64,000 bases of DNA, from positions 682,001 to 746,000 of the forward strand of contig JAIXYZ010000013.1 in the NCBI GenBank assembly GCA_027489955.1, written 5' to 3'. The notes under the pieces are model-generated. The model was not told the origin of the DNA, did no database searches, and worked only from the letters and a program-made list of their open reading frames with translations. A program made the translations under genes and the position numbers. This document shows, in pieces, positions 1 to 64,000 of the stretch (position 1 is the first letter of the stretch; the number at the start of each line of letters is the position of its first letter). Source of the stretch: Hyphomicrobiales bacterium. Lineage in GTDB: Bacteria; Pseudomonadota; Alphaproteobacteria; Rhizobiales; Beijerinckiaceae.

Positions 1-1183
1 CCTCGACCGCCTCAGCGTCGACGCCGGCCCCGGCCCCTGCCGGATCGGCGCGGGCCGCTTCCAGCGCCGGCCAGTCGGGGAAACCGACGATGGGCGACAG
101 GTCGATCCGCTGCGGATCGAGCCGTCCGACGAAGGCTTCCAGCCGGGAGCGCCGCTCGGCGAAGGGCAGGGCGCGCAGGTCCTCCTCGCCCTCGGCCAGG
201 AGGTCGTAGGCGCGGATATGGGCCGGAAATTCGTGGATGAGCTTGGGCGAGATGGTCTTCCGGTTCAGCCGCTGCTGCAGCACGTTGAAGCTCTGCACGC
301 GCCCGTCCCGCAGGATGAGCAACTCCCCGTCGATGGCGCCGACGAAATGCGGATCGCCGCTCAGCGCGTCGATGAGGTCGGGAAACGCGCCGCTGATCTC
401 CTCGCCGGTGCGCGAATAGAGGCGCGCCGTCTTGCGGCCCTCATGAAACCCGGCGACGGCCTGCACGCGGATGCCGTCCCACTTCCACTCGGCGGAGAAG
501 GACGCGGGGTCGAGCGCGGCGCGGAAGTCGGTCACGTCTTCCAGCGGATGGGACAGCATGGGCGGCCGGAACGGCGCTGGATCGACCGATTCCGGCCGCG
601 GCCCGCGTCCCTCGATCCAGGCGAACAAAGATTCGTAGGGCGGCTCCAGGCCGTGCCAGACCTCCTCGATCGCGTTCGGCTCCATCTCGCCGATCTGCGC
701 CAGCGCGGTCTTGGCAAGGCGCGCCGACAGGCCGATCCGCAGATTGCCGGTGATGAGCTTGAGCAGTGCCCAGCGGCCGATCTCGTCGAGGTGATCGAGC
801 CATCCGGCGAGCCGCGCCGGCAATTCGGAGCGCGAGGCGGAGGCCAAAGTTTCGACGACTTCGGTCAGCGTTGGCGCGGGAGGCCGGTTATGACCCGGCG
901 CACCGGCCTGCGGCGTCGGCCACATGAGGGCCACCGTTTCGGACAGGTCGCCGACATAGTCGTAGGACAGGCCGAACAGGACCGGGTCGGTGCGCTCCGC
1001 GATCAGCCCGCGGATAAGGGCGGGCTTGGCGTTCCGAAAGGTGAGGGCCCCGGTCATCGCCGCATGCGCGTAGCCGCGATCGGGATCGGGCGTCTCGCGC
1101 AGGTAGGCGGCGGCCAGCCGCAGCTTGGCGTTGCGGCGGGGCTCGTAGGCAAGGCGATCCAGCAGGGCGGCGAACCGGTTCAC
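1..1183 (-). CDS. ATP-dependent DNA ligase (ligase-exonuclease repair module), 3' end cut by window
   Basis: Predicted to seal DNA nicks with ATP. I see 394 residues from a GTG start; the reading frame is open to the window edge, so the end of the OB domain is missing. The adenylation motif KxDGxR is present as KWDGIR with the nucleophile lysine at residue 234. An N-terminal helical region of roughly 200 residues precedes it, as in the family called cisplatin damage response ATP-dependent ligase. The GTG start overlaps the stop of the upstream nuclease gene (GTGA), which indicates translational coupling. In many proteobacteria this pair is followed by an Lhr-type helicase and a metallophosphoesterase; these would lie outside the window. 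Family assignment is strong; the physiological role is inferred from known relatives. Confidence 0.9.
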   Translation of the reverse strand, partial: MNRFAALLDRLAYEPRRNAKLRLAAAYLRETPDPDRGYAHAAMTGALTFRNAKPALIRGLIAERTDPVLFGLSYDYVGDLSETVALMWPTPQAGAPGHNRPPAPTLTEVVETLASASRSELPARLAGWLDHLDEIGRWALLKLITGNLRIGLSARLAKTALAQIGEMEPNAIEEVWHGLEPPYESLFAWIEGRGPRPESVDPAPFRPPMLSHPLEDVTDFRAALDPASFSAEWKWDGIRVQAVAGFHEGRKTARLYSRTGEEISGAFPDLIDALSGDPHFVGAIDGELLILRDGRVQSFNVLQQRLNRKTISPKLIHEFPAHIRAYDLLAEGEEDLRALPFAERRSRLEAFVGRLDPQRIDLSPIVGFPDWPALEAARADPAGAGAGVDAEAVE

Positions 1184-2217
1184 GCGGCTGGCTCCTCGCG
1201 CGGCGCGTCCGCATCGTCGCCCTCGTCGCCATAGCCGATCATGTGGAGCGGCCGGGCCTCGAGCCCCTGCGTCCTGCACCAGTGGACGAGCGCGTCCTCC
1301 TCGCCGTGGGTCACCCACACCTCGCCGGCCCCGGTCTCGCGGATCGTGGCGCACAGATCGTCCCAGTCGGAATGGTCCGACACGATGAGCGGCAGCTCGA
1401 CGCCCTTCTGCCGCGCCCGCGCGCGCACCCGCATCCAGCCCGACGCGAAGCTCGTCACCGGATCGGGAAAGCGGCGCGCCCACAGATCCTGGATGGCGGA
1501 GGGCGGGCAGATCACGATCTCCCCGCCGAGCTTGCCGCGCTCGGCGGCAACTACCTTGCGCACCTCGCCCAGCGGCACGCCCTCGGCCTTGTACAGGTCG
1601 GTCAGCCGCTCCATCGCGCCGTGGACGTAGATGGGCCGGTCGTAGCCCGCCTCGCGCAGCAGGGCCATCAGCCGCTGCGCCTTGCCGAGGGCGTAGGCGC
1701 CGACGATGTGGGCCCGGTCGGGAAACAGGGCGAGCGAATCGAGCAGCTTGCGCACCTCGGACGCCAGGTCCGGATGGCGGAAGACCGGCAGGCCGAACGT
1801 CGCCTCGGTGATGAAGACGTCACACGCGATGGGCTCGAAGGGCAGGCAGGTGGGGTCCCGCGCGCGCTTGTAGTCGCCGGATGCGACGATGCGGCATCCG
1901 CCCGCCTCGATGAGGATCTGCGCCGAGCCGAGTACGTGGCCCGCCGGGCGGAAGGTGACGCGGGCATCGCCGATGGCGACGCTCTCGCCGAGCCGGGCTT
2001 CCTGGGCCGTGCCGCAGAACCCTTCGCCATAGCGCACGGCCATGATCCGCAGCGTCTCGGTGGTGGCGAGAACCGAGCCGTGGCCTGGCCGGGCATGGTC
2101 GGAATGGCCGTGGGTGACGAGCGCCTGCGCGACGGGCCTGACCGGGTCGATATGGAAGTCGCCCGGTGCGCAATAGAGCCCCTGGGGCGTGATCTTCAGG
2201 ATGTCGGTCGGCCGCAT
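1180..2217 (-). CDS. Ligase-associated DNA exonuclease (metallo-beta-lactamase fold)
   Basis: 345 residues. A metallo-beta-lactamase/beta-CASP type nuclease thought to process DNA ends for the ligase encoded directly downstream. The metal-binding signature HGHSDH lies near residue 36, and further family motifs include SGDYKR and the late SDHSDW. The length matches the ligase-associated exonuclease family. Its stop codon overlaps the ligase GTG start, so the two are probably made from one mRNA. Characterised homologues in Pseudomonas are manganese-dependent nucleases; the same activity here is inferred. Confidence 0.88.
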   Translation of the reverse strand: MRPTDILKITPQGLYCAPGDFHIDPVRPVAQALVTHGHSDHARPGHGSVLATTETLRIMAVRYGEGFCGTAQEARLGESVAIGDARVTFRPAGHVLGSAQILIEAGGCRIVASGDYKRARDPTCLPFEPIACDVFITEATFGLPVFRHPDLASEVRKLLDSLALFPDRAHIVGAYALGKAQRLMALLREAGYDRPIYVHGAMERLTDLYKAEGVPLGEVRKVVAAERGKLGGEIVICPPSAIQDLWARRFPDPVTSFASGWMRVRARARQKGVELPLIVSDHSDWDDLCATIRETGAGEVWVTHGEEDALVHWCRTQGLEARPLHMIGYGDEGDDADAPREEPAA

Positions 2218-2281
2218 GCCTCTAGAGATAGGCGCGCGTCCGGGCTTTGACAGCGCCTTGAACCGCCTTTGAAAAGGACAA

Positions 2282-2305
2282 GGGCCCCGCGGTGAAGCGA
2301 GGCCC
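2282..2305 (-). terminator. Putative Rho-independent terminator after the small His-rich gene
   Basis: The arms GGGCCCCGC (2282-2290) and GCGAGGCCC (2297-2305) pair with one mismatch around a 6-nt loop. On the minus strand they are followed by a T-rich tract that includes TTTT. It sits 27 nt after the stop of the small exported protein gene and before the nuclease-ligase pair, so those two units are probably transcribed separately. Confidence 0.6.
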
Positions 2306-2331
2306 CGTCAAGCGTCCATGGAGACACCCGG

Positions 2332-2658
2332 TCAGTCGCAGACGCGCACCCGGCGGATGTAGACGTCGCCGAACTCGTTCACGACGCGGCGGCGGACGGT
2401 GTAGCACTCGGCGGCGTAGGCCGGCTGGGCATAGGCGGAGGCAGCGATGGCGCCGAGGGCGAGACCCGCGCCGATGCCGGCGGCGCCCCAGCCGTAGTGC
2501 TTGCCGTGCCAGCCCTTGTGGTGGTGATGATGCATGTACTTGCCCTTCCAGTAGAGGGGCTTGGCGCTGGCCGCGGTCGGGGCCGCCAGCATGCCTGCAC
2601 CGAGAACGGCCGCAGCGAGCGTGCCGAGGATCGTGGACTTCTTCATCGTCGCATTCAT
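2332..2658 (-). CDS. Small exported histidine-rich protein of unknown function
   Basis: 108 residues. ATG at 2658 is preceded by GGGAGA at good spacing; a longer upstream reading frame is antisense to the next gene and is not used. The N-terminus has lysines followed by a hydrophobic stretch ending AAPTAASA, a typical Sec signal peptide, so the mature protein is about 80 residues. It begins with a basic, aromatic, histidine-rich segment containing five consecutive histidines (YMHHHHHKGWHGKHYGW), then a Gly/Ala-rich hydrophobic patch, then a conserved-looking end CYTVRRRVVNEFGDVYIRRVRVC with two cysteines. Similar short His-rich exported proteins occur in Rhizobiales without known function. 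Metal binding is plausible but not shown. Confidence 0.75.
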   Translation of the reverse strand: MNATMKKSTILGTLAAAVLGAGMLAAPTAASAKPLYWKGKYMHHHHHKGWHGKHYGWGAAGIGAGLALGAIAASAYAQPAYAAECYTVRRRVVNEFGDVYIRRVRVCD

Positions 2659-2814
2659 GGCTCGTCTCCCTTGTCTTGCTCTGTCCGCCGAACCGTTCGG
2701 CGATGAGGTGAGATTGAACCTGTCCCGTCCAGGCGGCGGTGCGGCGGCGCACGCGGGATCACGGCGCTCTCTCGGGGGCTTGACGGAGCCGCTCCGCCGC
2801 CGTTCAACGCCGCC

Positions 2815-3720
2815 ATGACGCTCACCGCCCGCGCCACGTCCGGCGACCCCATCGCCGACGGCCGCCATGCCTACGCGCAGGCCTGCCTCGACGACGGCGA
2901 TCCGCTCGCCGCGGCCGATCTGGCGCGCCAGACGTTGGAACGCGTGCCGGACTGGGCTCCCGCCTGGCACCTGCTGGGCCGGGCGCTCCTGGCCGGCGGG
3001 GACAGGGACGGCGCGGCGGGGGCATTCCGCGAGGCACTCCGCGCCGATCCGGCGGACGGGCTGGGGGCGGGCCTGGATCTGGCGGCCCTCGGCGTGCCGA
3101 TGGTGCAGGCCATGAGCCGCGCCTATGTGGCGACGCTCTTCGACGCCTATGCTCCGCGGTTCGACGCCCATCTCGCATCGCTCGACTACCGCGCCCCGGA
3201 GCTTCTGGCCGCGCGCCTGCGCCCGGCTGGTCCGTTCCGCCGGGTCCTGGACTTGGGATGCGGCACGGGTCTGATGGGCGCGGCCATCCGCGACGTCTGC
3301 GCCTGGCTCGGCGGCTGCGATCTGTCGCCGGACATGGTGGCGGCGGCGCGCAGGCGCGGCCTCTACGACCACCTCGCCGCCGTCGATCTGGAGACGGCCC
3401 TGGCGGCGGAGGACGAGGGCGCGCTCGATCTCGTCGTGGCGGCGGACGTGTTCGTCTATGTCGGCGCGCTGGAGCCAGCCTTCGACGGTGCCAGCCGGGC
3501 GCTGGCGCCGGGCGGCCTCTTCGCCTTCACCGTGCAGGCATGCCCGGAAGAGCAGGGGGAATATGAGCTGGGCGAGGACAGGCGCTATGCCCACGCGCCC
3601 GCCTATCTGGACCGGCTCGCGGCTGGCCGCTTCAATGCTCTTACGATGGACCAGGCCACGCTGAGGCGCGACCGGGGCCGGGACGTGCCCGGCCTCGTCG
3701 TCGTTCTCAGGAAGGCGTGA
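2815..3720 (+). CDS. TPR-containing class I SAM-dependent methyltransferase
   Basis: 301 residues. The first 90 or so residues form TPR-like helices (DPLAAADLARQTLERVPDWA, then ALRADP). A class I methyltransferase domain follows, with the SAM-binding motif VLDLGCGTGLMG near residue 145 and the acidic post-II region DLVVAADVFVYVGAL. Acceptor substrate unknown. It is a single gene, divergent from the small His-rich protein, and its stop lies 3 nt from the stop of the convergent NYN gene. Confidence 0.8.
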   Translation: MTLTARATSGDPIADGRHAYAQACLDDGDPLAAADLARQTLERVPDWAPAWHLLGRALLAGGDRDGAAGAFREALRADPADGLGAGLDLAALGVPMVQAMSRAYVATLFDAYAPRFDAHLASLDYRAPELLAARLRPAGPFRRVLDLGCGTGLMGAAIRDVCAWLGGCDLSPDMVAAARRRGLYDHLAAVDLETALAAEDEGALDLVVAADVFVYVGALEPAFDGASRALAPGGLFAFTVQACPEEQGEYELGEDRRYAHAPAYLDRLAAGRFNALTMDQATLRRDRGRDVPGLVVVLRKA

Positions 3721-3723
3721 TCG

Positions 3724-4344
3724 TCACTCGGCGTCCACGGGGGGAGGAACCTGACGCAGGCTGTGCCGGCGTTCCACCGCGACGCGCGGCCGCTCGGCGG
3801 GATCGCGCACCGGGCGGTCGGTCGGATCGCGGCCGATGCGCTGGGCGAGCTGGGCGAGGTCGATGAACTCGTCCACCTGGCGGCGCAGCTCGTCCGCGAT
3901 CATCGGCGGCTGGACCGCGATGGTCGACACCACCGAGACGCGCACGCCGCGGCGCTGCATCGCCTCCACCAGCGAGCGGAAATCGCCGTCGCCGGAGAAC
4001 AGGACCATGTGGTCGATGTGCGGAGCGAGCTCCAGCGCGTCGATGGCGAGCTCGATGTCCATGTTGCCCTTCACCTTGCGGCGGCCCATGGAGTCGACGA
4101 ACTCCTTGGTCGGCTTGGTGACGACGCGATAGCCGTTATAGTCGAGCCAGTCGATCAGCGGGCGGATGGATGAGTATTCCTGATCCTCGACGAGCGCGGT
4201 GTAGTAGAACGCGCGCATCACATAGCCCTGCGACTGGAATTCCTTCAGAAGCCGCTTGTAGTCGATGTCGACGCCGAGCGCCTTTGTCGTTGCGTAGAAA
4301 TTGGCGCCGTCGATGAAGAGGGCAATCTTGGGGGCGTTTTGCAT
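3724..4344 (-). CDS. NYN domain protein (LabA/DUF88 family)
   Basis: 206 residues from ATG 4344, which has GAGAG upstream. The frame stays open to 4470, but the domain begins right after this ATG. The PIN-like NYN fold is shown by the aspartates in ALFIDGANFYA, MDIELAIDALELA and LFSGDGDFRSLVEAM, arranged as in LabA-type putative ribonucleases. The C-terminal 40 residues are charged and proline-rich. A role in RNA processing or turnover is inferred from the family; no partner gene is adjacent, and pyrE upstream is separated by 166 nt. Confidence 0.85.
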   Translation of the reverse strand: MQNAPKIALFIDGANFYATTKALGVDIDYKRLLKEFQSQGYVMRAFYYTALVEDQEYSSIRPLIDWLDYNGYRVVTKPTKEFVDSMGRRKVKGNMDIELAIDALELAPHIDHMVLFSGDGDFRSLVEAMQRRGVRVSVVSTIAVQPPMIADELRRQVDEFIDLAQLAQRIGRDPTDRPVRDPAERPRVAVERRHSLRQVPPPVDAE

Positions 4345-4443
4345 TGTATCTCTCGAATCGCGGGACTGAGCACGCGCCTGAAAATGTGGATACCGTGGGT
4401 CACGGCAAATACGTCGACCGCCCCCGTGCAGCGACGTACCGGC

Positions 4444-4472
4444 AAGATAACAAACTGTCGACACCTGCACAA
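4444..4472 (-). promoter_or_regulatory. Candidate promoter of the NYN gene
   Basis: On the minus strand TTGTGC (4472-4467) and TATCTT (4449-4444) are separated by 17 nt in a locally AT-rich stretch, about 100 nt before the NYN start. The match is by eye only. Confidence 0.35.
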
Positions 4473-4510
4473 ATGAACATCGTCATTTATCCAGCGTCGA
4501 ACCGCCGCCG

Positions 4511-5089
4511 TCAGAGCGAGCGGCTGCCCGGCTTGACGGCCGGCATGCTCGCCAGGTCTGGCGGGAGGTCGTCCGGCTTGTAGGTAGGGATATCCAGCGA
4601 GGCAAGCGAAACGAGAGGCACGCCCACATCGGCCTTTCCGCCAGACCGGTCGATGAGGCAGGCTGCGCCCAGAAGCTCGCCCGGATGCTGGGAGATCGCG
4701 GCGATGCACTCGCGCGAGGACAGCCCGGTCGTGACGATGTCCTCCACCATGACGACGCGCGCACCGGCGGGGATCTCGAAGCCGCGACGCAGGGCGAACT
4801 GCCCGTTCTCGCGCTCCACGAAGATCGCCTTCGCGCCCAGGTGCCGCGCGGTCTCGTAGCCGGGCACGATGCCGCCGACGGCGGGCGACACCACGATGTC
4901 GACGGTGCCGAACCGGTCGCTGATCTTCGCCGCCAGCGCCTTGCACAGCCGCTCCGTCCGCACGGGATCCTGGAAGACGAACATCTTCTGCAGGAAGACC
5001 GGGCTGCGCAGTCCGGAGGAGAGGATGAAATGGCCTCTCAGCAGCGCCCCTGCCGCCTGGAATTCGGCTATGACGTCATCCTGGTTCAA
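4511..5089 (-). CDS. pyrE: Orotate phosphoribosyltransferase
   Basis: 192 residues. Converts orotate and PRPP to orotidine 5'-phosphate in pyrimidine synthesis. The PRPP-binding motif [14 protein letters not shown] is present, as are the family segments [14 protein letters not shown] and [11 protein letters not shown]. The start is taken as TTG at 5089 because a strong GGGAGG lies 7 nt upstream and the protein then has normal length; the frame is open to 5176 without a good alternative site. The enzyme is cytosolic. Confidence 0.93.
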
Positions 5090-5218
5090 GGTCGGCCTCC
5101 CGCGTCGTGTGCGGGTACCGGCAATGGCAGGAAGCCGCCCAGCCGGCAAGCGCCACGCGGACCGAAAATGCCGCACCGCGCCAGTTGCCGACAGGTTCGT
5201 GAACCCGCAGCCGGCGCC

Positions 5219-5908
5219 TCAGCGCAGCGCCGAGGCGAAGCTCGCGATCGTGCCGACGACCTGGCCCTCCCGGCCGATGAAGCCGTGATAGGCGCGTGCC
5301 TGGCAGACCGGCCCGGACGACGTGCCGCCGTCGATCCAGACCACGCGGGCCCGCCGCCCGGCCCAGGCGGCGAACGGCTCGACGTCGTCCGCCAGGGTCA
5401 CCCGGCACGTGTCGAGGCGATGATGGACGATGAGCGTCGGCGGCAGGCGCGAGGGGTCGCCGACGGCGGCCTTCACGTCCGGGAGCATGGACGAGGCGAG
5501 CACCACGCCGTCGGGCCGATGCGCGAGGGACGGCTCCACCTTCAGCGATCCGCGGCTCATGGCGACGACCACGACCTTGGGTGCGATCTGGCGCATGTAG
5601 GCGATCGCCCGGCCCACATCGACCCCGCCGTCGACGGCGAGGCTGGCGATCCCGCGGCGGGCATAGGCCGCCCGGGTGCGGATGATCCAGTTTCCGGCGC
5701 GCGCCACGGACCCGTCGGCGCCGATGCCGACATAGCCGTCGCCGCCGGTCAGCAGGACCAGCCCCACGCGGGGCTTTCCGGCCGGCTTGTTGAGGAGCGC
5801 GCGGCCGTTGAAGCCGCCGAGTTCCACCACCTCCTCGGCTGCTCGCGCGGGAGAGCAGAGGAGGAGGGCGCCCGCCAGCGCCGCCGCGATCGCGTAGAGC
5901 CATGCCAT
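5219..5908 (-). CDS. Exported alpha/beta-hydrolase-like protein
   Basis: 229 residues. The N-terminus is a signal peptide (hydrophobic stretch ending SPARA, then AEEVVEL). The mature part looks like a small alpha/beta hydrolase: VGLVLLTGGDGYVGI near the oxyanion region, a nucleophile-elbow-like VVVVAMSRGS (A-x-S-x-G rather than G-x-S-x-G), HHRLDTCRVT for a possible acid, and AYHGFIG for the histidine. Substrate unknown. It lies between pyrE and rsh in the same direction, 28 nt after rsh. Confidence 0.6.
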   Translation of the reverse strand: MAWLYAIAAALAGALLLCSPARAAEEVVELGGFNGRALLNKPAGKPRVGLVLLTGGDGYVGIGADGSVARAGNWIIRTRAAYARRGIASLAVDGGVDVGRAIAYMRQIAPKVVVVAMSRGSLKVEPSLAHRPDGVVLASSMLPDVKAAVGDPSRLPPTLIVHHRLDTCRVTLADDVEPFAAWAGRRARVVWIDGGTSSGPVCQARAYHGFIGREGQVVGTIASFASALR

Positions 5909-5936
5909 GCCTTCGCCCCCCTGGTTCAGGCGCCGT

Positions 5937-8183
5937 CTAGCCGATGAAGCGCTCGATCTTGCTGACGACGCTCTTGCCGCGCAACTGCGCGATGATGGCG
6001 TTGAGATGTTTCAGGTCCCAGACCGCCAGGTCGATCGTCATGTCGGTGAAGTCCGGCGTGCGGCGGGCCATCGAGATGTTGTCGATGTTGCCGCCGTGCT
6101 CGGCGATCACATGGGTGATCTGGGCGAGCGTGCCGGGCTCGTTGATGGATTTGAGCTGGATCTTGGCCGGAAAGCGCTGGACGCCGATGGCCTCCATATC
6201 CCAGCGCACGTCCAGCCACCGGTCGGGCTCGTTCTCGTAGGCCGCCAGCGCCGAGGACTGGATCGGGTAGATCGTGATGCCCTCGCCCGGATTGAGGATG
6301 CCGACGATGCGGTCGCCGGGAACCGCTCCCCCCTCCGGTGCGAGCGTCACCGGCAGGTCGCCGTTGAGACCCCGGATGGGGATGGCATCCGGGTTCTCGT
6401 CCCCGGGCAGCCTGAACTTCATGTGGCTGCCCTTCTTCAGGCCGAACCAGCCCTTTCCGGCCGGCGCCTGCTTCGGGGCGGGCTTCTTCTCGTCGAGGTA
6501 ATCCGGATACACGGCGCGCACCACGTCGCCGGAGAACATCTCGCCGCGACCGGTGGCGGCGAGGACGTCCTCCACGCTCGTGCGCGCCAGCCGCGGCAGC
6601 GCCGCCTTCAGCGCCTCTTCCGAAAAGGCCCGGCCGGCCCGCTCGAATGCCCGCTCCACGATCTGCCGGCCAAGGCCCGCATATTGCCGGCGCACGGCGG
6701 CGCGGGTCGCCCGCCGGATCGCGGCGCGCGCCTTGCCGGTGACCACGAGCGCTTCCCAGGCCGATGGCGGCGTCTGGCCTTCCGAGCGGATGATCTCCAC
6801 CTCGTCGCCGTTCTGCAGCTCCGACAGGAGCGGGGCGATCCGCCCGTTCACCTTGCAGCCGACGGCGGTGTTGCCGACCTTGGTGTGGACCGCATAGGCG
6901 AAGTCGATGGGGGTCGCGCCGCGGGGCAGGGCGATCAGCAGGCCCTTGGGCGTGAAGCAGAAGACCTGGTCGTGGAAGAGCTCGAGCTTGGTATGCTCGA
7001 GGAATTCCTCGGGGTTGTCGTTCTCGGCCAGGAGGTCGATCGTGTGGCGCAGCCAGCGATAGGCGGCCGTGTCGTCCAGCGGCCGCCGGTCCGGATCGAC
7101 GCCGTCCTTGTACAGGGCGTGCGCGGCGATGCCGAACTCGGCCACCCGGTCCATCGCCCGCGTGCGGATCTGCAGCTCGGCGCGCTGGTGGCCGGGGCCA
7201 ATCACCGTCGTGTGGATCGAGCGGTAATCGTTCTGCTTCGGGGTTGAGATGTAGTCCTTGTAGCGCCCGGGCACCATCGGCCAGGCCGTGTGGACGATGC
7301 CGAGCGCCCGGTAGCAGTCGTCCAGGCTGTCCACGATGACGCGGAAGCCGAACACGTCGGACAATTGCTCGAAGGAGACGGACTTGCGCTCCATCTTCTT
7401 CCACACCGAATAGGGCTGCTTGCGCCGGCCCTTTACCATGGCGCTGATGCCGCGCTCCGCGAGCCGGGCCTGGAGGACGCTCTCGATCTCGCTGATGAGC
7501 CCGCTATTGGCGGAGGTCAGCCGCTCCAGCCGCTCGCGGATCGTGCCGTAGGCGTCCGGCTTGATGTTCTGGAAGGCCAGGTCCTCCAGCTCCTCGCGCA
7601 TGTCCTGCATGCCCATGCGGCCGGCGAGCGGCGCATAGATATCCAGCGTCTCCTCGGCGATGCGCACGCGCTTGGCGGGCGGCACGAAATGGAGCGTGCG
7701 CATGTTGTGGAGCCGGTCGGCGAGCTTCACCAGGAGAACGCGCACGTCCTCTGCGACCGCCAGGAGCAGCTTGCGGAAATTCTCGCCCTGGGTCGCCTTC
7801 TTGGAGACGAAGTCGAGCTTCTTGATCTTGGTGAGGCCGTCCACCAGGGACGCGATCTCGGTGCCGAACAGCCGGTCGATGTCGTCGACCGTGGACTCGG
7901 TGTCCTCCACCGTGTCGTGCAGCACGGCCGCGACGATCGTGGCGTCGTCCAGCCGCAGGTCCGTCAGGATCGCCGCCACTTCCAGCGGATGGGAGAAGTA
8001 GGGAGCGCCGGAGGCACGCTTCTGCGTGCCGTGGGCCTTCATCGCGTAGATGTAGGCCCGGTCGAGCAGCGCCTCGTCGCAATTGGGGTTGTAGGCCTTC
8101 ACCCGGTCGACGAGCTCGTACTGGCGCATCATCGGCGATGGCGCGCGTGCCGTCCGGACCTCGACCGCTTTCATGTCTCCCAT
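5937..8183 (-). CDS. rsh: Bifunctional (p)ppGpp synthetase/hydrolase (RSH)
   Basis: 748 residues, the size of alphaproteobacterial Rel/SpoT proteins. The HD hydrolase domain has HPLEVA (about residue 65), HDTVED (89-94) and ADRLHN (155-160), so hydrolysis looks intact. The synthetase domain follows at about 240-360 (KGRRKQPYSVWKKM, QNDYRSIHTTV), then a TGS domain near 410-470 (FTPKG...LPRGATPIDFAYAVH) and a C-terminal ACT domain ending in SKIERFIG. It controls the stringent response and is probably the main alarmone enzyme here. ATG 8183 gives 17 residues before the conserved MMRQYELV, where relatives often start, so the true start could be downstream. rpoZ lies upstream in the same direction with a terminator between. 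Confidence 0.95.
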   Translation of the reverse strand: MGDMKAVEVRTARAPSPMMRQYELVDRVKAYNPNCDEALLDRAYIYAMKAHGTQKRASGAPYFSHPLEVAAILTDLRLDDATIVAAVLHDTVEDTESTVDDIDRLFGTEIASLVDGLTKIKKLDFVSKKATQGENFRKLLLAVAEDVRVLLVKLADRLHNMRTLHFVPPAKRVRIAEETLDIYAPLAGRMGMQDMREELEDLAFQNIKPDAYGTIRERLERLTSANSGLISEIESVLQARLAERGISAMVKGRRKQPYSVWKKMERKSVSFEQLSDVFGFRVIVDSLDDCYRALGIVHTAWPMVPGRYKDYISTPKQNDYRSIHTTVIGPGHQRAELQIRTRAMDRVAEFGIAAHALYKDGVDPDRRPLDDTAAYRWLRHTIDLLAENDNPEEFLEHTKLELFHDQVFCFTPKGLLIALPRGATPIDFAYAVHTKVGNTAVGCKVNGRIAPLLSELQNGDEVEIIRSEGQTPPSAWEALVVTGKARAAIRRATRAAVRRQYAGLGRQIVERAFERAGRAFSEEALKAALPRLARTSVEDVLAATGRGEMFSGDVVRAVYPDYLDEKKPAPKQAPAGKGWFGLKKGSHMKFRLPGDENPDAIPIRGLNGDLPVTLAPEGGAVPGDRIVGILNPGEGITIYPIQSSALAAYENEPDRWLDVRWDMEAIGVQRFPAKIQLKSINEPGTLAQITHVIAEHGGNIDNISMARRTPDFTDMTIDLAVWDLKHLNAIIAQLRGKSVVSKIERFIG

Positions 8184-8251
8184 GGACGAGATATTGCGGC
8201 CAAAGCGGCCTGCCGCAAGGACAATTGCGCTCGAAACGTTCCCGAAACGAG

Positions 8252-8277
8252 AAAACCCGGCGCGAAGGCCGGGTTTT
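8252..8277 (-). terminator. Rho-independent terminator after rpoZ
   Basis: Perfect inverted repeat AAAACCCGGC (8252-8261) / GCCGGGTTTT (8268-8277) with a 6-nt loop, 23 nt after the rpoZ stop. The A/T ends let it act in both directions. It separates rpoZ from rsh. Confidence 0.88.
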
Positions 8278-8300
8278 GCATCGAACCGGGTGTGGGCCGA

Positions 8301-8714
8301 TCAGCCCTCGTCGTCGTCCTGGTCGGCCGGGCGGACGAGCTCGTTGAGCCCCGCCAGCAGGTCTTCCTCGCTCATGCGGTCGAACGCGACGTTGGTGTCG
8401 TCCTCGCCGCCGCCGGCAGCGGCGGTGACGCCGGCCGCCGCGGTGTTGGCCAGCAGCGGGACCGTGTCGGCTTCAGGCTCGTCGGTATCCACCTGCTTCT
8501 GCAGCGAGTGGATCAGGTCCTCCTTGAGGTCCTCGGGGTCGACCGTGGAATCGGCGATCTCGCGCAGGGCCACGACGGGGTTCTTGTCGCGGTCGCGGTC
8601 GACCGTCAGCGGCGCGCCCTGCGAGATCATGCGGGCGCGATGGCTGGCGACCAGCACGAGCTCGAAACGGTTCTCCACCTTGTCGATGCAATCTTCGACG
8701 GTGACGCGCGCCAT
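8301..8714 (-). CDS. rpoZ: RNA polymerase omega subunit
   Basis: 137 residues. Helps assemble and stabilise RNA polymerase. The N-terminal 60 residues match omega ([20 protein letters not shown], then [13 protein letters not shown]). A long acidic, low-complexity tail rich in Asp, Glu, Ala and Gly follows, making it longer than the 91-residue E. coli subunit; such tails are usual in alphaproteobacteria. GGAAGGA precedes the ATG. Omega also forms part of a ppGpp site in proteobacteria, which fits its place before rsh. Confidence 0.94.
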
Positions 8715-8886
8715 GAGCGGGTCCTTCCCAAGTCTTCAGGCATGTGACGAAGTTGCAGGCTGCTACACGATGGGGGCGGTCATGGCAATGCGTTTGTGGG
8801 TCGCGCCCCGGCCCGGAGCTTGACTTATCGGTCCCGGCGATGCCACTGCCCGCCACCGTCGACCCCGCACCGGATGGATGGAGACA

Positions 8887-9831
8887 ATGTCGTACGCGCT
8901 GATTTTCCCGGGCCAGGGCAGCCAGGCCGTGGGCATGGGCAAGGCCCTCGCCGAGGCCTTCCCGCAGGCCCGCGCCGTCTTCGACGAGGTCGACGCCGCC
9001 CTCGGGCAGAAGCTGTCGGACGTGATGTTCGAGGGGCCGGCCGAAACGCTGACGCTCACCGCCAACGCGCAGCCGGCGCTGATGGCCGTGAGCCTCGCCG
9101 TCGTGCGCGTGCTGGAGGCAGAGGCCGGGCTCGACGTGGCGAAGGCCCGCTTCGTCGCCGGCCACTCGCTGGGCGAGTATGCGGCGCTCGCCGCGGCCGG
9201 CTCGCTGTCGGTCTCCGACACCGCGCGGCTCCTGCGCATCCGCGGGGACGCCATGCAGGCGGCGGTTCCGGTCGGCGTCGGCGCCATGGCGGCGATCCTG
9301 GGCATGGAGATCGACGCGGTTCGCGACGTGGTGGCCGACGCCGCTCAAGGGGAGGTCTGCGACGCCGCCAACGACAATGGCGGCGGCCAGGTCGTGGTCT
9401 CGGGTCACAAGGCGGCGGTCGAGCGGGCCATCACCATCGCGCAGGAGCGCGGCGCCAAGCGCGCGATCTTGCTGCCCGTGTCCGCGCCCTTCCATTGCTC
9501 CCTGATGCAGCCCGCCGCCGACGCCATGCGCGAGGCGCTGGCTAAGGTCGACATCAAGGCGCCCGCGGCGCCGCTCGTGGCCAATGTCCACGCCGTCGAG
9601 ATCACGCATCCGGAAGCGATCCGCGAGGGGCTCGTCGCCCAGGTCACCGGCTCGGTCCGCTGGCGCGAGAGCGTCGCCTATATGGCCGGAGAGGGCGTGA
9701 CCGCCTTCTACGAGCTGGGCTCGGGCAAGGTCCTGTCGGGCCTCATCAAGCGGATCGCCCCCGAGGCGACCGGCACCGCCATCGGCGCGCCCGCCGACAT
9801 CGCCGCCATCGGCGACACGTTCCGAGGCTGA
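8887..9831 (+). CDS. fabD: Malonyl-CoA:ACP transacylase
   Basis: 314 residues. Transfers malonyl from CoA to the acyl carrier protein encoded downstream. The opening LIFPGQGSQAVGMG, the nucleophile motif GHSLG (Ser94) and PFHCSLM (His203) are all present. ATG 8887 is chosen because GGAG lies immediately upstream and relatives begin close to this point; an in-frame ATG at 8878 would add three residues. First gene of the fatty acid synthesis block, divergent from rpoZ. Confidence 0.95.
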   Translation: MSYALIFPGQGSQAVGMGKALAEAFPQARAVFDEVDAALGQKLSDVMFEGPAETLTLTANAQPALMAVSLAVVRVLEAEAGLDVAKARFVAGHSLGEYAALAAAGSLSVSDTARLLRIRGDAMQAAVPVGVGAMAAILGMEIDAVRDVVADAAQGEVCDAANDNGGGQVVVSGHKAAVERAITIAQERGAKRAILLPVSAPFHCSLMQPAADAMREALAKVDIKAPAAPLVANVHAVEITHPEAIREGLVAQVTGSVRWRESVAYMAGEGVTAFYELGSGKVLSGLIKRIAPEATGTAIGAPADIAAIGDTFRG

Positions 9832-9844
9832 GAGGGAGCTTCCC

Positions 9845-10582
9845 ATGTTCGATCTGACAGGACGCAAGGCGCTGGTCACCGGCGCGACGGGCGGCATCGG
9901 CGGAGCGATCGCCCGCGCCCTCCACGCCCAGGGCGCCATCGTCGCCCTGTCGGGCACCCGGCGTGAGGCGCTGGAGGCGCTGGCGGCCGAGCTGGGCGGC
10001 AACGCCCATGTCGTGCCCGCGAACCTCTCCGACCCCGCGGCTGTCGAGGGCCTCGTGCCGGCGGCCGAGGCCGCGATGGGCGGCCTCGACATCCTGGTCA
10101 ACAATGCCGGCCTGACGCGCGACAACCTGGCTCTGCGGCTGAAGGACGAGGACTGGGATACGGTCATCGCCGTGAACCTGACGGCCTCGTTCCGCCTGTC
10201 GCGCGCGGCGATCAAGACCATGATGCGCCGCCGTCACGGGCGCATCGTGGGCATCGGCTCCGTCGTCGGTTCCACCGGCAATCCGGGCCAGGCGAACTAT
10301 GCCGCCTCCAAGGCGGGCCTCATCGGCATGACGAAGTCCCTCGCCGCCGAGGTCGCCAGCCGCAACGTCACCGTCAACTGCATCGCCCCGGGCTTCATCG
10401 AATCTCCGATGACCGACGCGCTGGACGACAAGCAGCGGGACGGCATCCTCTCCCGCGTGCCCGCCGGCCGGCTCGGCACGGGCGGCGATATCGCCGCCGC
10501 CGTGGTCTATCTGGCCTCCGACGAAGCCGCCTACGTGACCGGCGCGACCCTGCACGTCAACGGCGGAATGGCAATGATCTGA
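9845..10582 (+). CDS. fabG: 3-oxoacyl-[ACP] reductase
   Basis: 245 residues. NADPH-dependent reduction of 3-oxoacyl-ACP. SDR fold with the TGATGGIGGAIA cofactor loop (residues 12-23), NNAG near 86, and the catalytic Ser139, Tyr152, Lys156. The C-terminal end VTGATLHVNGGMAMI is typical of FabG. It lies 13 nt after fabD with GAGGGAG before the ATG. Confidence 0.96.
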   Translation: MFDLTGRKALVTGATGGIGGAIARALHAQGAIVALSGTRREALEALAAELGGNAHVVPANLSDPAAVEGLVPAAEAAMGGLDILVNNAGLTRDNLALRLKDEDWDTVIAVNLTASFRLSRAAIKTMMRRRHGRIVGIGSVVGSTGNPGQANYAASKAGLIGMTKSLAAEVASRNVTVNCIAPGFIESPMTDALDDKQRDGILSRVPAGRLGTGGDIAAAVVYLASDEAAYVTGATLHVNGGMAMI

Positions 10583-10684
10583 ATGGCTTGGCGGGATGCG
10601 CGCAGTACGCTTTCCGCTAGGGTCCGGCCCCCTCGCCAGACCCGAACGAGTATGTTAACAAGCCTCCGAGGGGCCGCAGGGGGG

Positions 10685-10713
10685 TTGACCGGCGGGCTGT
10701 CGTCGCGTTTTCA
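10685..10713 (+). promoter_or_regulatory. Weak candidate promoter of acpP in the fabG-acpP gap
   Basis: The 252-nt gap between fabG and acpP contains TTGACC (10685-10690) and, 17 nt later, a poor -10 (TTTTCA). Downstream there is a small inverted repeat GGAAC/GTTCC in the leader. A dedicated acpP promoter is likely because ACP is needed in large amount, but this exact box is uncertain. I see no gene in the gap. Confidence 0.3.
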
Positions 10714-10834
10714 GCGCGGGGACGATTCCAAGGCTGCGGTCCAGCCGCCGGCCTCCGGGATCGACTGAATCAGATGCGGTGGAACCTCGCGTTCCGGGGC
10801 CGCGACACACAAGAGAACTGCAAGGACCTGAACG

Positions 10835-11071
10835 ATGAGCGACATCGCCGAACGCGTTAAGAAGATCGTGGTGGAGCACCTGGGTGTGGAAGCCGAGAAG
10901 GTGACCGACAACGCCAACTTCATCGACGATCTGGGCGCGGACAGCCTCGACACCGTCGAGCTCGTGATGGCCTTCGAGGAAGAGTTCGGCGTCGAGATTC
11001 CGGACGATGCGGCCGAGACGATCGTGACGGTCGGCGACGCCATCAAGTTCCTCCAGAAGAACGCCGGCTGA
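10835..11071 (+). CDS. acpP: Acyl carrier protein
   Basis: 78 residues, small and acidic. Carries growing acyl chains on a phosphopantetheine arm attached to Ser37 in the motif [12 protein letters not shown]. Length and sequence are canonical. A good Shine-Dalgarno (AAGGA) precedes the ATG. It sits 58 nt before fabF, its main partner. Confidence 0.98.
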
Positions 11072-11129
11072 TACCGGCGGCGCGGCGGGCCCTTCGCGGC
11101 CCGCCCGTTCCTTTCCGGACTCCCCTGCT

Positions 11130-12395
11130 ATGCGTCGCGTTGTCATCACCGGCCTGGGGATGGTCACGCCGCTCGGCTGCGGCGTCGAGGCTACCTGGTC
11201 TCGACTGATCGAGGGCCGGAGCGGCGCCAGCCGCGTTTCGGCCTTCGACGTCTCCGACATCCCGTGCCAGATCGCCTGCTCGATTCCGCGCGGCGACGGC
11301 AGCGACGGCACGTTCGACGCCGACCAGTGGATGGACCCCAAGGACCAGCGCAAGGTCGATCCGTTCATCGTCTTCGGCGTCGCCGCGGCCAAGCAGGCCC
11401 TCGATGATGCCGGCTGGCACCCGGCCACGCCTGATGAGCAGAATGCCACCGGCGTCCTGATCGGTTCGGGCATCGGCGGCATCGGCGGCATCTATGATGC
11501 GTCGATCACGCTGGCCGAGCGCGGGCCGCGCCGCATCTCGCCCTTCTTCATTCCCGGCCGGCTGATCAATCTCGTCTCGGGCTACGTCTCGATCGAGCAC
11601 GGCCTGAAGGGTCCCAACCATTCGGTCGTCACCGCCTGCTCCACGGGTGCCCATGCCATCGGCGACGCCTCGCGGCTGATCGCGCTCGGCGACGCCGACG
11701 TCATGGTGGCCGGCGGCAGCGAATCGCCGCTGAACCGCCTGTCGCTCGCGGGCTTCGCCGCCTGCCGTGCGCTGTCCACCGGCTTCAACGACACGCCGGA
11801 AAAGGCGTCCCGGCCCTATGACAGGGATCGCGACGGCTTCGTCATGGGCGAGGGCGCCGGCATCGTGGTGCTCGAGGAATACGAGCACGCAAAGGCCCGC
11901 GGCGCGAAGATCTACGCCGAGGTCATCGGCTACGGCCTGTCGGGCGACGCCTATCACATCACGTCCCCGTCCCAGGACGGGGACGGCGCGTTCCGCTGCA
12001 TGAGCGCGGCGTTGAAGCGCGCCGGCATCTCCGCCGCCGACCTCGATTACGTCAACGCCCACGGCACCTCCACGCCGCTGGGGGACGAGATCGAGCTGAA
12101 GGCCGTGGAGCGCCTGGTCGGCGACAAGGCGTCCGGCCTCACCATGTCGTCCACGAAATCGGCGATCGGCCATCTGCTGGGGGCCGCCGGCGCGGTGGAG
12201 GCGATCTTCACCGCCCTCGCGATCCGCGATCAGGTTGCGCCGCCGACGCTGAACCTCGACAATCCTTCCGTCGACACCGCCATCGACCTCGTGCCCCACA
12301 AGGCCAGGAAGAAGACGATCGACGTCGCCCTTTCGAACTCGTTCGGGTTCGGAGGCACCAACGCGTCGCTGGTCCTGCGGCGCGTCGCGGGCTAG
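11130..12395 (+). CDS. fabF: 3-oxoacyl-[ACP] synthase II
   Basis: 421 residues. Condenses malonyl-ACP with acyl-ACP. The catalytic triad is present: Cys170 in VVTACSTGAHA, His311 in VNAHGTSTPLGD and His348 in KSAIGHLLGAAG. The end NSFGFGGTNASLVL is typical of FabF. It is followed 72 nt later by mltG on the same strand. Confidence 0.96.
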   Translation: MRRVVITGLGMVTPLGCGVEATWSRLIEGRSGASRVSAFDVSDIPCQIACSIPRGDGSDGTFDADQWMDPKDQRKVDPFIVFGVAAAKQALDDAGWHPATPDEQNATGVLIGSGIGGIGGIYDASITLAERGPRRISPFFIPGRLINLVSGYVSIEHGLKGPNHSVVTACSTGAHAIGDASRLIALGDADVMVAGGSESPLNRLSLAGFAACRALSTGFNDTPEKASRPYDRDRDGFVMGEGAGIVVLEEYEHAKARGAKIYAEVIGYGLSGDAYHITSPSQDGDGAFRCMSAALKRAGISAADLDYVNAHGTSTPLGDEIELKAVERLVGDKASGLTMSSTKSAIGHLLGAAGAVEAIFTALAIRDQVAPPTLNLDNPSVDTAIDLVPHKARKKTIDVALSNSFGFGGTNASLVLRRVAG

Positions 12396-12467
12396 CGTCC
12401 GTCACACGGATCGGCAGACCCGCTTTCGCCACATTGCGCGTTAGGTTGCTGTCGCAAAGAGGACTTG

Positions 12468-13874
12468 ATGGCGAACGACGGTTCCGACGACGGTTCTGCA
12501 AGGTCCGGCTTCGGCCGGTTGATCCCGCGCGTGGCGCCGCGCAGCCCCGGCGAGGCGATCAAGGCCGTGCCGGCCCCGCCGCCGCCCGCGCCCGAGCGGC
12601 GCCCCCGCGGCGGCCTCCTGGCGAACCTCAGCGCCGCCTTCACCGTCGTGCTCTTCCTCGGGCTCGTCGCCGTCGGCCTCGTCGCCTTCTTCAAGCGTGA
12701 ATATGCCGAGCCCGGCCCGCTCGCGGCCGACAAGGTCCTCATCATCCGCAGCGGCGCCGGCGTCGAGCAGATCGCGGAGCAGCTTCGCCGCGAAGGCGTG
12801 ATCGACCACCCGATCGTCTTCCAGGCCGCGATCTATGCGCAGAACCTGAAGGTCAGCGCCGGCGAGTACGTGTTCAAGGCGAACATGAGCATGCAGTCGG
12901 TCATCCAGACGCTGGTGGAGGGCAAGTCCGTCCTGCACTCGCTGACGGTGCCGGAGGGCCTGACCAGCGAGCAGATCGTCCAGCGCCTGATGGAGAACGA
13001 CATCCTGACCGGCCAGGTGCGCGAGATCCCCCGGGAAGGCACGCTGCTGCCGGAGACCTACAAGTTCGCCCGCGGCATGACGCGCGAACGGCTGATCCAG
13101 CACATGGCGTCCGAACAGCGCCGCCTGCTCAACGAGATCTGGGCCCGCCGCTCGCCCGACCTGCCGATCAAGTCTCCGCAGGAGCTGGTCGTGCTCGCCT
13201 CCGTGGTCGAGAAGGAGACCGGCCGCGCCGACGAGCGCACCCGGGTCGCCGGCGTCTTCATCAACCGCCTCCAGCGCAAGATGCGGCTGCAATCGGACCC
13301 GACGATCGTCTATGGCCTCGTGGGCGGAAAGGGCACGCTCGGCCGGGGCATCATGCGCTCTGAGATCCAGCAGGCGACGCCCTACAACACCTACGTGATC
13401 GAGGGCCTGCCGCCCACGCCCATCGCCAATCCGGGCCGCGCGGCCATGGAAGCCGTCGCCAATCCCTCGCGCACGAAGGACCTCTACTTCGTCGCGGACG
13501 GTTCCGGCGGCCATGCCTTCGCCGAGACCTTGGAGCAGCACAACCGCAACGTCGCGCGCTGGCGCCAGATCGAGACGCAGCGCCGCGACGCACAGCCCGC
13601 CGCGGCCCCGGTCGACCGCGTCGAGCCCGAAGCCCTGCCGCCTGCGGGCCAGACCCGCAGCGACCTGCCCGTGCCTCCCACGACCGCGGCCGCCGAGCCC
13701 CCGGCGATCGAGAGCTATCCCGTGCCGTCGTCTCGCCTGGCGGCCAGTCCCGCCCGCGGCCCGCGCGGCGCGCGCACGGCCTTCGACGCGTCCGAGGGCA
13801 CGCCGAAGGATCCGCTGCTCAACCAGACCTACGACCTGAACTCTCCGCATACCGTGCCGCAGCTGCGCCCCTGA
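12468..13874 (+). CDS. mltG: Endolytic murein transglycosylase MltG
   Basis: 468 residues. Cleaves nascent glycan strands in the periplasm. After a disordered Pro/Arg-rich N-terminus there is one membrane helix at about 51-75. The YceG fold follows, with the catalytic glutamate at residue 248 in LASVVEKETG and the family motif QSDPTIVYG. A Pro/Ala-rich tail of about 90 residues extends beyond the domain. ATG 12468 is used (AGAGGA upstream); a TTG three bases earlier is in frame. Conserved position between fabF and yicC. Confidence 0.93.
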   Translation: MANDGSDDGSARSGFGRLIPRVAPRSPGEAIKAVPAPPPPAPERRPRGGLLANLSAAFTVVLFLGLVAVGLVAFFKREYAEPGPLAADKVLIIRSGAGVEQIAEQLRREGVIDHPIVFQAAIYAQNLKVSAGEYVFKANMSMQSVIQTLVEGKSVLHSLTVPEGLTSEQIVQRLMENDILTGQVREIPREGTLLPETYKFARGMTRERLIQHMASEQRRLLNEIWARRSPDLPIKSPQELVVLASVVEKETGRADERTRVAGVFINRLQRKMRLQSDPTIVYGLVGGKGTLGRGIMRSEIQQATPYNTYVIEGLPPTPIANPGRAAMEAVANPSRTKDLYFVADGSGGHAFAETLEQHNRNVARWRQIETQRRDAQPAAAPVDRVEPEALPPAGQTRSDLPVPPTTAAAEPPAIESYPVPSSRLAASPARGPRGARTAFDASEGTPKDPLLNQTYDLNSPHTVPQLRP

Positions 13875-13958
13875 ACGGTTCGCCGCTTCGCGCTTGAGCC
13901 GGCCCCCCGGTGCCCTTAAAGACACGGGCACCATGACCCGTCAGAACCGTCGCCTTCC

Positions 13959-14846
13959 ATGCCGCTGACCAGCATGACCGGCTTTGCCCGCGAGGCGGGC
14001 GGCATCGCGCCGTTCCGCTGGGCGTGGGAGCTGAAATCCGTCAACGGCCGCACCCTCGACATCCGCCTGCGCACGCCGCCGGGATACGACGCGGTCGCCG
14101 ATGCCGCCCGCCGCAAGGTCGGAGCCGTGCTGGCGCGCGGCTCCGTGCAGATCGGGCTCACCGTCGCCCGGGACGAGGCGCCGCCCCGCGTGCGGATCAA
14201 CGAGGACGCCCTGCGCTCCATCCTCGATTCGGTGGCGCGCATTCCGGCTGCCGCCAGTCTCGCGCCGCCAACCCTCGACGGCCTGCTGGCCGTGCGCGGA
14301 GTGGTGGAAGCGGTGGACGACGCCGACGATCCCGATCTCCAGGCTCGCCTGGAGGCCGACATGCTGGCGGGGTTCGATCGCGCCCTGGCGGCGCTGGCGG
14401 CCGTGCGCGAATCCGAAGGGCGCGCGCTGGAGACGATCCTCTCGGCCCAGGTCGATCGCATCGCCGATCTCACCGAGCGGGCGGACGGCCATCCCTCCCG
14501 CGCCCCCGATGCGATCCGGCAGCGGCTTGCGGCCCAGGTGGCGGCGCTGCTTGATGCAAGCTCATCGCTGGACCCCGCCCGGCTCCACCAGGAGGCGGTG
14601 ATGATGGCCGCAAAGGCCGATATCCGCGAGGAGCTCGACCGGCTGCGGGCCCATGTCGCCGCCGCGCGGGCGCTGGTCGCCGAGCCCCGTCCCAACGGCC
14701 GCAAGCTCGATTTCCTGGCGCAGGAGTTCGGTCGCGAATCCAACACGCTCTGCGCCAAGGCCCACGATGTCGCCCTGAGCGCCATCGGCCTTGAGCTCAA
14801 GGCCGTCGTCGAGCAGTTCCGGGAGCAGGTGCAGAATGTCGAGTGA
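13959..14846 (+). CDS. YicC family endoribonuclease-like protein
   Basis: 295 residues. It begins LTSMTGFARE and has the C-terminal block GRKLDFLAQEFGRESNTLCAKA, both hallmarks of YicC/YloC proteins; E. coli YicC has been linked to RNase activity on small RNAs. The end of the gene overlaps gmk by 11 nt, so the two are probably co-translated. A GGTGCCC/GGGCACC inverted repeat (13909-13932) lies upstream but has no T-run. Confidence 0.92.
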   Translation: MPLTSMTGFAREAGGIAPFRWAWELKSVNGRTLDIRLRTPPGYDAVADAARRKVGAVLARGSVQIGLTVARDEAPPRVRINEDALRSILDSVARIPAAASLAPPTLDGLLAVRGVVEAVDDADDPDLQARLEADMLAGFDRALAALAAVRESEGRALETILSAQVDRIADLTERADGHPSRAPDAIRQRLAAQVAALLDASSSLDPARLHQEAVMMAAKADIREELDRLRAHVAAARALVAEPRPNGRKLDFLAQEFGRESNTLCAKAHDVALSAIGLELKAVVEQFREQVQNVE

Positions 14847-15501
14847 GACGCAGGTGCCGTCCCTGAGCCGCCGCGGGGTGCTTCTCGTGATCGCCTCGCC
14901 CTCCGGCGCGGGCAAGTCGACTCTGAGCCGCAACCTCCTGGAGACCGACAAGGAGATCAGCCTTTCGGTCTCCGTGACGACGCGGGAGCGGCGGCCCAGC
15001 GAGATCGAGGGCGTCCACTACAACTTCATCTCCCGCCGTCGGTTCGAGGGCATGCGGGAAGCTGGCGAACTGCTCGAATGGGCCGAGGTCCACGGCAATT
15101 TCTACGGAACGCCGCGCGAGCCGGTCGAGAAGGCGATGGCCGAGGGGCGGGACGTCCTGTTCGACATCGACTATCAGGGCACGCTGCAGCTCTACCAGTC
15201 GCTGCGCAGCGACATCGCCAGCGTCTTCATCCTGCCCCCGTCGGCGGACGAGCTGAAGGCGCGGCTGGAGCGGCGGGCCGATACCGGCGCGGACGCGATC
15301 CGCAAGCGCCTCAGCAACGCCCGGATCGAGATCACGCACTGGAGCGACTACGACTACGTGCTGGTCAACGACGATCTGAACGCGAGTTTCGCCACGCTTC
15401 AGAGCATCCTGGCCGCCGAACGCGCCAAGCGGTTCCGGCAGGATCGGCTGGCCCCGCTCATCGCCACGCTCGACCGCGGCCTCGCCGACCTTACGCGCTG
15501 A
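14836..15501 (+). CDS. gmk: Guanylate kinase
   Basis: 221 residues. Phosphorylates GMP to GDP. The P-loop SPSGAGKST lies at 21-29, followed by the GMP-binding region ([17 protein letters not shown]) and the lid. ATG 14836 inside the yicC end is preceded by GGGAG. The stop overlaps the end of the convergent rsmA by 11 nt. The product pool links to guaB and rsh elsewhere in the window. Confidence 0.95.
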
Positions 15502-16339
15502 AGCGGTCGAGCGCGGTCGCGAGCGCGACGAACCCCTCGACGGGAATTTCCTCGGCCCGCGCCGTCTCGGCGATGCCGGCTTCGGCCAGCAGCCGGGCCG
15601 GTTCGACGCCCAGGCCCTTCAGGCTCTGGCGGAGCATCTTGCGCCTCTGGCCGAACGCGGCCTGCGTCACCGCCTCCAGCGCGCCGAGGCGGCAGGGTAA
15701 TGGCGCCGGCCGGGGCTCCAGCCGCACCACGGACGAGGTGACCTTGGGGGGCGGCGTGAAGGCGGCGGGCGGCACGTCGAACAGGATCTTCGCCCGGGTT
15801 CGCCAGCCGCAGAGTACGCCCAGGCGCCCGTAGTCGGCGCGGCGGCTCTGGTCGGCGACGATCCGCTCGGCCACCTCCCGCTGGAACATCAGCGTCAGCG
15901 AGTCCCAGAAGGGCGGCCAGTCGGGGGCGGAGAGCCACTGGACGAGCAGCGCCGTCCCGACATTGTAGGGCAGGTTGGACACGATGCGCGCCGGCCCCGG
16001 CCCGGCCAGCGCCGCCATGTCGACGCTCAGAGCGTCCGCCTCCACGACCTCGAGCCGGCCGGGATAGGCCGCCGCGATCTCTGCCAGGGCCGGAAGGCAG
16101 CGGGGATCGCGCTCGATGGCGACGACGCGCCCCGCGCCCTCTGCCAGCAGCGCGCGGGTCAGGCCTCCCGGGCCGGGGCCGACCTCGATGACGGTGACGC
16201 CGGCGAGCGCGCCCGAGGACCGGGCGATGCGGCCGGTCAGGTTCAGGTCGAAGAGGAAGTTCTGGCCGAGCGATTTGCGGGCATCGAGCCCGTGCGCCCG
16301 CACGACCTCCCGCAGCGGGGGCAGGCCGTCGCCTGTCAC
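15491..16339 (-). CDS. rsmA: 16S rRNA dimethyladenosine transferase (KsgA)
   Basis: 282 residues. Dimethylates two adjacent adenines near the 3' end of 16S rRNA. It begins with [10 protein letters not shown], then has the SAM motif [11 protein letters not shown] and the catalytic NLPYNVGT. The start is a GTG at 16339 that overlaps the pdxA stop (GTGA). Its TAA stop lies inside the end of gmk on the other strand. Confidence 0.94.
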
Positions 16340-17355
16340 GGCGCGGTCCGCGCCGCCATCCGCGCGGCCAGGCGCATCGCCGCCATGAGGCTGTCGGGCC
16401 GGGCCGCGCCGGTGCCGGCGATGTCGAACGCGGTCCCGTGGTCGGGCGAGGTGCGCACGAAGGGCAGGCCCAGCGTGACATTGACCGCCTCGTCGAAGGC
16501 GATCGTCTTGATCGGGATCAGCGCCTGGTCGTGATACATGCACAGGGCGGCGTCGTAGCGCTCCCGCGCGGCGGCATGGAACAGCGTGTCTGCGGGGTGT
16601 GGCCCGGTCACGCGGATGCCCTCGGCCGCCAGCTGCTCGACGGCCGGCCGGACGACGGCCTGATCCTCGTGCCCCATCGCGCCGTTCTCGCCGGCATGGG
16701 GATTGAGCCCGGCCAGCGCCAGCCGGGGAGAGGCGATGCCGAAGCGGCCCTGCAGGTCCCGGGCGACGATGCGCGCCGTTCGCACGATGAGATCGGTGGT
16801 CAGCAGGTCCGGCACGGCGCGCAAGGCGACATGGATCGTGACCGGGACGACCGCCAGGGCCGGGGACCACAGCATCATCACGGGCAGGGGCGCAGGGCCG
16901 CCGGCGGCTGCCAGTTCCGCGAGATATTCGGTGTGGCCGGGATGGGAAAAGCCCGCCTCGTGCAGGACATGCTTGGCGATCGGGTTCGTCACCACGGCCG
17001 CAGCCTGCCCGCTCGAGACCAGCGCGACCGCACCGTCGATCGCCGCGATCGTGGCGGCCGCGTTACGGGCGTCCGGGACGCCCGGCTCGGCTGGGCAATC
17101 CGGGCCGGTCTCGATGACGGGCAGGGCGCGGGCGAAGGCAGACTTAGCCGCCGCCATGTCCGGCACCGCCTCGACCGCGACGGTAAGCCCGAGCCGCCGG
17201 GCCCGTTCGCGGAGCACATCGCTGTGGCCCAGCAGGGCGAAGGCGGGAAGACCCGCCTCCTGCCGGCGCTGATATGCCAGGAGCGTGATATCGGGACCGA
17301 TGCCGGCCGGGTCGCCCATGGTGAGCGCCAGCGGCAGGCCTGCCGCGCCGGTCAC
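16336..17355 (-). CDS. pdxA: 4-hydroxythreonine-4-phosphate dehydrogenase
   Basis: 339 residues. Oxidises 4-phosphohydroxy-threonine in vitamin B6 synthesis. Family motifs: [11 protein letters not shown] at the start, [15 protein letters not shown] and GHTEYLAEL for substrate and metal binding, and [14 protein letters not shown] near the end. The GTG start at 17355 overlaps the lptD stop. In many relatives surA lies between lptD and pdxA; it is absent here. Confidence 0.95.
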
Positions 17356-19910
17356 TGGCTGATGCCGTCCTGGCTCGACGTGCCGGACACGTTCTGCGTC
17401 ACCGTGGCCTGGCCCAGCGTTGTCAGCTCGAGGCGGAGCATGATCGTCTGGTCGCGCTGGCGCGTGCCGGTCGTCGCGTTCTTGAAGTTCGCCGTATAGA
17501 CGACCTGGAGCGTCGTGCACTCATCCGTGTAGCCGAAGCCGAGGCCGAGCGTGGAGACGGTGAACCTGTCGGGCTTGTTGCCGACCTGGCCTGTGGCGAT
17601 CCACTGCGTCCGGTCGGTCAGGTACTGGTCGAGATCGACCAGCACGTTGCCGTTCACGTACCAGTTGTCGTTCAGCTTTAGCGTGCCGGAGGCAAGGACG
17701 CCCTCGCGCCGCTGACCGATGCCGAGCTGAGGCTGGGCATCGTAGCGCGCATAGATCACGCTTGTCGAAAGAGGACCCACGACACCGGTCGCCTGCAATT
17801 CGATGCGGCGCAGGTTGAAGTCCTGCTCGTCGAACCGACCGCGGGCGGTGAAGGCGAGGTTCTTGTTCGGCGCGAAGCGGAAGCGGCCCACATAGTCCGA
17901 GCGCCGCGTCTCGAGGCCGGAATCCAGCCCCGTATTGGCGAGGTCGCCCTTCGAGAAGGAGTTGCGGCCGCTCAGGTGGTAGGACTGGCCGAACAGCAGG
18001 TTCGCATAGGCGCCGTGATCGGTCGTGACCGTGTACTGGGCGCCGTAATTGGCGCGCACGCCGCCCTCGACCCGGTCATAGCCCGAGAACTTGTCCCATT
18101 CGAAGATATTCGTGTCGTCGAACACGAGGCTCTGCGCATCCTCGTTCGGCAGGCGGCCGATCCGCGTCTCGTTGGGCCGCGCGATGATCTGCGCCACCGG
18201 CTCGAAGATGTGGGTGCCCCAGGTTTCGGTGCGCGCCACGAACGGGAACTTGTAGGTGACGCCGACGCCCGGCATCGCGCGGCCGAAGAAGTCCGCGTCG
18301 GTGTCGATGAAGTTCGCGACGTTCGCGTTCTGGTAGCGCGAGGTGTTCGGCGACTGCCAGATGCCGTCCGTGCGCATGAACGCGAAGGGCTGCCACACCT
18401 GCCCCAGCGGATCGATGAAGTCGCGCCGCCAGCTGACCTGGGCGGTGGCGCGGGACACCGAGCCGCCGACGCCGCGCACGAGGCACTGGCCGCGCTGGAA
18501 GACCGCGCACGTCTCGAAGATGTTGTAGTTGCGGTTCCCGGGCAGCGAGAAGTTGAAGAGCGACAGCTGCTGCGTCGGGATCTGCTGGAACTGTGCCGCG
18601 TCCCGCGACAGGCTGGTGAAGTTGAAATCGAACGCGACTTCGCCGCCGATGCCGCCCAGGTGGCGGAACCGCTTGTTGTAGTCCAGGACCGGGTGCACCA
18701 GCGGCTGCTGCTTCTGCCAGTCGTAATAGCTCAGCGGCTTGAAGTAATAGCTGCGCAGGTCGAAGAACCCGCTTTCGCCCCGTCCGGTCAGGTAGACCTG
18801 CGAGATCGATTCCTTGATGTAGGTCGAGCTCAGGCTCTCGGAGCGGACCCGGTAGTTCTGCAGGAACCACTTGTCCGTGACGGTCGCCACGTCCCAGCCG
18901 AAGTTCCACTTGTCGTTGATGGCGAAACGGCCGGTCGTCTCGATGGAGCCGCGGAACGTCTTCTCGCGGGCGCCGTAGGGCGCAGGCAGGAACGCTTCCT
19001 TGTCCTGCTGGAAAATGCCCGCGGCCCGCACGTTGTAGAAGCCGTTCGACAGGCGGTGCCGCCATTCCACCTGGCCCAGGAAGCCCTGGCGGCTCAGGAA
19101 GGTCGGCGTCACGGTCAGGTCGTAGTTCGGCGCGAGGTTCCAGAAGAACGGCGTCGACACGCCATAGCCCAGCGCCGTGTTGGCGATGTAGCGCGGCGAC
19201 AGGAAGCCCGTCTTGCGCTTCACCGTCGGATCGGGCGTCGAGAAATACGGGACGTATGCGATCGGCACGCCCGCGAATTCGAGGCGCGCGTTCTCGTAAT
19301 AGATCGTCCGCTCGGTGTTGTTGTGGATGATCCGCGCCGCCTTCACCTGCCAGAGCGGCGGACGCTCTGGGTCCTTCGCGCAGGGCTCGCACGCCGTGTA
19401 GGTTCCGGCCTCGAAGACGGTGGTCTCGCCATTTGTGCGCTCGGCGCGCGGCGCCGTGAAGCGGGTGGTGACGATCTTGCCGTCCTGCGGCCCGGTCTGG
19501 CGCAGGCGCAGGGAGTTGATGAAGCCGTTCTTGAAATCCTCGGACAGCTCGAACCGGTCGCCGGTGACGATCGTTCCGTCGGCTTCGGTCAGCCGGGCAT
19601 TGCCGATGGCCGTGACCCGCTGGGTCTTGCGGTCATAGATGACCCGGTCGGCCTGCAGCACGCGGCCCTGATAGTACAGTTCGACATTGCCGACGGCCGA
19701 CACGGTGTTCTTGTCGTTGTCGTAGACGATGTCCCGCGCCTCGACGAGGAGGCGCGAATCGCCGCCGCGGGCGCGGTTGTTCAGGGCGTCATTGAGTGTT
19801 TGCGCGGAGACGTTCGCGGAAGCCAAGGCTCCCACGGCCGCGATCGCGATTGGTGCGATCGTGCGCGTTACCCGTCCCATACGCACTCCCAGCCGGCCGG
19901 ACCCCGCCAT
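17352..19910 (-). CDS. lptD: LPS assembly protein LptD
   Basis: 852 residues. Outer-membrane beta-barrel that inserts lipopolysaccharide into the outer leaflet. A signal peptide (about 15-37, ending NVSAQ) is followed by an OstA/LptA-like domain (LLVEARDIVYDNDKNTVSA...) and a long barrel with alternating aromatic strands. Cysteines near TACEPC, FETC and TDEC may form the family disulfides. ATG 19910 overlaps the lptG stop as TGATG, with AGGAGG upstream; a later ATG (MGRVTR) is also possible. The gene continues without a gap into pdxA. Confidence 0.94.
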   Translation of the reverse strand: MAGSGRLGVRMGRVTRTIAPIAIAAVGALASANVSAQTLNDALNNRARGGDSRLLVEARDIVYDNDKNTVSAVGNVELYYQGRVLQADRVIYDRKTQRVTAIGNARLTEADGTIVTGDRFELSEDFKNGFINSLRLRQTGPQDGKIVTTRFTAPRAERTNGETTVFEAGTYTACEPCAKDPERPPLWQVKAARIIHNNTERTIYYENARLEFAGVPIAYVPYFSTPDPTVKRKTGFLSPRYIANTALGYGVSTPFFWNLAPNYDLTVTPTFLSRQGFLGQVEWRHRLSNGFYNVRAAGIFQQDKEAFLPAPYGAREKTFRGSIETTGRFAINDKWNFGWDVATVTDKWFLQNYRVRSESLSSTYIKESISQVYLTGRGESGFFDLRSYYFKPLSYYDWQKQQPLVHPVLDYNKRFRHLGGIGGEVAFDFNFTSLSRDAAQFQQIPTQQLSLFNFSLPGNRNYNIFETCAVFQRGQCLVRGVGGSVSRATAQVSWRRDFIDPLGQVWQPFAFMRTDGIWQSPNTSRYQNANVANFIDTDADFFGRAMPGVGVTYKFPFVARTETWGTHIFEPVAQIIARPNETRIGRLPNEDAQSLVFDDTNIFEWDKFSGYDRVEGGVRANYGAQYTVTTDHGAYANLLFGQSYHLSGRNSFSKGDLANTGLDSGLETRRSDYVGRFRFAPNKNLAFTARGRFDEQDFNLRRIELQATGVVGPLSTSVIYARYDAQPQLGIGQRREGVLASGTLKLNDNWYVNGNVLVDLDQYLTDRTQWIATGQVGNKPDRFTVSTLGLGFGYTDECTTLQVVYTANFKNATTGTRQRDQTIMLRLELTTLGQATVTQNVSGTSSQDGISQ

Positions 19911-20992
19911 CAACCGTCCTCCTGGTACAGAAGGGCGAGGGTGCCGAGCAAACTACCAACGATGGCGGGGAACCAGGCGGCGACAGCCGGGCCGATCAGA
20001 CCCGAGCCCCCCAGATCCTCCATCAGTTTCGTGGCGACATAAAGCACGAAGCCGGCCGCCACGCCACCGAGAACCATCTTGGCCACACCACCAAAACGGA
20101 AAAATCTTAAGGAAACCGAAGCAGCTACGAGCACCATCGCAACCAGCAGAAGCGGCTTTGCGAACAGGGTCGCCTGGTGCAGCCGATAGCGTGTGGCGTC
20201 GAGCCCGGATTTCTCCGTCCGCTCGATGACGTCGCCCAGTTCCCAGAAGGGCACCGATTCCGGCGGCATGAAGGACTGGCGCACCTGGGCGGCGTCCAGG
20301 TTCGTCGCGACGAGATAGGTCTCGTAGCTTTGCGGCTCCTCCACGGCGGAGGTCACCCGCACCTTGCTCAGCCGCCAGAAGCCGTTTTCCAGCTCCGCCG
20401 ATTCCGCCTCGATCCGCTCGCGGAAGCTGCCGCTCGGCTCGAAGGTGAAGATCGTCACGTTGGCGAGCCGGCCGGTTACGCCAGAGGCCGCATCGGCCCG
20501 GATGATCGCCTGCCCGTCGATTGACCGCTGTCGGATCCACAGGTCCTGGCCCGTGGCGCGCACGCGCGCGAAGATCCGCGATTCGAGCTCGGAGGCCTGC
20601 TGCTTCAGCGAGGCGGAGATAGGGTTGTAGAGCGTGACGGCGACGACCCCGATGCCGGCCGCGATCAGAAGGCCCGGCTGCAGGAACTGCCAGGCCGAGA
20701 TGCCTGCGGCGCGCGCCACGACGAGTTCGAGCTTGCGGCTCAGATTGAGCAGGGCGGCCATGGCGCCGAACAGGACGGCGAAGGGCAGGACCTGCTCGGC
20801 GACCGCCGGCGTGCGCAGCAGGGCGAGCTGGGCCATCAGCCCGGCCGTTGCGCCCTGCGCATCGCCGGCCCGCCGCATGAGTTCGACGAAATCGATCGTG
20901 TAGACGAGCGCGAACACCGTCGCGAAGATCGCGACGATCATGCGCAGGAAGCGGCCGGACAGGTAGCGGCCGAGGGTGAACCCGATCAGCAT
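19910..20992 (-). CDS. lptG: LPS export permease LptG
   Basis: 360 residues. One of the two inner-membrane permeases of the LptB2FG transporter. Three N-terminal membrane helices, a periplasmic beta-rich domain (about 130-265), then three C-terminal helices fit the YjgP/YjgQ family. It overlaps lptF and lptD by one base each (TGATG junctions). The ATPase gene lptB is not in the window. Confidence 0.93.
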   Translation of the reverse strand: MLIGFTLGRYLSGRFLRMIVAIFATVFALVYTIDFVELMRRAGDAQGATAGLMAQLALLRTPAVAEQVLPFAVLFGAMAALLNLSRKLELVVARAAGISAWQFLQPGLLIAAGIGVVAVTLYNPISASLKQQASELESRIFARVRATGQDLWIRQRSIDGQAIIRADAASGVTGRLANVTIFTFEPSGSFRERIEAESAELENGFWRLSKVRVTSAVEEPQSYETYLVATNLDAAQVRQSFMPPESVPFWELGDVIERTEKSGLDATRYRLHQATLFAKPLLLVAMVLVAASVSLRFFRFGGVAKMVLGGVAAGFVLYVATKLMEDLGGSGLIGPAVAAWFPAIVGSLLGTLALLYQEDG

Positions 20993-22155
20993 CAGGCGCG
21001 GCCCGCCGCGGGGATGCCCGCAGGCTGCTTCCGGCGCCGAAGCAGCGCGCCAAGGCCCGACAGCCAGCGGCGAACGCCGGCGCCGTTGAAGATGACGAGG
21101 AGCGACAGGCCGCAGGCCAGAAGCGGAACGCCGTAGACCGCGATGGCTGCCGCGGACGTGCGCACCGTGGCGCCGGACGCCGCAAATCCCGCGATGCGCA
21201 AGGCGACCACGGCCACGACCGCGAGCCCGATCGCCGCACCGCGCCCCTGACGCGTGGTGCGCGCCTCGCCGAGCGCCGCGAACGCGATCAGCATGAGGGC
21301 GAACGGATAGAGCAGGGACGAGAACCGCTCGTGCAATTCGGCCCGGAACCGGCCGCGCTGGATCTGATAGAAGCCTTCCGCCTTGTCGGGGAACATCAGC
21401 GCCGACGTGGTGCGCTCGCGCGGCTTGTAGACGACCTGTTCCCCGTCCTGCCCGAAGACCGAGAGGTCGAGGGCATAGCGCTCGAAGGCGACGACGGAGG
21501 AATCGCGGCTGTTGGGCTGCTGGCGCTGGATCGTGCCCTTCTCGAGGATGAGATAGGAGGACCCGTTGGCGTCGACCGTCTGCCCGCGCTCGGCGATGTA
21601 GACCGAGGTTTTGTCCGCCTCGCGCTTGTCCTGCATGAAGATGCCGAGCAGGGCGCCGGATGCCCGCTCGCGGTAATGGAAGGTGATGCCGGTATCGAGC
21701 GAGATGAACTGGCCTTCCTTCACCACGTTGGCGACGAAGTCGGCGCGGATCTTGGTGACGAGGTCACGCAGCTCACGAAAGCTCGCGGGCATGAGGTAGA
21801 CCGTCATCGTGCCGAGCAGGATCGTGACGATCAGCGTCAGCACCGCGAAGGGTCGCAGCAGCCGGGCGGGCGGCATGCCTGCCGCGCTCATGACGATCAG
21901 CTCGGAATCGCTGTTCAGCTTGTTGAGCGCGTAGATCGTCGCGATGAAAAGGGCCACCGGCGCGATCACGGTTACGAGAGCGGGCAGGGAAAGCAGCGTC
22001 ACCAGGAGGAAGACGATGATGGTCTGGCCCTTGCCGGTCAGCAGGTCCAGCTCGCGCAGCGCCTGCGTGATCCAGATGACGGTCGTCAACGCCACGAGGC
22101 AGGCCACGAAGGCGCCCGCTGCAATCCGGAAAATGTATCGCTCAGTCAAGGACAT
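20992..22155 (-). CDS. lptF: LPS export permease LptF
   Basis: 387 residues. Partner of LptG in the inner-membrane LPS transporter. N-terminal helices (VACLVALTTVIWITQAL and following), the family segment LNSDSELIVMSAAGMPPARLLRPF, a periplasmic domain and C-terminal helices are all visible. First gene of a five-gene run without intergenic bases; divergent from pepA over 244 nt. Confidence 0.93.
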   Translation of the reverse strand: MSLTERYIFRIAAGAFVACLVALTTVIWITQALRELDLLTGKGQTIIVFLLVTLLSLPALVTVIAPVALFIATIYALNKLNSDSELIVMSAAGMPPARLLRPFAVLTLIVTILLGTMTVYLMPASFRELRDLVTKIRADFVANVVKEGQFISLDTGITFHYRERASGALLGIFMQDKREADKTSVYIAERGQTVDANGSSYLILEKGTIQRQQPNSRDSSVVAFERYALDLSVFGQDGEQVVYKPRERTTSALMFPDKAEGFYQIQRGRFRAELHERFSSLLYPFALMLIAFAALGEARTTRQGRGAAIGLAVVAVVALRIAGFAASGATVRTSAAAIAVYGVPLLACGLSLLVIFNGAGVRRWLSGLGALLRRRKQPAGIPAAGRA

Positions 22156-22308
22156 GAAGGATTACGTTCAAGCTCCGTGAGCCCACCCCGCCGACCCGCA
22201 GCCCGTCATGGCTAGACGCCGGGCGGGCCTGCCGCAAGCGCCAAACCGCCCCGCGTGCGCCATCGCCGCATGTTGCGCGCAAGGCGATGCAGCCTTGCCA
22301 CGCCCGCC

Positions 22309-22336
22309 GTGACCGCGTTCGCGCCCATGCTATATC
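22309..22336 (+). promoter_or_regulatory. Candidate pepA promoter
   Basis: GTGACC (22309-22314), 16-nt spacer, TATATC (22331-22336) inside GCTATAT, 64 nt before the pepA ATG. Similar to alphaproteobacterial housekeeping promoters; judged by eye. Confidence 0.4.
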
Positions 22337-22399
22337 AGGGCAAATCGGGCGGATTCGCGTTTCGCCGCCGCCATCCTTCGCATCGCATCCGGAGTTCGC

Positions 22400-23884
22400 A
22401 TGGCCGACCGTGTCGCAATCGACGTCAAGCCGCTCTCGGCCGCCCTGGCCGCCGACGTGGTGATCCCCGTCGGAACCGACGCCGCTCCCCCGGAGGCCGC
22501 CGCCACCGGCATCGGCCCGGTGGCCGTGGCAGCCCTCGCCAGGGCCGCCGCCGTGGAGAAGTTCAAGGGCAAGTATCGTAAGACCGTCTCGGCGGTGGTG
22601 CCGGGCGACGGACCCGTGGAGCGGGTGGTGGGCATCGGCCTGACAGCCGGAGACGGCGACAAGGCCGACTGGCCGGCCGTCGGCGGAACGATCTTCGCCG
22701 CCCTGGCCAAGGGGCGCCCCGCGAGCATCCTCCTGCCGGGCGTCGACGCGGACGCCGCCGCCGACATCGCACTCGGCCTTCGCCTGCGCGCCTACGCCTT
22801 CGACGCCTACAAGACCCGGCCCGACGACGAGGACAAGGGCGCGCCCCTGCGCGTGACGCTGCATGTCGACGAGCCCTCGGCGGTGAAGAAGGCGCTGAAG
22901 CACCGCGATGGGCTCGCCGAGGGCGTGTGCCTGGCGCGCGACCTCGTCAACGAGCCGCCGAACGTCCTGTTTCCGAAGGAATTCGCCCGGCGCGCCGAAA
23001 GCCTCTCCAGGCTCGGCGTCGAGGTCGAGGTGCTGGACGGCAAGGCGCTGGCCAAGATCGGTATGCGCGCGCTCCTAGGGGTCGGCCAGGGTTCCGCCCA
23101 TGACAGCCGCGTCGTCGTCATGCGCTGGAACGGCGGCAAGGCGGACGACAAGCCGCTCGCCTTCATCGGCAAGGGCGTGACCTTCGACACCGGCGGCATC
23201 TCCATCAAGCCCGCGGCCGGCATGGAGGACATGAAGGGCGACATGGCAGGCGCCGCCTGCGTCGTCGGCCTCATGCACGCGCTGGCCGCCCGCAAGGCCA
23301 AGGCCAACGTCATCGGTGTGATCGGCCTGGTGGAGAACATGCCGGACGGCGCGGCCCAGCGGCCGGGCGACATCGTCACGTCCCTGTCCGGCCAGACGAT
23401 CGAGATCATCAACACCGACGCCGAGGGCCGCCTCGTCCTCGCCGACGTGCTTTGGTACGTGCAGGACAAGTACAAGCCCGCCTTCATGGTGAACCTTGCG
23501 ACGCTCACCGGCGCGATTCTCGTCGCGCTGGGCAAGGAGCATGCGGGCCTGTTCTCCAACGACGACGACCTGGCGGGCCGGCTGTTCAAGGCCGGCGAGG
23601 AGACCGGCGAGACCGTCTGGCGCCTGCCGCTGGGCAAGGCCTACGACAAGATGATCGACAGCAAGTTCGCCGACATGAAGAACACCGGCGGCCGCTTCGC
23701 CGGGTCGATCACCGCCGCGCAATTCCTCCAGCGCTTCGTCAACGGCGTGCCGTGGGCGCATCTGGACATCGCCGGCACGGGCATGGACTCCGCCGCCAGC
23801 GACATCAACCGGTCCTGGGCGTCGGGCTGGGGCGTGCGGCTGCTCGACCGCGTCGTCGCGCAGCTGGAACGCGGGGGTCGATGA
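22400..23884 (+). CDS. pepA: Leucyl aminopeptidase (M17)
   Basis: 494 residues. Cytosolic zinc/manganese aminopeptidase. The M17 signature [10 protein letters not shown] is present, as are the metal-binding lysine and aspartates in [19 protein letters not shown] and MKGDMAGAA. Length is normal. The stop overlaps the holC start (ATGA), a pairing that is conserved in proteobacteria. Confidence 0.95.
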
Positions 23885-24333
23885 CCGAGGTCCGCTTCTA
23901 CCAGCTCCAGCGGCAGTCCCTCGATCAGGTCCTGCCGGTCCTCGTGTCGCGGACGCTGGAGCGCGGGTGGAAGGCGGTCATCGAGACGACCGGTCCGGAG
24001 CGCCTCTCGGCCATCGACGACGCGCTCTGGACATTTTCCGACGACTCGTTCCTGCCCCACGCGCCGGCATCGGAAGCCGACCCGGCGGCCGATCCGGTGG
24101 TGCTGATCGAAGGCCCCGGCAATCCGATCGGCGCGACGGTGCGCTTCCTGGTGGACGGCGCGCCGCTGCCCGGCGACATCGCCTCCTACGAGCTCGTCGT
24201 CGTCGTCTTCGACGGCAATGACGAGGAGGCGCTGGCGGGCGCGCGCGAGCAATGGCGGGCCGTGAAGTCGTCCGGCCACGACGCCACCTACTGGCAGCAG
24301 GACGCCGACGGCCGCTGGGACAAGAAAGCGTGA
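23881..24333 (+). CDS. holC: DNA polymerase III chi subunit
   Basis: 150 residues. Small clamp-loader-associated subunit that contacts SSB. The start MTEVRFYQL, the central segment [11 protein letters not shown] and the C-terminal [14 protein letters not shown] fit HolC. It overlaps pepA by 4 nt. Confidence 0.9.
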
Positions 24334-24390
24334 TCGCTTGCCGCCGCGACCCGGCATAATCTCGACGCTTTCCCCTGCGAGGGAGCCCTG

Positions 24391-25917
24391 ATGCGCCTGA
24401 TCCCGACCCTTCTCGCGGCCATTGTCGCGTTCAGCCCCGCCGCCGTCCGGTCGCAGGAGGAGCGTCCTGCGGAAGGCCGGGACCGGCCCGTCCGCGAGCA
24501 GGCCGCACGTCCTGCGCCCGAACGGCGTGAGGGCATCCAGCTCCCGCCGCCAGTCAGCGTGCCCGGGTCTGTCGACCTTGGTGACAGTCGGATCGCGTAT
24601 CGCGTAACCGCGGGCTCCATCGACATCCGCGACGGCGAGGGCCGCCTGACGGCGGAGGTCGCCTTTACCGCCTATGTGCGGGATGGGCAGGACGCCGCGA
24701 GCCGCCCGGTGACCTTCGCGTTCAACGGCGGTCCGGGCGCCTCGTCGGCCTATCTCCATCTGGCCGCCATCGGGCCGAAGCGGCTTGCCACCGGAAACGA
24801 AGGCGACACGCCGTCCAAGCCGCCGGTGCTGCAGGACAACCGCGAGACCTGGCTCGGCCTCACCGATCTCGTCTTCATCGATCCGCCGGGCACCGGCTAC
24901 AGCCGCGCCGTCGGCTCGGGCGATGCGGGACGCCAGCACTTTTCGGTCGATGGCGACATCGCCGTCCTGTCGCGGGTCGTGCAGCGCTGGCTGGCCGAGA
25001 ACGGCCGGCTGACATCGCCCACCTACCTTGCGGGCGAGAGCTATGGCGGCTTTCGCGTGCCGCGCATCGCCGCGCGCCTGCAGACCGGGGAGGGCGTGGG
25101 CGTATCGGGCCTGATGCTCCTGTCTCCGGTCGTCGATTTCGGCACCCGGACGCGGGGCGGGGACAATCCGGTCGCCCTGGCGGCGCGCCTGCCGTCTTTC
25201 GTGGCGGTGGCGCGCGAGCGCGACGGGGCCGCGGCACGCGAGAGCGTCGCCGACGCGGAGGCCTACGCGACGGGCGAATACCTGACGGACCTCGTGCGCG
25301 GCGATGCCGATCCCGAGACTGTCCGCAGGCGCGTTGCCCGCGTGGCGGCGCTCACCGGCCTGCCGGAGAGCTTCGTCGCGCGCTCGGGCGGCCGCATCGA
25401 GACCGGCCCCTACCTGCGCGAACTGTTCCGGGATCGCGGACGCGTCGGCAGCGCCTATGACGGGTCCGTCACGACCCCCGATCCGTACCCGACGAGCCTG
25501 CGCACCTCCTACGAGGACCCGATCCTCGACGGGATGACCGCCCCGCTCACGAGCGCCGCCATCGCCTATACCCGCGACGTGCTCGGCTGGAAGCCGGAGG
25601 GCCGCTACGAGCTGCTGTCCCGGGAGGTAAACCGGCGATGGAACTGGGGCGGCGGGCTCAACCCGCCCGACGCGGTCGGCGACCTGCGCAGCGTCATGGC
25701 GCTCGACCCGTCCGTGCGCGTCGTGGTTGCCCACGGGCTCACCGACCTGGTGACGACCTATCTGGAGACCAAGGTCGCCCTCGACCGCATTCCCGCCTCG
25801 CTGTCCGGCGACCGGCTGAAATTCGCGGTCTACCCGGGCGGCCACATGTTCTATAGCCGGGACGGATCGCGCCGCGCGCTGCGGGCGGATATCGACTGGC
25901 TCTACCGGCAGCGCTGA
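24391..25917 (+). CDS. Exported S10 serine carboxypeptidase-like protein
   Basis: 508 residues. Signal peptide at 1-22 (ends VRSQ). The peptidase S10 fold is shown by FNGGPGASSAYLHL (111-124), IDPPGTGYSRAVG and the nucleophile Ser217 in GESYGG. The aspartate in AHGLTDLVTTY and histidine in YPGGHMFYSR complete the triad. Probably a periplasmic carboxypeptidase; the substrate is unknown. A lipoprotein gene follows 21 nt later and may be co-transcribed. Confidence 0.88.
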   Translation: MRLIPTLLAAIVAFSPAAVRSQEERPAEGRDRPVREQAARPAPERREGIQLPPPVSVPGSVDLGDSRIAYRVTAGSIDIRDGEGRLTAEVAFTAYVRDGQDAASRPVTFAFNGGPGASSAYLHLAAIGPKRLATGNEGDTPSKPPVLQDNRETWLGLTDLVFIDPPGTGYSRAVGSGDAGRQHFSVDGDIAVLSRVVQRWLAENGRLTSPTYLAGESYGGFRVPRIAARLQTGEGVGVSGLMLLSPVVDFGTRTRGGDNPVALAARLPSFVAVARERDGAAARESVADAEAYATGEYLTDLVRGDADPETVRRRVARVAALTGLPESFVARSGGRIETGPYLRELFRDRGRVGSAYDGSVTTPDPYPTSLRTSYEDPILDGMTAPLTSAAIAYTRDVLGWKPEGRYELLSREVNRRWNWGGGLNPPDAVGDLRSVMALDPSVRVVVAHGLTDLVTTYLETKVALDRIPASLSGDRLKFAVYPGGHMFYSRDGSRRALRADIDWLYRQR

Positions 25918-25938
25918 GACACGCGAAAGGACGAAATC

Positions 25939-26325
25939 TTGATTCATCGGACTGCGACCGCCGCCGCGCTCGCCCTCATCCTGGGCGGGTGCAGCGTGGA
26001 CATGGGCGGCTTCTCGTTCACGAAGGAGGCCCGCGCCCCGGCGCCGCAGCCCGCCGTGCAGGCGCCCGGACCTGTGCTGGAAGGGCCGCTCCTGCAGGCG
26101 GACGGCACCTGCGACCGGCCGACGCCAGCGGGCGCCTCCGCCCCGCAGGCCGTGGCGCTCGGCATCGGGGAATGCGACCTCATCCGGCTGAAGGGCCAGC
26201 CCACCGACGTCCTGATCGGCGAGAGCGGCAAGGGCCAGCGCGAGGTGCAGGTCCTCTACTCGATCCCCGGGAACAAGGAAGTCTACCTGTTCACCGACAA
26301 CCGCCTGACGCGGATCGTGCAGTAG
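25939..26325 (+). CDS. Small predicted lipoprotein of unknown function
   Basis: 128 residues from a TTG start preceded by AAAGGA. The lipobox LGGC puts the lipidated cysteine near residue 18. After a proline-rich linker, a compact domain has one paired cysteine set (GTCDRP, GECDLI) and ends in VYLFTDNRLTRIVQ, reminiscent of small SmpA/BamE-like folds, though this is only a resemblance. Its stop is 7 nt from the convergent YeeE gene. Confidence 0.7.
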   Translation: MIHRTATAAALALILGGCSVDMGGFSFTKEARAPAPQPAVQAPGPVLEGPLLQADGTCDRPTPAGASAPQAVALGIGECDLIRLKGQPTDVLIGESGKGQREVQVLYSIPGNKEVYLFTDNRLTRIVQ

Positions 26326-26332
26326 CGACCGG

Positions 26333-27502
26333 TCAGGCCGGCTTGCCGAACCGCTTCATCGCGGCAAAGCCCAGATAGGCGCCCGCCACGCACGCGACGA
26401 GGAACACCCAGCCGGCCAGGGCCCCGGCATGGATGCCCGAGAGCAGTACGCCCACCGTGCAGCCGAGCGCGATCATCGCGCCCCAGCCCATGAGCACGCC
26501 GCCGACGAGGATTTCGGCCGTGCGGCGCAGGTTCGGCCTGACGGGCCGGAATTGGCCAGCGATCAGGGCCGAGGCGAGCGAACCGGCCACGAGCCCGCCG
26601 ACGAACACGCCGTTGGGAGACAGGAGCGCGGTCTTCACCACGGCGATGCAGCCGCGCAGGCCGTCGAGCCCATAGAGCGTCTCGGGGAGGATGCCCGCCT
26701 GGCTGGCGGCCGTGCGCGCCAGGCTGCCGATCTCGGCGGTGACGCCCAGCGGCGAAACGCGGAAATAGGCGAGCGTCGCGATGAGCCCAACGAGCGTGCC
26801 CGCCAGCGCCGGCGGCCAGCGCCGCACGAACACGGCCTCGAGCGCGCCCACGGGAGCCGGCGCCGCCTGCTGGGGCCGCGCGCGCGACAGGATCGCCCAG
26901 GCAAGCAGGCCAAGGCCGGCCGCCGTGATGGCCGCGGCCCCGCCATAGCCGAGGTGATGCGGCAGCCAGACGGACGGACCGCGCGCCAGGTCCGCCAGAT
27001 ACAGGCCGTTCCAGGTGTAGAAGCCGAGGCCGAAGCCCGCCAGCGCGCCGGCGAGCGCCGCCAGCGACATGATCGAGCCTTCCCCGAGCCGGTAGAGATG
27101 GCCCGACAGGCAGGAGCCCGACACGCTCATCCCGAAGCCGAAGACGAGCGCCCCGGCGACGAGCGCCGGGCTGACAGGGCCGACATGGGCCGTGGGCGGA
27201 AGCCGCTCGGCGGCCACCACCGGCATCCAGGCGCCGAACACGGCGAGATAGCCGGCCGCGCCGACCGCCAGCGCCACCAGGATGGCGACGAGGCCGGAAG
27301 CGTCCCCCCGCAGGTGGAAGTCGCGCAGGTTGCACAGGAAGCAGAAGCGGGAGCGCTGCATCACGACGCCGAGGACGGCGCCGAAGGTCAGCGACAGCGC
27401 GAGCGTGCGCGAGGGCGCGTCGTAGACGTCGAAGGAGAGCACGGCAGCGGCCAGGAGGGCCGCGATGGCGATGCCGGCTGCGATCCCCGCGATACGGTTC
27501 AT
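26333..27502 (-). CDS. YeeE/YedE family sulfur-compound transporter
   Basis: 389 residues, about ten hydrophobic segments. Family cysteines lie in RSRFCFLCN, SGSCLSGHLYRLG and ALGCTVGVLLSG, as in TsuA/YeeE thiosulfate-uptake proteins. The gene for an exported thiosulfate-type sulfurtransferase lies directly upstream, supporting a role in moving thiosulfate or related sulfur. An intrinsic terminator lies 19 nt before the start codon, and the ribosome-binding site is weak, so expression may depend on read-through. Confidence 0.86.
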   Translation of the reverse strand: MNRIAGIAAGIAIAALLAAAVLSFDVYDAPSRTLALSLTFGAVLGVVMQRSRFCFLCNLRDFHLRGDASGLVAILVALAVGAAGYLAVFGAWMPVVAAERLPPTAHVGPVSPALVAGALVFGFGMSVSGSCLSGHLYRLGEGSIMSLAALAGALAGFGLGFYTWNGLYLADLARGPSVWLPHHLGYGGAAAITAAGLGLLAWAILSRARPQQAAPAPVGALEAVFVRRWPPALAGTLVGLIATLAYFRVSPLGVTAEIGSLARTAASQAGILPETLYGLDGLRGCIAVVKTALLSPNGVFVGGLVAGSLASALIAGQFRPVRPNLRRTAEILVGGVLMGWGAMIALGCTVGVLLSGIHAGALAGWVFLVACVAGAYLGFAAMKRFGKPA

Positions 27503-27521
27503 GACGATGGTCCCGGACAGG

Positions 27522-27552
27522 AAAAAGCCCGCCTCCGTGACCGGAGGCGGGC
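27522..27552 (-). terminator. Intrinsic terminator between the sulfurtransferase and yeeE-like genes
   Basis: Perfect 11-bp stem GCCCGCCTCCG (27527-27537) / CGGAGGCGGGC (27542-27552) with a 4-nt loop, followed on the minus strand by TTTTT (27526-27522). It ends the sulfurtransferase transcript just ahead of the yeeE-like start codon. Confidence 0.88.
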
Positions 27553-27575
27553 GTCAGGTCAAGGCCGGAGGAGGC

Positions 27576-28496
27576 CTACTTACCCTGCCAGACGGTTCCG
27601 GCGAGGTTGATGACGGGGACGCCGACCGAGTTGCCGTACTCGGTCCACGAGCCGTCGTAGTTGCGCACGTCGTAGCCGAGGATCTTGGCCAGGGCGAACC
27701 AGGTGTGGCTGGAGCGCTCGCCGATCCGGCAATAGACGATGATGGGCTTGGTGCCGTCGATGCCGAGGGCGGCGAAGGCCTTCTTCAGCTCGTCCTTGGA
27801 CTTGAAGGTGCCGTCCGGATTGGCGGCCTGGCCCCACGGGAAGTTCACGGCGCCCGGGACGTGGCCGGCGCGCACCGCGAGCTCCTTCACGTTCTCCGGC
27901 GCGATGATCTTGCCCTCGTATTCGGGCGCGGAGCGGATGTCGACGAGCTTGGTGTCGACCTTCTTCTCGGCGACCTGCAGCACGTCCGCGAGGCGGGCGC
28001 GGGTCTTGGGGCTGGCATCGGCGAGGACGAGATCCGTCGGCCGGTAGGCGGGAACCTGCGTGTCGAGCTGGAAGCCCTTGGCCTCCCAGATCTTGCGGCC
28101 GCCGTCGAGCAGCTTGGTGCGCTCGCCGAGACCGTAGGACTCGAAGATCCACGCGCCCCAGGCGGCGAACCAGTTGTTGTTGTCGCCGTACAGCACGACC
28201 GTGGTGTCGGGGCCGACGCCGGCCTCGCGCAGGAACTTCTGGAACTGCTCCTTCCCGACGATGTCGCGCTTCACTGTGTCGACGAGGTCGGAGTGCCAGC
28301 GGATGTTCACCGCGCCCGGCACGTGGCCGCGCTCATACACGCCCGGATCGACGCTGACCTCGAGCACGCGGACCTTGGGGTTGTTCAGGTTGTCCCTGAC
28401 CCATTCGGCGGTCACGAGCGGACCGTCCTGGGCGAGGGTGGGGGAGGCGATCAGGGCGAGGGCGCCCGCGACGGCCAGCAGCGTTTTGCGGAACAT
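27576..28496 (-). CDS. Exported thiosulfate/3-mercaptopyruvate sulfurtransferase
   Basis: 306 residues. Signal peptide at 1-22 (ALIASPTLAQ). Two rhodanese domains: the first is catalytically silent in appearance; the second has the active-site loop VYCRIGERSSHTWF with the sulfur-carrying cysteine. Works in the periplasm, transferring sulfane sulfur. Upstream is a promoter-like TTGACA with an inverted repeat; downstream a terminator and then the sulfur transporter gene. Confidence 0.92.
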   Translation of the reverse strand: MFRKTLLAVAGALALIASPTLAQDGPLVTAEWVRDNLNNPKVRVLEVSVDPGVYERGHVPGAVNIRWHSDLVDTVKRDIVGKEQFQKFLREAGVGPDTTVVLYGDNNNWFAAWGAWIFESYGLGERTKLLDGGRKIWEAKGFQLDTQVPAYRPTDLVLADASPKTRARLADVLQVAEKKVDTKLVDIRSAPEYEGKIIAPENVKELAVRAGHVPGAVNFPWGQAANPDGTFKSKDELKKAFAALGIDGTKPIIVYCRIGERSSHTWFALAKILGYDVRNYDGSWTEYGNSVGVPVINLAGTVWQGK

Positions 28497-28524
28497 GGAT
28501 GTCTCCCGAAATGGACATCCGCAA

Positions 28525-28551
28525 CGTTCGATAAAACGAACGCCATGTCAA
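28525..28551 (-). promoter_or_regulatory. Candidate promoter with inverted repeat upstream of the sulfurtransferase
   Basis: On the minus strand TTGACA (28551-28546) is followed within the spacer and -10 region by CGTTCG (28542-28537) and CGAACG (28530-28525) around TTTTAT. The repeat overlaps where a repressor would block RNA polymerase. A sulfur- or redox-responsive regulator is possible, but none is encoded beside it. Confidence 0.4.
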
Positions 28552-28602
28552 TTGCTTTTAACACCAAGAAATGAGTGTAAAATAAAAACACGTGGTGAAA
28601 TG

Positions 28603-30456
28603 CTAATTCGACATGCGTTCGCTGACCTCCAGCCATTCGTCCTCGGCGCGGGCGAGCGCTTCCGCGGCCTCGGTGCGCATGCGGGCGAGCTCCGCGGCCT
28701 TTGCCGGCTCGCGGGCGAAAGCCTGGGGGTCGGACAGGGCGACGTCGACCTTGCCGATGACGCCGGACAGCCGTTCGATCAGCCGGTCGAGCTCCTCCTG
28801 CCGGCGGCGCAGCTGTGCCTTGCTCTCCTTGCGCGGGGCGGGCGCCTCGGCGACCGCGGCCGGCCGCGCGGCGGGCCTCACGTCCTCAGCGCGCCGGTCG
28901 CCGGACAGGACGAGCTTGCGGTAATCGTCCAGGTCGCCGTCATAGGGCTTAACCGTGCCCTCGCCGACGAGCCAGAGCCGGTCTGCGCAGGCCTCGATGA
29001 GAAATCGGTCGTGGCTGACGAGGATCACGGCGCCGGGATAGTCGTTGATGGCCTTCATCAGCGCGGCGCGGCTGTCGATGTCCAGGTGGTTGGTCGGCTC
29101 GTCGAGGATCAGCAGGTGCGGCCCGCCGAACGTGGCCAGTCCCAGCATCAGCCGCGCCTTCTCGCCGCCGGACAGGCTGGACACCGGCGTGTCGCCCTTC
29201 TGGCCGGGAAAGCCCATCTGCGCGGCGCGGGCGCGGATCCGCGCCTCCGGCATGTCGGCCATCAGCCGCGCCACGTGGGCGACAGGGGTCTGGGAGGGGA
29301 TCAGCTCGTCCAGCTGGTGCTGGGCGAAATAGGCGACCGACAGCTTGGATGAGCTGGTCATGCTGCCGGCCATCGGCTCCAGCCGCTGCGCGATGAGCTT
29401 GCAGAAGGTCGACTTGCCCTGGCCGTTCGGCCCCAGGAGGGCGATCCGGTCGTCCGGAAGAACGGACAGGTTGAGCCGTTGCAGCACGGCGCGGTCGCCA
29501 TAGCCCGCCGCGGCGCCCTCCAGCGCGATCAGCGGCGGTGACAGCGGCCGCTCGGCTCCGGGCAGGTGGAAGGGCAGGACCTCGCTCTCGACGATGGCCT
29601 CCACCGGCTGAAGCTTCTCCAGCCGCTTGAGGCGGGACTGCGCCTGCCGCGCCTTGGAGGCCTTGGCCCGGAAGCGGTCGACGAAGGCCTGAAGGTGCTT
29701 GCGCTCGGCGTCCTGCTTCACCCGCGCCTTGGCCGCCACCGCCCGCCGCTCGGCACGCTGCCGCTCGAACGACGAGTAATTGCCGCGGTAGAGGTCGAGC
29801 TTTCCCTGGTCCAGGTGCAGGATGTGGTCGCAGCACGTGTCCAGGAGGTCGCGGTCGTGGCTGATCACGATCGCCATGCGTGGATACCGCTCGAGATAGT
29901 CGTAGAGCCAGAGCGTTCCTTCCAGGTCGAGATAGTTCGTCGGCTCGTCGAGCAGCAGCAGGTCGGGTTCGGTGAACAGGACGGCGGCGAGGGCGACGCG
30001 CATGCGCCAGCCGCCGGAGAAGGACGAGCAGGGCCGGGCCTGGGCCTGCGCATCAAAGCCGAGCCCGTGGAGGATCGCGGCGGCGCGGGCGGGGGCCGCG
30101 TGGGCGCCGATATCGGCAAGACGGGTCTCGATCTCCGCCCGCCGCAGGCCGTCCGCGCTCTCCGCCTCGGCCATGAGCGCCGCGCGCTCCCGGTCGGCGG
30201 CCAGCACCACGTCCAGAAGGCTTTCGGGCCCGGCGGGCGCCTCCTGCGCCACCGCGCCGATGCGCAGGCCCTTGGGCATGGTGATGCCCCCGGTCTCGGT
30301 CGAAACCTCGCCCTGCACGATCCGGAACAGCGTCGTCTTGCCCGCGCCGTTGCGGCCGATGAGGCCGACCTTCGCCGTGTCGGGCAGGGCGGCGGAGGCG
30401 CGGTCCAGGATGAGCCGGTCGCCGATGCGGTAGGTGATGTCGTTGATGACGAGCAT
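28603..30456 (-). CDS. ABC-F family ATPase
   Basis: 617 residues from ATG 30456; the frame runs further upstream but the domain starts here. Two nucleotide-binding domains: Walker A GRNGAGKTT (34-42) and GPNGQGKST (about 340), signature motifs SSFSGGWRMRVA and SSLSGGEKARLM, and both Walker B motifs as LLLDEPTNYLDLE and LILDEPTNHLDID. No membrane segments. A charged, coiled-coil C-terminal tail ends ELARMRTEAAEALARAEDEW. Such proteins act on ribosomes; the subtype resembles YheS/Uup. Confidence 0.92.
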   Translation of the reverse strand: MLVINDITYRIGDRLILDRASAALPDTAKVGLIGRNGAGKTTLFRIVQGEVSTETGGITMPKGLRIGAVAQEAPAGPESLLDVVLAADRERAALMAEAESADGLRRAEIETRLADIGAHAAPARAAAILHGLGFDAQAQARPCSSFSGGWRMRVALAAVLFTEPDLLLLDEPTNYLDLEGTLWLYDYLERYPRMAIVISHDRDLLDTCCDHILHLDQGKLDLYRGNYSSFERQRAERRAVAAKARVKQDAERKHLQAFVDRFRAKASKARQAQSRLKRLEKLQPVEAIVESEVLPFHLPGAERPLSPPLIALEGAAAGYGDRAVLQRLNLSVLPDDRIALLGPNGQGKSTFCKLIAQRLEPMAGSMTSSSKLSVAYFAQHQLDELIPSQTPVAHVARLMADMPEARIRARAAQMGFPGQKGDTPVSSLSGGEKARLMLGLATFGGPHLLILDEPTNHLDIDSRAALMKAINDYPGAVILVSHDRFLIEACADRLWLVGEGTVKPYDGDLDDYRKLVLSGDRRAEDVRPAARPAAVAEAPAPRKESKAQLRRRQEELDRLIERLSGVIGKVDVALSDPQAFAREPAKAAELARMRTEAAEALARAEDEWLEVSERMSN

Positions 30457-30595
30457 GGCCCGCCTTGTGACGGCTCCGGCCCGGCTTGCCAAGCGGATGA
30501 GGCCGGAGCGGCGCGCAAACGCGTGATCCAGCCGCTTCGCCGCGCTTCCGCCGCAATTGCGCCCGGACTTGGCCGCGGAATCGCGGCAGGCAGGC

Positions 30596-30615
30596 TGTGG
30601 ATAAGCTGTGGACAA
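30596..30615 (-). promoter_or_regulatory. Two tandem DnaA-box-like sites
   Basis: Read on the minus strand, 30604-30596 is TTATCCACA, a perfect DnaA-box consensus, and 30615-30607 is TTGTCCACA, one base from TTATNCACA. The two are 11 nt apart, about one helical turn, and lie between the divergent ABC-F gene and the next small gene. The sequence match is direct; DnaA binding is inferred. Confidence 0.5.
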
Positions 30616-30619
30616 ATCC

Positions 30620-31015
30620 ATGCTGCGCATTTCCTTCGCGTCTCATGCGCTTGCCGTGGCGGCCCTCGTGGCCGGGATCGCGGTCGCGTACAATGCGCTC
30701 GCGCATCACCCGGGCAGCCATGCCGCGCGCATCTCGCCGGCCCAGGCGCGTCTGGATCTGCTGATCCTTGCTCCCGCACCCTGCGCCGCGATCGCGTCGG
30801 TCCGTCCCGGCACGCCGGACGGGCTCACCGCGCCGCCGCGCTCCGTGCCCGTCACCGTGCGGACGTCGAACGCGGCCGGCGAATGCGCCGGCATGCCCAA
30901 TATCCTGCGCGAGGCGATCGTGCTCGACGCTCCGGAGCGGGCCGGCCATGTCCATATCTACGTGACGCTGGCGGACGGGACCGTGGCCCTCACGCAGCGC
31001 GTGCGCATCGAGTGA
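30620..31015 (+). CDS. Small membrane-anchored or exported protein, unknown function
   Basis: 131 residues from ATG 30620 (a GTG at 30608 is in frame, within the second DnaA-like box). One N-terminal hydrophobic helix (LAVAALVAGIAVAYNAL) could be a signal anchor. The rest is a short beta-rich domain with two cysteines (PAPCAAIA, GECAGM) ending HVHIYVTLADGTVALTQRVRIE. Not recognised. GC-rich codon use resembles its neighbours. Confidence 0.55.
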   Translation: MLRISFASHALAVAALVAGIAVAYNALAHHPGSHAARISPAQARLDLLILAPAPCAAIASVRPGTPDGLTAPPRSVPVTVRTSNAAGECAGMPNILREAIVLDAPERAGHVHIYVTLADGTVALTQRVRIE

Positions 31016-31125
31016 TCGCGCGGGGAACCGGGGCCTGACCGGCCCGGTTCAATCTTGGTTAACGCATTCACACCATTGTCCATCCACGCGGTCTCCGTCG
31101 ATTCCGCGAGGGGGAACAATCGGGA

Positions 31126-33279
31126 ATGGGTAAGGCTCGCGTCAGCCTCAAGCTCAAGTTGCCGATCCTGCTGGTCGGGCTTGCCCTCGTCGCTTGCGCG
31201 ACCGTGGGGACGGTCGCCTACCAGACGGTTCGCGAGGGGCTTGCCGGCACCGTGGGCGAGAGGCTGGACCTGCTCGTCGCCGCCAAGTCCAATGCCCTGT
31301 CCTACCGCTTCCGCGTCATGGAGAACGACGTCGCGGTCCAGGCCTCCAGCGCCTATGCGATCAGCGCCCTGTCGGAGCTCGCCCGCTGGTTCGACGTCAG
31401 CCCGGAAGACCAAGAGATCATCCGCGACTATTACCGCGCCGGCGACAGCCTGCCGATCCGCGAGCGCCTGCAGCGGGACGGGGCAGGGCACGGGCTTGGC
31501 TATTCCTGGCGGCACCGCGCGGTCCACGAGACGTTCCGCCAGGTCGCCGACAAGTCCGGCTTCAGCGACATCCTCCTGATCAACAACGGCGGCGACGTCG
31601 TCTATTCCGTCGCCAAGAACGCCGATTTCGGCGAGAACGTGAAGTCCCGGAACCTGCAGGGCACGTCGCTCCACTCTCTCTGGCTCGAGCTGCAGGAAGC
31701 CCCGCGCGGGGCGCAGACCTTCGTCGGCTTCCATCCCTATCGCCATGCGGGCTTCGAGATGCGCGCCATGGTCGCGCGGCCGCTCTTCGCCATGTCGGGC
31801 GACGATTCCACGCCCGCCCAACGGGTCGGCACCATGGTGTTCGCCTTCTCGGAAGGCGTGCTCACCGACCTGCTCAAGGACCGGCGCATCGGCGCGGCCG
31901 GCGGCGGCACGATGATCATGGGCCCCGCCGGGCGCCTCTACGCCGCCGACGAGAACGTCCCGCCAACGCTGCGCCGTCCGGGCGGGGTCATGGTGTCGTC
32001 CGATGCGAACCTGGAAACCCGGATCAGCCTCGCCGACGATGTCGCCGGCCAGTACATCATGCGCCACCGAGACATCAGTGTGTTCGACAGGACATGGACC
32101 GTGGTCGTCACCGAGCCGGTCTCGGTCGCGTTCAAGATCGTCAACGACATGCGCCGGTCGATGATGATGTCCCTGGCCCTGACCGCCATCCCGCTCATCA
32201 TCGCCGGCGTCCTCGCGGCCTGGTCGCTGGTGCGGCCCATCAACGGCCTGACAACCGCCCTCGGGGCCATTGCCGGCGGCCAGCGCGTCGACCGCATTCC
32301 CGGCCGCGAGCGCGGCGACGAGATCGGCGCCATCGCCGAAGCCGTGATGCGCATCCGCTCCAATGCCGAGGCCGAGATGGCCCGGCGGCAGGAGGACGAC
32401 CGCCTGCGGCACGCCATGCTCGAGAACGAGCGACGGCAGATGCTGTCCTCGCTCGCCTCGGACCTGGAAAAATCCATTGCCGGCATCGCAGCCGCCGTTT
32501 CCGCGGCATCCGAGCAATTGTCCGCCACCGCCGACGGGCTGAAGGAGGCCGTGCAGCACACCGAGTCCGGCAGCGGCACCGTGGGCAAGGCCACCCGCAG
32601 CGCGCTCGATTCCATCCAGTCGATCGAGCATGCCACGCTGAGCCTGAAGGCGGCCGTCGATCAGCTCGAGCACGCCGCCAGCCGGTCCGACGTGATCGCC
32701 CACGAGGCGCGGAGCTGGACGGAGGAGGCGGGCCGCGTGGTCGAGACGCTGAGCGAGGGTGCCGAGACCATCGGCGCCGTCGTCGGGCTGATCTCCGCCA
32801 TCGCCGACCAGACCAATCTCCTGGCGCTGAACGCCACGATCGAGGCCGCGCGGGCGGGCGAGGCGGGGCGCGGCTTCGCCGTGGTCGCCTCCGAGGTGAA
32901 GTCGCTCGCGGGCCAGACCACCCGCGCCACCGGCGACATCGCGCGCCAGATCGAGACCATGCGCTCGGCCACCCGCACGACGGTGGAGGCCATCGACCGC
33001 ATCCGCTCCACCATGGTGGAATTGTCCACCGCCACCCGCGAGACGGTGGAGACGATGGCAGAGCAGCGCGGGGCGACCCACGCCATCGCCACGGATGTCG
33101 CCGACGCCTCCGGCGAGATCGCCCGCATCGTCGAGGCGATGACGACCGTGTCGAGTGCCGCCGGGCGGTCCTCCAGTTCGGCCACCTCCCTGCGCGACGC
33201 GGCGCAGGAGCTGAACGGCCAGGCGGGCGATCTGAAGAAAGAGGTGTTCGGCTTCATCCAGCGCATCAGGAGCGCTTGA
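31126..33279 (+). CDS. Methyl-accepting chemotaxis protein
   Basis: 717 residues. Membrane helix 1 at about 13-31, a periplasmic sensor of roughly 300 residues, helix 2 at about 346-368, then a HAMP linker ([15 protein letters not shown]) and a cytoplasmic signalling domain. The hairpin tip region [20 protein letters not shown] lies near 557-576. It should pass ligand information to CheA/CheW, none of which is in the window. No C-terminal receptor-methylation tether is seen. Ligand unknown. Confidence 0.93.
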
Positions 33280-33328
33280 CCTCGCCGCCGCCATTCCCGA
33301 CCATCGGCGCCTCTGGGGGAGTCGTGTC

Positions 33329-34009
33329 ATGCTGTCGCGGGTGCCGTTTTTCCGGGATGCCGGGGTCGATCTGAGCGCCTACGAGCGGCGTTGCCTGGTC
33401 AGGAAGTTCGACACCGACGAGATCCTCGTGGACTTCGAGGACGAGAGCTCGGACGTCTTCTTCCTGGTGTCAGGCGAAGTGCGCATCCTCATCCGCACCC
33501 AATCGGGCAAGGAAGTCATCCTCGGCGAGATGCGCGGGGGCGAGTTCTTCGGCGAGCTTGCCGCCATCGATGGCGTCAAGCGCTCCGCCAACGTCACCGC
33601 CCTGACGAAGGGCGAACTGGTCATCCTGCCGGCCACCGTCTTCCGCGACCTGCTCTTCGCCATGCCCTCGCTGATGGACCGCCTGCTCCGGCTCCTGACG
33701 GCGCGGGTGCGCGAGCTCAATGCGCGGCTGATGGAATATGCCGTGCTGGACGTGCGCCACCGGCTCTACGCCGAGCTGCTGCGCCTGTCGGTGCGGCGCG
33801 CCGGCCACGACAGCCAGCGCGTGGTCACCCCGCCGCCGTATCACCACGTCCTGGCCGCGCGCATCGGCTGCCGCCGGGAGCAGGTCACCCGCGAATTCAC
33901 CGCCATGTCCCAGGAAGGGCTGATCGAGCGCTCCCGCGGCGCGCTCATCATCCAGAAGCCGGCCGTGCTGGAGCAGCGGGTCGCCGTCGCCCTGCGCGAC
34001 GAGGGCTAG
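33329..34009 (+). CDS. Crp/Fnr family transcriptional regulator
   Basis: 226 residues. An N-terminal cyclic-nucleotide-binding-like domain (VFFLVSGEVRILIRTQSGKE, GGEFFGELAAIDG) and a C-terminal winged helix with the recognition region IGCRREQVTREF. The Fnr cysteine cluster is missing, so it is not an oxygen sensor of that type. It follows the chemoreceptor by 49 nt and may be co-transcribed. The start at 33329 (ATG) is the first good one; targets unknown. Confidence 0.88.
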   Translation: MLSRVPFFRDAGVDLSAYERRCLVRKFDTDEILVDFEDESSDVFFLVSGEVRILIRTQSGKEVILGEMRGGEFFGELAAIDGVKRSANVTALTKGELVILPATVFRDLLFAMPSLMDRLLRLLTARVRELNARLMEYAVLDVRHRLYAELLRLSVRRAGHDSQRVVTPPPYHHVLAARIGCRREQVTREFTAMSQEGLIERSRGALIIQKPAVLEQRVAVALRDEG

Positions 34010-34014
34010 CGGGA

Positions 34015-35787
34015 TCAGTCGAAGCGGACGGGCGCGGGGCGCAGCGTCCGGTCGAGCAGGGTTCGCACATCGAGCGCGATCTGCGGCGAACCGATCGGCC
34101 CGGTCATCGCGAAGACGAGCGGCGCCCTCTGGGTGGCCGCAGCCGGGGCGAGCCCCGCGCTGAGGTCGACCGTCTGGGATTGCAGGTCGATCGTGCCGGT
34201 GACCGACCCGCGGAAGGCCGTGGCCGTCACCGATCCGTCGGCGATCTCCACTGCCCCGCGCCGGAGCGCGAACGGGAATGAAGCGACCTCGAAGGGCGAG
34301 CGCCCGCCGCGCCAGTCGATGGAGACCGGAGGCGGGGAGCGGTCGGCGAGCCTCAGGACGTCGGCGGCGCTGATCCCCGCCAGTTCGCCGCGCCGGACTG
34401 ACAGCGTGCCCCTGCCGGACGACGAGGCCACGAGCGTCGCCATCGTATGGCCGGCCGCCTCGATCTGGATTTGGCCGGTCGCGCGCCCGGTCATCGGCCG
34501 CGCCGGGAGCAGCGGCGCGAGGAGGAGCGCGGCGTCCGCCTGGTCGGCATTCGCCTGGAGGCGAAGGTCGAGCCCGGCCGGCCCGGGTCCGAGCGCCGCG
34601 CGCCCGCGCAGGGAGCCCGAGCCGAGTTCGGCGCGGCCCAGGGACACTTCCAGCTTGCCCGCCTTGAGGATGACGCCGATGGCCGCCTGGCCGAGGACGA
34701 GCGAGCCGATCCGCGCCTGCGTCGCCGAGAGGCGCAGGTCGACGTCGGCCTTGGTCATCGCGGTCCAGTCGAAGGGCGTCGTCGTCCAGCCCTGCGCATT
34801 CCGCAGCCGGGCGCCGTCCGGCAGGAAATCGCCGATGTCGAGCGACTGCGCGGCCAGCGTGGCGGAGAGGTTCGGCCGGAACTGCTCCATGCGAAAGACC
34901 AGGGCCCCGTCCAGCCGGTTGTCACCGATGGCGACCGACGCGGACGGCATGGACAGGGAGCGGGCGGTCAGGGTGACAGGACCCGACACGGACAGCGCTT
35001 CCAGCCGGTCGAGCAGCGGGCCGTCGATCCCGGCCCAGCCGGCGAGCGCCGCGCCGGACGGCGCCGACAGGGACAGGCTGCCCTCGAAGGAGGGCGCGTC
35101 CGCGCCGGTGGCCGTGCCGGAAAGATCGAGCCGCCCGCGCGGGCTGCGCAGGCTGGCGCTCGCCTTCGGCCACCCGGCGCTGCGCAGCGCCGTTCCCGGC
35201 CACGCCAGGCGGGCATCGATCGCCTCGCCACGCCAGCGGCCGGTAAGGGCGAGACCCAGCGGCTCGTCCTCCGCCGGAAGGGTGAGGATGGCATTGGCGT
35301 CCTCGATCCGCCCCTGCCAGCCGTAGCGGGCATCGGAATAGACGATGGTGGTGCCGGCAATGCGCACCGCCTCGACGGCGGCGGCGCCTCCCGGCGCGGC
35401 CCCGTCGAGCCGGGCGATGAGCGGATCGAGCGCCGAATGGCCATCCGCCCCGATGGCCAGCGTGATCTCCCCGCCGATGATCCGCAGGTCGTCGATCCGG
35501 GCGCGGCCGGTGAACAGCGCCTGCAGGTTGAGATTGGCCTGGATGAGGGCGGCGCGGACGACGACGCTGCCTTTCTCGTCGACGAGTTCGGCATTGGCCA
35601 GCTTCAGGCGCGGATGGGGCACGAGGGACACGCTGGCCCCGCCCTGGGCGCGCAGCGTCAGGCCGGCGAGCCTGCCGACCTCGCGGGACAGGGCGTCGGC
35701 GGGCAGCGAGGCCGCGCTCCACCACAGGAAGCCGGCGAGCGCCGCGGCCCCCGCAAGGGTCGCCCCGATGAGATAGCGTCGCTTCAT
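34015..35787 (-). CDS. AsmA-like protein
   Basis: 590 residues from ATG 35787. One N-terminal membrane helix (YLIGATLAGAAALAGFLWW) followed by a long periplasmic beta-rich repeat region. The N-terminal part (GASVSLVPHPRLKLANAELV) and the C-terminal part (SGRGTLSVRRGELAGISAADVLRL, FRGSVTGTIDLQSQTVDLSA) match the AsmA family, proposed to help lipid transfer between membranes. Its stop is 5 nt from the convergent Crp gene. Confidence 0.85.
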   Translation of the reverse strand: MKRRYLIGATLAGAAALAGFLWWSAASLPADALSREVGRLAGLTLRAQGGASVSLVPHPRLKLANAELVDEKGSVVVRAALIQANLNLQALFTGRARIDDLRIIGGEITLAIGADGHSALDPLIARLDGAAPGGAAAVEAVRIAGTTIVYSDARYGWQGRIEDANAILTLPAEDEPLGLALTGRWRGEAIDARLAWPGTALRSAGWPKASASLRSPRGRLDLSGTATGADAPSFEGSLSLSAPSGAALAGWAGIDGPLLDRLEALSVSGPVTLTARSLSMPSASVAIGDNRLDGALVFRMEQFRPNLSATLAAQSLDIGDFLPDGARLRNAQGWTTTPFDWTAMTKADVDLRLSATQARIGSLVLGQAAIGVILKAGKLEVSLGRAELGSGSLRGRAALGPGPAGLDLRLQANADQADAALLLAPLLPARPMTGRATGQIQIEAAGHTMATLVASSSGRGTLSVRRGELAGISAADVLRLADRSPPPVSIDWRGGRSPFEVASFPFALRRGAVEIADGSVTATAFRGSVTGTIDLQSQTVDLSAGLAPAAATQRAPLVFAMTGPIGSPQIALDVRTLLDRTLRPAPVRFD

Positions 35788-35985
35788 TCGGTCCGGTTTC
35801 TGTCGGGCCGCCCCATGCGGGACGGTCGATGACACCCCGATGACAATCTGACGATTCTGCGCCGCTCTTACGGCAAACGCCACGCCTTGTCGCCAAAAAT
35901 GCACAGGCAAGCTGGTCTAGGGTCGAACTTGCCGAGGCCGGGGAGGCGCGATACCGGGTCTATCGCCTCATGGGGAACGCATATC

Positions 35986-37912
<1,927 letters not shown>

Positions 37913-37923
<11 letters not shown>

Positions 37924-39646
37924 CCGGGTCGGGCAGGGCGGCGGCCAGGACCGGCTCGGGCTCTCCGCGGCTGACGCGGGACAGGAGCAGGACCGGCACG
38001 AGGCCCGCGGCGACGATGAGCAGGGCGGCGAGCGCGCCGTCCTCGTAGGTGCCGCGGGAGGCTTGCGCGTAGACGAGCGTCGCCAGCGTCTCGACGTTGA
38101 GCGGCCGCAGCAGCAGCGTCGCCGGCAGCTCCTTCATGCAGTCGACGAAGACGAGCAGACCGGCCGAGACGAGCGCCGGGCGCAGGAGCGGCAGATGGAT
38201 CTGCCGGGCGACTCCGGCGCGCGTCTCGCCCAGCGCCCGCGCCGCATGATCGAGCGAGGCAGGGATGCGCTGGAAGCCCGCCTCGATCCCGCCGATGCCG
38301 ATTGCCAGGAAGCGCGCCGCATAGGCATAGACCAGCGCGATGCCGGTGCCGGACAGCACGAGCCCCGGCGACAGCCCGAGCGTCGCGCGCACCAGCGCAT
38401 CGACCGCGTTGTCCACCATGGCGAGCGGGGTGAGCAGGCCGATGGCCAGCACCGTGCCGGGCACCGCATAGCCGATGGAGGCGATCCGCGCCGGCCAGGC
38501 GGCGGAGGGCCGCGAGGCACCGCGATGGGCGTAGACGGTCATGCCGGCGAGGATGACGATGACCGCCGTGGCGACCAGGCTGAGCGAAACGGTCGTCACG
38601 AGCGCCGGGCCCGTGCCGGCCTGCCAGCCGGTGGCGCCGAACCGGCGGAGCGCCGTGACCGCCAGGTGAAGGGCCGGCAGCCCGAAGCCCAGGAGGACGG
38701 GGAGGGCGCAGGCCACGGTCGCCGCCCCCGCCCGCCATCCGGCCAGCCGGTGGGGCGACAGGCGCCGGGCCCGCTGCGCGGAGGCGGCATAGGCCTGCCG
38801 GCGCCGGGCATGACGCTCGATCGCCACCATCGCCGTCACGACCGCCAGCATGAGAAGCGCGATCTGCGCCGCTCCAGCGAGGCTCGAGCGGTTGATCCAG
38901 GTGGAATAGACCGAGACGGTGAGCGTGCGAACGCCCAGGAACTCGGCCGCGCCGACGTCGTTCAGCGCCTCCATCAGGGCCAGGCTCGCGCCGACGGCGA
39001 CCGCGGGCCGCGCCATCGGCAGGGCAACGCGCCAGAACGCCCCGGCGCGGCTCTGGCCGAGCGTGCGCGAGACGTCCAGCAGGCAGGCGGACTGCATCAG
39101 GAAGAGCGCCCGCACCGACAGATAGACGTAAGGGTACAGGACGAGGCCGAGGACGACGATGCAGCCGAGCGTGGACCGGATGTCCGGGAGCCGGAAGTCG
39201 CGGGGGCTGGCATAGCCCAGCATGGCCCGGATCGCGCCCTGCACGGGGCCGAGCGGATGCAGCATGTCCAGATAGGCGAAGGCGATGATGTAGGTCGGGA
39301 TGGCGAGCGGCAGGAGCAGGAGCCAGTCCAGCCAGCGGCGGAAGGGAAACTCGAACGCCGTGACGAGCCAGGCCGTGCCCGTGCCGATCACCACGACGAT
39401 CAGCCCGACGCCGGCGAGCAGGATCGCGGTATCGGCCAGCGCTTGGGGCATCACGTAGCGCGCCAGGTGCGGCCACAGGTCGCCCGAGCCCTGCGCCGCG
39501 ATGGCCGCCAGCGCGACGACCGGCATGGCGACGAGCAGGGCCGCCGCGATGGCGGCGGCCTGCCAAGCGCCGACGCCGCCGGGGATCCCGGCGGCGCGGC
39601 GTGTCGTCGTTCGGCCGGACGCGTCCGGTGCCGGTCTGGGGCTCAA
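37913..39646 (-). CDS. fbpB: Iron(III) ABC transporter permease (FbpB/SfuB type)
   Basis: 577 residues from a TTG start that overlaps the fbpA stop (TTGA); the frame is open further upstream but only as antisense-like sequence inside fbpA. About twelve membrane segments in two homologous halves, each with the ABC permease EAA loop ([20 protein letters not shown] and [20 protein letters not shown]). Works with the binding protein FbpA; no ATPase gene follows, so the FbpC partner must be elsewhere. Confidence 0.9.
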
Positions 39647-40683
39647 TTGTCGAAGCCGACCTTGTCCACCAGGAGGCTGGCCGCCTTGCGGTGCTTGGCC
39701 ACATCCTGAAGCGAGACCGTGTCGGGCTTCAGCGCGCCCAGCGCCATGATGAGCGGGTCCGTCTTGGCGCCGGCCTTCACCGGGAACTCGAAATTGGCGC
39801 GGGCATAGAGCTCCTGGCCCTCGTCCGAGACGAGGAATTCCAGGAACTTGACCGAGGCATCCTTGTTCGGCGCATTCTTGGCGAGCGCCGCGCCGGACAC
39901 GTTCACATGCGTGCCGCCATCCCGGAAGGTCGGGAGCACGACGTCGATGGCCTCGCCCCACTTCTTCTGATCCGGACCGCCGGCGCCGCTGCGCATCAGG
40001 CCGACATAGTAGGAATTGGCGAAGCCGAGATCGCAGATGCCCCCCAGGATGTCGCGGGCGACCTCGCGGTCGCCGCCGCCGGCCTTGCGGGCGAGATTGG
40101 CCTTGATGCCGCGCAGCCAGGCCTCGGCCTTCTCCTCGCCGTTGCGGGCGATGTAATGGGCGATCAGCGCGGTGTTGTACGGATGCTGGCCGGACCGGAT
40201 GCAGACCTTGCCCTTCCACTTGGGGTCGGCGAGGTCGTCATAGGAGAAGCTCGCGAGCTTCAGGTCCTTGGCCGCATAGAGAACGCGTGCCCGCAGCGAC
40301 AGGGACACCCAGCGGTTCTGGCCGTCGCGCAGGGCGGCCGGCACGGCCGCATCGATGGCGGGGGACACGATCGGCTGGGTCACCCCCTTGTCGACCACGT
40401 CCACCAGGTTGCCGACATCGACCGCCATCAGGATGTCGGCCGGCGAATTCGCGCCCTCGGCGGCGACGCGCTCGGCGAGGCCGTCCTTCAGGAACACGGT
40501 GTTGACCTTGATGCCGGTCTTCTTGCCGAAGGCGGCGACCAGCGGCTCGATCAGCGCCGCCTCGCGGGTGGTGTAGACGTTGACCGACTGGGTGGACTGG
40601 GCCGCGGCGCCCTGGATCGCGAAGCCGTTCAAGGCGGCGGCGATGGCGAGGGCGAGGCCCGCTGGGCTCAAGCGATTGGTCAT
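39643..40683 (-). CDS. fbpA: Iron(III) ABC transporter substrate-binding protein
   Basis: 346 residues. Periplasmic ferric-binding protein. ATG 40683 is preferred because GAGGA lies at correct spacing; ATG 40713 would add 10 residues. Signal peptide ends FAIQGAAAQ. The start VNVYTTREAALIEPLV and the iron-ligand tyrosine pair in FANSYYVGLM fit FbpA/FutA. An ICE-type iron operator lies about 110 nt upstream. Confidence 0.92.
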   Translation of the reverse strand: MTNRLSPAGLALAIAAALNGFAIQGAAAQSTQSVNVYTTREAALIEPLVAAFGKKTGIKVNTVFLKDGLAERVAAEGANSPADILMAVDVGNLVDVVDKGVTQPIVSPAIDAAVPAALRDGQNRWVSLSLRARVLYAAKDLKLASFSYDDLADPKWKGKVCIRSGQHPYNTALIAHYIARNGEEKAEAWLRGIKANLARKAGGGDREVARDILGGICDLGFANSYYVGLMRSGAGGPDQKKWGEAIDVVLPTFRDGGTHVNVSGAALAKNAPNKDASVKFLEFLVSDEGQELYARANFEFPVKAGAKTDPLIMALGALKPDTVSLQDVAKHRKAASLLVDKVGFDN

Positions 40684-40792
40684 GAACAGGTCCTCTTGGA
40701 TCGACGGGTTCAAGGCCCGCCGCTTTGGAAGCGCCAGCCTGTTACGACCGCCGGACCGTTTCGGTCAACGGAAAAGTGTTTGAAATCAATAA

Positions 40793-40809
40793 TTTAGAGG
40801 TTTTCTAAA
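40793..40809. promoter_or_regulatory. Iron control element (ICE, Irr-type operator)
   Basis: TTTAGAGGTTTTCTAAA differs at one defined position from the ICE consensus TTTAGAA-N3-TTCTAAA bound by Irr in Rhizobiales and Rhodobacterales. It lies in an AT-rich patch between divergent fbpA and the MFS gene, so it could control either or both. The match is direct; Irr binding is inferred. Confidence 0.68.
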
Positions 40810-40937
40810 CTGCGCACGCGTTACAGACTGCGCCGTTCGTCCAGCTTCATCCGGCACTTGCGGCCATGCAGCCCATGCGCGGGTGACGGACCGGAAGCAA
40901 CGCGCTATGCAGGAAATCCATCGCTGGTGCATTCCCC

Positions 40938-42188
40938 TTGACCATCTCCTCCGCCGAAGCGCCCGTCACGGCGCGCGACCTGTTCCGCAACCGGATCTTC
41001 GTCGCCTACTGGCTCGCGCGGTTCTCCGCGTCCTTCGCCGTGCAGATCGTCAGCGTGGCGGTCGGCTGGTTCGTCTACGACCTGACGCGCGATCCGTTCG
41101 ATCTCGGCATGGTGGGGCTGGTCCAGTTCCTGCCCTCGCTGCTCCTGGTCCTCGTGACGGGCGCGGTGGCGGACCGGTTCGACCGCAGGGCCATCTTCGC
41201 CATATGCCTCGCCGCGGAGCTGGCCTGCGTGGCCGCGCTCCTGGCGCTCACCATCGGGCGCGTCCCCGTGGTCTGGCCGATCTTCATCGTGCTGACTCTG
41301 TTCGGCATCGCCCGCGCCTTCATCGGCCCGGCGGTCCAGGCGCTGCTGCCCAACATCGTGTCCGGCCGCGAACTGTCCACGGCCATTGCGTGGAACTCCT
41401 CGGCCTGGCAGATCGCGACCGTGCTCGGTCCCGTCGCGGGCGGGCTGCTTTACGGGCTGTCGGCCAATGTCGCCTTCGCCGCCGCGGCCCTGATCCTGCT
41501 GGCCGCCGTCGTGCTCACCCTGAGCCTGCCGCGACGCGAGCCGCTGCCGCAGGAGCCGCGCACCTGGCGCACCGTTGTCGCCGGGTTCGACTATGTCTGG
41601 CACAACAAGATCGTCCTGGGCGCGATCTCCCTGGATCTGTTCGCCGTGCTGCTCGGCGGCGCCGTGGCGCTCATGCCGGTCTACGCCCGCGACATCCTGG
41701 ACGTCGGCCCATGGGGGCTGGGCCTGTTGCGCGCGGCGCCGGGCATCGGCGCGGTCCTCGTGGCCGCCTGGCTCGGCATGCGCCCGCTGAAGGACAATGC
41801 CGGAATCATCATGTTCGTCGGCGTCGGCGCCTTCGGCCTGTTCACGGTGGGCTTCGGCCTGTCCACCGTGCCCTGGTTCTCGATCGTGATGCTGATCCTT
41901 CTCGGGGGCGCCGACATGATCAGCGTCTACGTGCGCGAAACGCTGATCCAGCTCGCGACCCCGGACGACAAGCGCGGGCGCGTGAGCGCGGTCAACATGG
42001 TGTTCATCGGCGCCTCCAACGAGCTCGGCGAATTCCGCGCCGGCGTCTCGGCCGCCCTGGTGGGCGCGGTGCCCGCCGTGGTGCTGGGCGGCTTTGCCAC
42101 AATCGGCGTCACGGCCCTCTGGGCCTGGTGGTTTCCCCAGCTGCGCCGGGCCCGCCGGCTGCACGGCGATGAATTCCTGAAAGCCTGA
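40938..42188 (+). CDS. MFS transporter (EntS-like)
   Basis: 416 residues, about eleven to twelve membrane helices. The start FRNRIFVAYWLARFSASFAVQIVSVA and the loop GAVADRFDRRAIFA are typical of MFS_3/EntS-like exporters. TTG 40938 is the only start that keeps the first helix, though its ribosome-binding site is poor. Divergent from fbpA across the ICE operator, so iron-linked export (for example of a siderophore) is possible but unproven. Confidence 0.82.
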   Translation: MTISSAEAPVTARDLFRNRIFVAYWLARFSASFAVQIVSVAVGWFVYDLTRDPFDLGMVGLVQFLPSLLLVLVTGAVADRFDRRAIFAICLAAELACVAALLALTIGRVPVVWPIFIVLTLFGIARAFIGPAVQALLPNIVSGRELSTAIAWNSSAWQIATVLGPVAGGLLYGLSANVAFAAAALILLAAVVLTLSLPRREPLPQEPRTWRTVVAGFDYVWHNKIVLGAISLDLFAVLLGGAVALMPVYARDILDVGPWGLGLLRAAPGIGAVLVAAWLGMRPLKDNAGIIMFVGVGAFGLFTVGFGLSTVPWFSIVMLILLGGADMISVYVRETLIQLATPDDKRGRVSAVNMVFIGASNELGEFRAGVSAALVGAVPAVVLGGFATIGVTALWAWWFPQLRRARRLHGDEFLKA

Positions 42189-42206
42189 CTTCGCACCCCG
42201 ACGCGG

Positions 42207-42235
42207 TTGACCGCGCGGAAAAAAGCACCTATCTC
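42207..42235 (+). promoter_or_regulatory. Promoter of tRNA-Gln
   Basis: TTGACC (42207-42212), 17-nt spacer, TATCTC (42230-42235), placing the start of transcription about 50 nt before the tRNA. This is among the best promoter matches seen in the window. Confidence 0.6.
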
Positions 42236-42291
42236 CCGCGCACCAAAGGCGCGTCGCGCCGGTGCCGCCAAGGCCCGCGCCCCGTGTCCGT

Positions 42292-42365
42292 TGGGGGATC
42301 GTCTAACGGTAGGACAGCGGACTCTGACTCCGCCAGTCTAGGTTCGAATCCTAGTCCCCCAGCCA
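42292..42365 (+). tRNA. tRNA-Gln (anticodon CUG)
   Basis: 74 nt with encoded CCA. Acceptor stem TGGGGGA (42292-42298) pairs with TCCCCCA (42355-42361), discriminator G, then CCA. The anticodon stem GCGGA/TCCGC encloses CTCTGAC with anticodon CTG, and the T arm is CTAGG-TTCGAAT-CCTAG. Reads the glutamine codon CAG. No clear terminator follows. Confidence 0.96.
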
Positions 42366-42389
42366 ACTCTTCCTTCGATCTCACATTCT

Positions 42390-43685
42390 TCAAGCCCGCC
42401 TAACGCGGCTCGTTCCGGCGGATCGGCGGTCCAGTATCGCGGATACATCGGCCGCGGCCTCGCGGACCAGGTGGCGCTCGTGATCCGAGGCGAGGGCCGA
42501 GATGGCGCGGCTCAGCGCCAGCTTCGAATGCCTTCGGACAGCGGTCGCCATGGCGGGGCCGGCCACTTGCGCCAGTGCGGCGTAAGCCTTCTGCAGCCTA
42601 AGCTGCACTTCGACCATGGACGCGCCGTCCCGCGCGATCGGCGCGAACATGTCGTCGATCAGGTCGCCGACCGCAATGGCCGGCACCTGGACGCGCGGGC
42701 ATTCGGCTTCCTGCGCGCCGTCGGCATCGTGCCGCTCCCAGTTCACAAGGAGGCGTACACCCCGACCGATCACGTCGATCGCGGTTCCGGGATCGTTGAC
42801 GGCCGGAGACAGCGCGCGGGACGCGATTTCAGCGAGCACGCACAGGCCGAACCGCGGGTCCTGGTCGTATGTGCGCTCCTTTCCGACGCTGAAGGCGGCG
42901 GCGATCTCCGACGCGCCGTCTTCGTCATGGCGGCCCGCCACGCGTGCGACGGGGCGAACCGGATCGGCAAAGGCCCCGGGAAGCGCATTCACGATGACCG
43001 TCAGGTCCCGCTCGCTCGCGATGTGCTGGAGGGCGGCGATGTCGACATGCTGCACATAGCCGATCGTCGCCGCAAAGACGGGCCAGGTGTCGGGCGGCGC
43101 CGTTTCGCCCGACGGCACGCCCCCCAGATGCGGGGCAGCTAGGCGGCTTTCCATCGCCTTGCGCGCGGCGGTCTCGACGCGGTCTATGGTCTCGCCGAGC
43201 CGGCCGAAGCGCGCCAGGTAGTCGATCCAGCGCAGGATGGTGACCGCGATGAGCGCGATCAGCGCGATCGTCACCACGAGCAGGATGGCGCGGCCCTGCG
43301 TACCGTACAGGCCGGTGCTCAGCGCGATGATGCCCACCAGGCTGAAGAGGAACGAGCCAATGAAAGTGCCCAGCACGTTCTGGCTCGTCTGGTCCTCCAT
43401 CAACAGGCGCGTCGCCCGCGGCGTGACGTTGTTGGTCGCAGCGCCGAATGCCGCGACCATCGTGCTCATGGAGAACACCGTGACGGCGAGCATGCTGGAG
43501 GCGAGCACGTTGAGGATGCCATCGATCGCCTGGGCTCCGACCTGGATGGTCAACGCGTCGGGCACGTAAGGGGCCAACACGACGCCCGCTATCGCGGTGG
43601 CAACGCCGATCAACGCCATCGTGCTGACGCGAACCCAAAGCTTCCGCGTCAGAAGACGCATCAGCCAGACCGTTCGAGACATCAT
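42390..43685 (-). CDS. DUF2254 family membrane protein
   Basis: 431 residues. Four N-terminal hydrophobic helices within the first 170 residues (ALIGVATAIAGVVLAPYV, LASSMLAVTVFSMSTMVAAF, IGSFLFSLVGIIALSTGLYG, ILLVVTIALIALIAVTILRW). A soluble region follows with the family segment ASRALSPAVNDPGTAIDVI. Function of the family is unknown. ATG 43685 with GGGAG upstream is chosen. Upstream are several palindromes shared with the pyk promoter region. Confidence 0.88.
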   Translation of the reverse strand: MMSRTVWLMRLLTRKLWVRVSTMALIGVATAIAGVVLAPYVPDALTIQVGAQAIDGILNVLASSMLAVTVFSMSTMVAAFGAATNNVTPRATRLLMEDQTSQNVLGTFIGSFLFSLVGIIALSTGLYGTQGRAILLVVTIALIALIAVTILRWIDYLARFGRLGETIDRVETAARKAMESRLAAPHLGGVPSGETAPPDTWPVFAATIGYVQHVDIAALQHIASERDLTVIVNALPGAFADPVRPVARVAGRHDEDGASEIAAAFSVGKERTYDQDPRFGLCVLAEIASRALSPAVNDPGTAIDVIGRGVRLLVNWERHDADGAQEAECPRVQVPAIAVGDLIDDMFAPIARDGASMVEVQLRLQKAYAALAQVAGPAMATAVRRHSKLALSRAISALASDHERHLVREAAADVSAILDRRSAGTSRVRRA

Positions 43686-43754
43686 GCGTGGAACTCCCTC
43701 GGTGAACGGTCCCGCCACGCCGCCTGCCGGTCAACCCGCGCATGCGCGCAAGGT

Positions 43755-43839
43755 CGTTGCACGCAGCAACGCTCCACCGCCTGACCGGCGGCAGATCGTG
43801 CTGCGGCCCGGCTGGATATTCTTGCCGACGCGGCAAGAA
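43755..43839. repeat. Cluster of inverted repeats between DUF2254 gene and pyk
   Basis: Within the 272-nt divergent region: CGTTGC/GCAACG (43755-43771), CCGCC/GGCGG (around 43777-43791) and a perfect 9-bp repeat TTCTTGCCG/CGGCAAGAA separated by ACG (43819-43839). None has a T-run, so they look more like operators than terminators. Confidence 0.5.
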
Positions 43840-43957
43840 CCGGCGATAGATCGCAGCCGAGGCCTACTTTAGTCGAATCGGGTTCCGCGGCCGTCTTCCC
43901 CAGACGACCTTAAAGCTGCGGAATGCCCGATCGTTCCATACTCGCCGGGAGGATCGT

Positions 43958-45376
43958 TTGCACCGTAACCGCCACGCCAAGATCGTCGCCACCGTCGGTC
44001 CCGCCAGCGCCACGCCCGAAGGGCTGAAGGCGCTCTTCCTTGCCGGCGTCGACACGTTCCGCCTGAACTTCAGCCACGGCACCCACGAGGATCATGCGGC
44101 GGTCTTCAAGCACATCCGCGCCCTGGAGGCGGAGGTCGGCCGTCCGATCGGCATCCTTCAGGACCTGCAGGGACCCAAGATCCGCATCGGCCGGCTGAAG
44201 GGCGACCGGTTCGACGTGTCCGCGGGCGACCGGCTGACCTTCGTCCTCGGCTCGGAGGAGGGTGGGCCCGACGCGATCCCGCTGCCGCACCCGGAGATCT
44301 TCGAGGCGGTGCTTCCGGGGCAGAACCTGCTGATCGACGACGGGCGCGTGCGCGTGGAGGTCACCGGCTGCGACCGGGAGCGCATCGAGGCGGTCGTCCT
44401 GGTGGGCGGACCCCTGAGCAACCGCAAGGGCGTGAACCTGCCGGGCACGCTGCTCGACATGTCGCCGCTGACCAAGAAGGACCGCGTCGATCTCGCCTTC
44501 GGGCTGGAGCTCGGCGTCGACTGGGTCGCGCTCTCATTCGTGCAGAAGCCGTCCGACATGATCGAGGCGCGCGGGCTCATCGGCGACAGGGCCGGCCTCA
44601 TCGCCAAGATCGAGAAGCCGCAGGCCCTGGAGACGATCGAGGACATCGTCCGGCTCTCCGACGGCATCATGGTGGCGCGCGGCGACATGGGCGTGGAACT
44701 GCCGCAGGAGGACGTGCCCGGCCGCCAGAAGGAGTTGGTCCGCCTGTGCCGCCGCCTCGTGAAGCCGGTGATCATCGCCACGCAGATGCTGGATTCCATG
44801 GTCGCCGCGCCGACGCCGACGCGCGCCGAGGCGTCCGACGTGGCCACCGCCATCTATGACGGCGCCGACGCCGTCATGCTCTCGGCCGAGAGCGCCTCGG
44901 GCAAGTATCCCCTCGAGGCGGTCACGATGATGGACCGCATCATCACCAAGACAGAGCAGCACAAGCTCTACCGCTCCATCGTCTCCGCGGCCGAGCCCGA
45001 TATCGAGATGACGGCCTCCCATGCGGTCGCCGGTGCGGCGGCCGACATCGCCGACCAGCTCCATGCCTCGGTCATCGTGGCCTTCACCGCGCGCGGCACC
45101 ACCGCCGCCCGCATCGCGCGCCGCCGTCCGGAAGTGCCGATCCTGGCGGTGACGCCCGATGCCCGCGCCTCGCGGCAGATGTGCCTGCTCTGGGGCGCCC
45201 ACAGCGTCCAGTCGGCGGACATCCATTCCTACGAGGAGATGGTCGAGCACGCCCAGCACCACGCCCTGACGGAAGGCTTCGCCAAGGAGCGCGACCTCAT
45301 CGTCGTCGTGGCGGGCGTGCCCTTCGGCACGGCGGGCAGCACCAACAACCTGCGGGTGCTGCGCGTCGGCGCCTGA
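43958..45376 (+). CDS. pyk: Pyruvate kinase
   Basis: 472 residues. Converts phosphoenolpyruvate and ADP to pyruvate and ATP. Substrate and metal motifs are clear: KIVATVGPASATPEGLKAL, FRLNFSHGTHEDH, the catalytic lysine and acid in LIAKIEKPQALE and the loop MVARGDMGVELP. TTG 43958 is the start, preceded by GGGAGGA. The C-terminal effector domain is present. Confidence 0.95.
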   Translation: MHRNRHAKIVATVGPASATPEGLKALFLAGVDTFRLNFSHGTHEDHAAVFKHIRALEAEVGRPIGILQDLQGPKIRIGRLKGDRFDVSAGDRLTFVLGSEEGGPDAIPLPHPEIFEAVLPGQNLLIDDGRVRVEVTGCDRERIEAVVLVGGPLSNRKGVNLPGTLLDMSPLTKKDRVDLAFGLELGVDWVALSFVQKPSDMIEARGLIGDRAGLIAKIEKPQALETIEDIVRLSDGIMVARGDMGVELPQEDVPGRQKELVRLCRRLVKPVIIATQMLDSMVAAPTPTRAEASDVATAIYDGADAVMLSAESASGKYPLEAVTMMDRIITKTEQHKLYRSIVSAAEPDIEMTASHAVAGAAADIADQLHASVIVAFTARGTTAARIARRRPEVPILAVTPDARASRQMCLLWGAHSVQSADIHSYEEMVEHAQHHALTEGFAKERDLIVVVAGVPFGTAGSTNNLRVLRVGA

Positions 45377-45414
45377 GGCCGCGGGCCTTCCAGCACCAGC
45401 CACCGCTCGACACG

Positions 45415-45450
45415 AAAAAAGGCCCCGCTCCGTCGCCGGAGCGGGGCCTT
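45415..45450 (-). terminator. Terminator between convergent pyk and tctA
   Basis: Perfect 12-bp stem GGCCCCGCTCCG (45421-45432) / CGGAGCGGGGCC (45437-45448) with loop TCGC. On the minus strand it is followed by TTTTTT (45420-45415), so it best ends the tctCBA transcript; it can also stop pyk. Confidence 0.9.
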
Positions 45451-45487
45451 CGCTTGTGCGCAATCTGACTGCGCCGCGCCGCCAGGC

Positions 45488-46990
45488 TCAGCCCTGGGGT
45501 GCCACTTGCGGCCCGCGGGCGCGGCGCAGGAGCCAGGCCGCGACGGGCCAGAGCAGGGCCGAGATCGTCAGCGCCGCCAGGACCATGGAGACCGGCCGCT
45601 GCACGAAGGGCAGGATGCTGCCGTCGGACTTGATCAGCGAAGTCACGAGGTTCTGCTCCACCATCGTGCCCATGACGATGCCGAGGACCAGCGCCGCCAC
45701 GGGGAAGCCGTGCTTCTCCATGACGAAGCCGATGAGCCCGAAGGCGGCCGCGGTCGTGATGGCGAACAGGTTGTTCCCGCTGGCGAAGGTGCCGACCGCG
45801 CAGAGCAGCAGCACGACGGCCATGATGTAGGCCCGCGGCACGCGCAGCACCTGCGCCGAGGCGCGGATCATCAGGATGCCCAGCGGGATCATGATGATGT
45901 TGGCCAGCAGGAAGATCAGGTAGATGGCGTACATGCTGGACGCGTTGCTGGTGAACAGCGTCGGGCCGGGGTTGAGGCCCTTCATGTAGAGCACGCCGAT
46001 GGCGATGGCGGTGATCGTGTCGCCCGGGATGCCGAAGATGAGCGAGGGCACCCAGGCGCTCGCCACGGCCGCGTTGTTGCTGGCGCCGGCTTCCACCAGC
46101 CCTTCGGGATGGCCCGTGCCGAACTTCTTCGGCTCCTTGGAGAAGCGCTTGGAGATGGAGTAGCTGATCCAGGCGGCCATGTCGGCGCCCGCGCCCGGCA
46201 GGGCGCCGACGATGACGCCCACGACGTTGCCGCGCGCCTGCTGGACGGGATAGCGCTTGGTCAGGGCGATCTGGCCGGCGAGGATCGAACCGAACTTGCG
46301 CTTCGGAACCGGCGGCGGGTCGGGCGTCAGCATCGCGCGCATCACCTGCGACACGGCGAACATGCCGACGAGGGCTGCGATCACGTCGATGCCGCCCAAA
46401 AGGTCCGGCACGCCGAAGGTGAACCGCGCCACGCCGGCGGGATTCTCCACGCCGATGCAGGCGACGGCCAGGCCCAGAAGGACGGACGCGATGGCCTTGA
46501 TCGGCGAGGCGCGTGCGACGAGCGTCGCGCACATCAGGCCCAGAAACGCGAGCCAGAAATACTCGAACGTCGAGAAGTTGAGCGCGAACTCCGCCAGCGT
46601 CGGCGCGAGTACCGACAGCGCCAGGGTACCGGCGATGCCGCCGAGCGCGCTGAACCACAGGCAGATCCCGAGGGCCAGCTCGGGCTGGCCCTTGCGCGTC
46701 ATCTGGTAGGCTTCGTCGGTATAGGCAGCCGAGGCGGGCGTTCCGGGGATGCGCAGCAGGCAGCCGGGGATGTCGCCGGCGAAGATCGCCATGCCGGACG
46801 CGGAGATGATCGCGGCGACCGCGGCGATCGGGGACATGTAATAGGTGATCGGGACCAGAAGCGCGGTCGCCATCGTGGCGGACAGGCCGGGCAGGGCGCC
46901 GACCACGAGCCCGTAGGCGGACGCCACGAGGATCGTGACCAGCACGTCCGGCTGGAGAACGAGGCGGAATGCGTCGATAAGGACATCCAT
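45488..46990 (-). CDS. tctA: Tripartite tricarboxylate transporter large permease TctA
   Basis: 500 residues, about eleven to twelve membrane helices. The family repeats GALPGLSATMATALLVPITY and GALPGAGADMAAWISYSISK, and GIPGDTITAI, are diagnostic of TctA. With TctB it forms the membrane part of a secondary transporter fed by TctC. It starts 4 nt after tctB and ends before a strong terminator. The substrate is not citrate by default; context suggests a sugar acid. Confidence 0.93.
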   Translation of the reverse strand: MDVLIDAFRLVLQPDVLVTILVASAYGLVVGALPGLSATMATALLVPITYYMSPIAAVAAIISASGMAIFAGDIPGCLLRIPGTPASAAYTDEAYQMTRKGQPELALGICLWFSALGGIAGTLALSVLAPTLAEFALNFSTFEYFWLAFLGLMCATLVARASPIKAIASVLLGLAVACIGVENPAGVARFTFGVPDLLGGIDVIAALVGMFAVSQVMRAMLTPDPPPVPKRKFGSILAGQIALTKRYPVQQARGNVVGVIVGALPGAGADMAAWISYSISKRFSKEPKKFGTGHPEGLVEAGASNNAAVASAWVPSLIFGIPGDTITAIAIGVLYMKGLNPGPTLFTSNASSMYAIYLIFLLANIIMIPLGILMIRASAQVLRVPRAYIMAVVLLLCAVGTFASGNNLFAITTAAAFGLIGFVMEKHGFPVAALVLGIVMGTMVEQNLVTSLIKSDGSILPFVQRPVSMVLAALTISALLWPVAAWLLRRARGPQVAPQG

Positions 46991-46994
46991 GGCG

Positions 46995-47483
46995 TCACCA
47001 GGGGGCTGGCAGCAGCCCCGGCGCGAGCGGAACGCGCAGCAGGCTGGCGAAGATGAAATGGATCAGCGGCGAGGCCACGAGGGCGAGCAGGGCCGCGCGG
47101 CCGGGCCGGGCGCCCAGCGCCAGGGCCATGACCAGGACGATGACCGCGGCGACGATGAGGAAGCCCAGGGTCTTGATCGTGAAAACGTAGAACAGGAGCA
47201 GCGCGATCGGCAGCGCCGCGCGAAGGACCTGGACGGGCAGTGCCGGCGGCGGGGGAGGCGCAGGGCCATCGCCCTCGGTCACGATGACCTCTTCGTCCTC
47301 CAGCGACCGGCCGACGCCCATCGCGATCAGGAAGCCGCAGAGAACGAGCCCCGCGCCGATGACGGTGGGAAAGATGCTGGGGCCGATCTGCTGTCCCGGC
47401 ATGGCCGGCAGGCCGCTGGCACCCACGATCAGCGCGACGCCGATCAACCCGGTGACGACGCCCGAAATGCGGTCTGATGTCAT
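46995..47483 (-). CDS. tctB: Tripartite tricarboxylate transporter small permease TctB
   Basis: 162 residues from ATG 47483 (GGAAA upstream). Four hydrophobic helices with an acidic, proline-rich loop (SLEDEEVIVTEGDG, then PAPPPPPALP) after the second. Matches TctB in size and topology. The open frame extends upstream through an intercistronic hairpin and is not used. Confidence 0.88.
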   Translation of the reverse strand: MTSDRISGVVTGLIGVALIVGASGLPAMPGQQIGPSIFPTVIGAGLVLCGFLIAMGVGRSLEDEEVIVTEGDGPAPPPPPALPVQVLRAALPIALLLFYVFTIKTLGFLIVAAVIVLVMALALGARPGRAALLALVASPLIHFIFASLLRVPLAPGLLPAPW

Positions 47484-47505
47484 GGCTGTTTCCGCGTGTG
47501 AAAGA

Positions 47506-47538
47506 TGCCGCCGCCATGCATTGCACATGGCGGCGGCA
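47506..47538 (-). promoter_or_regulatory. Intercistronic RNA hairpin between tctC and tctB
   Basis: Perfect 13-bp arms TGCCGCCGCCATG (47506-47518) and CATGGCGGCGGCA (47526-47538) with a 7-nt loop. Only a short T-containing tract (TCTTTC) follows on the minus strand, so it is more likely an mRNA-stabilising or partly terminating hairpin than a full terminator. Confidence 0.72.
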
Positions 47539-47614
47539 GTCGACACATCCGTCGCCGGTCACGGGAGGACGCTACCGGCTCCCCGGCGGACGTGCCGGTT
47601 CCCTCCTGGAAGGA

Positions 47615-48604
47615 TCAGGCGCGCTGCAGCGCCTTGATGACTTCGCCCATCCGCTTGCTTTCAGCGTCCATGAACTTGGCGAAGTCGGCCCCGGAATAGT
47701 ACAGCTTGCCGAAGCCGCGGCTCTCGGCGAAGTCGTTGAATTCCTTGGACTTGAACGACTCGTCGATGGCCTTGACGAGGGCCGCCGTCACGTTCGCGGG
47801 CAGGTTCTTGGGCGCCGCCAGGCCGCGCCAGGCGCCGGCCGTGTAGTCGATGCCCATGGCTTCCTTCAGCGTCGGCACGTTCGGGAAGACCGGGTTCCGG
47901 TCCGCCGACATGAGCACGATCGTCTTCGTCTTGCCGGCCTCGGCGAGGGCGCGGCCCTCCGGCGCGGAGCAGCAGACGATGTCGAGACCGCCGGCCGCCA
48001 AGTCCTGCATCGCAGGCGCCGAGCCGTTGGAAGGCACCCAGGCGACGTGGTCGAACTTCAGGCCCATCGCCTGCAGCCAGCCGATCAGGCCGATATGCCA
48101 AATGCCGCCCTGGCCGGTGCCGGACGCCTTGATCTTGCCGGCTGGCGCCGCCTTGATCGCGTCGGCGAGGGTCTTGATGTCCTTGTAGGGACCGTCCGCC
48201 TTCACGTGGATGGCCGGCGGGTCGGACATCAGGAGGGCGAGGGGGGTGTAGTCGGCGGGCGTGAGCTGCGTCAGCCCCTGGTGATGCATCATCGCGATTT
48301 CGACGGTCACCATGCCGATCGTGTAGCCGTCGGCGTCGGCGGTCGCGATGGCCGAATGGCCGACCACGCCGGAGCCGCCGGTGCGGTTCACCACCGCGAC
48401 GGGCTGCTTCAGCTCCTTCTCCATCAGCGCGGCGATGCTGCGCGCGGTCGCATCGGTGCCGCCGCCCGCGCCCCACGGCACGACCATCGTGATCGGCCGG
48501 TTCGGGAAATTGCCGCTCTGGGCGAAAGAGGGCCGCACGCCAAGGCCGGCCAGAGCCGCACCCGCACCGGTCGCGGCCAGGAATTTGCGTCGATTGATCG
48601 TCAT
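47615..48604 (-). CDS. tctC: Tripartite tricarboxylate transporter substrate-binding protein TctC/Bug
   Basis: 329 residues. Tat-type signal peptide (NRRKFLAATGAGAALAGLG, cleavage near FAQ), so it is exported folded. Bug-family features: FPNRPITMVVPWGAGGGTDATAR at the start and LKEAMGIDYTAGAWRGLAAP. Periplasmic solute receptor, first gene of tctCBA. A promoter-like TTGACA and an inverted repeat lie upstream. Ligand unknown; the divergent operon suggests an acid sugar. Confidence 0.92.
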   Translation of the reverse strand: MTINRRKFLAATGAGAALAGLGVRPSFAQSGNFPNRPITMVVPWGAGGGTDATARSIAALMEKELKQPVAVVNRTGGSGVVGHSAIATADADGYTIGMVTVEIAMMHHQGLTQLTPADYTPLALLMSDPPAIHVKADGPYKDIKTLADAIKAAPAGKIKASGTGQGGIWHIGLIGWLQAMGLKFDHVAWVPSNGSAPAMQDLAAGGLDIVCCSAPEGRALAEAGKTKTIVLMSADRNPVFPNVPTLKEAMGIDYTAGAWRGLAAPKNLPANVTAALVKAIDESFKSKEFNDFAESRGFGKLYYSGADFAKFMDAESKRMGEVIKALQRA

Positions 48605-48651
48605 GTGGTGGCTTCCTTCCCTAGATGCCGACTCTGCGGTCGGTCTCACCT

Positions 48652-48708
48652 TAGTTGAAAAGTTTTTCCAACTAGATCGTGTTTCACCACGGAATGGCCG
48701 CTTGTCAA
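48652..48708 (-). promoter_or_regulatory. Candidate tctC promoter and operator
   Basis: TTGACA on the minus strand at 48708-48703; the -10 near 48685-48680 is weak (GAAACA). A 23-nt imperfect palindrome with arms TAGTTG (48652-48657) and CAACTA (48669-48674) is centred about 43 bp downstream of the -35 box, near the expected transcription start. Read on the minus strand it contains TTGGAAAAA, close to the IclR-family half-site TGGAAA. Confidence 0.5.
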
Positions 48709-48764
48709 CCCGTGCGCACAGCCTGATGCAGCAAAAAATAGAATGTTCCGCTCAGGCCCTCGTA

Positions 48765-48821
48765 TTGACAGGCCTCATGCGTTTGGCACATGGAAGAGGC
48801 ATCTGGAAAGGCAATCCAGAT
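48765..48821 (+). promoter_or_regulatory. Candidate IclR-operon promoter and operator
   Basis: TTGACA at 48765-48770 with a poor -10 (ACATGG, 48788-48793), then a perfect 7-bp inverted repeat ATCTGGA (48801-48807) / TCCAGAT (48815-48821), centred about 43 bp after the -35 box. It contains TGGAAA like the tctC-side repeat. Confidence 0.45.
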
Positions 48822-49085
48822 TAATAAGGGTGCAGGCACACAAGCCGCATCCGCGGGAAACGGGCGGTCCGCGAGGGCTGCGCACAAGGAGAATCGCGTG
48901 ATGCCCCATGGCGCATCCCGATGCGGACAGTCGACGCCATCGAGCGCTCTGCTGCCAGTCCTGCTTTCGGTCCGCCGCGCAGAGCGGCTGGCGCGCTTCG
49001 CGCTTCGTCCCGTAGCCTCGCGCGCCGCAGGCGGTATCGGTCATGCTTGGCCGCTGATCTGACGGAGCCGAATCGAGGACACCCC

Positions 49086-49898
49086 ATGTCGAATTTTTCC
49101 GCATCCTCCGCCGAACGGTGCCTGGCCATCCTGGAACTGCTCGTCAACGAGCCGGGTGGCCTGGCCCTGTCCATCATCGCCCAGCGCCTGTCGCTGCCCG
49201 TCAGCGCGACGCACCGGCTGCTCGGCGTCTTGGTCGCGCGTCGCTACGTGCGCCAGGACCCGGTTTCGGAGGTCTACGAGGCGACGATGACCGTCGCGGC
49301 GCTCGGCATGAGGCTTCTGGCGGGCACCAATCTCAGCGAGATCTGCCAGCCGATCATGGACGAACTGGCCGCGCAGACGGGCGAGCTCGTCCGCCTCTCG
49401 GTGCTCGAGGACAGCCGGCTGACCTGGGTGGCCAAGGCGCAGGGTGCCCGCACCTCGATCCGCTACGACCCGATCAGCGGCCGCGATGTCCCGCTTCACG
49501 TCACCGCCATGGGCAAGGCCTGGCTCGCCACGCTGCCTGAGGACGAGGCGGTGCGCCTTGTGCTGGACCGCGGCTTCGGCGGGGATCTCATCGGCCCGCG
49601 CGCCATCCGCACGGTCGAGGCGCTGCGCGACGAATTGCGGCTGACCCGCGACCGGGGCTTCGCCCTGGTCGTGGAGGAGGCGGAGGAGGGGATCTCCGCC
49701 ATTTCCATGGTCGTTCGCGATGCCTCCCGCCGTGACCGTCCGGTCGTCGGCGCGCTGGCCGTCGCCGGCCCCACCTTCCGCCTCGATCACGACCGGCTGG
49801 TCGGCTTCGCGCCCCAGCTCCGGGCCGCGGTCGAGGAAATGGGCCGGCTCTGGCCGGCCCGCGCCTACCACGCCCAGATGACCGGAGACGTTGCGTGA
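49086..49898 (+). CDS. IclR family transcriptional regulator
   Basis: 270 residues from ATG 49086 (GAGGA upstream). An N-terminal winged helix (AERCLAILELLVNEPGGLAL, LSLPVSATHRLLGVL) and a C-terminal effector domain (HVTAMGKAWLATLPE, GFALVVEEAEEGISAIS). It is the first gene of the catabolic operon and divergent from tctCBA; the likely job is substrate-dependent control of both. Its stop overlaps the next start as GTGA. Confidence 0.92.
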   Translation: MSNFSASSAERCLAILELLVNEPGGLALSIIAQRLSLPVSATHRLLGVLVARRYVRQDPVSEVYEATMTVAALGMRLLAGTNLSEICQPIMDELAAQTGELVRLSVLEDSRLTWVAKAQGARTSIRYDPISGRDVPLHVTAMGKAWLATLPEDEAVRLVLDRGFGGDLIGPRAIRTVEALRDELRLTRDRGFALVVEEAEEGISAISMVVRDASRRDRPVVGALAVAGPTFRLDHDRLVGFAPQLRAAVEEMGRLWPARAYHAQMTGDVA

Positions 49899-50734
49899 AC
49901 GTGACTGCCCCCGCCACCCTTGCCGCCGACGAGGTCGCCTTCGTCTCCGGCAGGACCCGCCTCTATGGCATCGTCGGCCATCCGATCGAGCAGGTTCGCT
50001 CGCCGGAAATGGTCACGGCCGAGCTCCATGGACGCGGAGCCGACGCGATCCTGCTCCCGATCCACGTTCTGCCGGAGGACTTCGACACCGTCCTGCCGAA
50101 CCTGCTGAAAGTGGCCAATCTCGACGGCCTCATCTTCACGATTCCCTTCAAGGCCGCGGCCCTCGCCCTGTGCGACGAGCTCGGGCCGCAGGCGTCGGTG
50201 GTCGGCGCGATCAACGCCCTGACGCGGCGCGAAGGCGGCGGCTGGAAGGGCGAGATCTTCGACGGACTGGGCTGCGTGGAAGGGTTCCGCAGGCGCGGCA
50301 TTCCCTTCGCGGGCCGCCGCGTGATGCTCATCGGCACTGGCGGCGCAGGCTCGGCCATCGGTGTCGCCGTGGCGTTCCAGAAGCCGCAATCCATCCGCGT
50401 GTTCGACATGGACGAAGGCCGTTCGCGCGATCTCGCGGAGCGCATCGCCAAGGTCGATCCGGCCATTCGCGTGGAGATCGGCGCGCCGACGGTGGACGAC
50501 ATCGACATCCTGCTGAACGCCTCTCCGGTCGGCATGCTCGGCGATCCGCGCCGTCCCATCGCCGCCGAGACGCTGCCCGCTTCGCTCACCGTCTTCGACG
50601 CCATCGTGAAGCCCGAGACCACGCCGCTGCTGGCGCTGGCGGAATCCTGCGGCTGCACGGTCGTGCGCGGCCGCGAGATGATGCGCGGCCAGATCGCGTC
50701 GATCGTCGACTATTTCGGCCACGCCCGCGCCTGA
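49895..50734 (+). CDS. AroE-like (shikimate dehydrogenase family) NAD(P)-dependent dehydrogenase
   Basis: 279 residues from GTG 49895. The fold is AroE: YGIVGHPIEQVRSPEM near 24-39, TIPFK with the catalytic lysine (Lys86), Asn107, the catalytic aspartate (Asp123 in IFDGLG) and a Rossmann loop GTGGAGSA (147-154). Several shikimate contacts differ from E. coli AroE: the first serine of S-x-S is Val34, the asparagine before T-x-P is Ile80, and the residue before the catalytic aspartate is Phe122. Location in a sugar-acid operon argues for a catabolic dehydrogenase on another hydroxy acid rather than aromatic amino acid synthesis. Confidence 0.8.
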   Translation: MNVTAPATLAADEVAFVSGRTRLYGIVGHPIEQVRSPEMVTAELHGRGADAILLPIHVLPEDFDTVLPNLLKVANLDGLIFTIPFKAAALALCDELGPQASVVGAINALTRREGGGWKGEIFDGLGCVEGFRRRGIPFAGRRVMLIGTGGAGSAIGVAVAFQKPQSIRVFDMDEGRSRDLAERIAKVDPAIRVEIGAPTVDDIDILLNASPVGMLGDPRRPIAAETLPASLTVFDAIVKPETTPLLALAESCGCTVVRGREMMRGQIASIVDYFGHARA

Positions 50735-50776
50735 TCGGCCGGCGGCCCCCCTTTTCGGACCAGAAGGATAAGAACC

Positions 50777-51646
50777 ATGAAGTTTCTTCGTTACGGTCAG
50801 CCCGGCGCCGAGAAGCCCGGTGTCCTGGACGCCGACGGCCGCATCCGCGACCTGTCCGCCCGCATCCGCGATTTCGCCCCCGATACGCTGGCCGACGGCA
50901 GCTTCGCGCGCCTGGCCTCGACGCTGACGGCGTCCGAGATCGCCGCCCTGCCGGTCGTGTCCGGCGAGCCGCGCATCGGACCGTGCCTGTCGCGCGTCGC
51001 GAACTTCATCGCCATCGGCCTGAACTATGCCGAGCACGCCACCGAGACCGACGCCGAGATTCCCGAGGAGCCCATCCTGTTCAACAAGGCGCCGTCCTGC
51101 ATCACGGGGCCTTATGACGACGTGTTCATTCCGCCGGGCTCGGACAAGACCGACTGGGAAGTCGAGCTCGCCTTCGTCATCGGCAAGGGCGGCACGTTCA
51201 TCGAGGAGAAGGACGCTCTCTCGCACGTCGCGGCCTATTTCATCTGCAACGACGTGTCGGAGCGGGGCTACCAGCTCGATCGCGGCGGCCAGTGGGTCAA
51301 GGGCAAGTGCTTCCCGAGCTTCGGCCCGATCGGCCCGTGGCTCGTCACGCCCGACGAGATCGCCGACATCCAGAACGTTCGCCTCTGGATGGAGGTGAAC
51401 GGTGAGCGGGTGCAGAACTCGTCCACCAAGACGATGATCTTCCCCATCGCGCATCTGGTCTCCTACCTCTCGCGCTTCATGATCCTGGAGCCGGGCGACG
51501 TCGTCACCACCGGCACGCCCCCCGGCGTCGGCCTCGGCTTCAAGCCGCCGCGCTATCTCAAGGCGGGCGACGTGATGCGCCTCGGCATCGACGGGCTGGG
51601 CGAGCAGAAGCAGACGACCCGCGCCTGGGCCGCCAACGCCGCCTGA
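50777..51646 (+). CDS. Fumarylacetoacetate hydrolase (FAH) family protein
   Basis: 289 residues. The FAH core is seen in IAIGLNYAEHATE, the metal-binding acids of DWEVELAFVIG and the segment GKCFPSFGPIGPWLVTP, then TGTPPGVGLG. This subgroup includes diketo-deoxy-sugar-acid hydrolases and acylpyruvases, which cleave a C-C bond next to a carbonyl. AAGGA precedes the ATG. It is an extra enzyme relative to the minimal erythronate pathway. Confidence 0.9.
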   Translation: MKFLRYGQPGAEKPGVLDADGRIRDLSARIRDFAPDTLADGSFARLASTLTASEIAALPVVSGEPRIGPCLSRVANFIAIGLNYAEHATETDAEIPEEPILFNKAPSCITGPYDDVFIPPGSDKTDWEVELAFVIGKGGTFIEEKDALSHVAAYFICNDVSERGYQLDRGGQWVKGKCFPSFGPIGPWLVTPDEIADIQNVRLWMEVNGERVQNSSTKTMIFPIAHLVSYLSRFMILEPGDVVTTGTPPGVGLGFKPPRYLKAGDVMRLGIDGLGEQKQTTRAWAANAA

Positions 51647-51703
51647 GCCATGGGCCGGCGCGCAGCCGGCCCAACCCTTCGTTACGACCAGGGAGGCGCA
51701 TTC

Positions 51704-52678
51704 ATGCGCATCGTGATCCTCGGCGCGGCCGGCATGATCGGCCGCAAGCTCGCGCTTCGCCTCGGCGCGCTCGGCGCGCTCGCCGCCCGGCCCGTCACCG
51801 GCATGCTGCTGGTCGACCGGATCGAGCCGCAGGGGCTTGCCGCCCCCTTCGCCGTGGAGACGCGCGCCGCCGACATCACCGATCCGGCGGCCCTGGCGGA
51901 TCTCGCCGCCTGGCGCCCCGATGCGGTGTTCCACCTGGCGGCCATCGTTTCGGGCGAGGCGGAGGCCGACTTCGAGCGCGGCTACGCGGTGAACCTCGAC
52001 GCGACGCGGCACCTTCTTGACGCGCTGAAGGCGGCGCAATGCCGTCCGCGCCTCGTTTTCGCATCCTCGCTGGCTGTCTACGGCGTGCCGCTGCCGGATG
52101 TCGTGCCCGACGACTTCAACCTGACGCCGCGTTCGTCCTATGGCGCCCAGAAGGCCATCGGCGAGCTGCTGGTCGCCGATTATTCCCGCAAGGGTTTCGT
52201 CGACGGAATCTCGCTGCGGCTGCCGACCATTGTCGTGCGGCCGGGCGCGCCCAACCGGGCCGCCTCCAGCTTCCTGTCGGGCATCATCCGCGAGCCGCTG
52301 AACGGCCTGTCCGCTGCCCTGCCGGTCAAGCGGTCGATGCGGACCTGGATCGCGTCGCCCTCCGTCGCGATCGAGAGCCTGATCCATGCCGCCGGGCTGA
52401 CGCCCGAGGAGGCCGCGTCCGCCCGCTCGCTTACGGGCCGGGGCATTTCCGTCACCGTCGACGAGATGATCGACGCGCTGCGCGAAGTCGCCGGCGCGGC
52501 CGTCGTGGCGCGCATCCAGGACCAGCCCGATCCGGCGATCGAGCGGATCGTCGCGTCCTGGCCTCAGGCCTTCGCGGTCGACGCGGCCACGCGGCTCGGC
52601 TTCCCCGTCGATGGCGGCATGAAGGCCATCATCGAGGCCTATATCGCCGAGGAACTCGGCGGCCGCCGGGCGGCCTGA
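51704..52678 (+). CDS. denD: D-erythronate dehydrogenase
   Basis: 324 residues from ATG 51704 (GGGAGG upstream). Extended SDR: NAD loop GAAGMIGRKLA, serine in FASSLAVYG and the catalytic YGAQK. Matches DenD, which oxidises D-erythronate to 2-oxo-tetronate. Followed 4 nt later by otnK. Substrate is assigned from family and neighbours; a related C4 acid is possible. Confidence 0.88.
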   Translation: MRIVILGAAGMIGRKLALRLGALGALAARPVTGMLLVDRIEPQGLAAPFAVETRAADITDPAALADLAAWRPDAVFHLAAIVSGEAEADFERGYAVNLDATRHLLDALKAAQCRPRLVFASSLAVYGVPLPDVVPDDFNLTPRSSYGAQKAIGELLVADYSRKGFVDGISLRLPTIVVRPGAPNRAASSFLSGIIREPLNGLSAALPVKRSMRTWIASPSVAIESLIHAAGLTPEEAASARSLTGRGISVTVDEMIDALREVAGAAVVARIQDQPDPAIERIVASWPQAFAVDAATRLGFPVDGGMKAIIEAYIAEELGGRRAA

Positions 52679-52682
52679 CGCG

Positions 52683-53942
52683 ATGCTCATCGGCTGCATC
52701 GCGGACGACTTCACCGGCGCGTCCGACATCGCCAACACGCTCGCCAGGGGCGGGCTGGCCACCATGCAGTTCAACGGCGTACCAAAAGGTACCGCGCCGG
52801 AGGGCTGCCAGGCGGGCGTGGTCTCCCTGAAGACGCGATCGATCGCGCCCGTGGATGCGGTGACGCAGTCCCTGGCCGCTCTGGCCTGGCTGCGCGCCCA
52901 GGGCTGCCGGCAGATCGTCTTCAAGTACTGCTCCACCTTTGATTCCACGCCCGAGGGCAATATCGGCCCGGTGGCGGAGGCGCTCGCCAATGCGCTGGGC
53001 GTCAAGGGCGTGGTGGTGTGCCCGGCCTTCCCGGGCGCGGGGCGCCGCGTCTATCAGGGTCACCTGTTCGTCCATGACCGGCTCCTCAGCGAGTCGGGAA
53101 TGGAGCGCCACCCCCTGACGCCGATGACCGATCCGGACATCCGGCGCTGGCTCCGGCGCCAGACCAAGGGGGAGGTGGGGTTCGTGCCGGCCGAGACGGT
53201 GCGGCACGGCGGCAGGTCCATCGCGCTCGCCCTGCGGGATGCGGCGGCCGCCGGCCGGACGCTGGTCGTGGTCGACGCCACGTCGGATGCGGACCTCATC
53301 GCCATCGGCGAGGCCTGCGACGGCGCGGCCCTCGTCACCGGCGGGTCCGGCGTCGCCCTTGGTCTGGCGGCCAATTTCGTGCGCGCCGGGGCGCTGTCGC
53401 CGCGGCCGCCCGTTCCGGTGGCGGCGCAGGGCCCGGCCGTCGTCATCGCCGGCAGCTGCTCCGGCGCCACCCGCGGCCAGGTCGAGGTCCATGCGCGGGA
53501 CCATCCTGCCCATCGGATCGAGGTGTCGCGCGTGCTGGAGGGAACGCTCTCCCCCGCGGACATGGCCAGCCAGCTCTGGGACGAGCGTGACCGGCTGCCC
53601 ATGGTCTATTCGTCCGAGGATCCCGAGGCCGTCGCGGGCCGTCAGGCGCGGTATGGCCGGGAGGTCGTGGCCGGCGCTTTGGAGCACTTCTTCGGAAGTC
53701 TGGCCGTCTCCCTCGTCGATGCGGGCTTCCGCAGGCTGGTCGTGGCCGGCGGCGAGACGTCCGGAGCGGTCGTCACCGCCCTTGCGGCGCCCGCCCTGCG
53801 CATCGGCCCGGAGATCGACCCCGGCGTTCCCGCCTTGCAAAGCACGGGCGAGCCCGGCATCGGTATCGCGCTGAAGTCGGGAAATTTCGGCGGCCCCGAT
53901 TTCTTCGTGCGCGCCGCTGCCGCCCTGGGAGACGGGACGTGA
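52683..53942 (+). CDS. otnK: 3-oxo-tetronate kinase (DUF1537)
   Basis: 419 residues. The N-terminal substrate domain starts IGCIADDFTGASDIAN; the C-terminal nucleotide domain has VIAGSCSGATRGQV and VVAGGETSGAVV. Phosphorylates 3-oxo-tetronate to the 4-phosphate. Its stop overlaps the otnC GTG start. Confidence 0.92.
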   Translation: MLIGCIADDFTGASDIANTLARGGLATMQFNGVPKGTAPEGCQAGVVSLKTRSIAPVDAVTQSLAALAWLRAQGCRQIVFKYCSTFDSTPEGNIGPVAEALANALGVKGVVVCPAFPGAGRRVYQGHLFVHDRLLSESGMERHPLTPMTDPDIRRWLRRQTKGEVGFVPAETVRHGGRSIALALRDAAAAGRTLVVVDATSDADLIAIGEACDGAALVTGGSGVALGLAANFVRAGALSPRPPVPVAAQGPAVVIAGSCSGATRGQVEVHARDHPAHRIEVSRVLEGTLSPADMASQLWDERDRLPMVYSSEDPEAVAGRQARYGREVVAGALEHFFGSLAVSLVDAGFRRLVVAGGETSGAVVTALAAPALRIGPEIDPGVPALQSTGEPGIGIALKSGNFGGPDFFVRAAAALGDGT

Positions 53943-54571
53943 CGGCCGATCCGCGCGAGGCGCTCTGCCGCTGGGCGAAGTCCCTGTTCGACCGTGGCCT
54001 GTCGCCGGGCTCTTCCGGCAACATCACCTGCCGGTTCGAGGACGGCTTCCTCGCAACGCCCACCAATTCCTGCCTCGGCTTTCTCGATCCGCAGAGGCTC
54101 TCGGTGCTCGACGCGGAGGGCCGGCACCTGTCGGGCGACAAGCCGACGAAGGAATTGCCGCTGCATCTGGCCTATTACCGCGCGCGGCCATCCGCCGGCG
54201 CGGTCGTGCATCTTCACTCCACCTACGCGACGGCCCTGTCCTGCCTCGCCGACACGGACCCCGAAGACGCGATCCCGCCGATCACGCCCTACATCGCCAT
54301 GCGCGTCGGCCGGGTGCCGGTCCTGCCATACACCCATCCCGGCTCGGCGAACGTGGCGCCCCTGATCGAAAACCGGGCGGCCGACCACGCGGCGGTCCTG
54401 CTGGCCAATCACGGCCCCGTCGTCGCCGGGACAAGCCTCGACAGCGCGGTCTTCGCCGCCGAGGAACTGGAGGAGACCGCAAAGCTCCTCGTGCTGACGC
54501 GGGGTCTTGCGGTCCGCCGGCTGGACGAGGCAACCGTGGCGGCGCTCCAGTCTCTCTATCGGCTGAGGTGA
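53939..54571 (+). CDS. otnC: 3-oxo-tetronate 4-phosphate decarboxylase (class II aldolase family)
   Basis: 210 residues from GTG 53939. Class II aldolase/adducin fold with SGNITCR, the metal histidines in VVHLHSTYATALS and NHGPVV. Expected to release CO2 and give dihydroxyacetone phosphate. Overlaps otnK by 4 nt and is followed 3 nt later by otnI. Confidence 0.9.
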   Translation: MTADPREALCRWAKSLFDRGLSPGSSGNITCRFEDGFLATPTNSCLGFLDPQRLSVLDAEGRHLSGDKPTKELPLHLAYYRARPSAGAVVHLHSTYATALSCLADTDPEDAIPPITPYIAMRVGRVPVLPYTHPGSANVAPLIENRAADHAAVLLANHGPVVAGTSLDSAVFAAEELEETAKLLVLTRGLAVRRLDEATVAALQSLYRLR

Positions 54572-54574
54572 GAA

Positions 54575-55354
54575 ATGCCGCGCTTTTCCGCCAACGTCGC
54601 CTTCCTCTTCGCCGATGTGCCATTCCTCGAGCGCTTCAGCCGGGCGGCCGCCGCCGGCTTCCGCGCGGTGGAATTCCATTTCCCCTATGACCATCCGGCT
54701 GCGGAGATCCGCGCGCTCGTGGATCGCCACGGCCTCGCCGTGACGGCGCTCAACACCGCGCCGGGCGATGTGGAGGCGGGCGAATTCGGCCTGGCGGCGC
54801 TGCGCGGGCGCGAGGAGCATTTCGACCGGCAGTTCGACCGCGCCCTGGACTACGCCGTCGCGCTCGACTGTCCGGCGATCCACGTGCTGTCCGGCGTCGT
54901 TCCGGAGGACGGCCGCGAGGCTGCGTTGCGGACCTTTTCGGCCAACCTGGCGCGGGTCGCGCCGCGCGCATCCGCCGTGGGCAAGACGATCCTGGTGGAG
55001 CCGCTGAACACGCGCGACCGCCCGGGCTACCTCTTCTCCACCTCCGATGCGGTCGTCGCCTTTCTCGCAAGGCTCGGCCAGCCGAACGTGAAGCTGATGT
55101 TCGACTGCTACCACGTGCAAATCATGGAGGGGGACCTCATCACCCGGCTGCGGCGCCACTGGCCCCGCATCGGCCACGTGCAGGTCGCGTCGGTTCCCGA
55201 CCGGGCGGAGCCCGACACGGGCGAGATCGCGTATCCCGCCATCTTCGCGGAACTCGACCGCCTCGGCTACAAGGGCCATGTGGGCGCCGAGTACCGGCCC
55301 GCCGGACGCACCGAGGACGGTCTTGCCTGGATGGCGCCCTGGCGCGAGGAATAG
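54575..55354 (+). CDS. otnI: 2-oxo-tetronate isomerase (hydroxypyruvate isomerase family)
   Basis: 259 residues. TIM-barrel isomerase: PRFSANVAFLFADVPFLERF at the start, then KTILVEPLNTRDRPGYL and VKLMFDCYHVQIMEGDL, as in Hyi/OtnI. Interconverts 2-oxo- and 3-oxo-tetronate, linking DenD to OtnK. Last gene of the operon; no strong terminator follows. Confidence 0.9.
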   Translation: MPRFSANVAFLFADVPFLERFSRAAAAGFRAVEFHFPYDHPAAEIRALVDRHGLAVTALNTAPGDVEAGEFGLAALRGREEHFDRQFDRALDYAVALDCPAIHVLSGVVPEDGREAALRTFSANLARVAPRASAVGKTILVEPLNTRDRPGYLFSTSDAVVAFLARLGQPNVKLMFDCYHVQIMEGDLITRLRRHWPRIGHVQVASVPDRAEPDTGEIAYPAIFAELDRLGYKGHVGAEYRPAGRTEDGLAWMAPWREE

Positions 55355-55436
55355 CCCTCGCGCCGCGGTTCGGGTAATGCCACGACCGTGACCGTGGACA
55401 GCGAACCCGCACCGCCCTGTGCGCGTTAGGCGAGGG

Positions 55437-56270
55437 ATGACACAGGATAATCAGCGCGAGAGCGCACGCCGGGAGCACGGCCCCTCGGGGCTCACGGGGG
55501 AGGCTGCGCCCGCGCGCGGACGCGGGCGCACCGTGCGCGTCGTCACCTACAATGTGCGGCGCTGCCTCGGCGTGGACGGGCAATTGTCGCCCCAGCGGAT
55601 CGGCGAGGTTCTGGCGGCCTTCGAGCCGGACATCGTGGCGATGCAGGAGCTCGATATCCGCCGGCCGCGGACCCGCGGCGTCGACCAGGCGCAGGCCATC
55701 GCCGATCATCTGAGCATGAGCCTGCACTTCCATCCCGTTCTGCACGTGATGGAGGAGCGCTACGGCGATGCCGTGCTGACCCATCTTCCCTCGCGGCTGG
55801 TGCACACCGCCGCGCTTCCGGCCCCGGAACGGCTCAAGCGGATCGAGCCGCGCGGGGCGCTGTGGGTCGAGGTGGACGTGGCCGGGATCAAGCTGCAGGT
55901 CATCAACACCCATCTGGGGCTCGTCGGCCGCGAGCGCGTCATGCAGGCGCGGGAGCTGCTGGGGCCGGACTGGATGGGCCATCCCGATTGCCGCGATCCC
56001 GCGATTCTCGTCGGCGATCTCAACGCGCCGCCCCGCTCGGCGGCCTATCGGCTCCTCACACGCCACTTGACCGATGCGCAGCTGTCCCCGCCGGGGCGCA
56101 GGCCGCGGCGCACGTTCCCCGTGCGCTGGCCGGTCCTGCGGCTGGATCACGTCATGTTCCGGGGACCCGTGGAGGTCGAGCACGTGGAGGTGCCGCGCCA
56201 CGGCCTGGTGGCCCTGGCCTCCGATCACCTGCCTCTGGTCGTCGACCTGCGGCTCGGTACGGACCGATAG
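55437..56270 (+). CDS. Endonuclease/exonuclease/phosphatase family protein
   Basis: 277 residues from ATG 55437 (GTG 55419 is also in frame). All EEP motifs are present: TYNVRRCLG, AMQELD, INTHLG, GDLNAPP and the late SDHLPL. Cytosolic in appearance. It faces a phospholipase D-like gene, an arrangement often seen in Rhizobiales; the substrate could be a phosphodiester in lipid or nucleic acid. Confidence 0.88.
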   Translation: MTQDNQRESARREHGPSGLTGEAAPARGRGRTVRVVTYNVRRCLGVDGQLSPQRIGEVLAAFEPDIVAMQELDIRRPRTRGVDQAQAIADHLSMSLHFHPVLHVMEERYGDAVLTHLPSRLVHTAALPAPERLKRIEPRGALWVEVDVAGIKLQVINTHLGLVGRERVMQARELLGPDWMGHPDCRDPAILVGDLNAPPRSAAYRLLTRHLTDAQLSPPGRRPRRTFPVRWPVLRLDHVMFRGPVEVEHVEVPRHGLVALASDHLPLVVDLRLGTDR

Positions 56271-56298
56271 CGGTCCGCGCCGGCCGGCCTGGTCAGGG

Positions 56299-57801
56299 CT
56301 AGAGGTCCCGCTCGATCCGCGCCGTTGCGCGCCGCCATGGCTTCCACGCGTCGGAATGCGCCATCGGATCGAACAGGTGGAGCCGCGCCGCGAGCGTATG
56401 CAGCAGCGAGGGCTTGCCGGGATCGACCGGCGAGAGCCGGCGCGAGGGGCCATCGTCGAGCAGGGCGACCGCTTCGGCCAGCGTCCGGTCGCGGCAGGCC
56501 TCGATCACCTCGTCCGGCGTCCGGCGCAGATAATGGCCGATCAGGTCCGCGCGGAAGCGGGCGATAGCCTCCCGCGCCTTTTCCCCGTCCGGGCCGTCCG
56601 CCGCCTCGATCGCGACGTCACACTCGGTATCGTAGCCCATGGACCTGTTGTTGATGTTGGTCGAGCCGATGCGCAGCAGGCGGTCGTCGATGATAGCGAT
56701 CTTGGAATGGACGATGACGTTCCGTCCGCTGGATGTGCGGGGGGCGAGCGCGCTGAAGCGGCCGTGGACGTCGGCATCGCGCAGACGGGAGACGAGCATG
56801 TCCCGCGGGCTGTCCATCGTCAGCGCGTCCATCGTGCCGGGGCTGTTGCCGGAGCAGATGAGCACGATTTCGGGCCCGTTCGGCTCCTTCAGGCGCTTCA
56901 CCAGCGCGTCCGCCATCAGGCCGGACGCGAAATACTGGTTCTCCAGCACGATGAGATCCTGCGCCGCGGCGATGGCCGTCTCATGCAGCGCCTCGTTCTC
57001 GCGCACCTCGCCGCCGCCATACCATTCCGGCTGCGTCCGGCTGATGCCGATTTCCGCGTCGGCGAGCATAGGGGTCGCCTCGATGGGCCACGGGCTTTCG
57101 CCGATGGCCGGCACAGCATCGGCCATCTTCTCGCCGCCCGCACGGTGCCAGCGGTCACGCACGAGTTCGCCCAGGGCGATTGCGGCGTCACCTTCCATGA
57201 GCATCATCACGTCGTGGCGCGGCGGGCAGATCTTGCCCGAAGGCACGCGCCGGCGCGGGTCCTGGTCGATGTGCTCCCGGCTGTCCCAGCGGTTGGGCGC
57301 GAAGTCCATGCCGCCGCAGAAGGCGATGCGATCGTCCACGACGAGGATTTTCTGGTGATGGCAGGCGCTGCCGGGCAGGTTGCCGTCGACCCGGAACAGG
57401 ATGCGCTCGTCGAGCCAGCCGTACTTGGCGCGGTGCGGGAACCAGTTATGGGCGGCCGCGATGAAGAGCGGCACGTCCCAGATGAGGAGGCGCACGTCCA
57501 GCGCCGGGTTGGCCGCCACCGCGTGATTGAGCACCTCGCCGATCGTGTCGGGCACGCCGGGACGGCCATTGCTTGGCTCCAGCCGGGTGCGGGCATCGAA
57601 CTGCCAGCCGGCCAGGAAGACCGAGCGCTTCGCGTTGAGGATGGCCGACTTGGCGGCCGAGAAATAGGCCTCGCCATCCATCATGACCGCGATCCGGTCG
57701 GCCCGTTCCGTCCGCCAGCACGTGCGCCCGGGGACCAGGATCGGGCTGCGCTCCGGCGTCACATCGGCATCGTCGATCCGCATGGCGAGTGCCCCGTTCA
57801 T
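56299..57801 (-). CDS. Phospholipase D-like phosphatidyltransferase
   Basis: 500 residues. Two HKD motifs: HHQKILVVDDRIAFCGGMD and HSKIAIIDDRLLRIGSTN, so the phosphodiester-transfer chemistry is intact. It has no clear signal peptide or membrane helix. Family members include cardiolipin synthase-like enzymes. The start overlaps the VTT gene stop as TGATG. Confidence 0.9.
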   Translation of the reverse strand: MNGALAMRIDDADVTPERSPILVPGRTCWRTERADRIAVMMDGEAYFSAAKSAILNAKRSVFLAGWQFDARTRLEPSNGRPGVPDTIGEVLNHAVAANPALDVRLLIWDVPLFIAAAHNWFPHRAKYGWLDERILFRVDGNLPGSACHHQKILVVDDRIAFCGGMDFAPNRWDSREHIDQDPRRRVPSGKICPPRHDVMMLMEGDAAIALGELVRDRWHRAGGEKMADAVPAIGESPWPIEATPMLADAEIGISRTQPEWYGGGEVRENEALHETAIAAAQDLIVLENQYFASGLMADALVKRLKEPNGPEIVLICSGNSPGTMDALTMDSPRDMLVSRLRDADVHGRFSALAPRTSSGRNVIVHSKIAIIDDRLLRIGSTNINNRSMGYDTECDVAIEAADGPDGEKAREAIARFRADLIGHYLRRTPDEVIEACRDRTLAEAVALLDDGPSRRLSPVDPGKPSLLHTLAARLHLFDPMAHSDAWKPWRRATARIERDL

Positions 57802-58514
57802 CAGCCGATTCCCTTTTCCGCAAGCTTCGCGCGAGCCCGCCGCGACACGAGCACCGTGACGGCGACCGTGGCCGCAAGGCCAAGGCCCAGTGAAATCCAT
57901 TCGACCGGCCCCGCTTCGCCCTGCGTCACCGCCTTGCCTACGACGCCGAGATAGACGTTCAACGCGGCGCCCGGGAGAATGCCGGCGAAGGTGGAGATGA
58001 GGTAGGTCCGCGTCGACACCTCGGTGATGCCCAGCAGGTAGTTCTGGACGTTGAACGGCACGAGCGGGCTCAGGCGCAGCAGCGCGAGCGTCGTCCACGG
58101 CTCTTCCTCGACCGCCTCGGTCGCGGCCTTCATCGCAGGACGGCGCCGGATGATACGGTCCACCTTCGCCCCGGCGACGTATCGCCCGATGAGAAACGCG
58201 ATATAGGCGCCCACCGTCGCCACCACGGTGACGAGCGGCAGCGCCCACCAGCCATAGGCGACACCTGCCGCGATGGAGATCGGCGAGGCGGGGACCAGCA
58301 GCAGCATCATCACGATGTATGCCGCGCAGAATGCGAGGATGCCCAAGGCTCCCAGCCCCCCGATCCACTCGCTGAACCGCGTGACCCAGTCGCCGAGCGG
58401 AAGGAAGGCGAGGGCGAATCCGATGGCCAGCACGAAGGCCGCGACCGCGGTCCAGAACAGGACCGCCGCGCGATCGTCGCCTTCGGCATTGCTGTCCTGG
58501 CTCATCGCGGACAT
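57801..58514 (-). CDS. VTT domain membrane protein (TVP38/TMEM64 family)
   Basis: 237 residues from ATG 58514; the frame is open to 58661 but the extra segment is low-complexity and lacks a good start. About five hydrophobic segments and the family block LRLSPLVPFNVQNYLLGITEV. VTT proteins are linked to lipid scrambling or envelope integrity. Coupled with the PLD-like gene by a 1-nt overlap. Confidence 0.88.
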   Translation of the reverse strand: MSAMSQDSNAEGDDRAAVLFWTAVAAFVLAIGFALAFLPLGDWVTRFSEWIGGLGALGILAFCAAYIVMMLLLVPASPISIAAGVAYGWWALPLVTVVATVGAYIAFLIGRYVAGAKVDRIIRRRPAMKAATEAVEEEPWTTLALLRLSPLVPFNVQNYLLGITEVSTRTYLISTFAGILPGAALNVYLGVVGKAVTQGEAGPVEWISLGLGLAATVAVTVLVSRRARAKLAEKGIG

Positions 58515-58671
58515 GGCGTAGCCGCGCCGGTTCCGGGGAAATGGGTCATCACGCCTCCTTGCGGGAAGCGAACGCGCGGGCGCCCGTGGGGTTCCCGCCT
58601 CGTTTGCTCCGCCGCCTTTGCGCTGGCCTGCCGACGCGGCCCTTGGTAGGTTCTCGTTCAAGTGAAAATCG

Positions 58672-59787
58672 ATGAGCGCTCCAGGTTCGCCGGAGAGCGC
58701 CGAAGGATCAGCCTTGCCGATGAGCGAGGATCGCCATGCCGCCGGGGCTGCCCCGGCGGGGGGCCTGTCGCCGGGGGGCGGCAGGGCGGGGGGCCAGGCC
58801 GTGCGCGCCGCGACCTATGCGGCCCTCGATCTGGGCACGAACAATTGCCGCCTCCTCATCGCCCAGCCTTCTCCCCACGGATTCAGGGTCGTGGACGCGT
58901 TCTCGCGGATCGTGCGGCTCGGCGAGGGCGTGGTCTCCACCAACCGCCTCGGTGACGACGCCATGCGTCGGTCCGTCGACGCGCTGCGCGTCTGCGCCGC
59001 CAAGATCAGCAACCGCCAGGCGACGCGCACCCGCCTCGTCGCCACCGAGGCCTGCCGCCTCGCGGCAAACGGATCGGAATTCGTCGCCCGGGTCGAGGCC
59101 GAGACCGGCCTGCAGCTTGAGATCGTGGACCGCGAGACCGAGGCTCATCTTGCCGCCGCCGGCTGCGCCAGCCTTGCCGATCCGGATGCCGAGGGCCTCG
59201 TCCTGTTCGACATCGGCGGCGGATCGACCGAGATCGTCTGGCTGGCCGGGCGCCAGCATCGGGGCTCCGTCGCCGAGCGCGTGCGGGAATGGACCTCCCT
59301 GCCGGCCGGTGTCGTCACCCTGGCCGAGCGCCATGGCGGCCGCGACGTCACGCCGGCGATCTTCGAGGCCATGGTCGCCGAGGTGACGGGGCTGCTCGCA
59401 GATTTCGCCGCCCGCGCAGGCAAGGCCGCATCCTCGCACCGTTTCCACCTCTTGGGCACGTCCGGCACCGTGACCACGATCGCCGGCGTGCACCTGGACC
59501 TGCCGCGCTACGACCGCAGGCTGGTGGATGGCCTCTGGATGGGCGAGCGGGAGGTCGACGCGGTGCTGGAGCGCCTGCTGGCGATGAGCTTCGAGGAGCG
59601 CGCTGCCAATCCCTGCATCGGCCAGGATCGCGCGGACCTCGTGATCGCGGGCTGCGCCATCCTGGAGGCGATCCGCCGCAGGTTCCCCGCGCCGCGGATC
59701 CGCATCGCAGACCGCGGCCTGCGCGAAGGCATGCTCATGAAGATGATGCGCGAGGACGGCGTCTGGCGCCGCAAGGGGCGCCGATGA
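58672..59787 (+). CDS. Ppx/GppA family exopolyphosphatase/pppGpp phosphatase
   Basis: 371 residues (ATG 58720 is an alternative start). Actin-like phosphatase domain beginning [16 protein letters not shown], with [29 protein letters not shown] and [12 protein letters not shown]. Acts on polyphosphate or pppGpp. Its stop overlaps rlmE as ATGA. Confidence 0.9.
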
Positions 59788-60494
59788 CCGAGAAGAAGGG
59801 TGGCGGCCCCCGCAACCTCAAGGTCCGGGTCAAGACGGCCGGGAAGAGGAGCCTGTCCTCCAAGCTGTGGCTGGAGCGGCAGCTGAACGACCCTTATGTC
59901 GCCAGAGCCAAGGCAGAGGGCTGGCGCTCGCGCGCCGCGTTCAAGCTGCTGGAAATGGACGAGCGCTTCCACCTGCTGAAGCCGGGCGCGCGCGTGGTCG
60001 ATCTCGGGGCCGCTCCCGGCGGCTGGGCGCAGGTCGCTGCGCGCAAGATCGGGCTGGAGAAGGGCAGGGGCAAGATTGTCGGGATCGATCTCCTGGAGGT
60101 GGAGCCGATGGCCGGGGCCACCTTCATCGTGATGGATTTCATGGACGAGGCCGCCCCGGACAGGCTCAAGGAGCTGCTGGGCGGCGAGGCCGATGTGGTC
60201 ATGTCCGACATGGCCGCGAACGCGACAGGCCATCGCAAGACCGACCACCTCAAGATCATGGGCCTTGCAGAGGCCGCCGCCGCCTTCGCCCGCGAGGTTC
60301 TGGCGCCGGGCGGCGCGTTCCTCGCCAAGGTCCTGCAGGGCGGCACCGAGAATACGCTTCTGGCAGACCTCAAGCGGGATTTCGCCGTCGTCCGGCACGT
60401 GAAACCCGCCGCCAGCCGCGCGGATTCCTCCGAGCTCTACGTACTGGCGACGGGGTTCAGGGGAGCCAGTGCCGAGGCCGATTCCGCCGACTGA
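59784..60494 (+). CDS. rlmE: 23S rRNA 2'-O-ribose methyltransferase RlmE
   Basis: 236 residues. The FtsJ/RrmJ fold has SAM loop DLGAAPGGW (73-81) and the catalytic tetrad Lys54, Asp142, Lys182, Glu217. Methylates U2552 in the peptidyl transferase region. Coupled to the upstream ppx-like gene; stop 2 nt from the convergent SDR stop. Confidence 0.94.
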
Positions 60495-60496
60495 CC

Positions 60497-61333
60497 TCAG
60501 GTCGGCGTGCCGCCATTGGGATGGATCACCTGCCCGGTGATGTAGGATGCATCCTCGCTCGCCAGGAAGATGAAGGCCGGGGCGACCTCGTTGGGCTGGC
60601 CCGGCCTGCCCATCGGTGCGCTGGAGCCGTGCTCCGCCGTCTTTTCCTCGTCGAAGGAGGCCGGGATTAGCGGCGTCCAGATCGGCCCGGGCGCCACGGC
60701 ATTCACTCGGATTCCGTCTGACGCCAGCCTCTGCGACAGCGAGCGCGTATAGGTGAGGATCGCGCCCTTCGTCGCCGAATAGTCTAGGAGCTGCTCATGG
60801 CCCTGGAAGGCGGTGATCGAGGTCGTGTTGATGATCGAGGCGCCGCGCTTCAGGTGCGGCATGGCCGCCTTCACCATGAAGAAGAAGCTGTAGATGTTGG
60901 TGCGGAAGGTCCGCTCCAGGCTTTCCTCGGTGAAGTCGGCCGGATCGTCCCGCGTGTGCTGCTCGGCGGCGTTGTTGATGAGCACGTCGATCCGCCCGAA
61001 GCGCTCCATCGTCTGCCGCACCGCCTCCTGGCAGACCTTCTCCGAGCCTACGTCCCCGGCGATGGCCAGCGCCGCGCCGCCTTCGCGGGAGATGGCCTCC
61101 ACGGTTTCGTTCGCGTCGTCGGTCTCGTCCAGGTAGACGAAGGCGACGTCGGCCCCCTCCCGGGCCGCCGCCACGGCGACGGCGCGGCCGATCCCGCTGT
61201 CGCCGCCGGTGATGAGCACCACCTTGCCGTCGAGCCGGCCGGAGCCGGGAAAGCGCGGCTCGTATTCGGGGCGCGGGTGCATCTCGGCCTCTCGGCCGGG
61301 CTGGTGCGACTGCGACTGGGCGGGCATCGTCAT
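60497..61333 (-). CDS. SDR family oxidoreductase (YghA/glucose-1-dehydrogenase-like)
   Basis: 278 residues from ATG 61333 (GAGGAG upstream). NAD(P) loop TGGDSGIGRAVA, NNAAEQ and the catalytic YSATK. The N-terminal extension QSQSHQPGREAEMHPRP is typical of the stress-induced subgroup related to YghA/YhdF. Substrate unknown. Confidence 0.88.
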   Translation of the reverse strand: MTMPAQSQSHQPGREAEMHPRPEYEPRFPGSGRLDGKVVLITGGDSGIGRAVAVAAAREGADVAFVYLDETDDANETVEAISREGGAALAIAGDVGSEKVCQEAVRQTMERFGRIDVLINNAAEQHTRDDPADFTEESLERTFRTNIYSFFFMVKAAMPHLKRGASIINTTSITAFQGHEQLLDYSATKGAILTYTRSLSQRLASDGIRVNAVAPGPIWTPLIPASFDEEKTAEHGSSAPMGRPGQPNEVAPAFIFLASEDASYITGQVIHPNGGTPT

Positions 61334-61409
61334 GGCGGCTCTCCTCGTTCGGGGGGCGTGGGGCCAACGGCCCCCGACGCGAGGTGTTCCGCAACGACGC
61401 GCTAGCGCC

Positions 61410-62849
61410 TCAGTGCTCGTGGGGCTTGGTGTCCTGCACCGCCTCGGCCGTGGCGCGGCGGGAGCTGAACCGGTGGCCCGACACCTCCGCTCCCGCATCG
61501 GCCGGCAGCCTCGCCATGACGAAGACCGACAGGATGGAGACCGCCGACACGGCGAGGAAGGCGGGCGAGAAGTCGGTGAAGTCCGGGGAGGCATTGCCCC
61601 GCAGCTGCGCCGACATTTCCAGCACGAAGGCGCCGAAGGCGACGCCGACCGAGAGCGACAGCTGCTGGGCGACGTTGGCGAGGCTGGTCGCGTAGCTCAT
61701 CTCGCGGTTCGAGACGTCGGCATAGCCCAGCGCGTTGATGGCGGTGAATTGCAGCGAGCGCAGGCAGCCGCCGAAGAAGAGGGCCGCGAGCATCACGAAA
61801 TGCGGCGTCTGGGGCGTGAACAGGGCATTGGCGCCGATGAAGGCGCCGGCGATGACCGAGTTGATCAGCAGGACCCGCTTGAAGCCGAAGCGCCGCAGGG
61901 CCTTGTTCGCCACGGTCTTGACGAAGAGGGCGCCGGCCGCGGCGGCGAAAGTCAGGAGGCCCGATTGCAGCGGGTTCATGCCGAAGCCGAGCTGGAGCAT
62001 CAGCGGCAGCAGGAAGGGCACGGCCCCCACGCCGACGCGGAAGATCGAGCCGCCGACGACGCTGGCGCGGAACGTGGGGATGCGCAGGAGCCCCAAATTG
62101 AGCACGGGGGCTTCGATCCTGCGGGAATGGCGCAGATACAGCGCCAGGAACAGGAAACCTGCCAGCGACATCAGCACCGACGCCCAGCCCGGGATGAGGT
62201 GGCGGCCGCCGGTGGCGAGGCCCAGCATCAGGGAGGCAAAGCCCAGCCCCGCCAGGAGGAAGCCGCGCACGTCCAGAGGCGGCACGTCCTCCTCCCGCAC
62301 GTTCTCGATGAAGATCGTGGCGAGCGCGATCCCGACGATGCCGATGGGGATGTTGATGAAGAAGATCCAGCGCCAGTCGAAATAGGTGGTGATGAAGCCG
62401 CCCAGCGGCGGGCCGACCACGGGCCCCACCATGGCCGGCACGGTGAGATAGGCGAGGGCGGCCACCATCTCCGATTTCGGCACGCTGCGCAGGATGACGA
62501 GGCGCCCGACGGGCACCATCATCGCGCCGCCGAGGCCTTGCACGAAGCGGGCTGCCACGAAGTGCGGCAGCGTCTGGGAGATGGCGCACAGGATCGAGCC
62601 GAGCATGAAGACCGCAAGCGCGCTGCGGAACACGGTGCGGGCGCCGAACCGGTCGGCCATCCATCCGCTGATCGGGATGAAGATCGCGAGGCTGACGAGA
62701 TAGGACGTGAGCGCGAGCTTGAGCGAGATCGGGTCCTCTCCCAGATCGGCGGCGATCGCGGGGAGGGACGTGGCGATGACGGTCGAGTCGGTGTTCTCCA
62801 TGAACAGCGCGCAGGCGACGATCAGGGGAACGAGCGGAATCCGCTTCAC
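61410..62849 (-). CDS. MFS transporter, DHA2 (EmrB/QacA-like) family
   Basis: 479 residues with about thirteen to fourteen hydrophobic segments. The opening FMENTDSTVIATSLPAIA and the TM5 region VPAMVGPVVGPPLGGFI are DHA2 hallmarks. Likely drug or metabolite export by proton antiport. The SDR gene is 76 nt downstream on the same strand, with a GGGGCC/GGCCCC hairpin (61360-61374) between them. Confidence 0.9.
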   Translation of the reverse strand: MKRIPLVPLIVACALFMENTDSTVIATSLPAIAADLGEDPISLKLALTSYLVSLAIFIPISGWMADRFGARTVFRSALAVFMLGSILCAISQTLPHFVAARFVQGLGGAMMVPVGRLVILRSVPKSEMVAALAYLTVPAMVGPVVGPPLGGFITTYFDWRWIFFINIPIGIVGIALATIFIENVREEDVPPLDVRGFLLAGLGFASLMLGLATGGRHLIPGWASVLMSLAGFLFLALYLRHSRRIEAPVLNLGLLRIPTFRASVVGGSIFRVGVGAVPFLLPLMLQLGFGMNPLQSGLLTFAAAAGALFVKTVANKALRRFGFKRVLLINSVIAGAFIGANALFTPQTPHFVMLAALFFGGCLRSLQFTAINALGYADVSNREMSYATSLANVAQQLSLSVGVAFGAFVLEMSAQLRGNASPDFTDFSPAFLAVSAVSILSVFVMARLPADAGAEVSGHRFSSRRATAEAVQDTKPHEH

Positions 62850-63072
62850 GCGTGGGCCCGGCTGGCAAGAGATGTGAACGCCGTCATACCATCGTCATCC
62901 CGAGGCAGGAATGCAGAGAGCGGGAAAGGGTCTGCATATTGTGCAGGCGTCGCCTCCGACGCACGAGATACGCTTTGCTTTGCCGCTGCCGCCGTGATAT
63001 CCGCCGGCGTCAACTCCATTCGGGCGAGGCGGCGAAATGCCCCCGCGGACCCCTCCAGACCGGGCGTTGACG

Positions 63073-64000
<928 letters not shown>

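Follow-up and report, generated by a model that had tools for sequence, protein, structure and literature searches.

Conserved inverted repeats as candidate operators of an IclR-family regulator encoded between a tripartite transporter and a tetronate-type catabolic operon

In the window (that is, the whole 64-kb stretch of DNA that was analysed), the gene for an IclR-family regulator heads a run of genes on the plus strand, and is divergent from a set of minus-strand genes that encode the components of a tripartite tricarboxylate transporter (tctCBA; Table 1). The last four genes of the plus-strand run each scored above the cut-off of a model for a dedicated enzyme (NF043036, NF043033, NF043035 and NF043034), which identifies the run as a catabolic operon of the D-erythronate/L-threonate (tetronate) type. 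Two further genes of that run, located between the regulator and the four tetronate genes, encode a shikimate-dehydrogenase-like (aroE-like) protein and a protein of the fumarylacetoacetate-hydrolase (FAH) family; the best match of the latter, under its cut-off, was to the model for 2,4-didehydro-3-deoxy-L-rhamnonate hydrolase. The score of the FAH-family protein and the presence of the aroE-like gene hint at a substrate other than plain tetronate.

Table 1. Genes and candidate regulatory features at the locus (window coordinates; L005, same-genus relative; G241, genome of a second genus)
Feature	Positions	Strand	Matches and remarks
tctA	45488..46990	-	PF01970
tctB	46995..47546	-	PF07331
tctC-like solute-binding protein (Tat signal), tripartite tricarboxylate transporter	47615..48604	-	PF03401, TIGR01409
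Candidate operator core 1 (tctC side), TGGAAAAACTTTTCA on minus	48656..48670	-	Whole inverted repeat 48652-48674
TTGACA, presumed -35 box of tctCBA promoter	48703..48708	-	TGTCAA on plus; same distance in L005; 44.5 bp from site in G241
TTGACA, presumed -35 box of iclR operon promoter	48765..48770	+	TTGACA 29.5 bp from site in L005; TTGACC 43.5 bp from site, before iclR, in G241
Candidate operator core 2 (iclR side), TGGAAAGGCAATCCA	48804..48818	+	Whole inverted repeat 48801-48821
IclR-family regulator, 270 aa, recognition helix LPVSATHRLL	49086..49898	+	PF09339, PF01614 above cut-offs; start common to L005
Shikimate-dehydrogenase-like (aroE-like) protein	49895..50734	+	PF08501; under cut-offs of all 17 NCBIfam models listed
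Fumarylacetoacetate-hydrolase (FAH)-family protein	50777..51646	+	PF01557; best NCBIfam match 388.7 bits, cut-off 500
D-erythronate dehydrogenase (start putative)	51695..52678	+	NF043036, 397.4 bits, cut-off 325
3-oxo-tetronate kinase	52683..53942	+	NF043035, 525.8 bits, cut-off 350
3-oxo-tetronate 4-phosphate decarboxylase	53939..54571	+	NF043034, 294.7 bits, cut-off 250
2-oxo-tetronate isomerase	54575..55354	+	NF043033, 326.7 bits, cut-off 325

The regulator displays both the N-terminal helix-turn-helix domain and the C-terminal effector domain of the IclR family (PF09339, 52.9 bits for a cut-off of 22, and PF01614, 113.5 bits for a cut-off of 24). It falls below the cut-off of the model for the IclR of Escherichia coli, which acts on the glyoxylate bypass (NF008601, 102.1 versus 380 bits), and is not an ortholog of that protein by this measure; it likewise falls below that for BhcR (NF045644, 128 versus 350 bits), which is its best-scoring NCBIfam model.

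The 481-bp intergenic region between tctC and iclR contains a pair of TTGACA boxes and a pair of inverted repeats. An earlier note on this DNA had described the boxes, one on each strand, and an inverted repeat about 43 bp downstream of each; the boxes are read directly in the sequence, and the centre-to-centre distances to the repeats are 42.5 bp (tctC side) and 43.5 bp (iclR side). Repeat 1 (TAGTTGAAAAGTTTTTCCAACTA, centred at 48663) possesses arms at 48652-48661 and 48665-48674 that are 90% complementary, and repeat 2 (ATCTGGAaaggcaaTCCAGAT, centred at 48811) possesses 7-base arms that fold as 7 pairs, which lie under the 10-base limit of the inverted-repeat search and were read directly from the sequence. 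The hexamer TGGAAA is common to both, as that note had pointed out, on the minus strand in repeat 1 and on the plus strand in repeat 2; its statement that the repeats differ in sequence holds for their outer arms, but not for their cores, which follow a common 15-bp motif (TGGAA-N5-TTCCA) in the same register and each depart from it by one mismatch. A leader of approximately 265 bp (48822-49085), which aligns poorly with that of L005, separates repeat 2 from the iclR start codon; within it, a short frame beginning GTG ATG at 48898, preceded by AAGGAG at 48886-48891 and ending at a stop at 49062, forms part of a 90-aa frame (48790-49062).

Both boxes match the consensus of the -35 element of sigma-70-type promoters and are presumed to serve as such. 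TTGACA was observed 4 times in the window, versus 8.2 expected, and two of those occurrences are the intergenic boxes. No -10 element resembling TATAAT was found 16-18 bp from either box, a simple sigma-70 scan returned no promoter in the intergenic region, and the best matches to TATAAT in the window at spacers of 15-19 agree at 3 of 6 positions (tctC) and 2 of 6 (iclR). The start points are therefore placed from the -35 boxes alone.

Searches with the motif TGGAAN5TTCCA, allowing at most one mismatch, returned 2 matches in the window, both of them the intergenic repeats, and 22 places in the 3.13-Mb genome (including those two), for 9 with a control pattern. A looser family consensus, TGRAAN5TTYCA, again with at most one mismatch, added two places elsewhere in the window for a total of 4; at neither of those two (centred at 5033 and 54676) was TTGACA found 42-45 bp upstream. 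When the intergenic region was subjected to 20,000 dinucleotide shuffles, the looser consensus at the same tolerance occurred at least once in 648 of them and at least twice in 13, at least two TTGACA boxes appeared in 229, and in none was TTGACA followed by a site at 42-45 bp, a distance range that was chosen post hoc. The consensus reported for group 2 operators of the family (TGRAACAN1-2TGTTYCA; PMC8222616) is matched by its outer bases TGRAA/TTYCA in a 15-bp frame, exactly in site 1 and with one mismatch in site 2; its inner bases, CA-N-TG, were not found in either, where AA-A-CT and AG-G-CA are read instead. A wider pattern, TTGRAAANNNNTTTYCAA, had no match in the window's own genome with 1 mismatch; it was discarded, since it spans 18 bases versus a 17-base core and is out of register.

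The searches for relatives gave only three orthologous loci in all. A regulator search of genome contigs yielded 4 loci, one of which (L005) carries the operon, while the distant L006-L008 were left out; a search of the genus found matches in 2 of 2 genomes, namely that of the window itself and that of a relative (G022), in which the locus (L009) was taken to be the same as L005. At the level of the order (2 of 397 sampled genomes at E 1e-66, own included) and of the class (3 of 385 at E 1e-70, own included), the searches yielded only homologs of 48-49% identity; in the genus of the third genome, G241, a match was found in 1 of 17 genomes, which was G241 itself, and 69 plasmid records with a match to the regulator all displayed less than 60% identity.

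The earlier note had proposed an alignment of relatives as its check, and the tctC-side repeat passed it in both of the relatives available, being kept in register with TTGACA. In L005, whose regulator is 90% identical and whose gene order is the same, site 1, its TTGACA and the 42.5-bp spacing are retained exactly; in a gapless comparison around site 1, 24 of 29 positions are identical in the repeat and TTGACA, versus 44 of 94 in the flanks. In G241, which belongs to a second genus, the regulator is 63-64% identical, its helix LPVSATHRLL is identical, and the genes are arranged on one strand in the order tctC-tctB-tctA-iclR-aroE-FAH; TGGAAAAACATTCCA is found just before tctC, and a 13-bp inverted-repeat variant (TGGAATAATTCCT) is found before iclR, each at the distance listed in Table 1. 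The spacing on the tctC side is kept, but on the plus side of the nearest relative, where TTGACA is followed by a weaker counterpart of site 2 with two mismatches (TGGAAAAGTAATCCG), it is 29.5 rather than 43.5 bp, so that the site lies 14 bp nearer. Across the six promoters of the three genomes, the distances from TTGAC to the site are 42.5, 43.5, 42.5, 44.5 and 43.5 bp, with that single exception of 29.5 bp. Exact copies of TGRAAN5TTYCA number 4 in the window's genome, 4 in the same-genus relative and 13 in G241 (versus 1, 1 and 2 for a pattern-reversed control); in each genome one copy is located directly before tctC, and the three remaining copies of the window's genome are inside long open frames.

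A second line of comparison came from distant homologs of the regulator. A search of the family found a match at E 1e-40 or better in 52 of 298 sampled genomes, and a set of 30 loci, 41.7-48.3% identical to the window's regulator, was assembled (L011-L037 from that search, plus L038-L040) and scanned from 350 bp upstream to 30 bp inside each regulator's own gene, with the start set by alignment. The recognition helix contains SATHR, as does that of the window's regulator, in 17 of the 30, and an exact TGGAAN5TTCCA precedes the gene in 16 of those 17 versus 1 of the 13 with other helices (Fisher P 1.9e-6, a statistic that ignores the relatedness of the homologs). Sites with one mismatch in two of those 13 (L031 and L039) and with two mismatches in three (L020, L032 and L034) make this contrast one of degree. 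Of the 16 SATHR homologs with an exact site, 15 have a TTGAC that precedes the centre of that site by 48.5-50.5 bp, and a TATA-type -10 element can be read between the two in several, such as the TTGACT-17-TATACG of L016. Five open frames neighbouring four of the homologs were compared with Pfam: two resemble ABC-transporter permeases (L027 and L038) and three gave no match; from these neighbours, the site appears to follow the DNA-binding helix rather than the pathway encoded at the window's locus. Before the regulator genes of L023, L030 and L036, the exact site is itself preceded, 18 bp upstream, by a second and weaker site of the TGGAA type, a spacing that fits the 18-22 bp given for tandem IclR-family sites in PMC8222616; no such tandem site was seen by reading of the window.

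Position-specific matrices were built from sites outside the window in three ways, from 3 sites of close relatives, from 12 sites of distant homologs (picked by exact match to TGGAAN5TTCCA from an earlier, smaller homolog set) and from all 15; with each of the three, the two sites (in either order) took the top two ranks among 63,982 window positions. The earlier note had named the neighbouring IclR-family regulator as the putative binding protein, and that assignment is well founded, given the conserved tctC-side repeat and the set of SATHR helices that accompany TGGAAN5TTCCA. As judged from these comparisons, both repeats are very probably landing sites of the adjacent regulator, and the identity of the two candidate operator sites is well supported. 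A juxtaposition of boxes and repeats by chance, without function, could draw on the fact that two near-consensus sites in 64 kb are not rare (at least two matches to TGGAAN5TTCCA with at most one mismatch occurred anywhere in 11 of 100 whole-window shuffles), but is opposed by the conservation of the tctC-side site, the matrix ranks, the lack of the composite arrangement in all 20,000 intergenic shuffles and the association with SATHR, and can be regarded as extremely improbable. Scarcely more credible is the idea that the repeats function as hairpins in the RNA of the two leaders rather than as DNA sites. Both do fold (-9.8 and -7.8 kcal/mol), and the folding of site 1 was equalled by only 7 of 200 shuffles; however, folding as good was reached in 43 of 200 shuffles for site 2 and in 47 of 200 for the version of site 1 found in L005, and it is the letters of TGGAA-N5-TTCCA and their distance to TTGACA that the genomes keep, in sites that track the helix of the regulator.

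The comparison of loci also bears on the regulon. When 19 kb around the G241 regulator (L041) were searched by tblastn with the window's gene set, only tctCBA, the aroE-like gene and the FAH gene were matched; the tetronate genes of that genome are found on another contig (L046), apart from the regulator locus, with no near-consensus site (at most one mismatch) in the 13.4 kb around them, and adjoin an open frame that looks LacI-type when its N-terminal letters are read by eye. The tetronate genes of the window's genus are located downstream in the same run as iclR (49895-55354). By gene content, then, the conserved partners of the regulator are the transporter, the aroE-like gene and the FAH gene, and the ligand need not be a tetronate. 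VdtR, a regulator of erythronate use, reportedly belongs to the DeoR family.

Taken together, these comparisons indicate that the sites are conserved, that the spacing from the -35 box is conserved at tctC and that the site is associated with the recognition helix. The reading that probably accounts for them is that the two repeats are operators of the regulator encoded next to them, which would act as an autoregulatory repressor just past the start points of divergent promoters, one for tctCBA and one for the iclR operon. The proposal of the earlier note, repression in both directions by a block to the start of transcription, is thereby supported in part: the choice of binding protein is well founded, while repression, and action at both promoters, are predicted. 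If TTGACA is taken to occupy -36 to -31, the sites would cover about +3 to +17 (tctCBA) and +4 to +18 (iclR operon). In the absence of ligand, a dimer of the regulator, or a tetramer touching both sites, would sit just downstream of both start points and stop RNA polymerase from starting or leaving; the regulator would thereby limit its own operon and the transporter (that is, uptake and catabolism) together, and binding of a ligand would release it. The poor -10 boxes and the mismatch in site 2 count against this model, as do the weaker and nearer counterpart of site 2 in L005, the small number of orthologous loci (three) and the activating role ascribed to BhcR, the protein of the best-scoring NCBIfam model.

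The same features leave some room for two other arrangements. In one, only site 1 would work, site 2 being decayed or a chance match, and iclR would be transcribed from another, unregulated promoter in the long leader. The weaker site 2, the 29.5-bp spacing in L005 and the distance from site 2 to the iclR start codon speak for such an arrangement; it is nevertheless unlikely, because matrices built from outside the window place site 2 among its top two positions, such sites precede the regulator's own gene in nearly all SATHR homologs, and G241 retains a related inverted repeat at 43.5 bp from TTGACC before iclR. In the other, which appears equally hard to favour or a shade more so, the regulator would be a dual one that represses its own operon through site 2 and activates tctCBA, where weak -10 boxes would need help and so leave space for an activator. 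Against that role, the tctC-side site is located downstream of the presumed -35 box in three genomes, and activators rarely sit downstream of -35. BhcR of Paracoccus denitrificans has been described as an activator for which a dual role is suggested, and dual roles are known for other IclR-family regulators, but the putative BhcR site lies upstream of the bhcA -35 box, unlike the tctC-side site (PMC11323563).

The preferred model, repression at both promoters from sites just past the start points, has partial counterparts among characterized members of the family, and its motif type, regulator family and layout are already known. The operator of E. coli IclR, for which Table 1 of PMC8222616 gives TGGAAATNATTTCCA, shares with the window sites the half-sites TGGAA/TTCCA (as the earlier note had stated for TGGAAA), a length of 15 bp and a regulator of the same family; its inner ATNAT is not kept in the window, where AAACT and AGGCA are found. 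The motif of E. coli AllR, a repressor (PMC11323563), is given as KTTGGAAWAWTWTTCCAAC in the same table of PMC8222616; its outer TTGGAA...CAA resembles site 1 (TTGGAAAAACTTTTCAA), but it is longer than the window site, and the window's regulator reaches 85 of 406 bits with NF007548. BhcR resembles the window's regulator in being an IclR-family protein divergent from the genes that it controls, and differs in its activating role, the position of its site and the sub-threshold score noted above (PMC11323563). A precedent for the proposed mode of action is PheR of Sphingobium, an IclR-family repressor that protects -21 to +23 and thus spans the start point; it differs in its recognition element (GCAACG), in its pathway and in acting on one operon (PMC13273656).

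None of the matches listed in a literature search described this locus, or a comparable one under the control of an IclR-family protein. The general picture of the IclR family is unchanged by these observations, and the arrangement is ordinary in kind, although here well supported by comparison with relatives; it provides a testable pair of operators and a regulon for a regulator of this family at a locus for uptake and catabolism, and the link from SATHR to TGGAA-N5-TTCCA could serve operator prediction in relatives. A broader and more tentative proposal, which is conceivable but would not be our first expectation, is that IclR-family regulators of the SATHR clade use a fixed ruler, in which the operator centre is set about 43 bp past the -35 box (in orthologs linked to the tripartite transporter) or 49-50 bp past it (in other homologs), so that a dimer on a set face of the DNA just downstream of +1 represses, and that the regulator of the window's genus captured the tetronate genes. 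Alternating half-sites were also observed in G241, as ATTCC-N5-GGAAT-A-ATTCC before iclR (L010 2312-2338, minus strand) and as CCAGA-N7-TCTGG...TTCCAGA before tctC (L041 13098-13129, minus strand), and are reminiscent of the three-box IclR-family sites described in PMC8222616.
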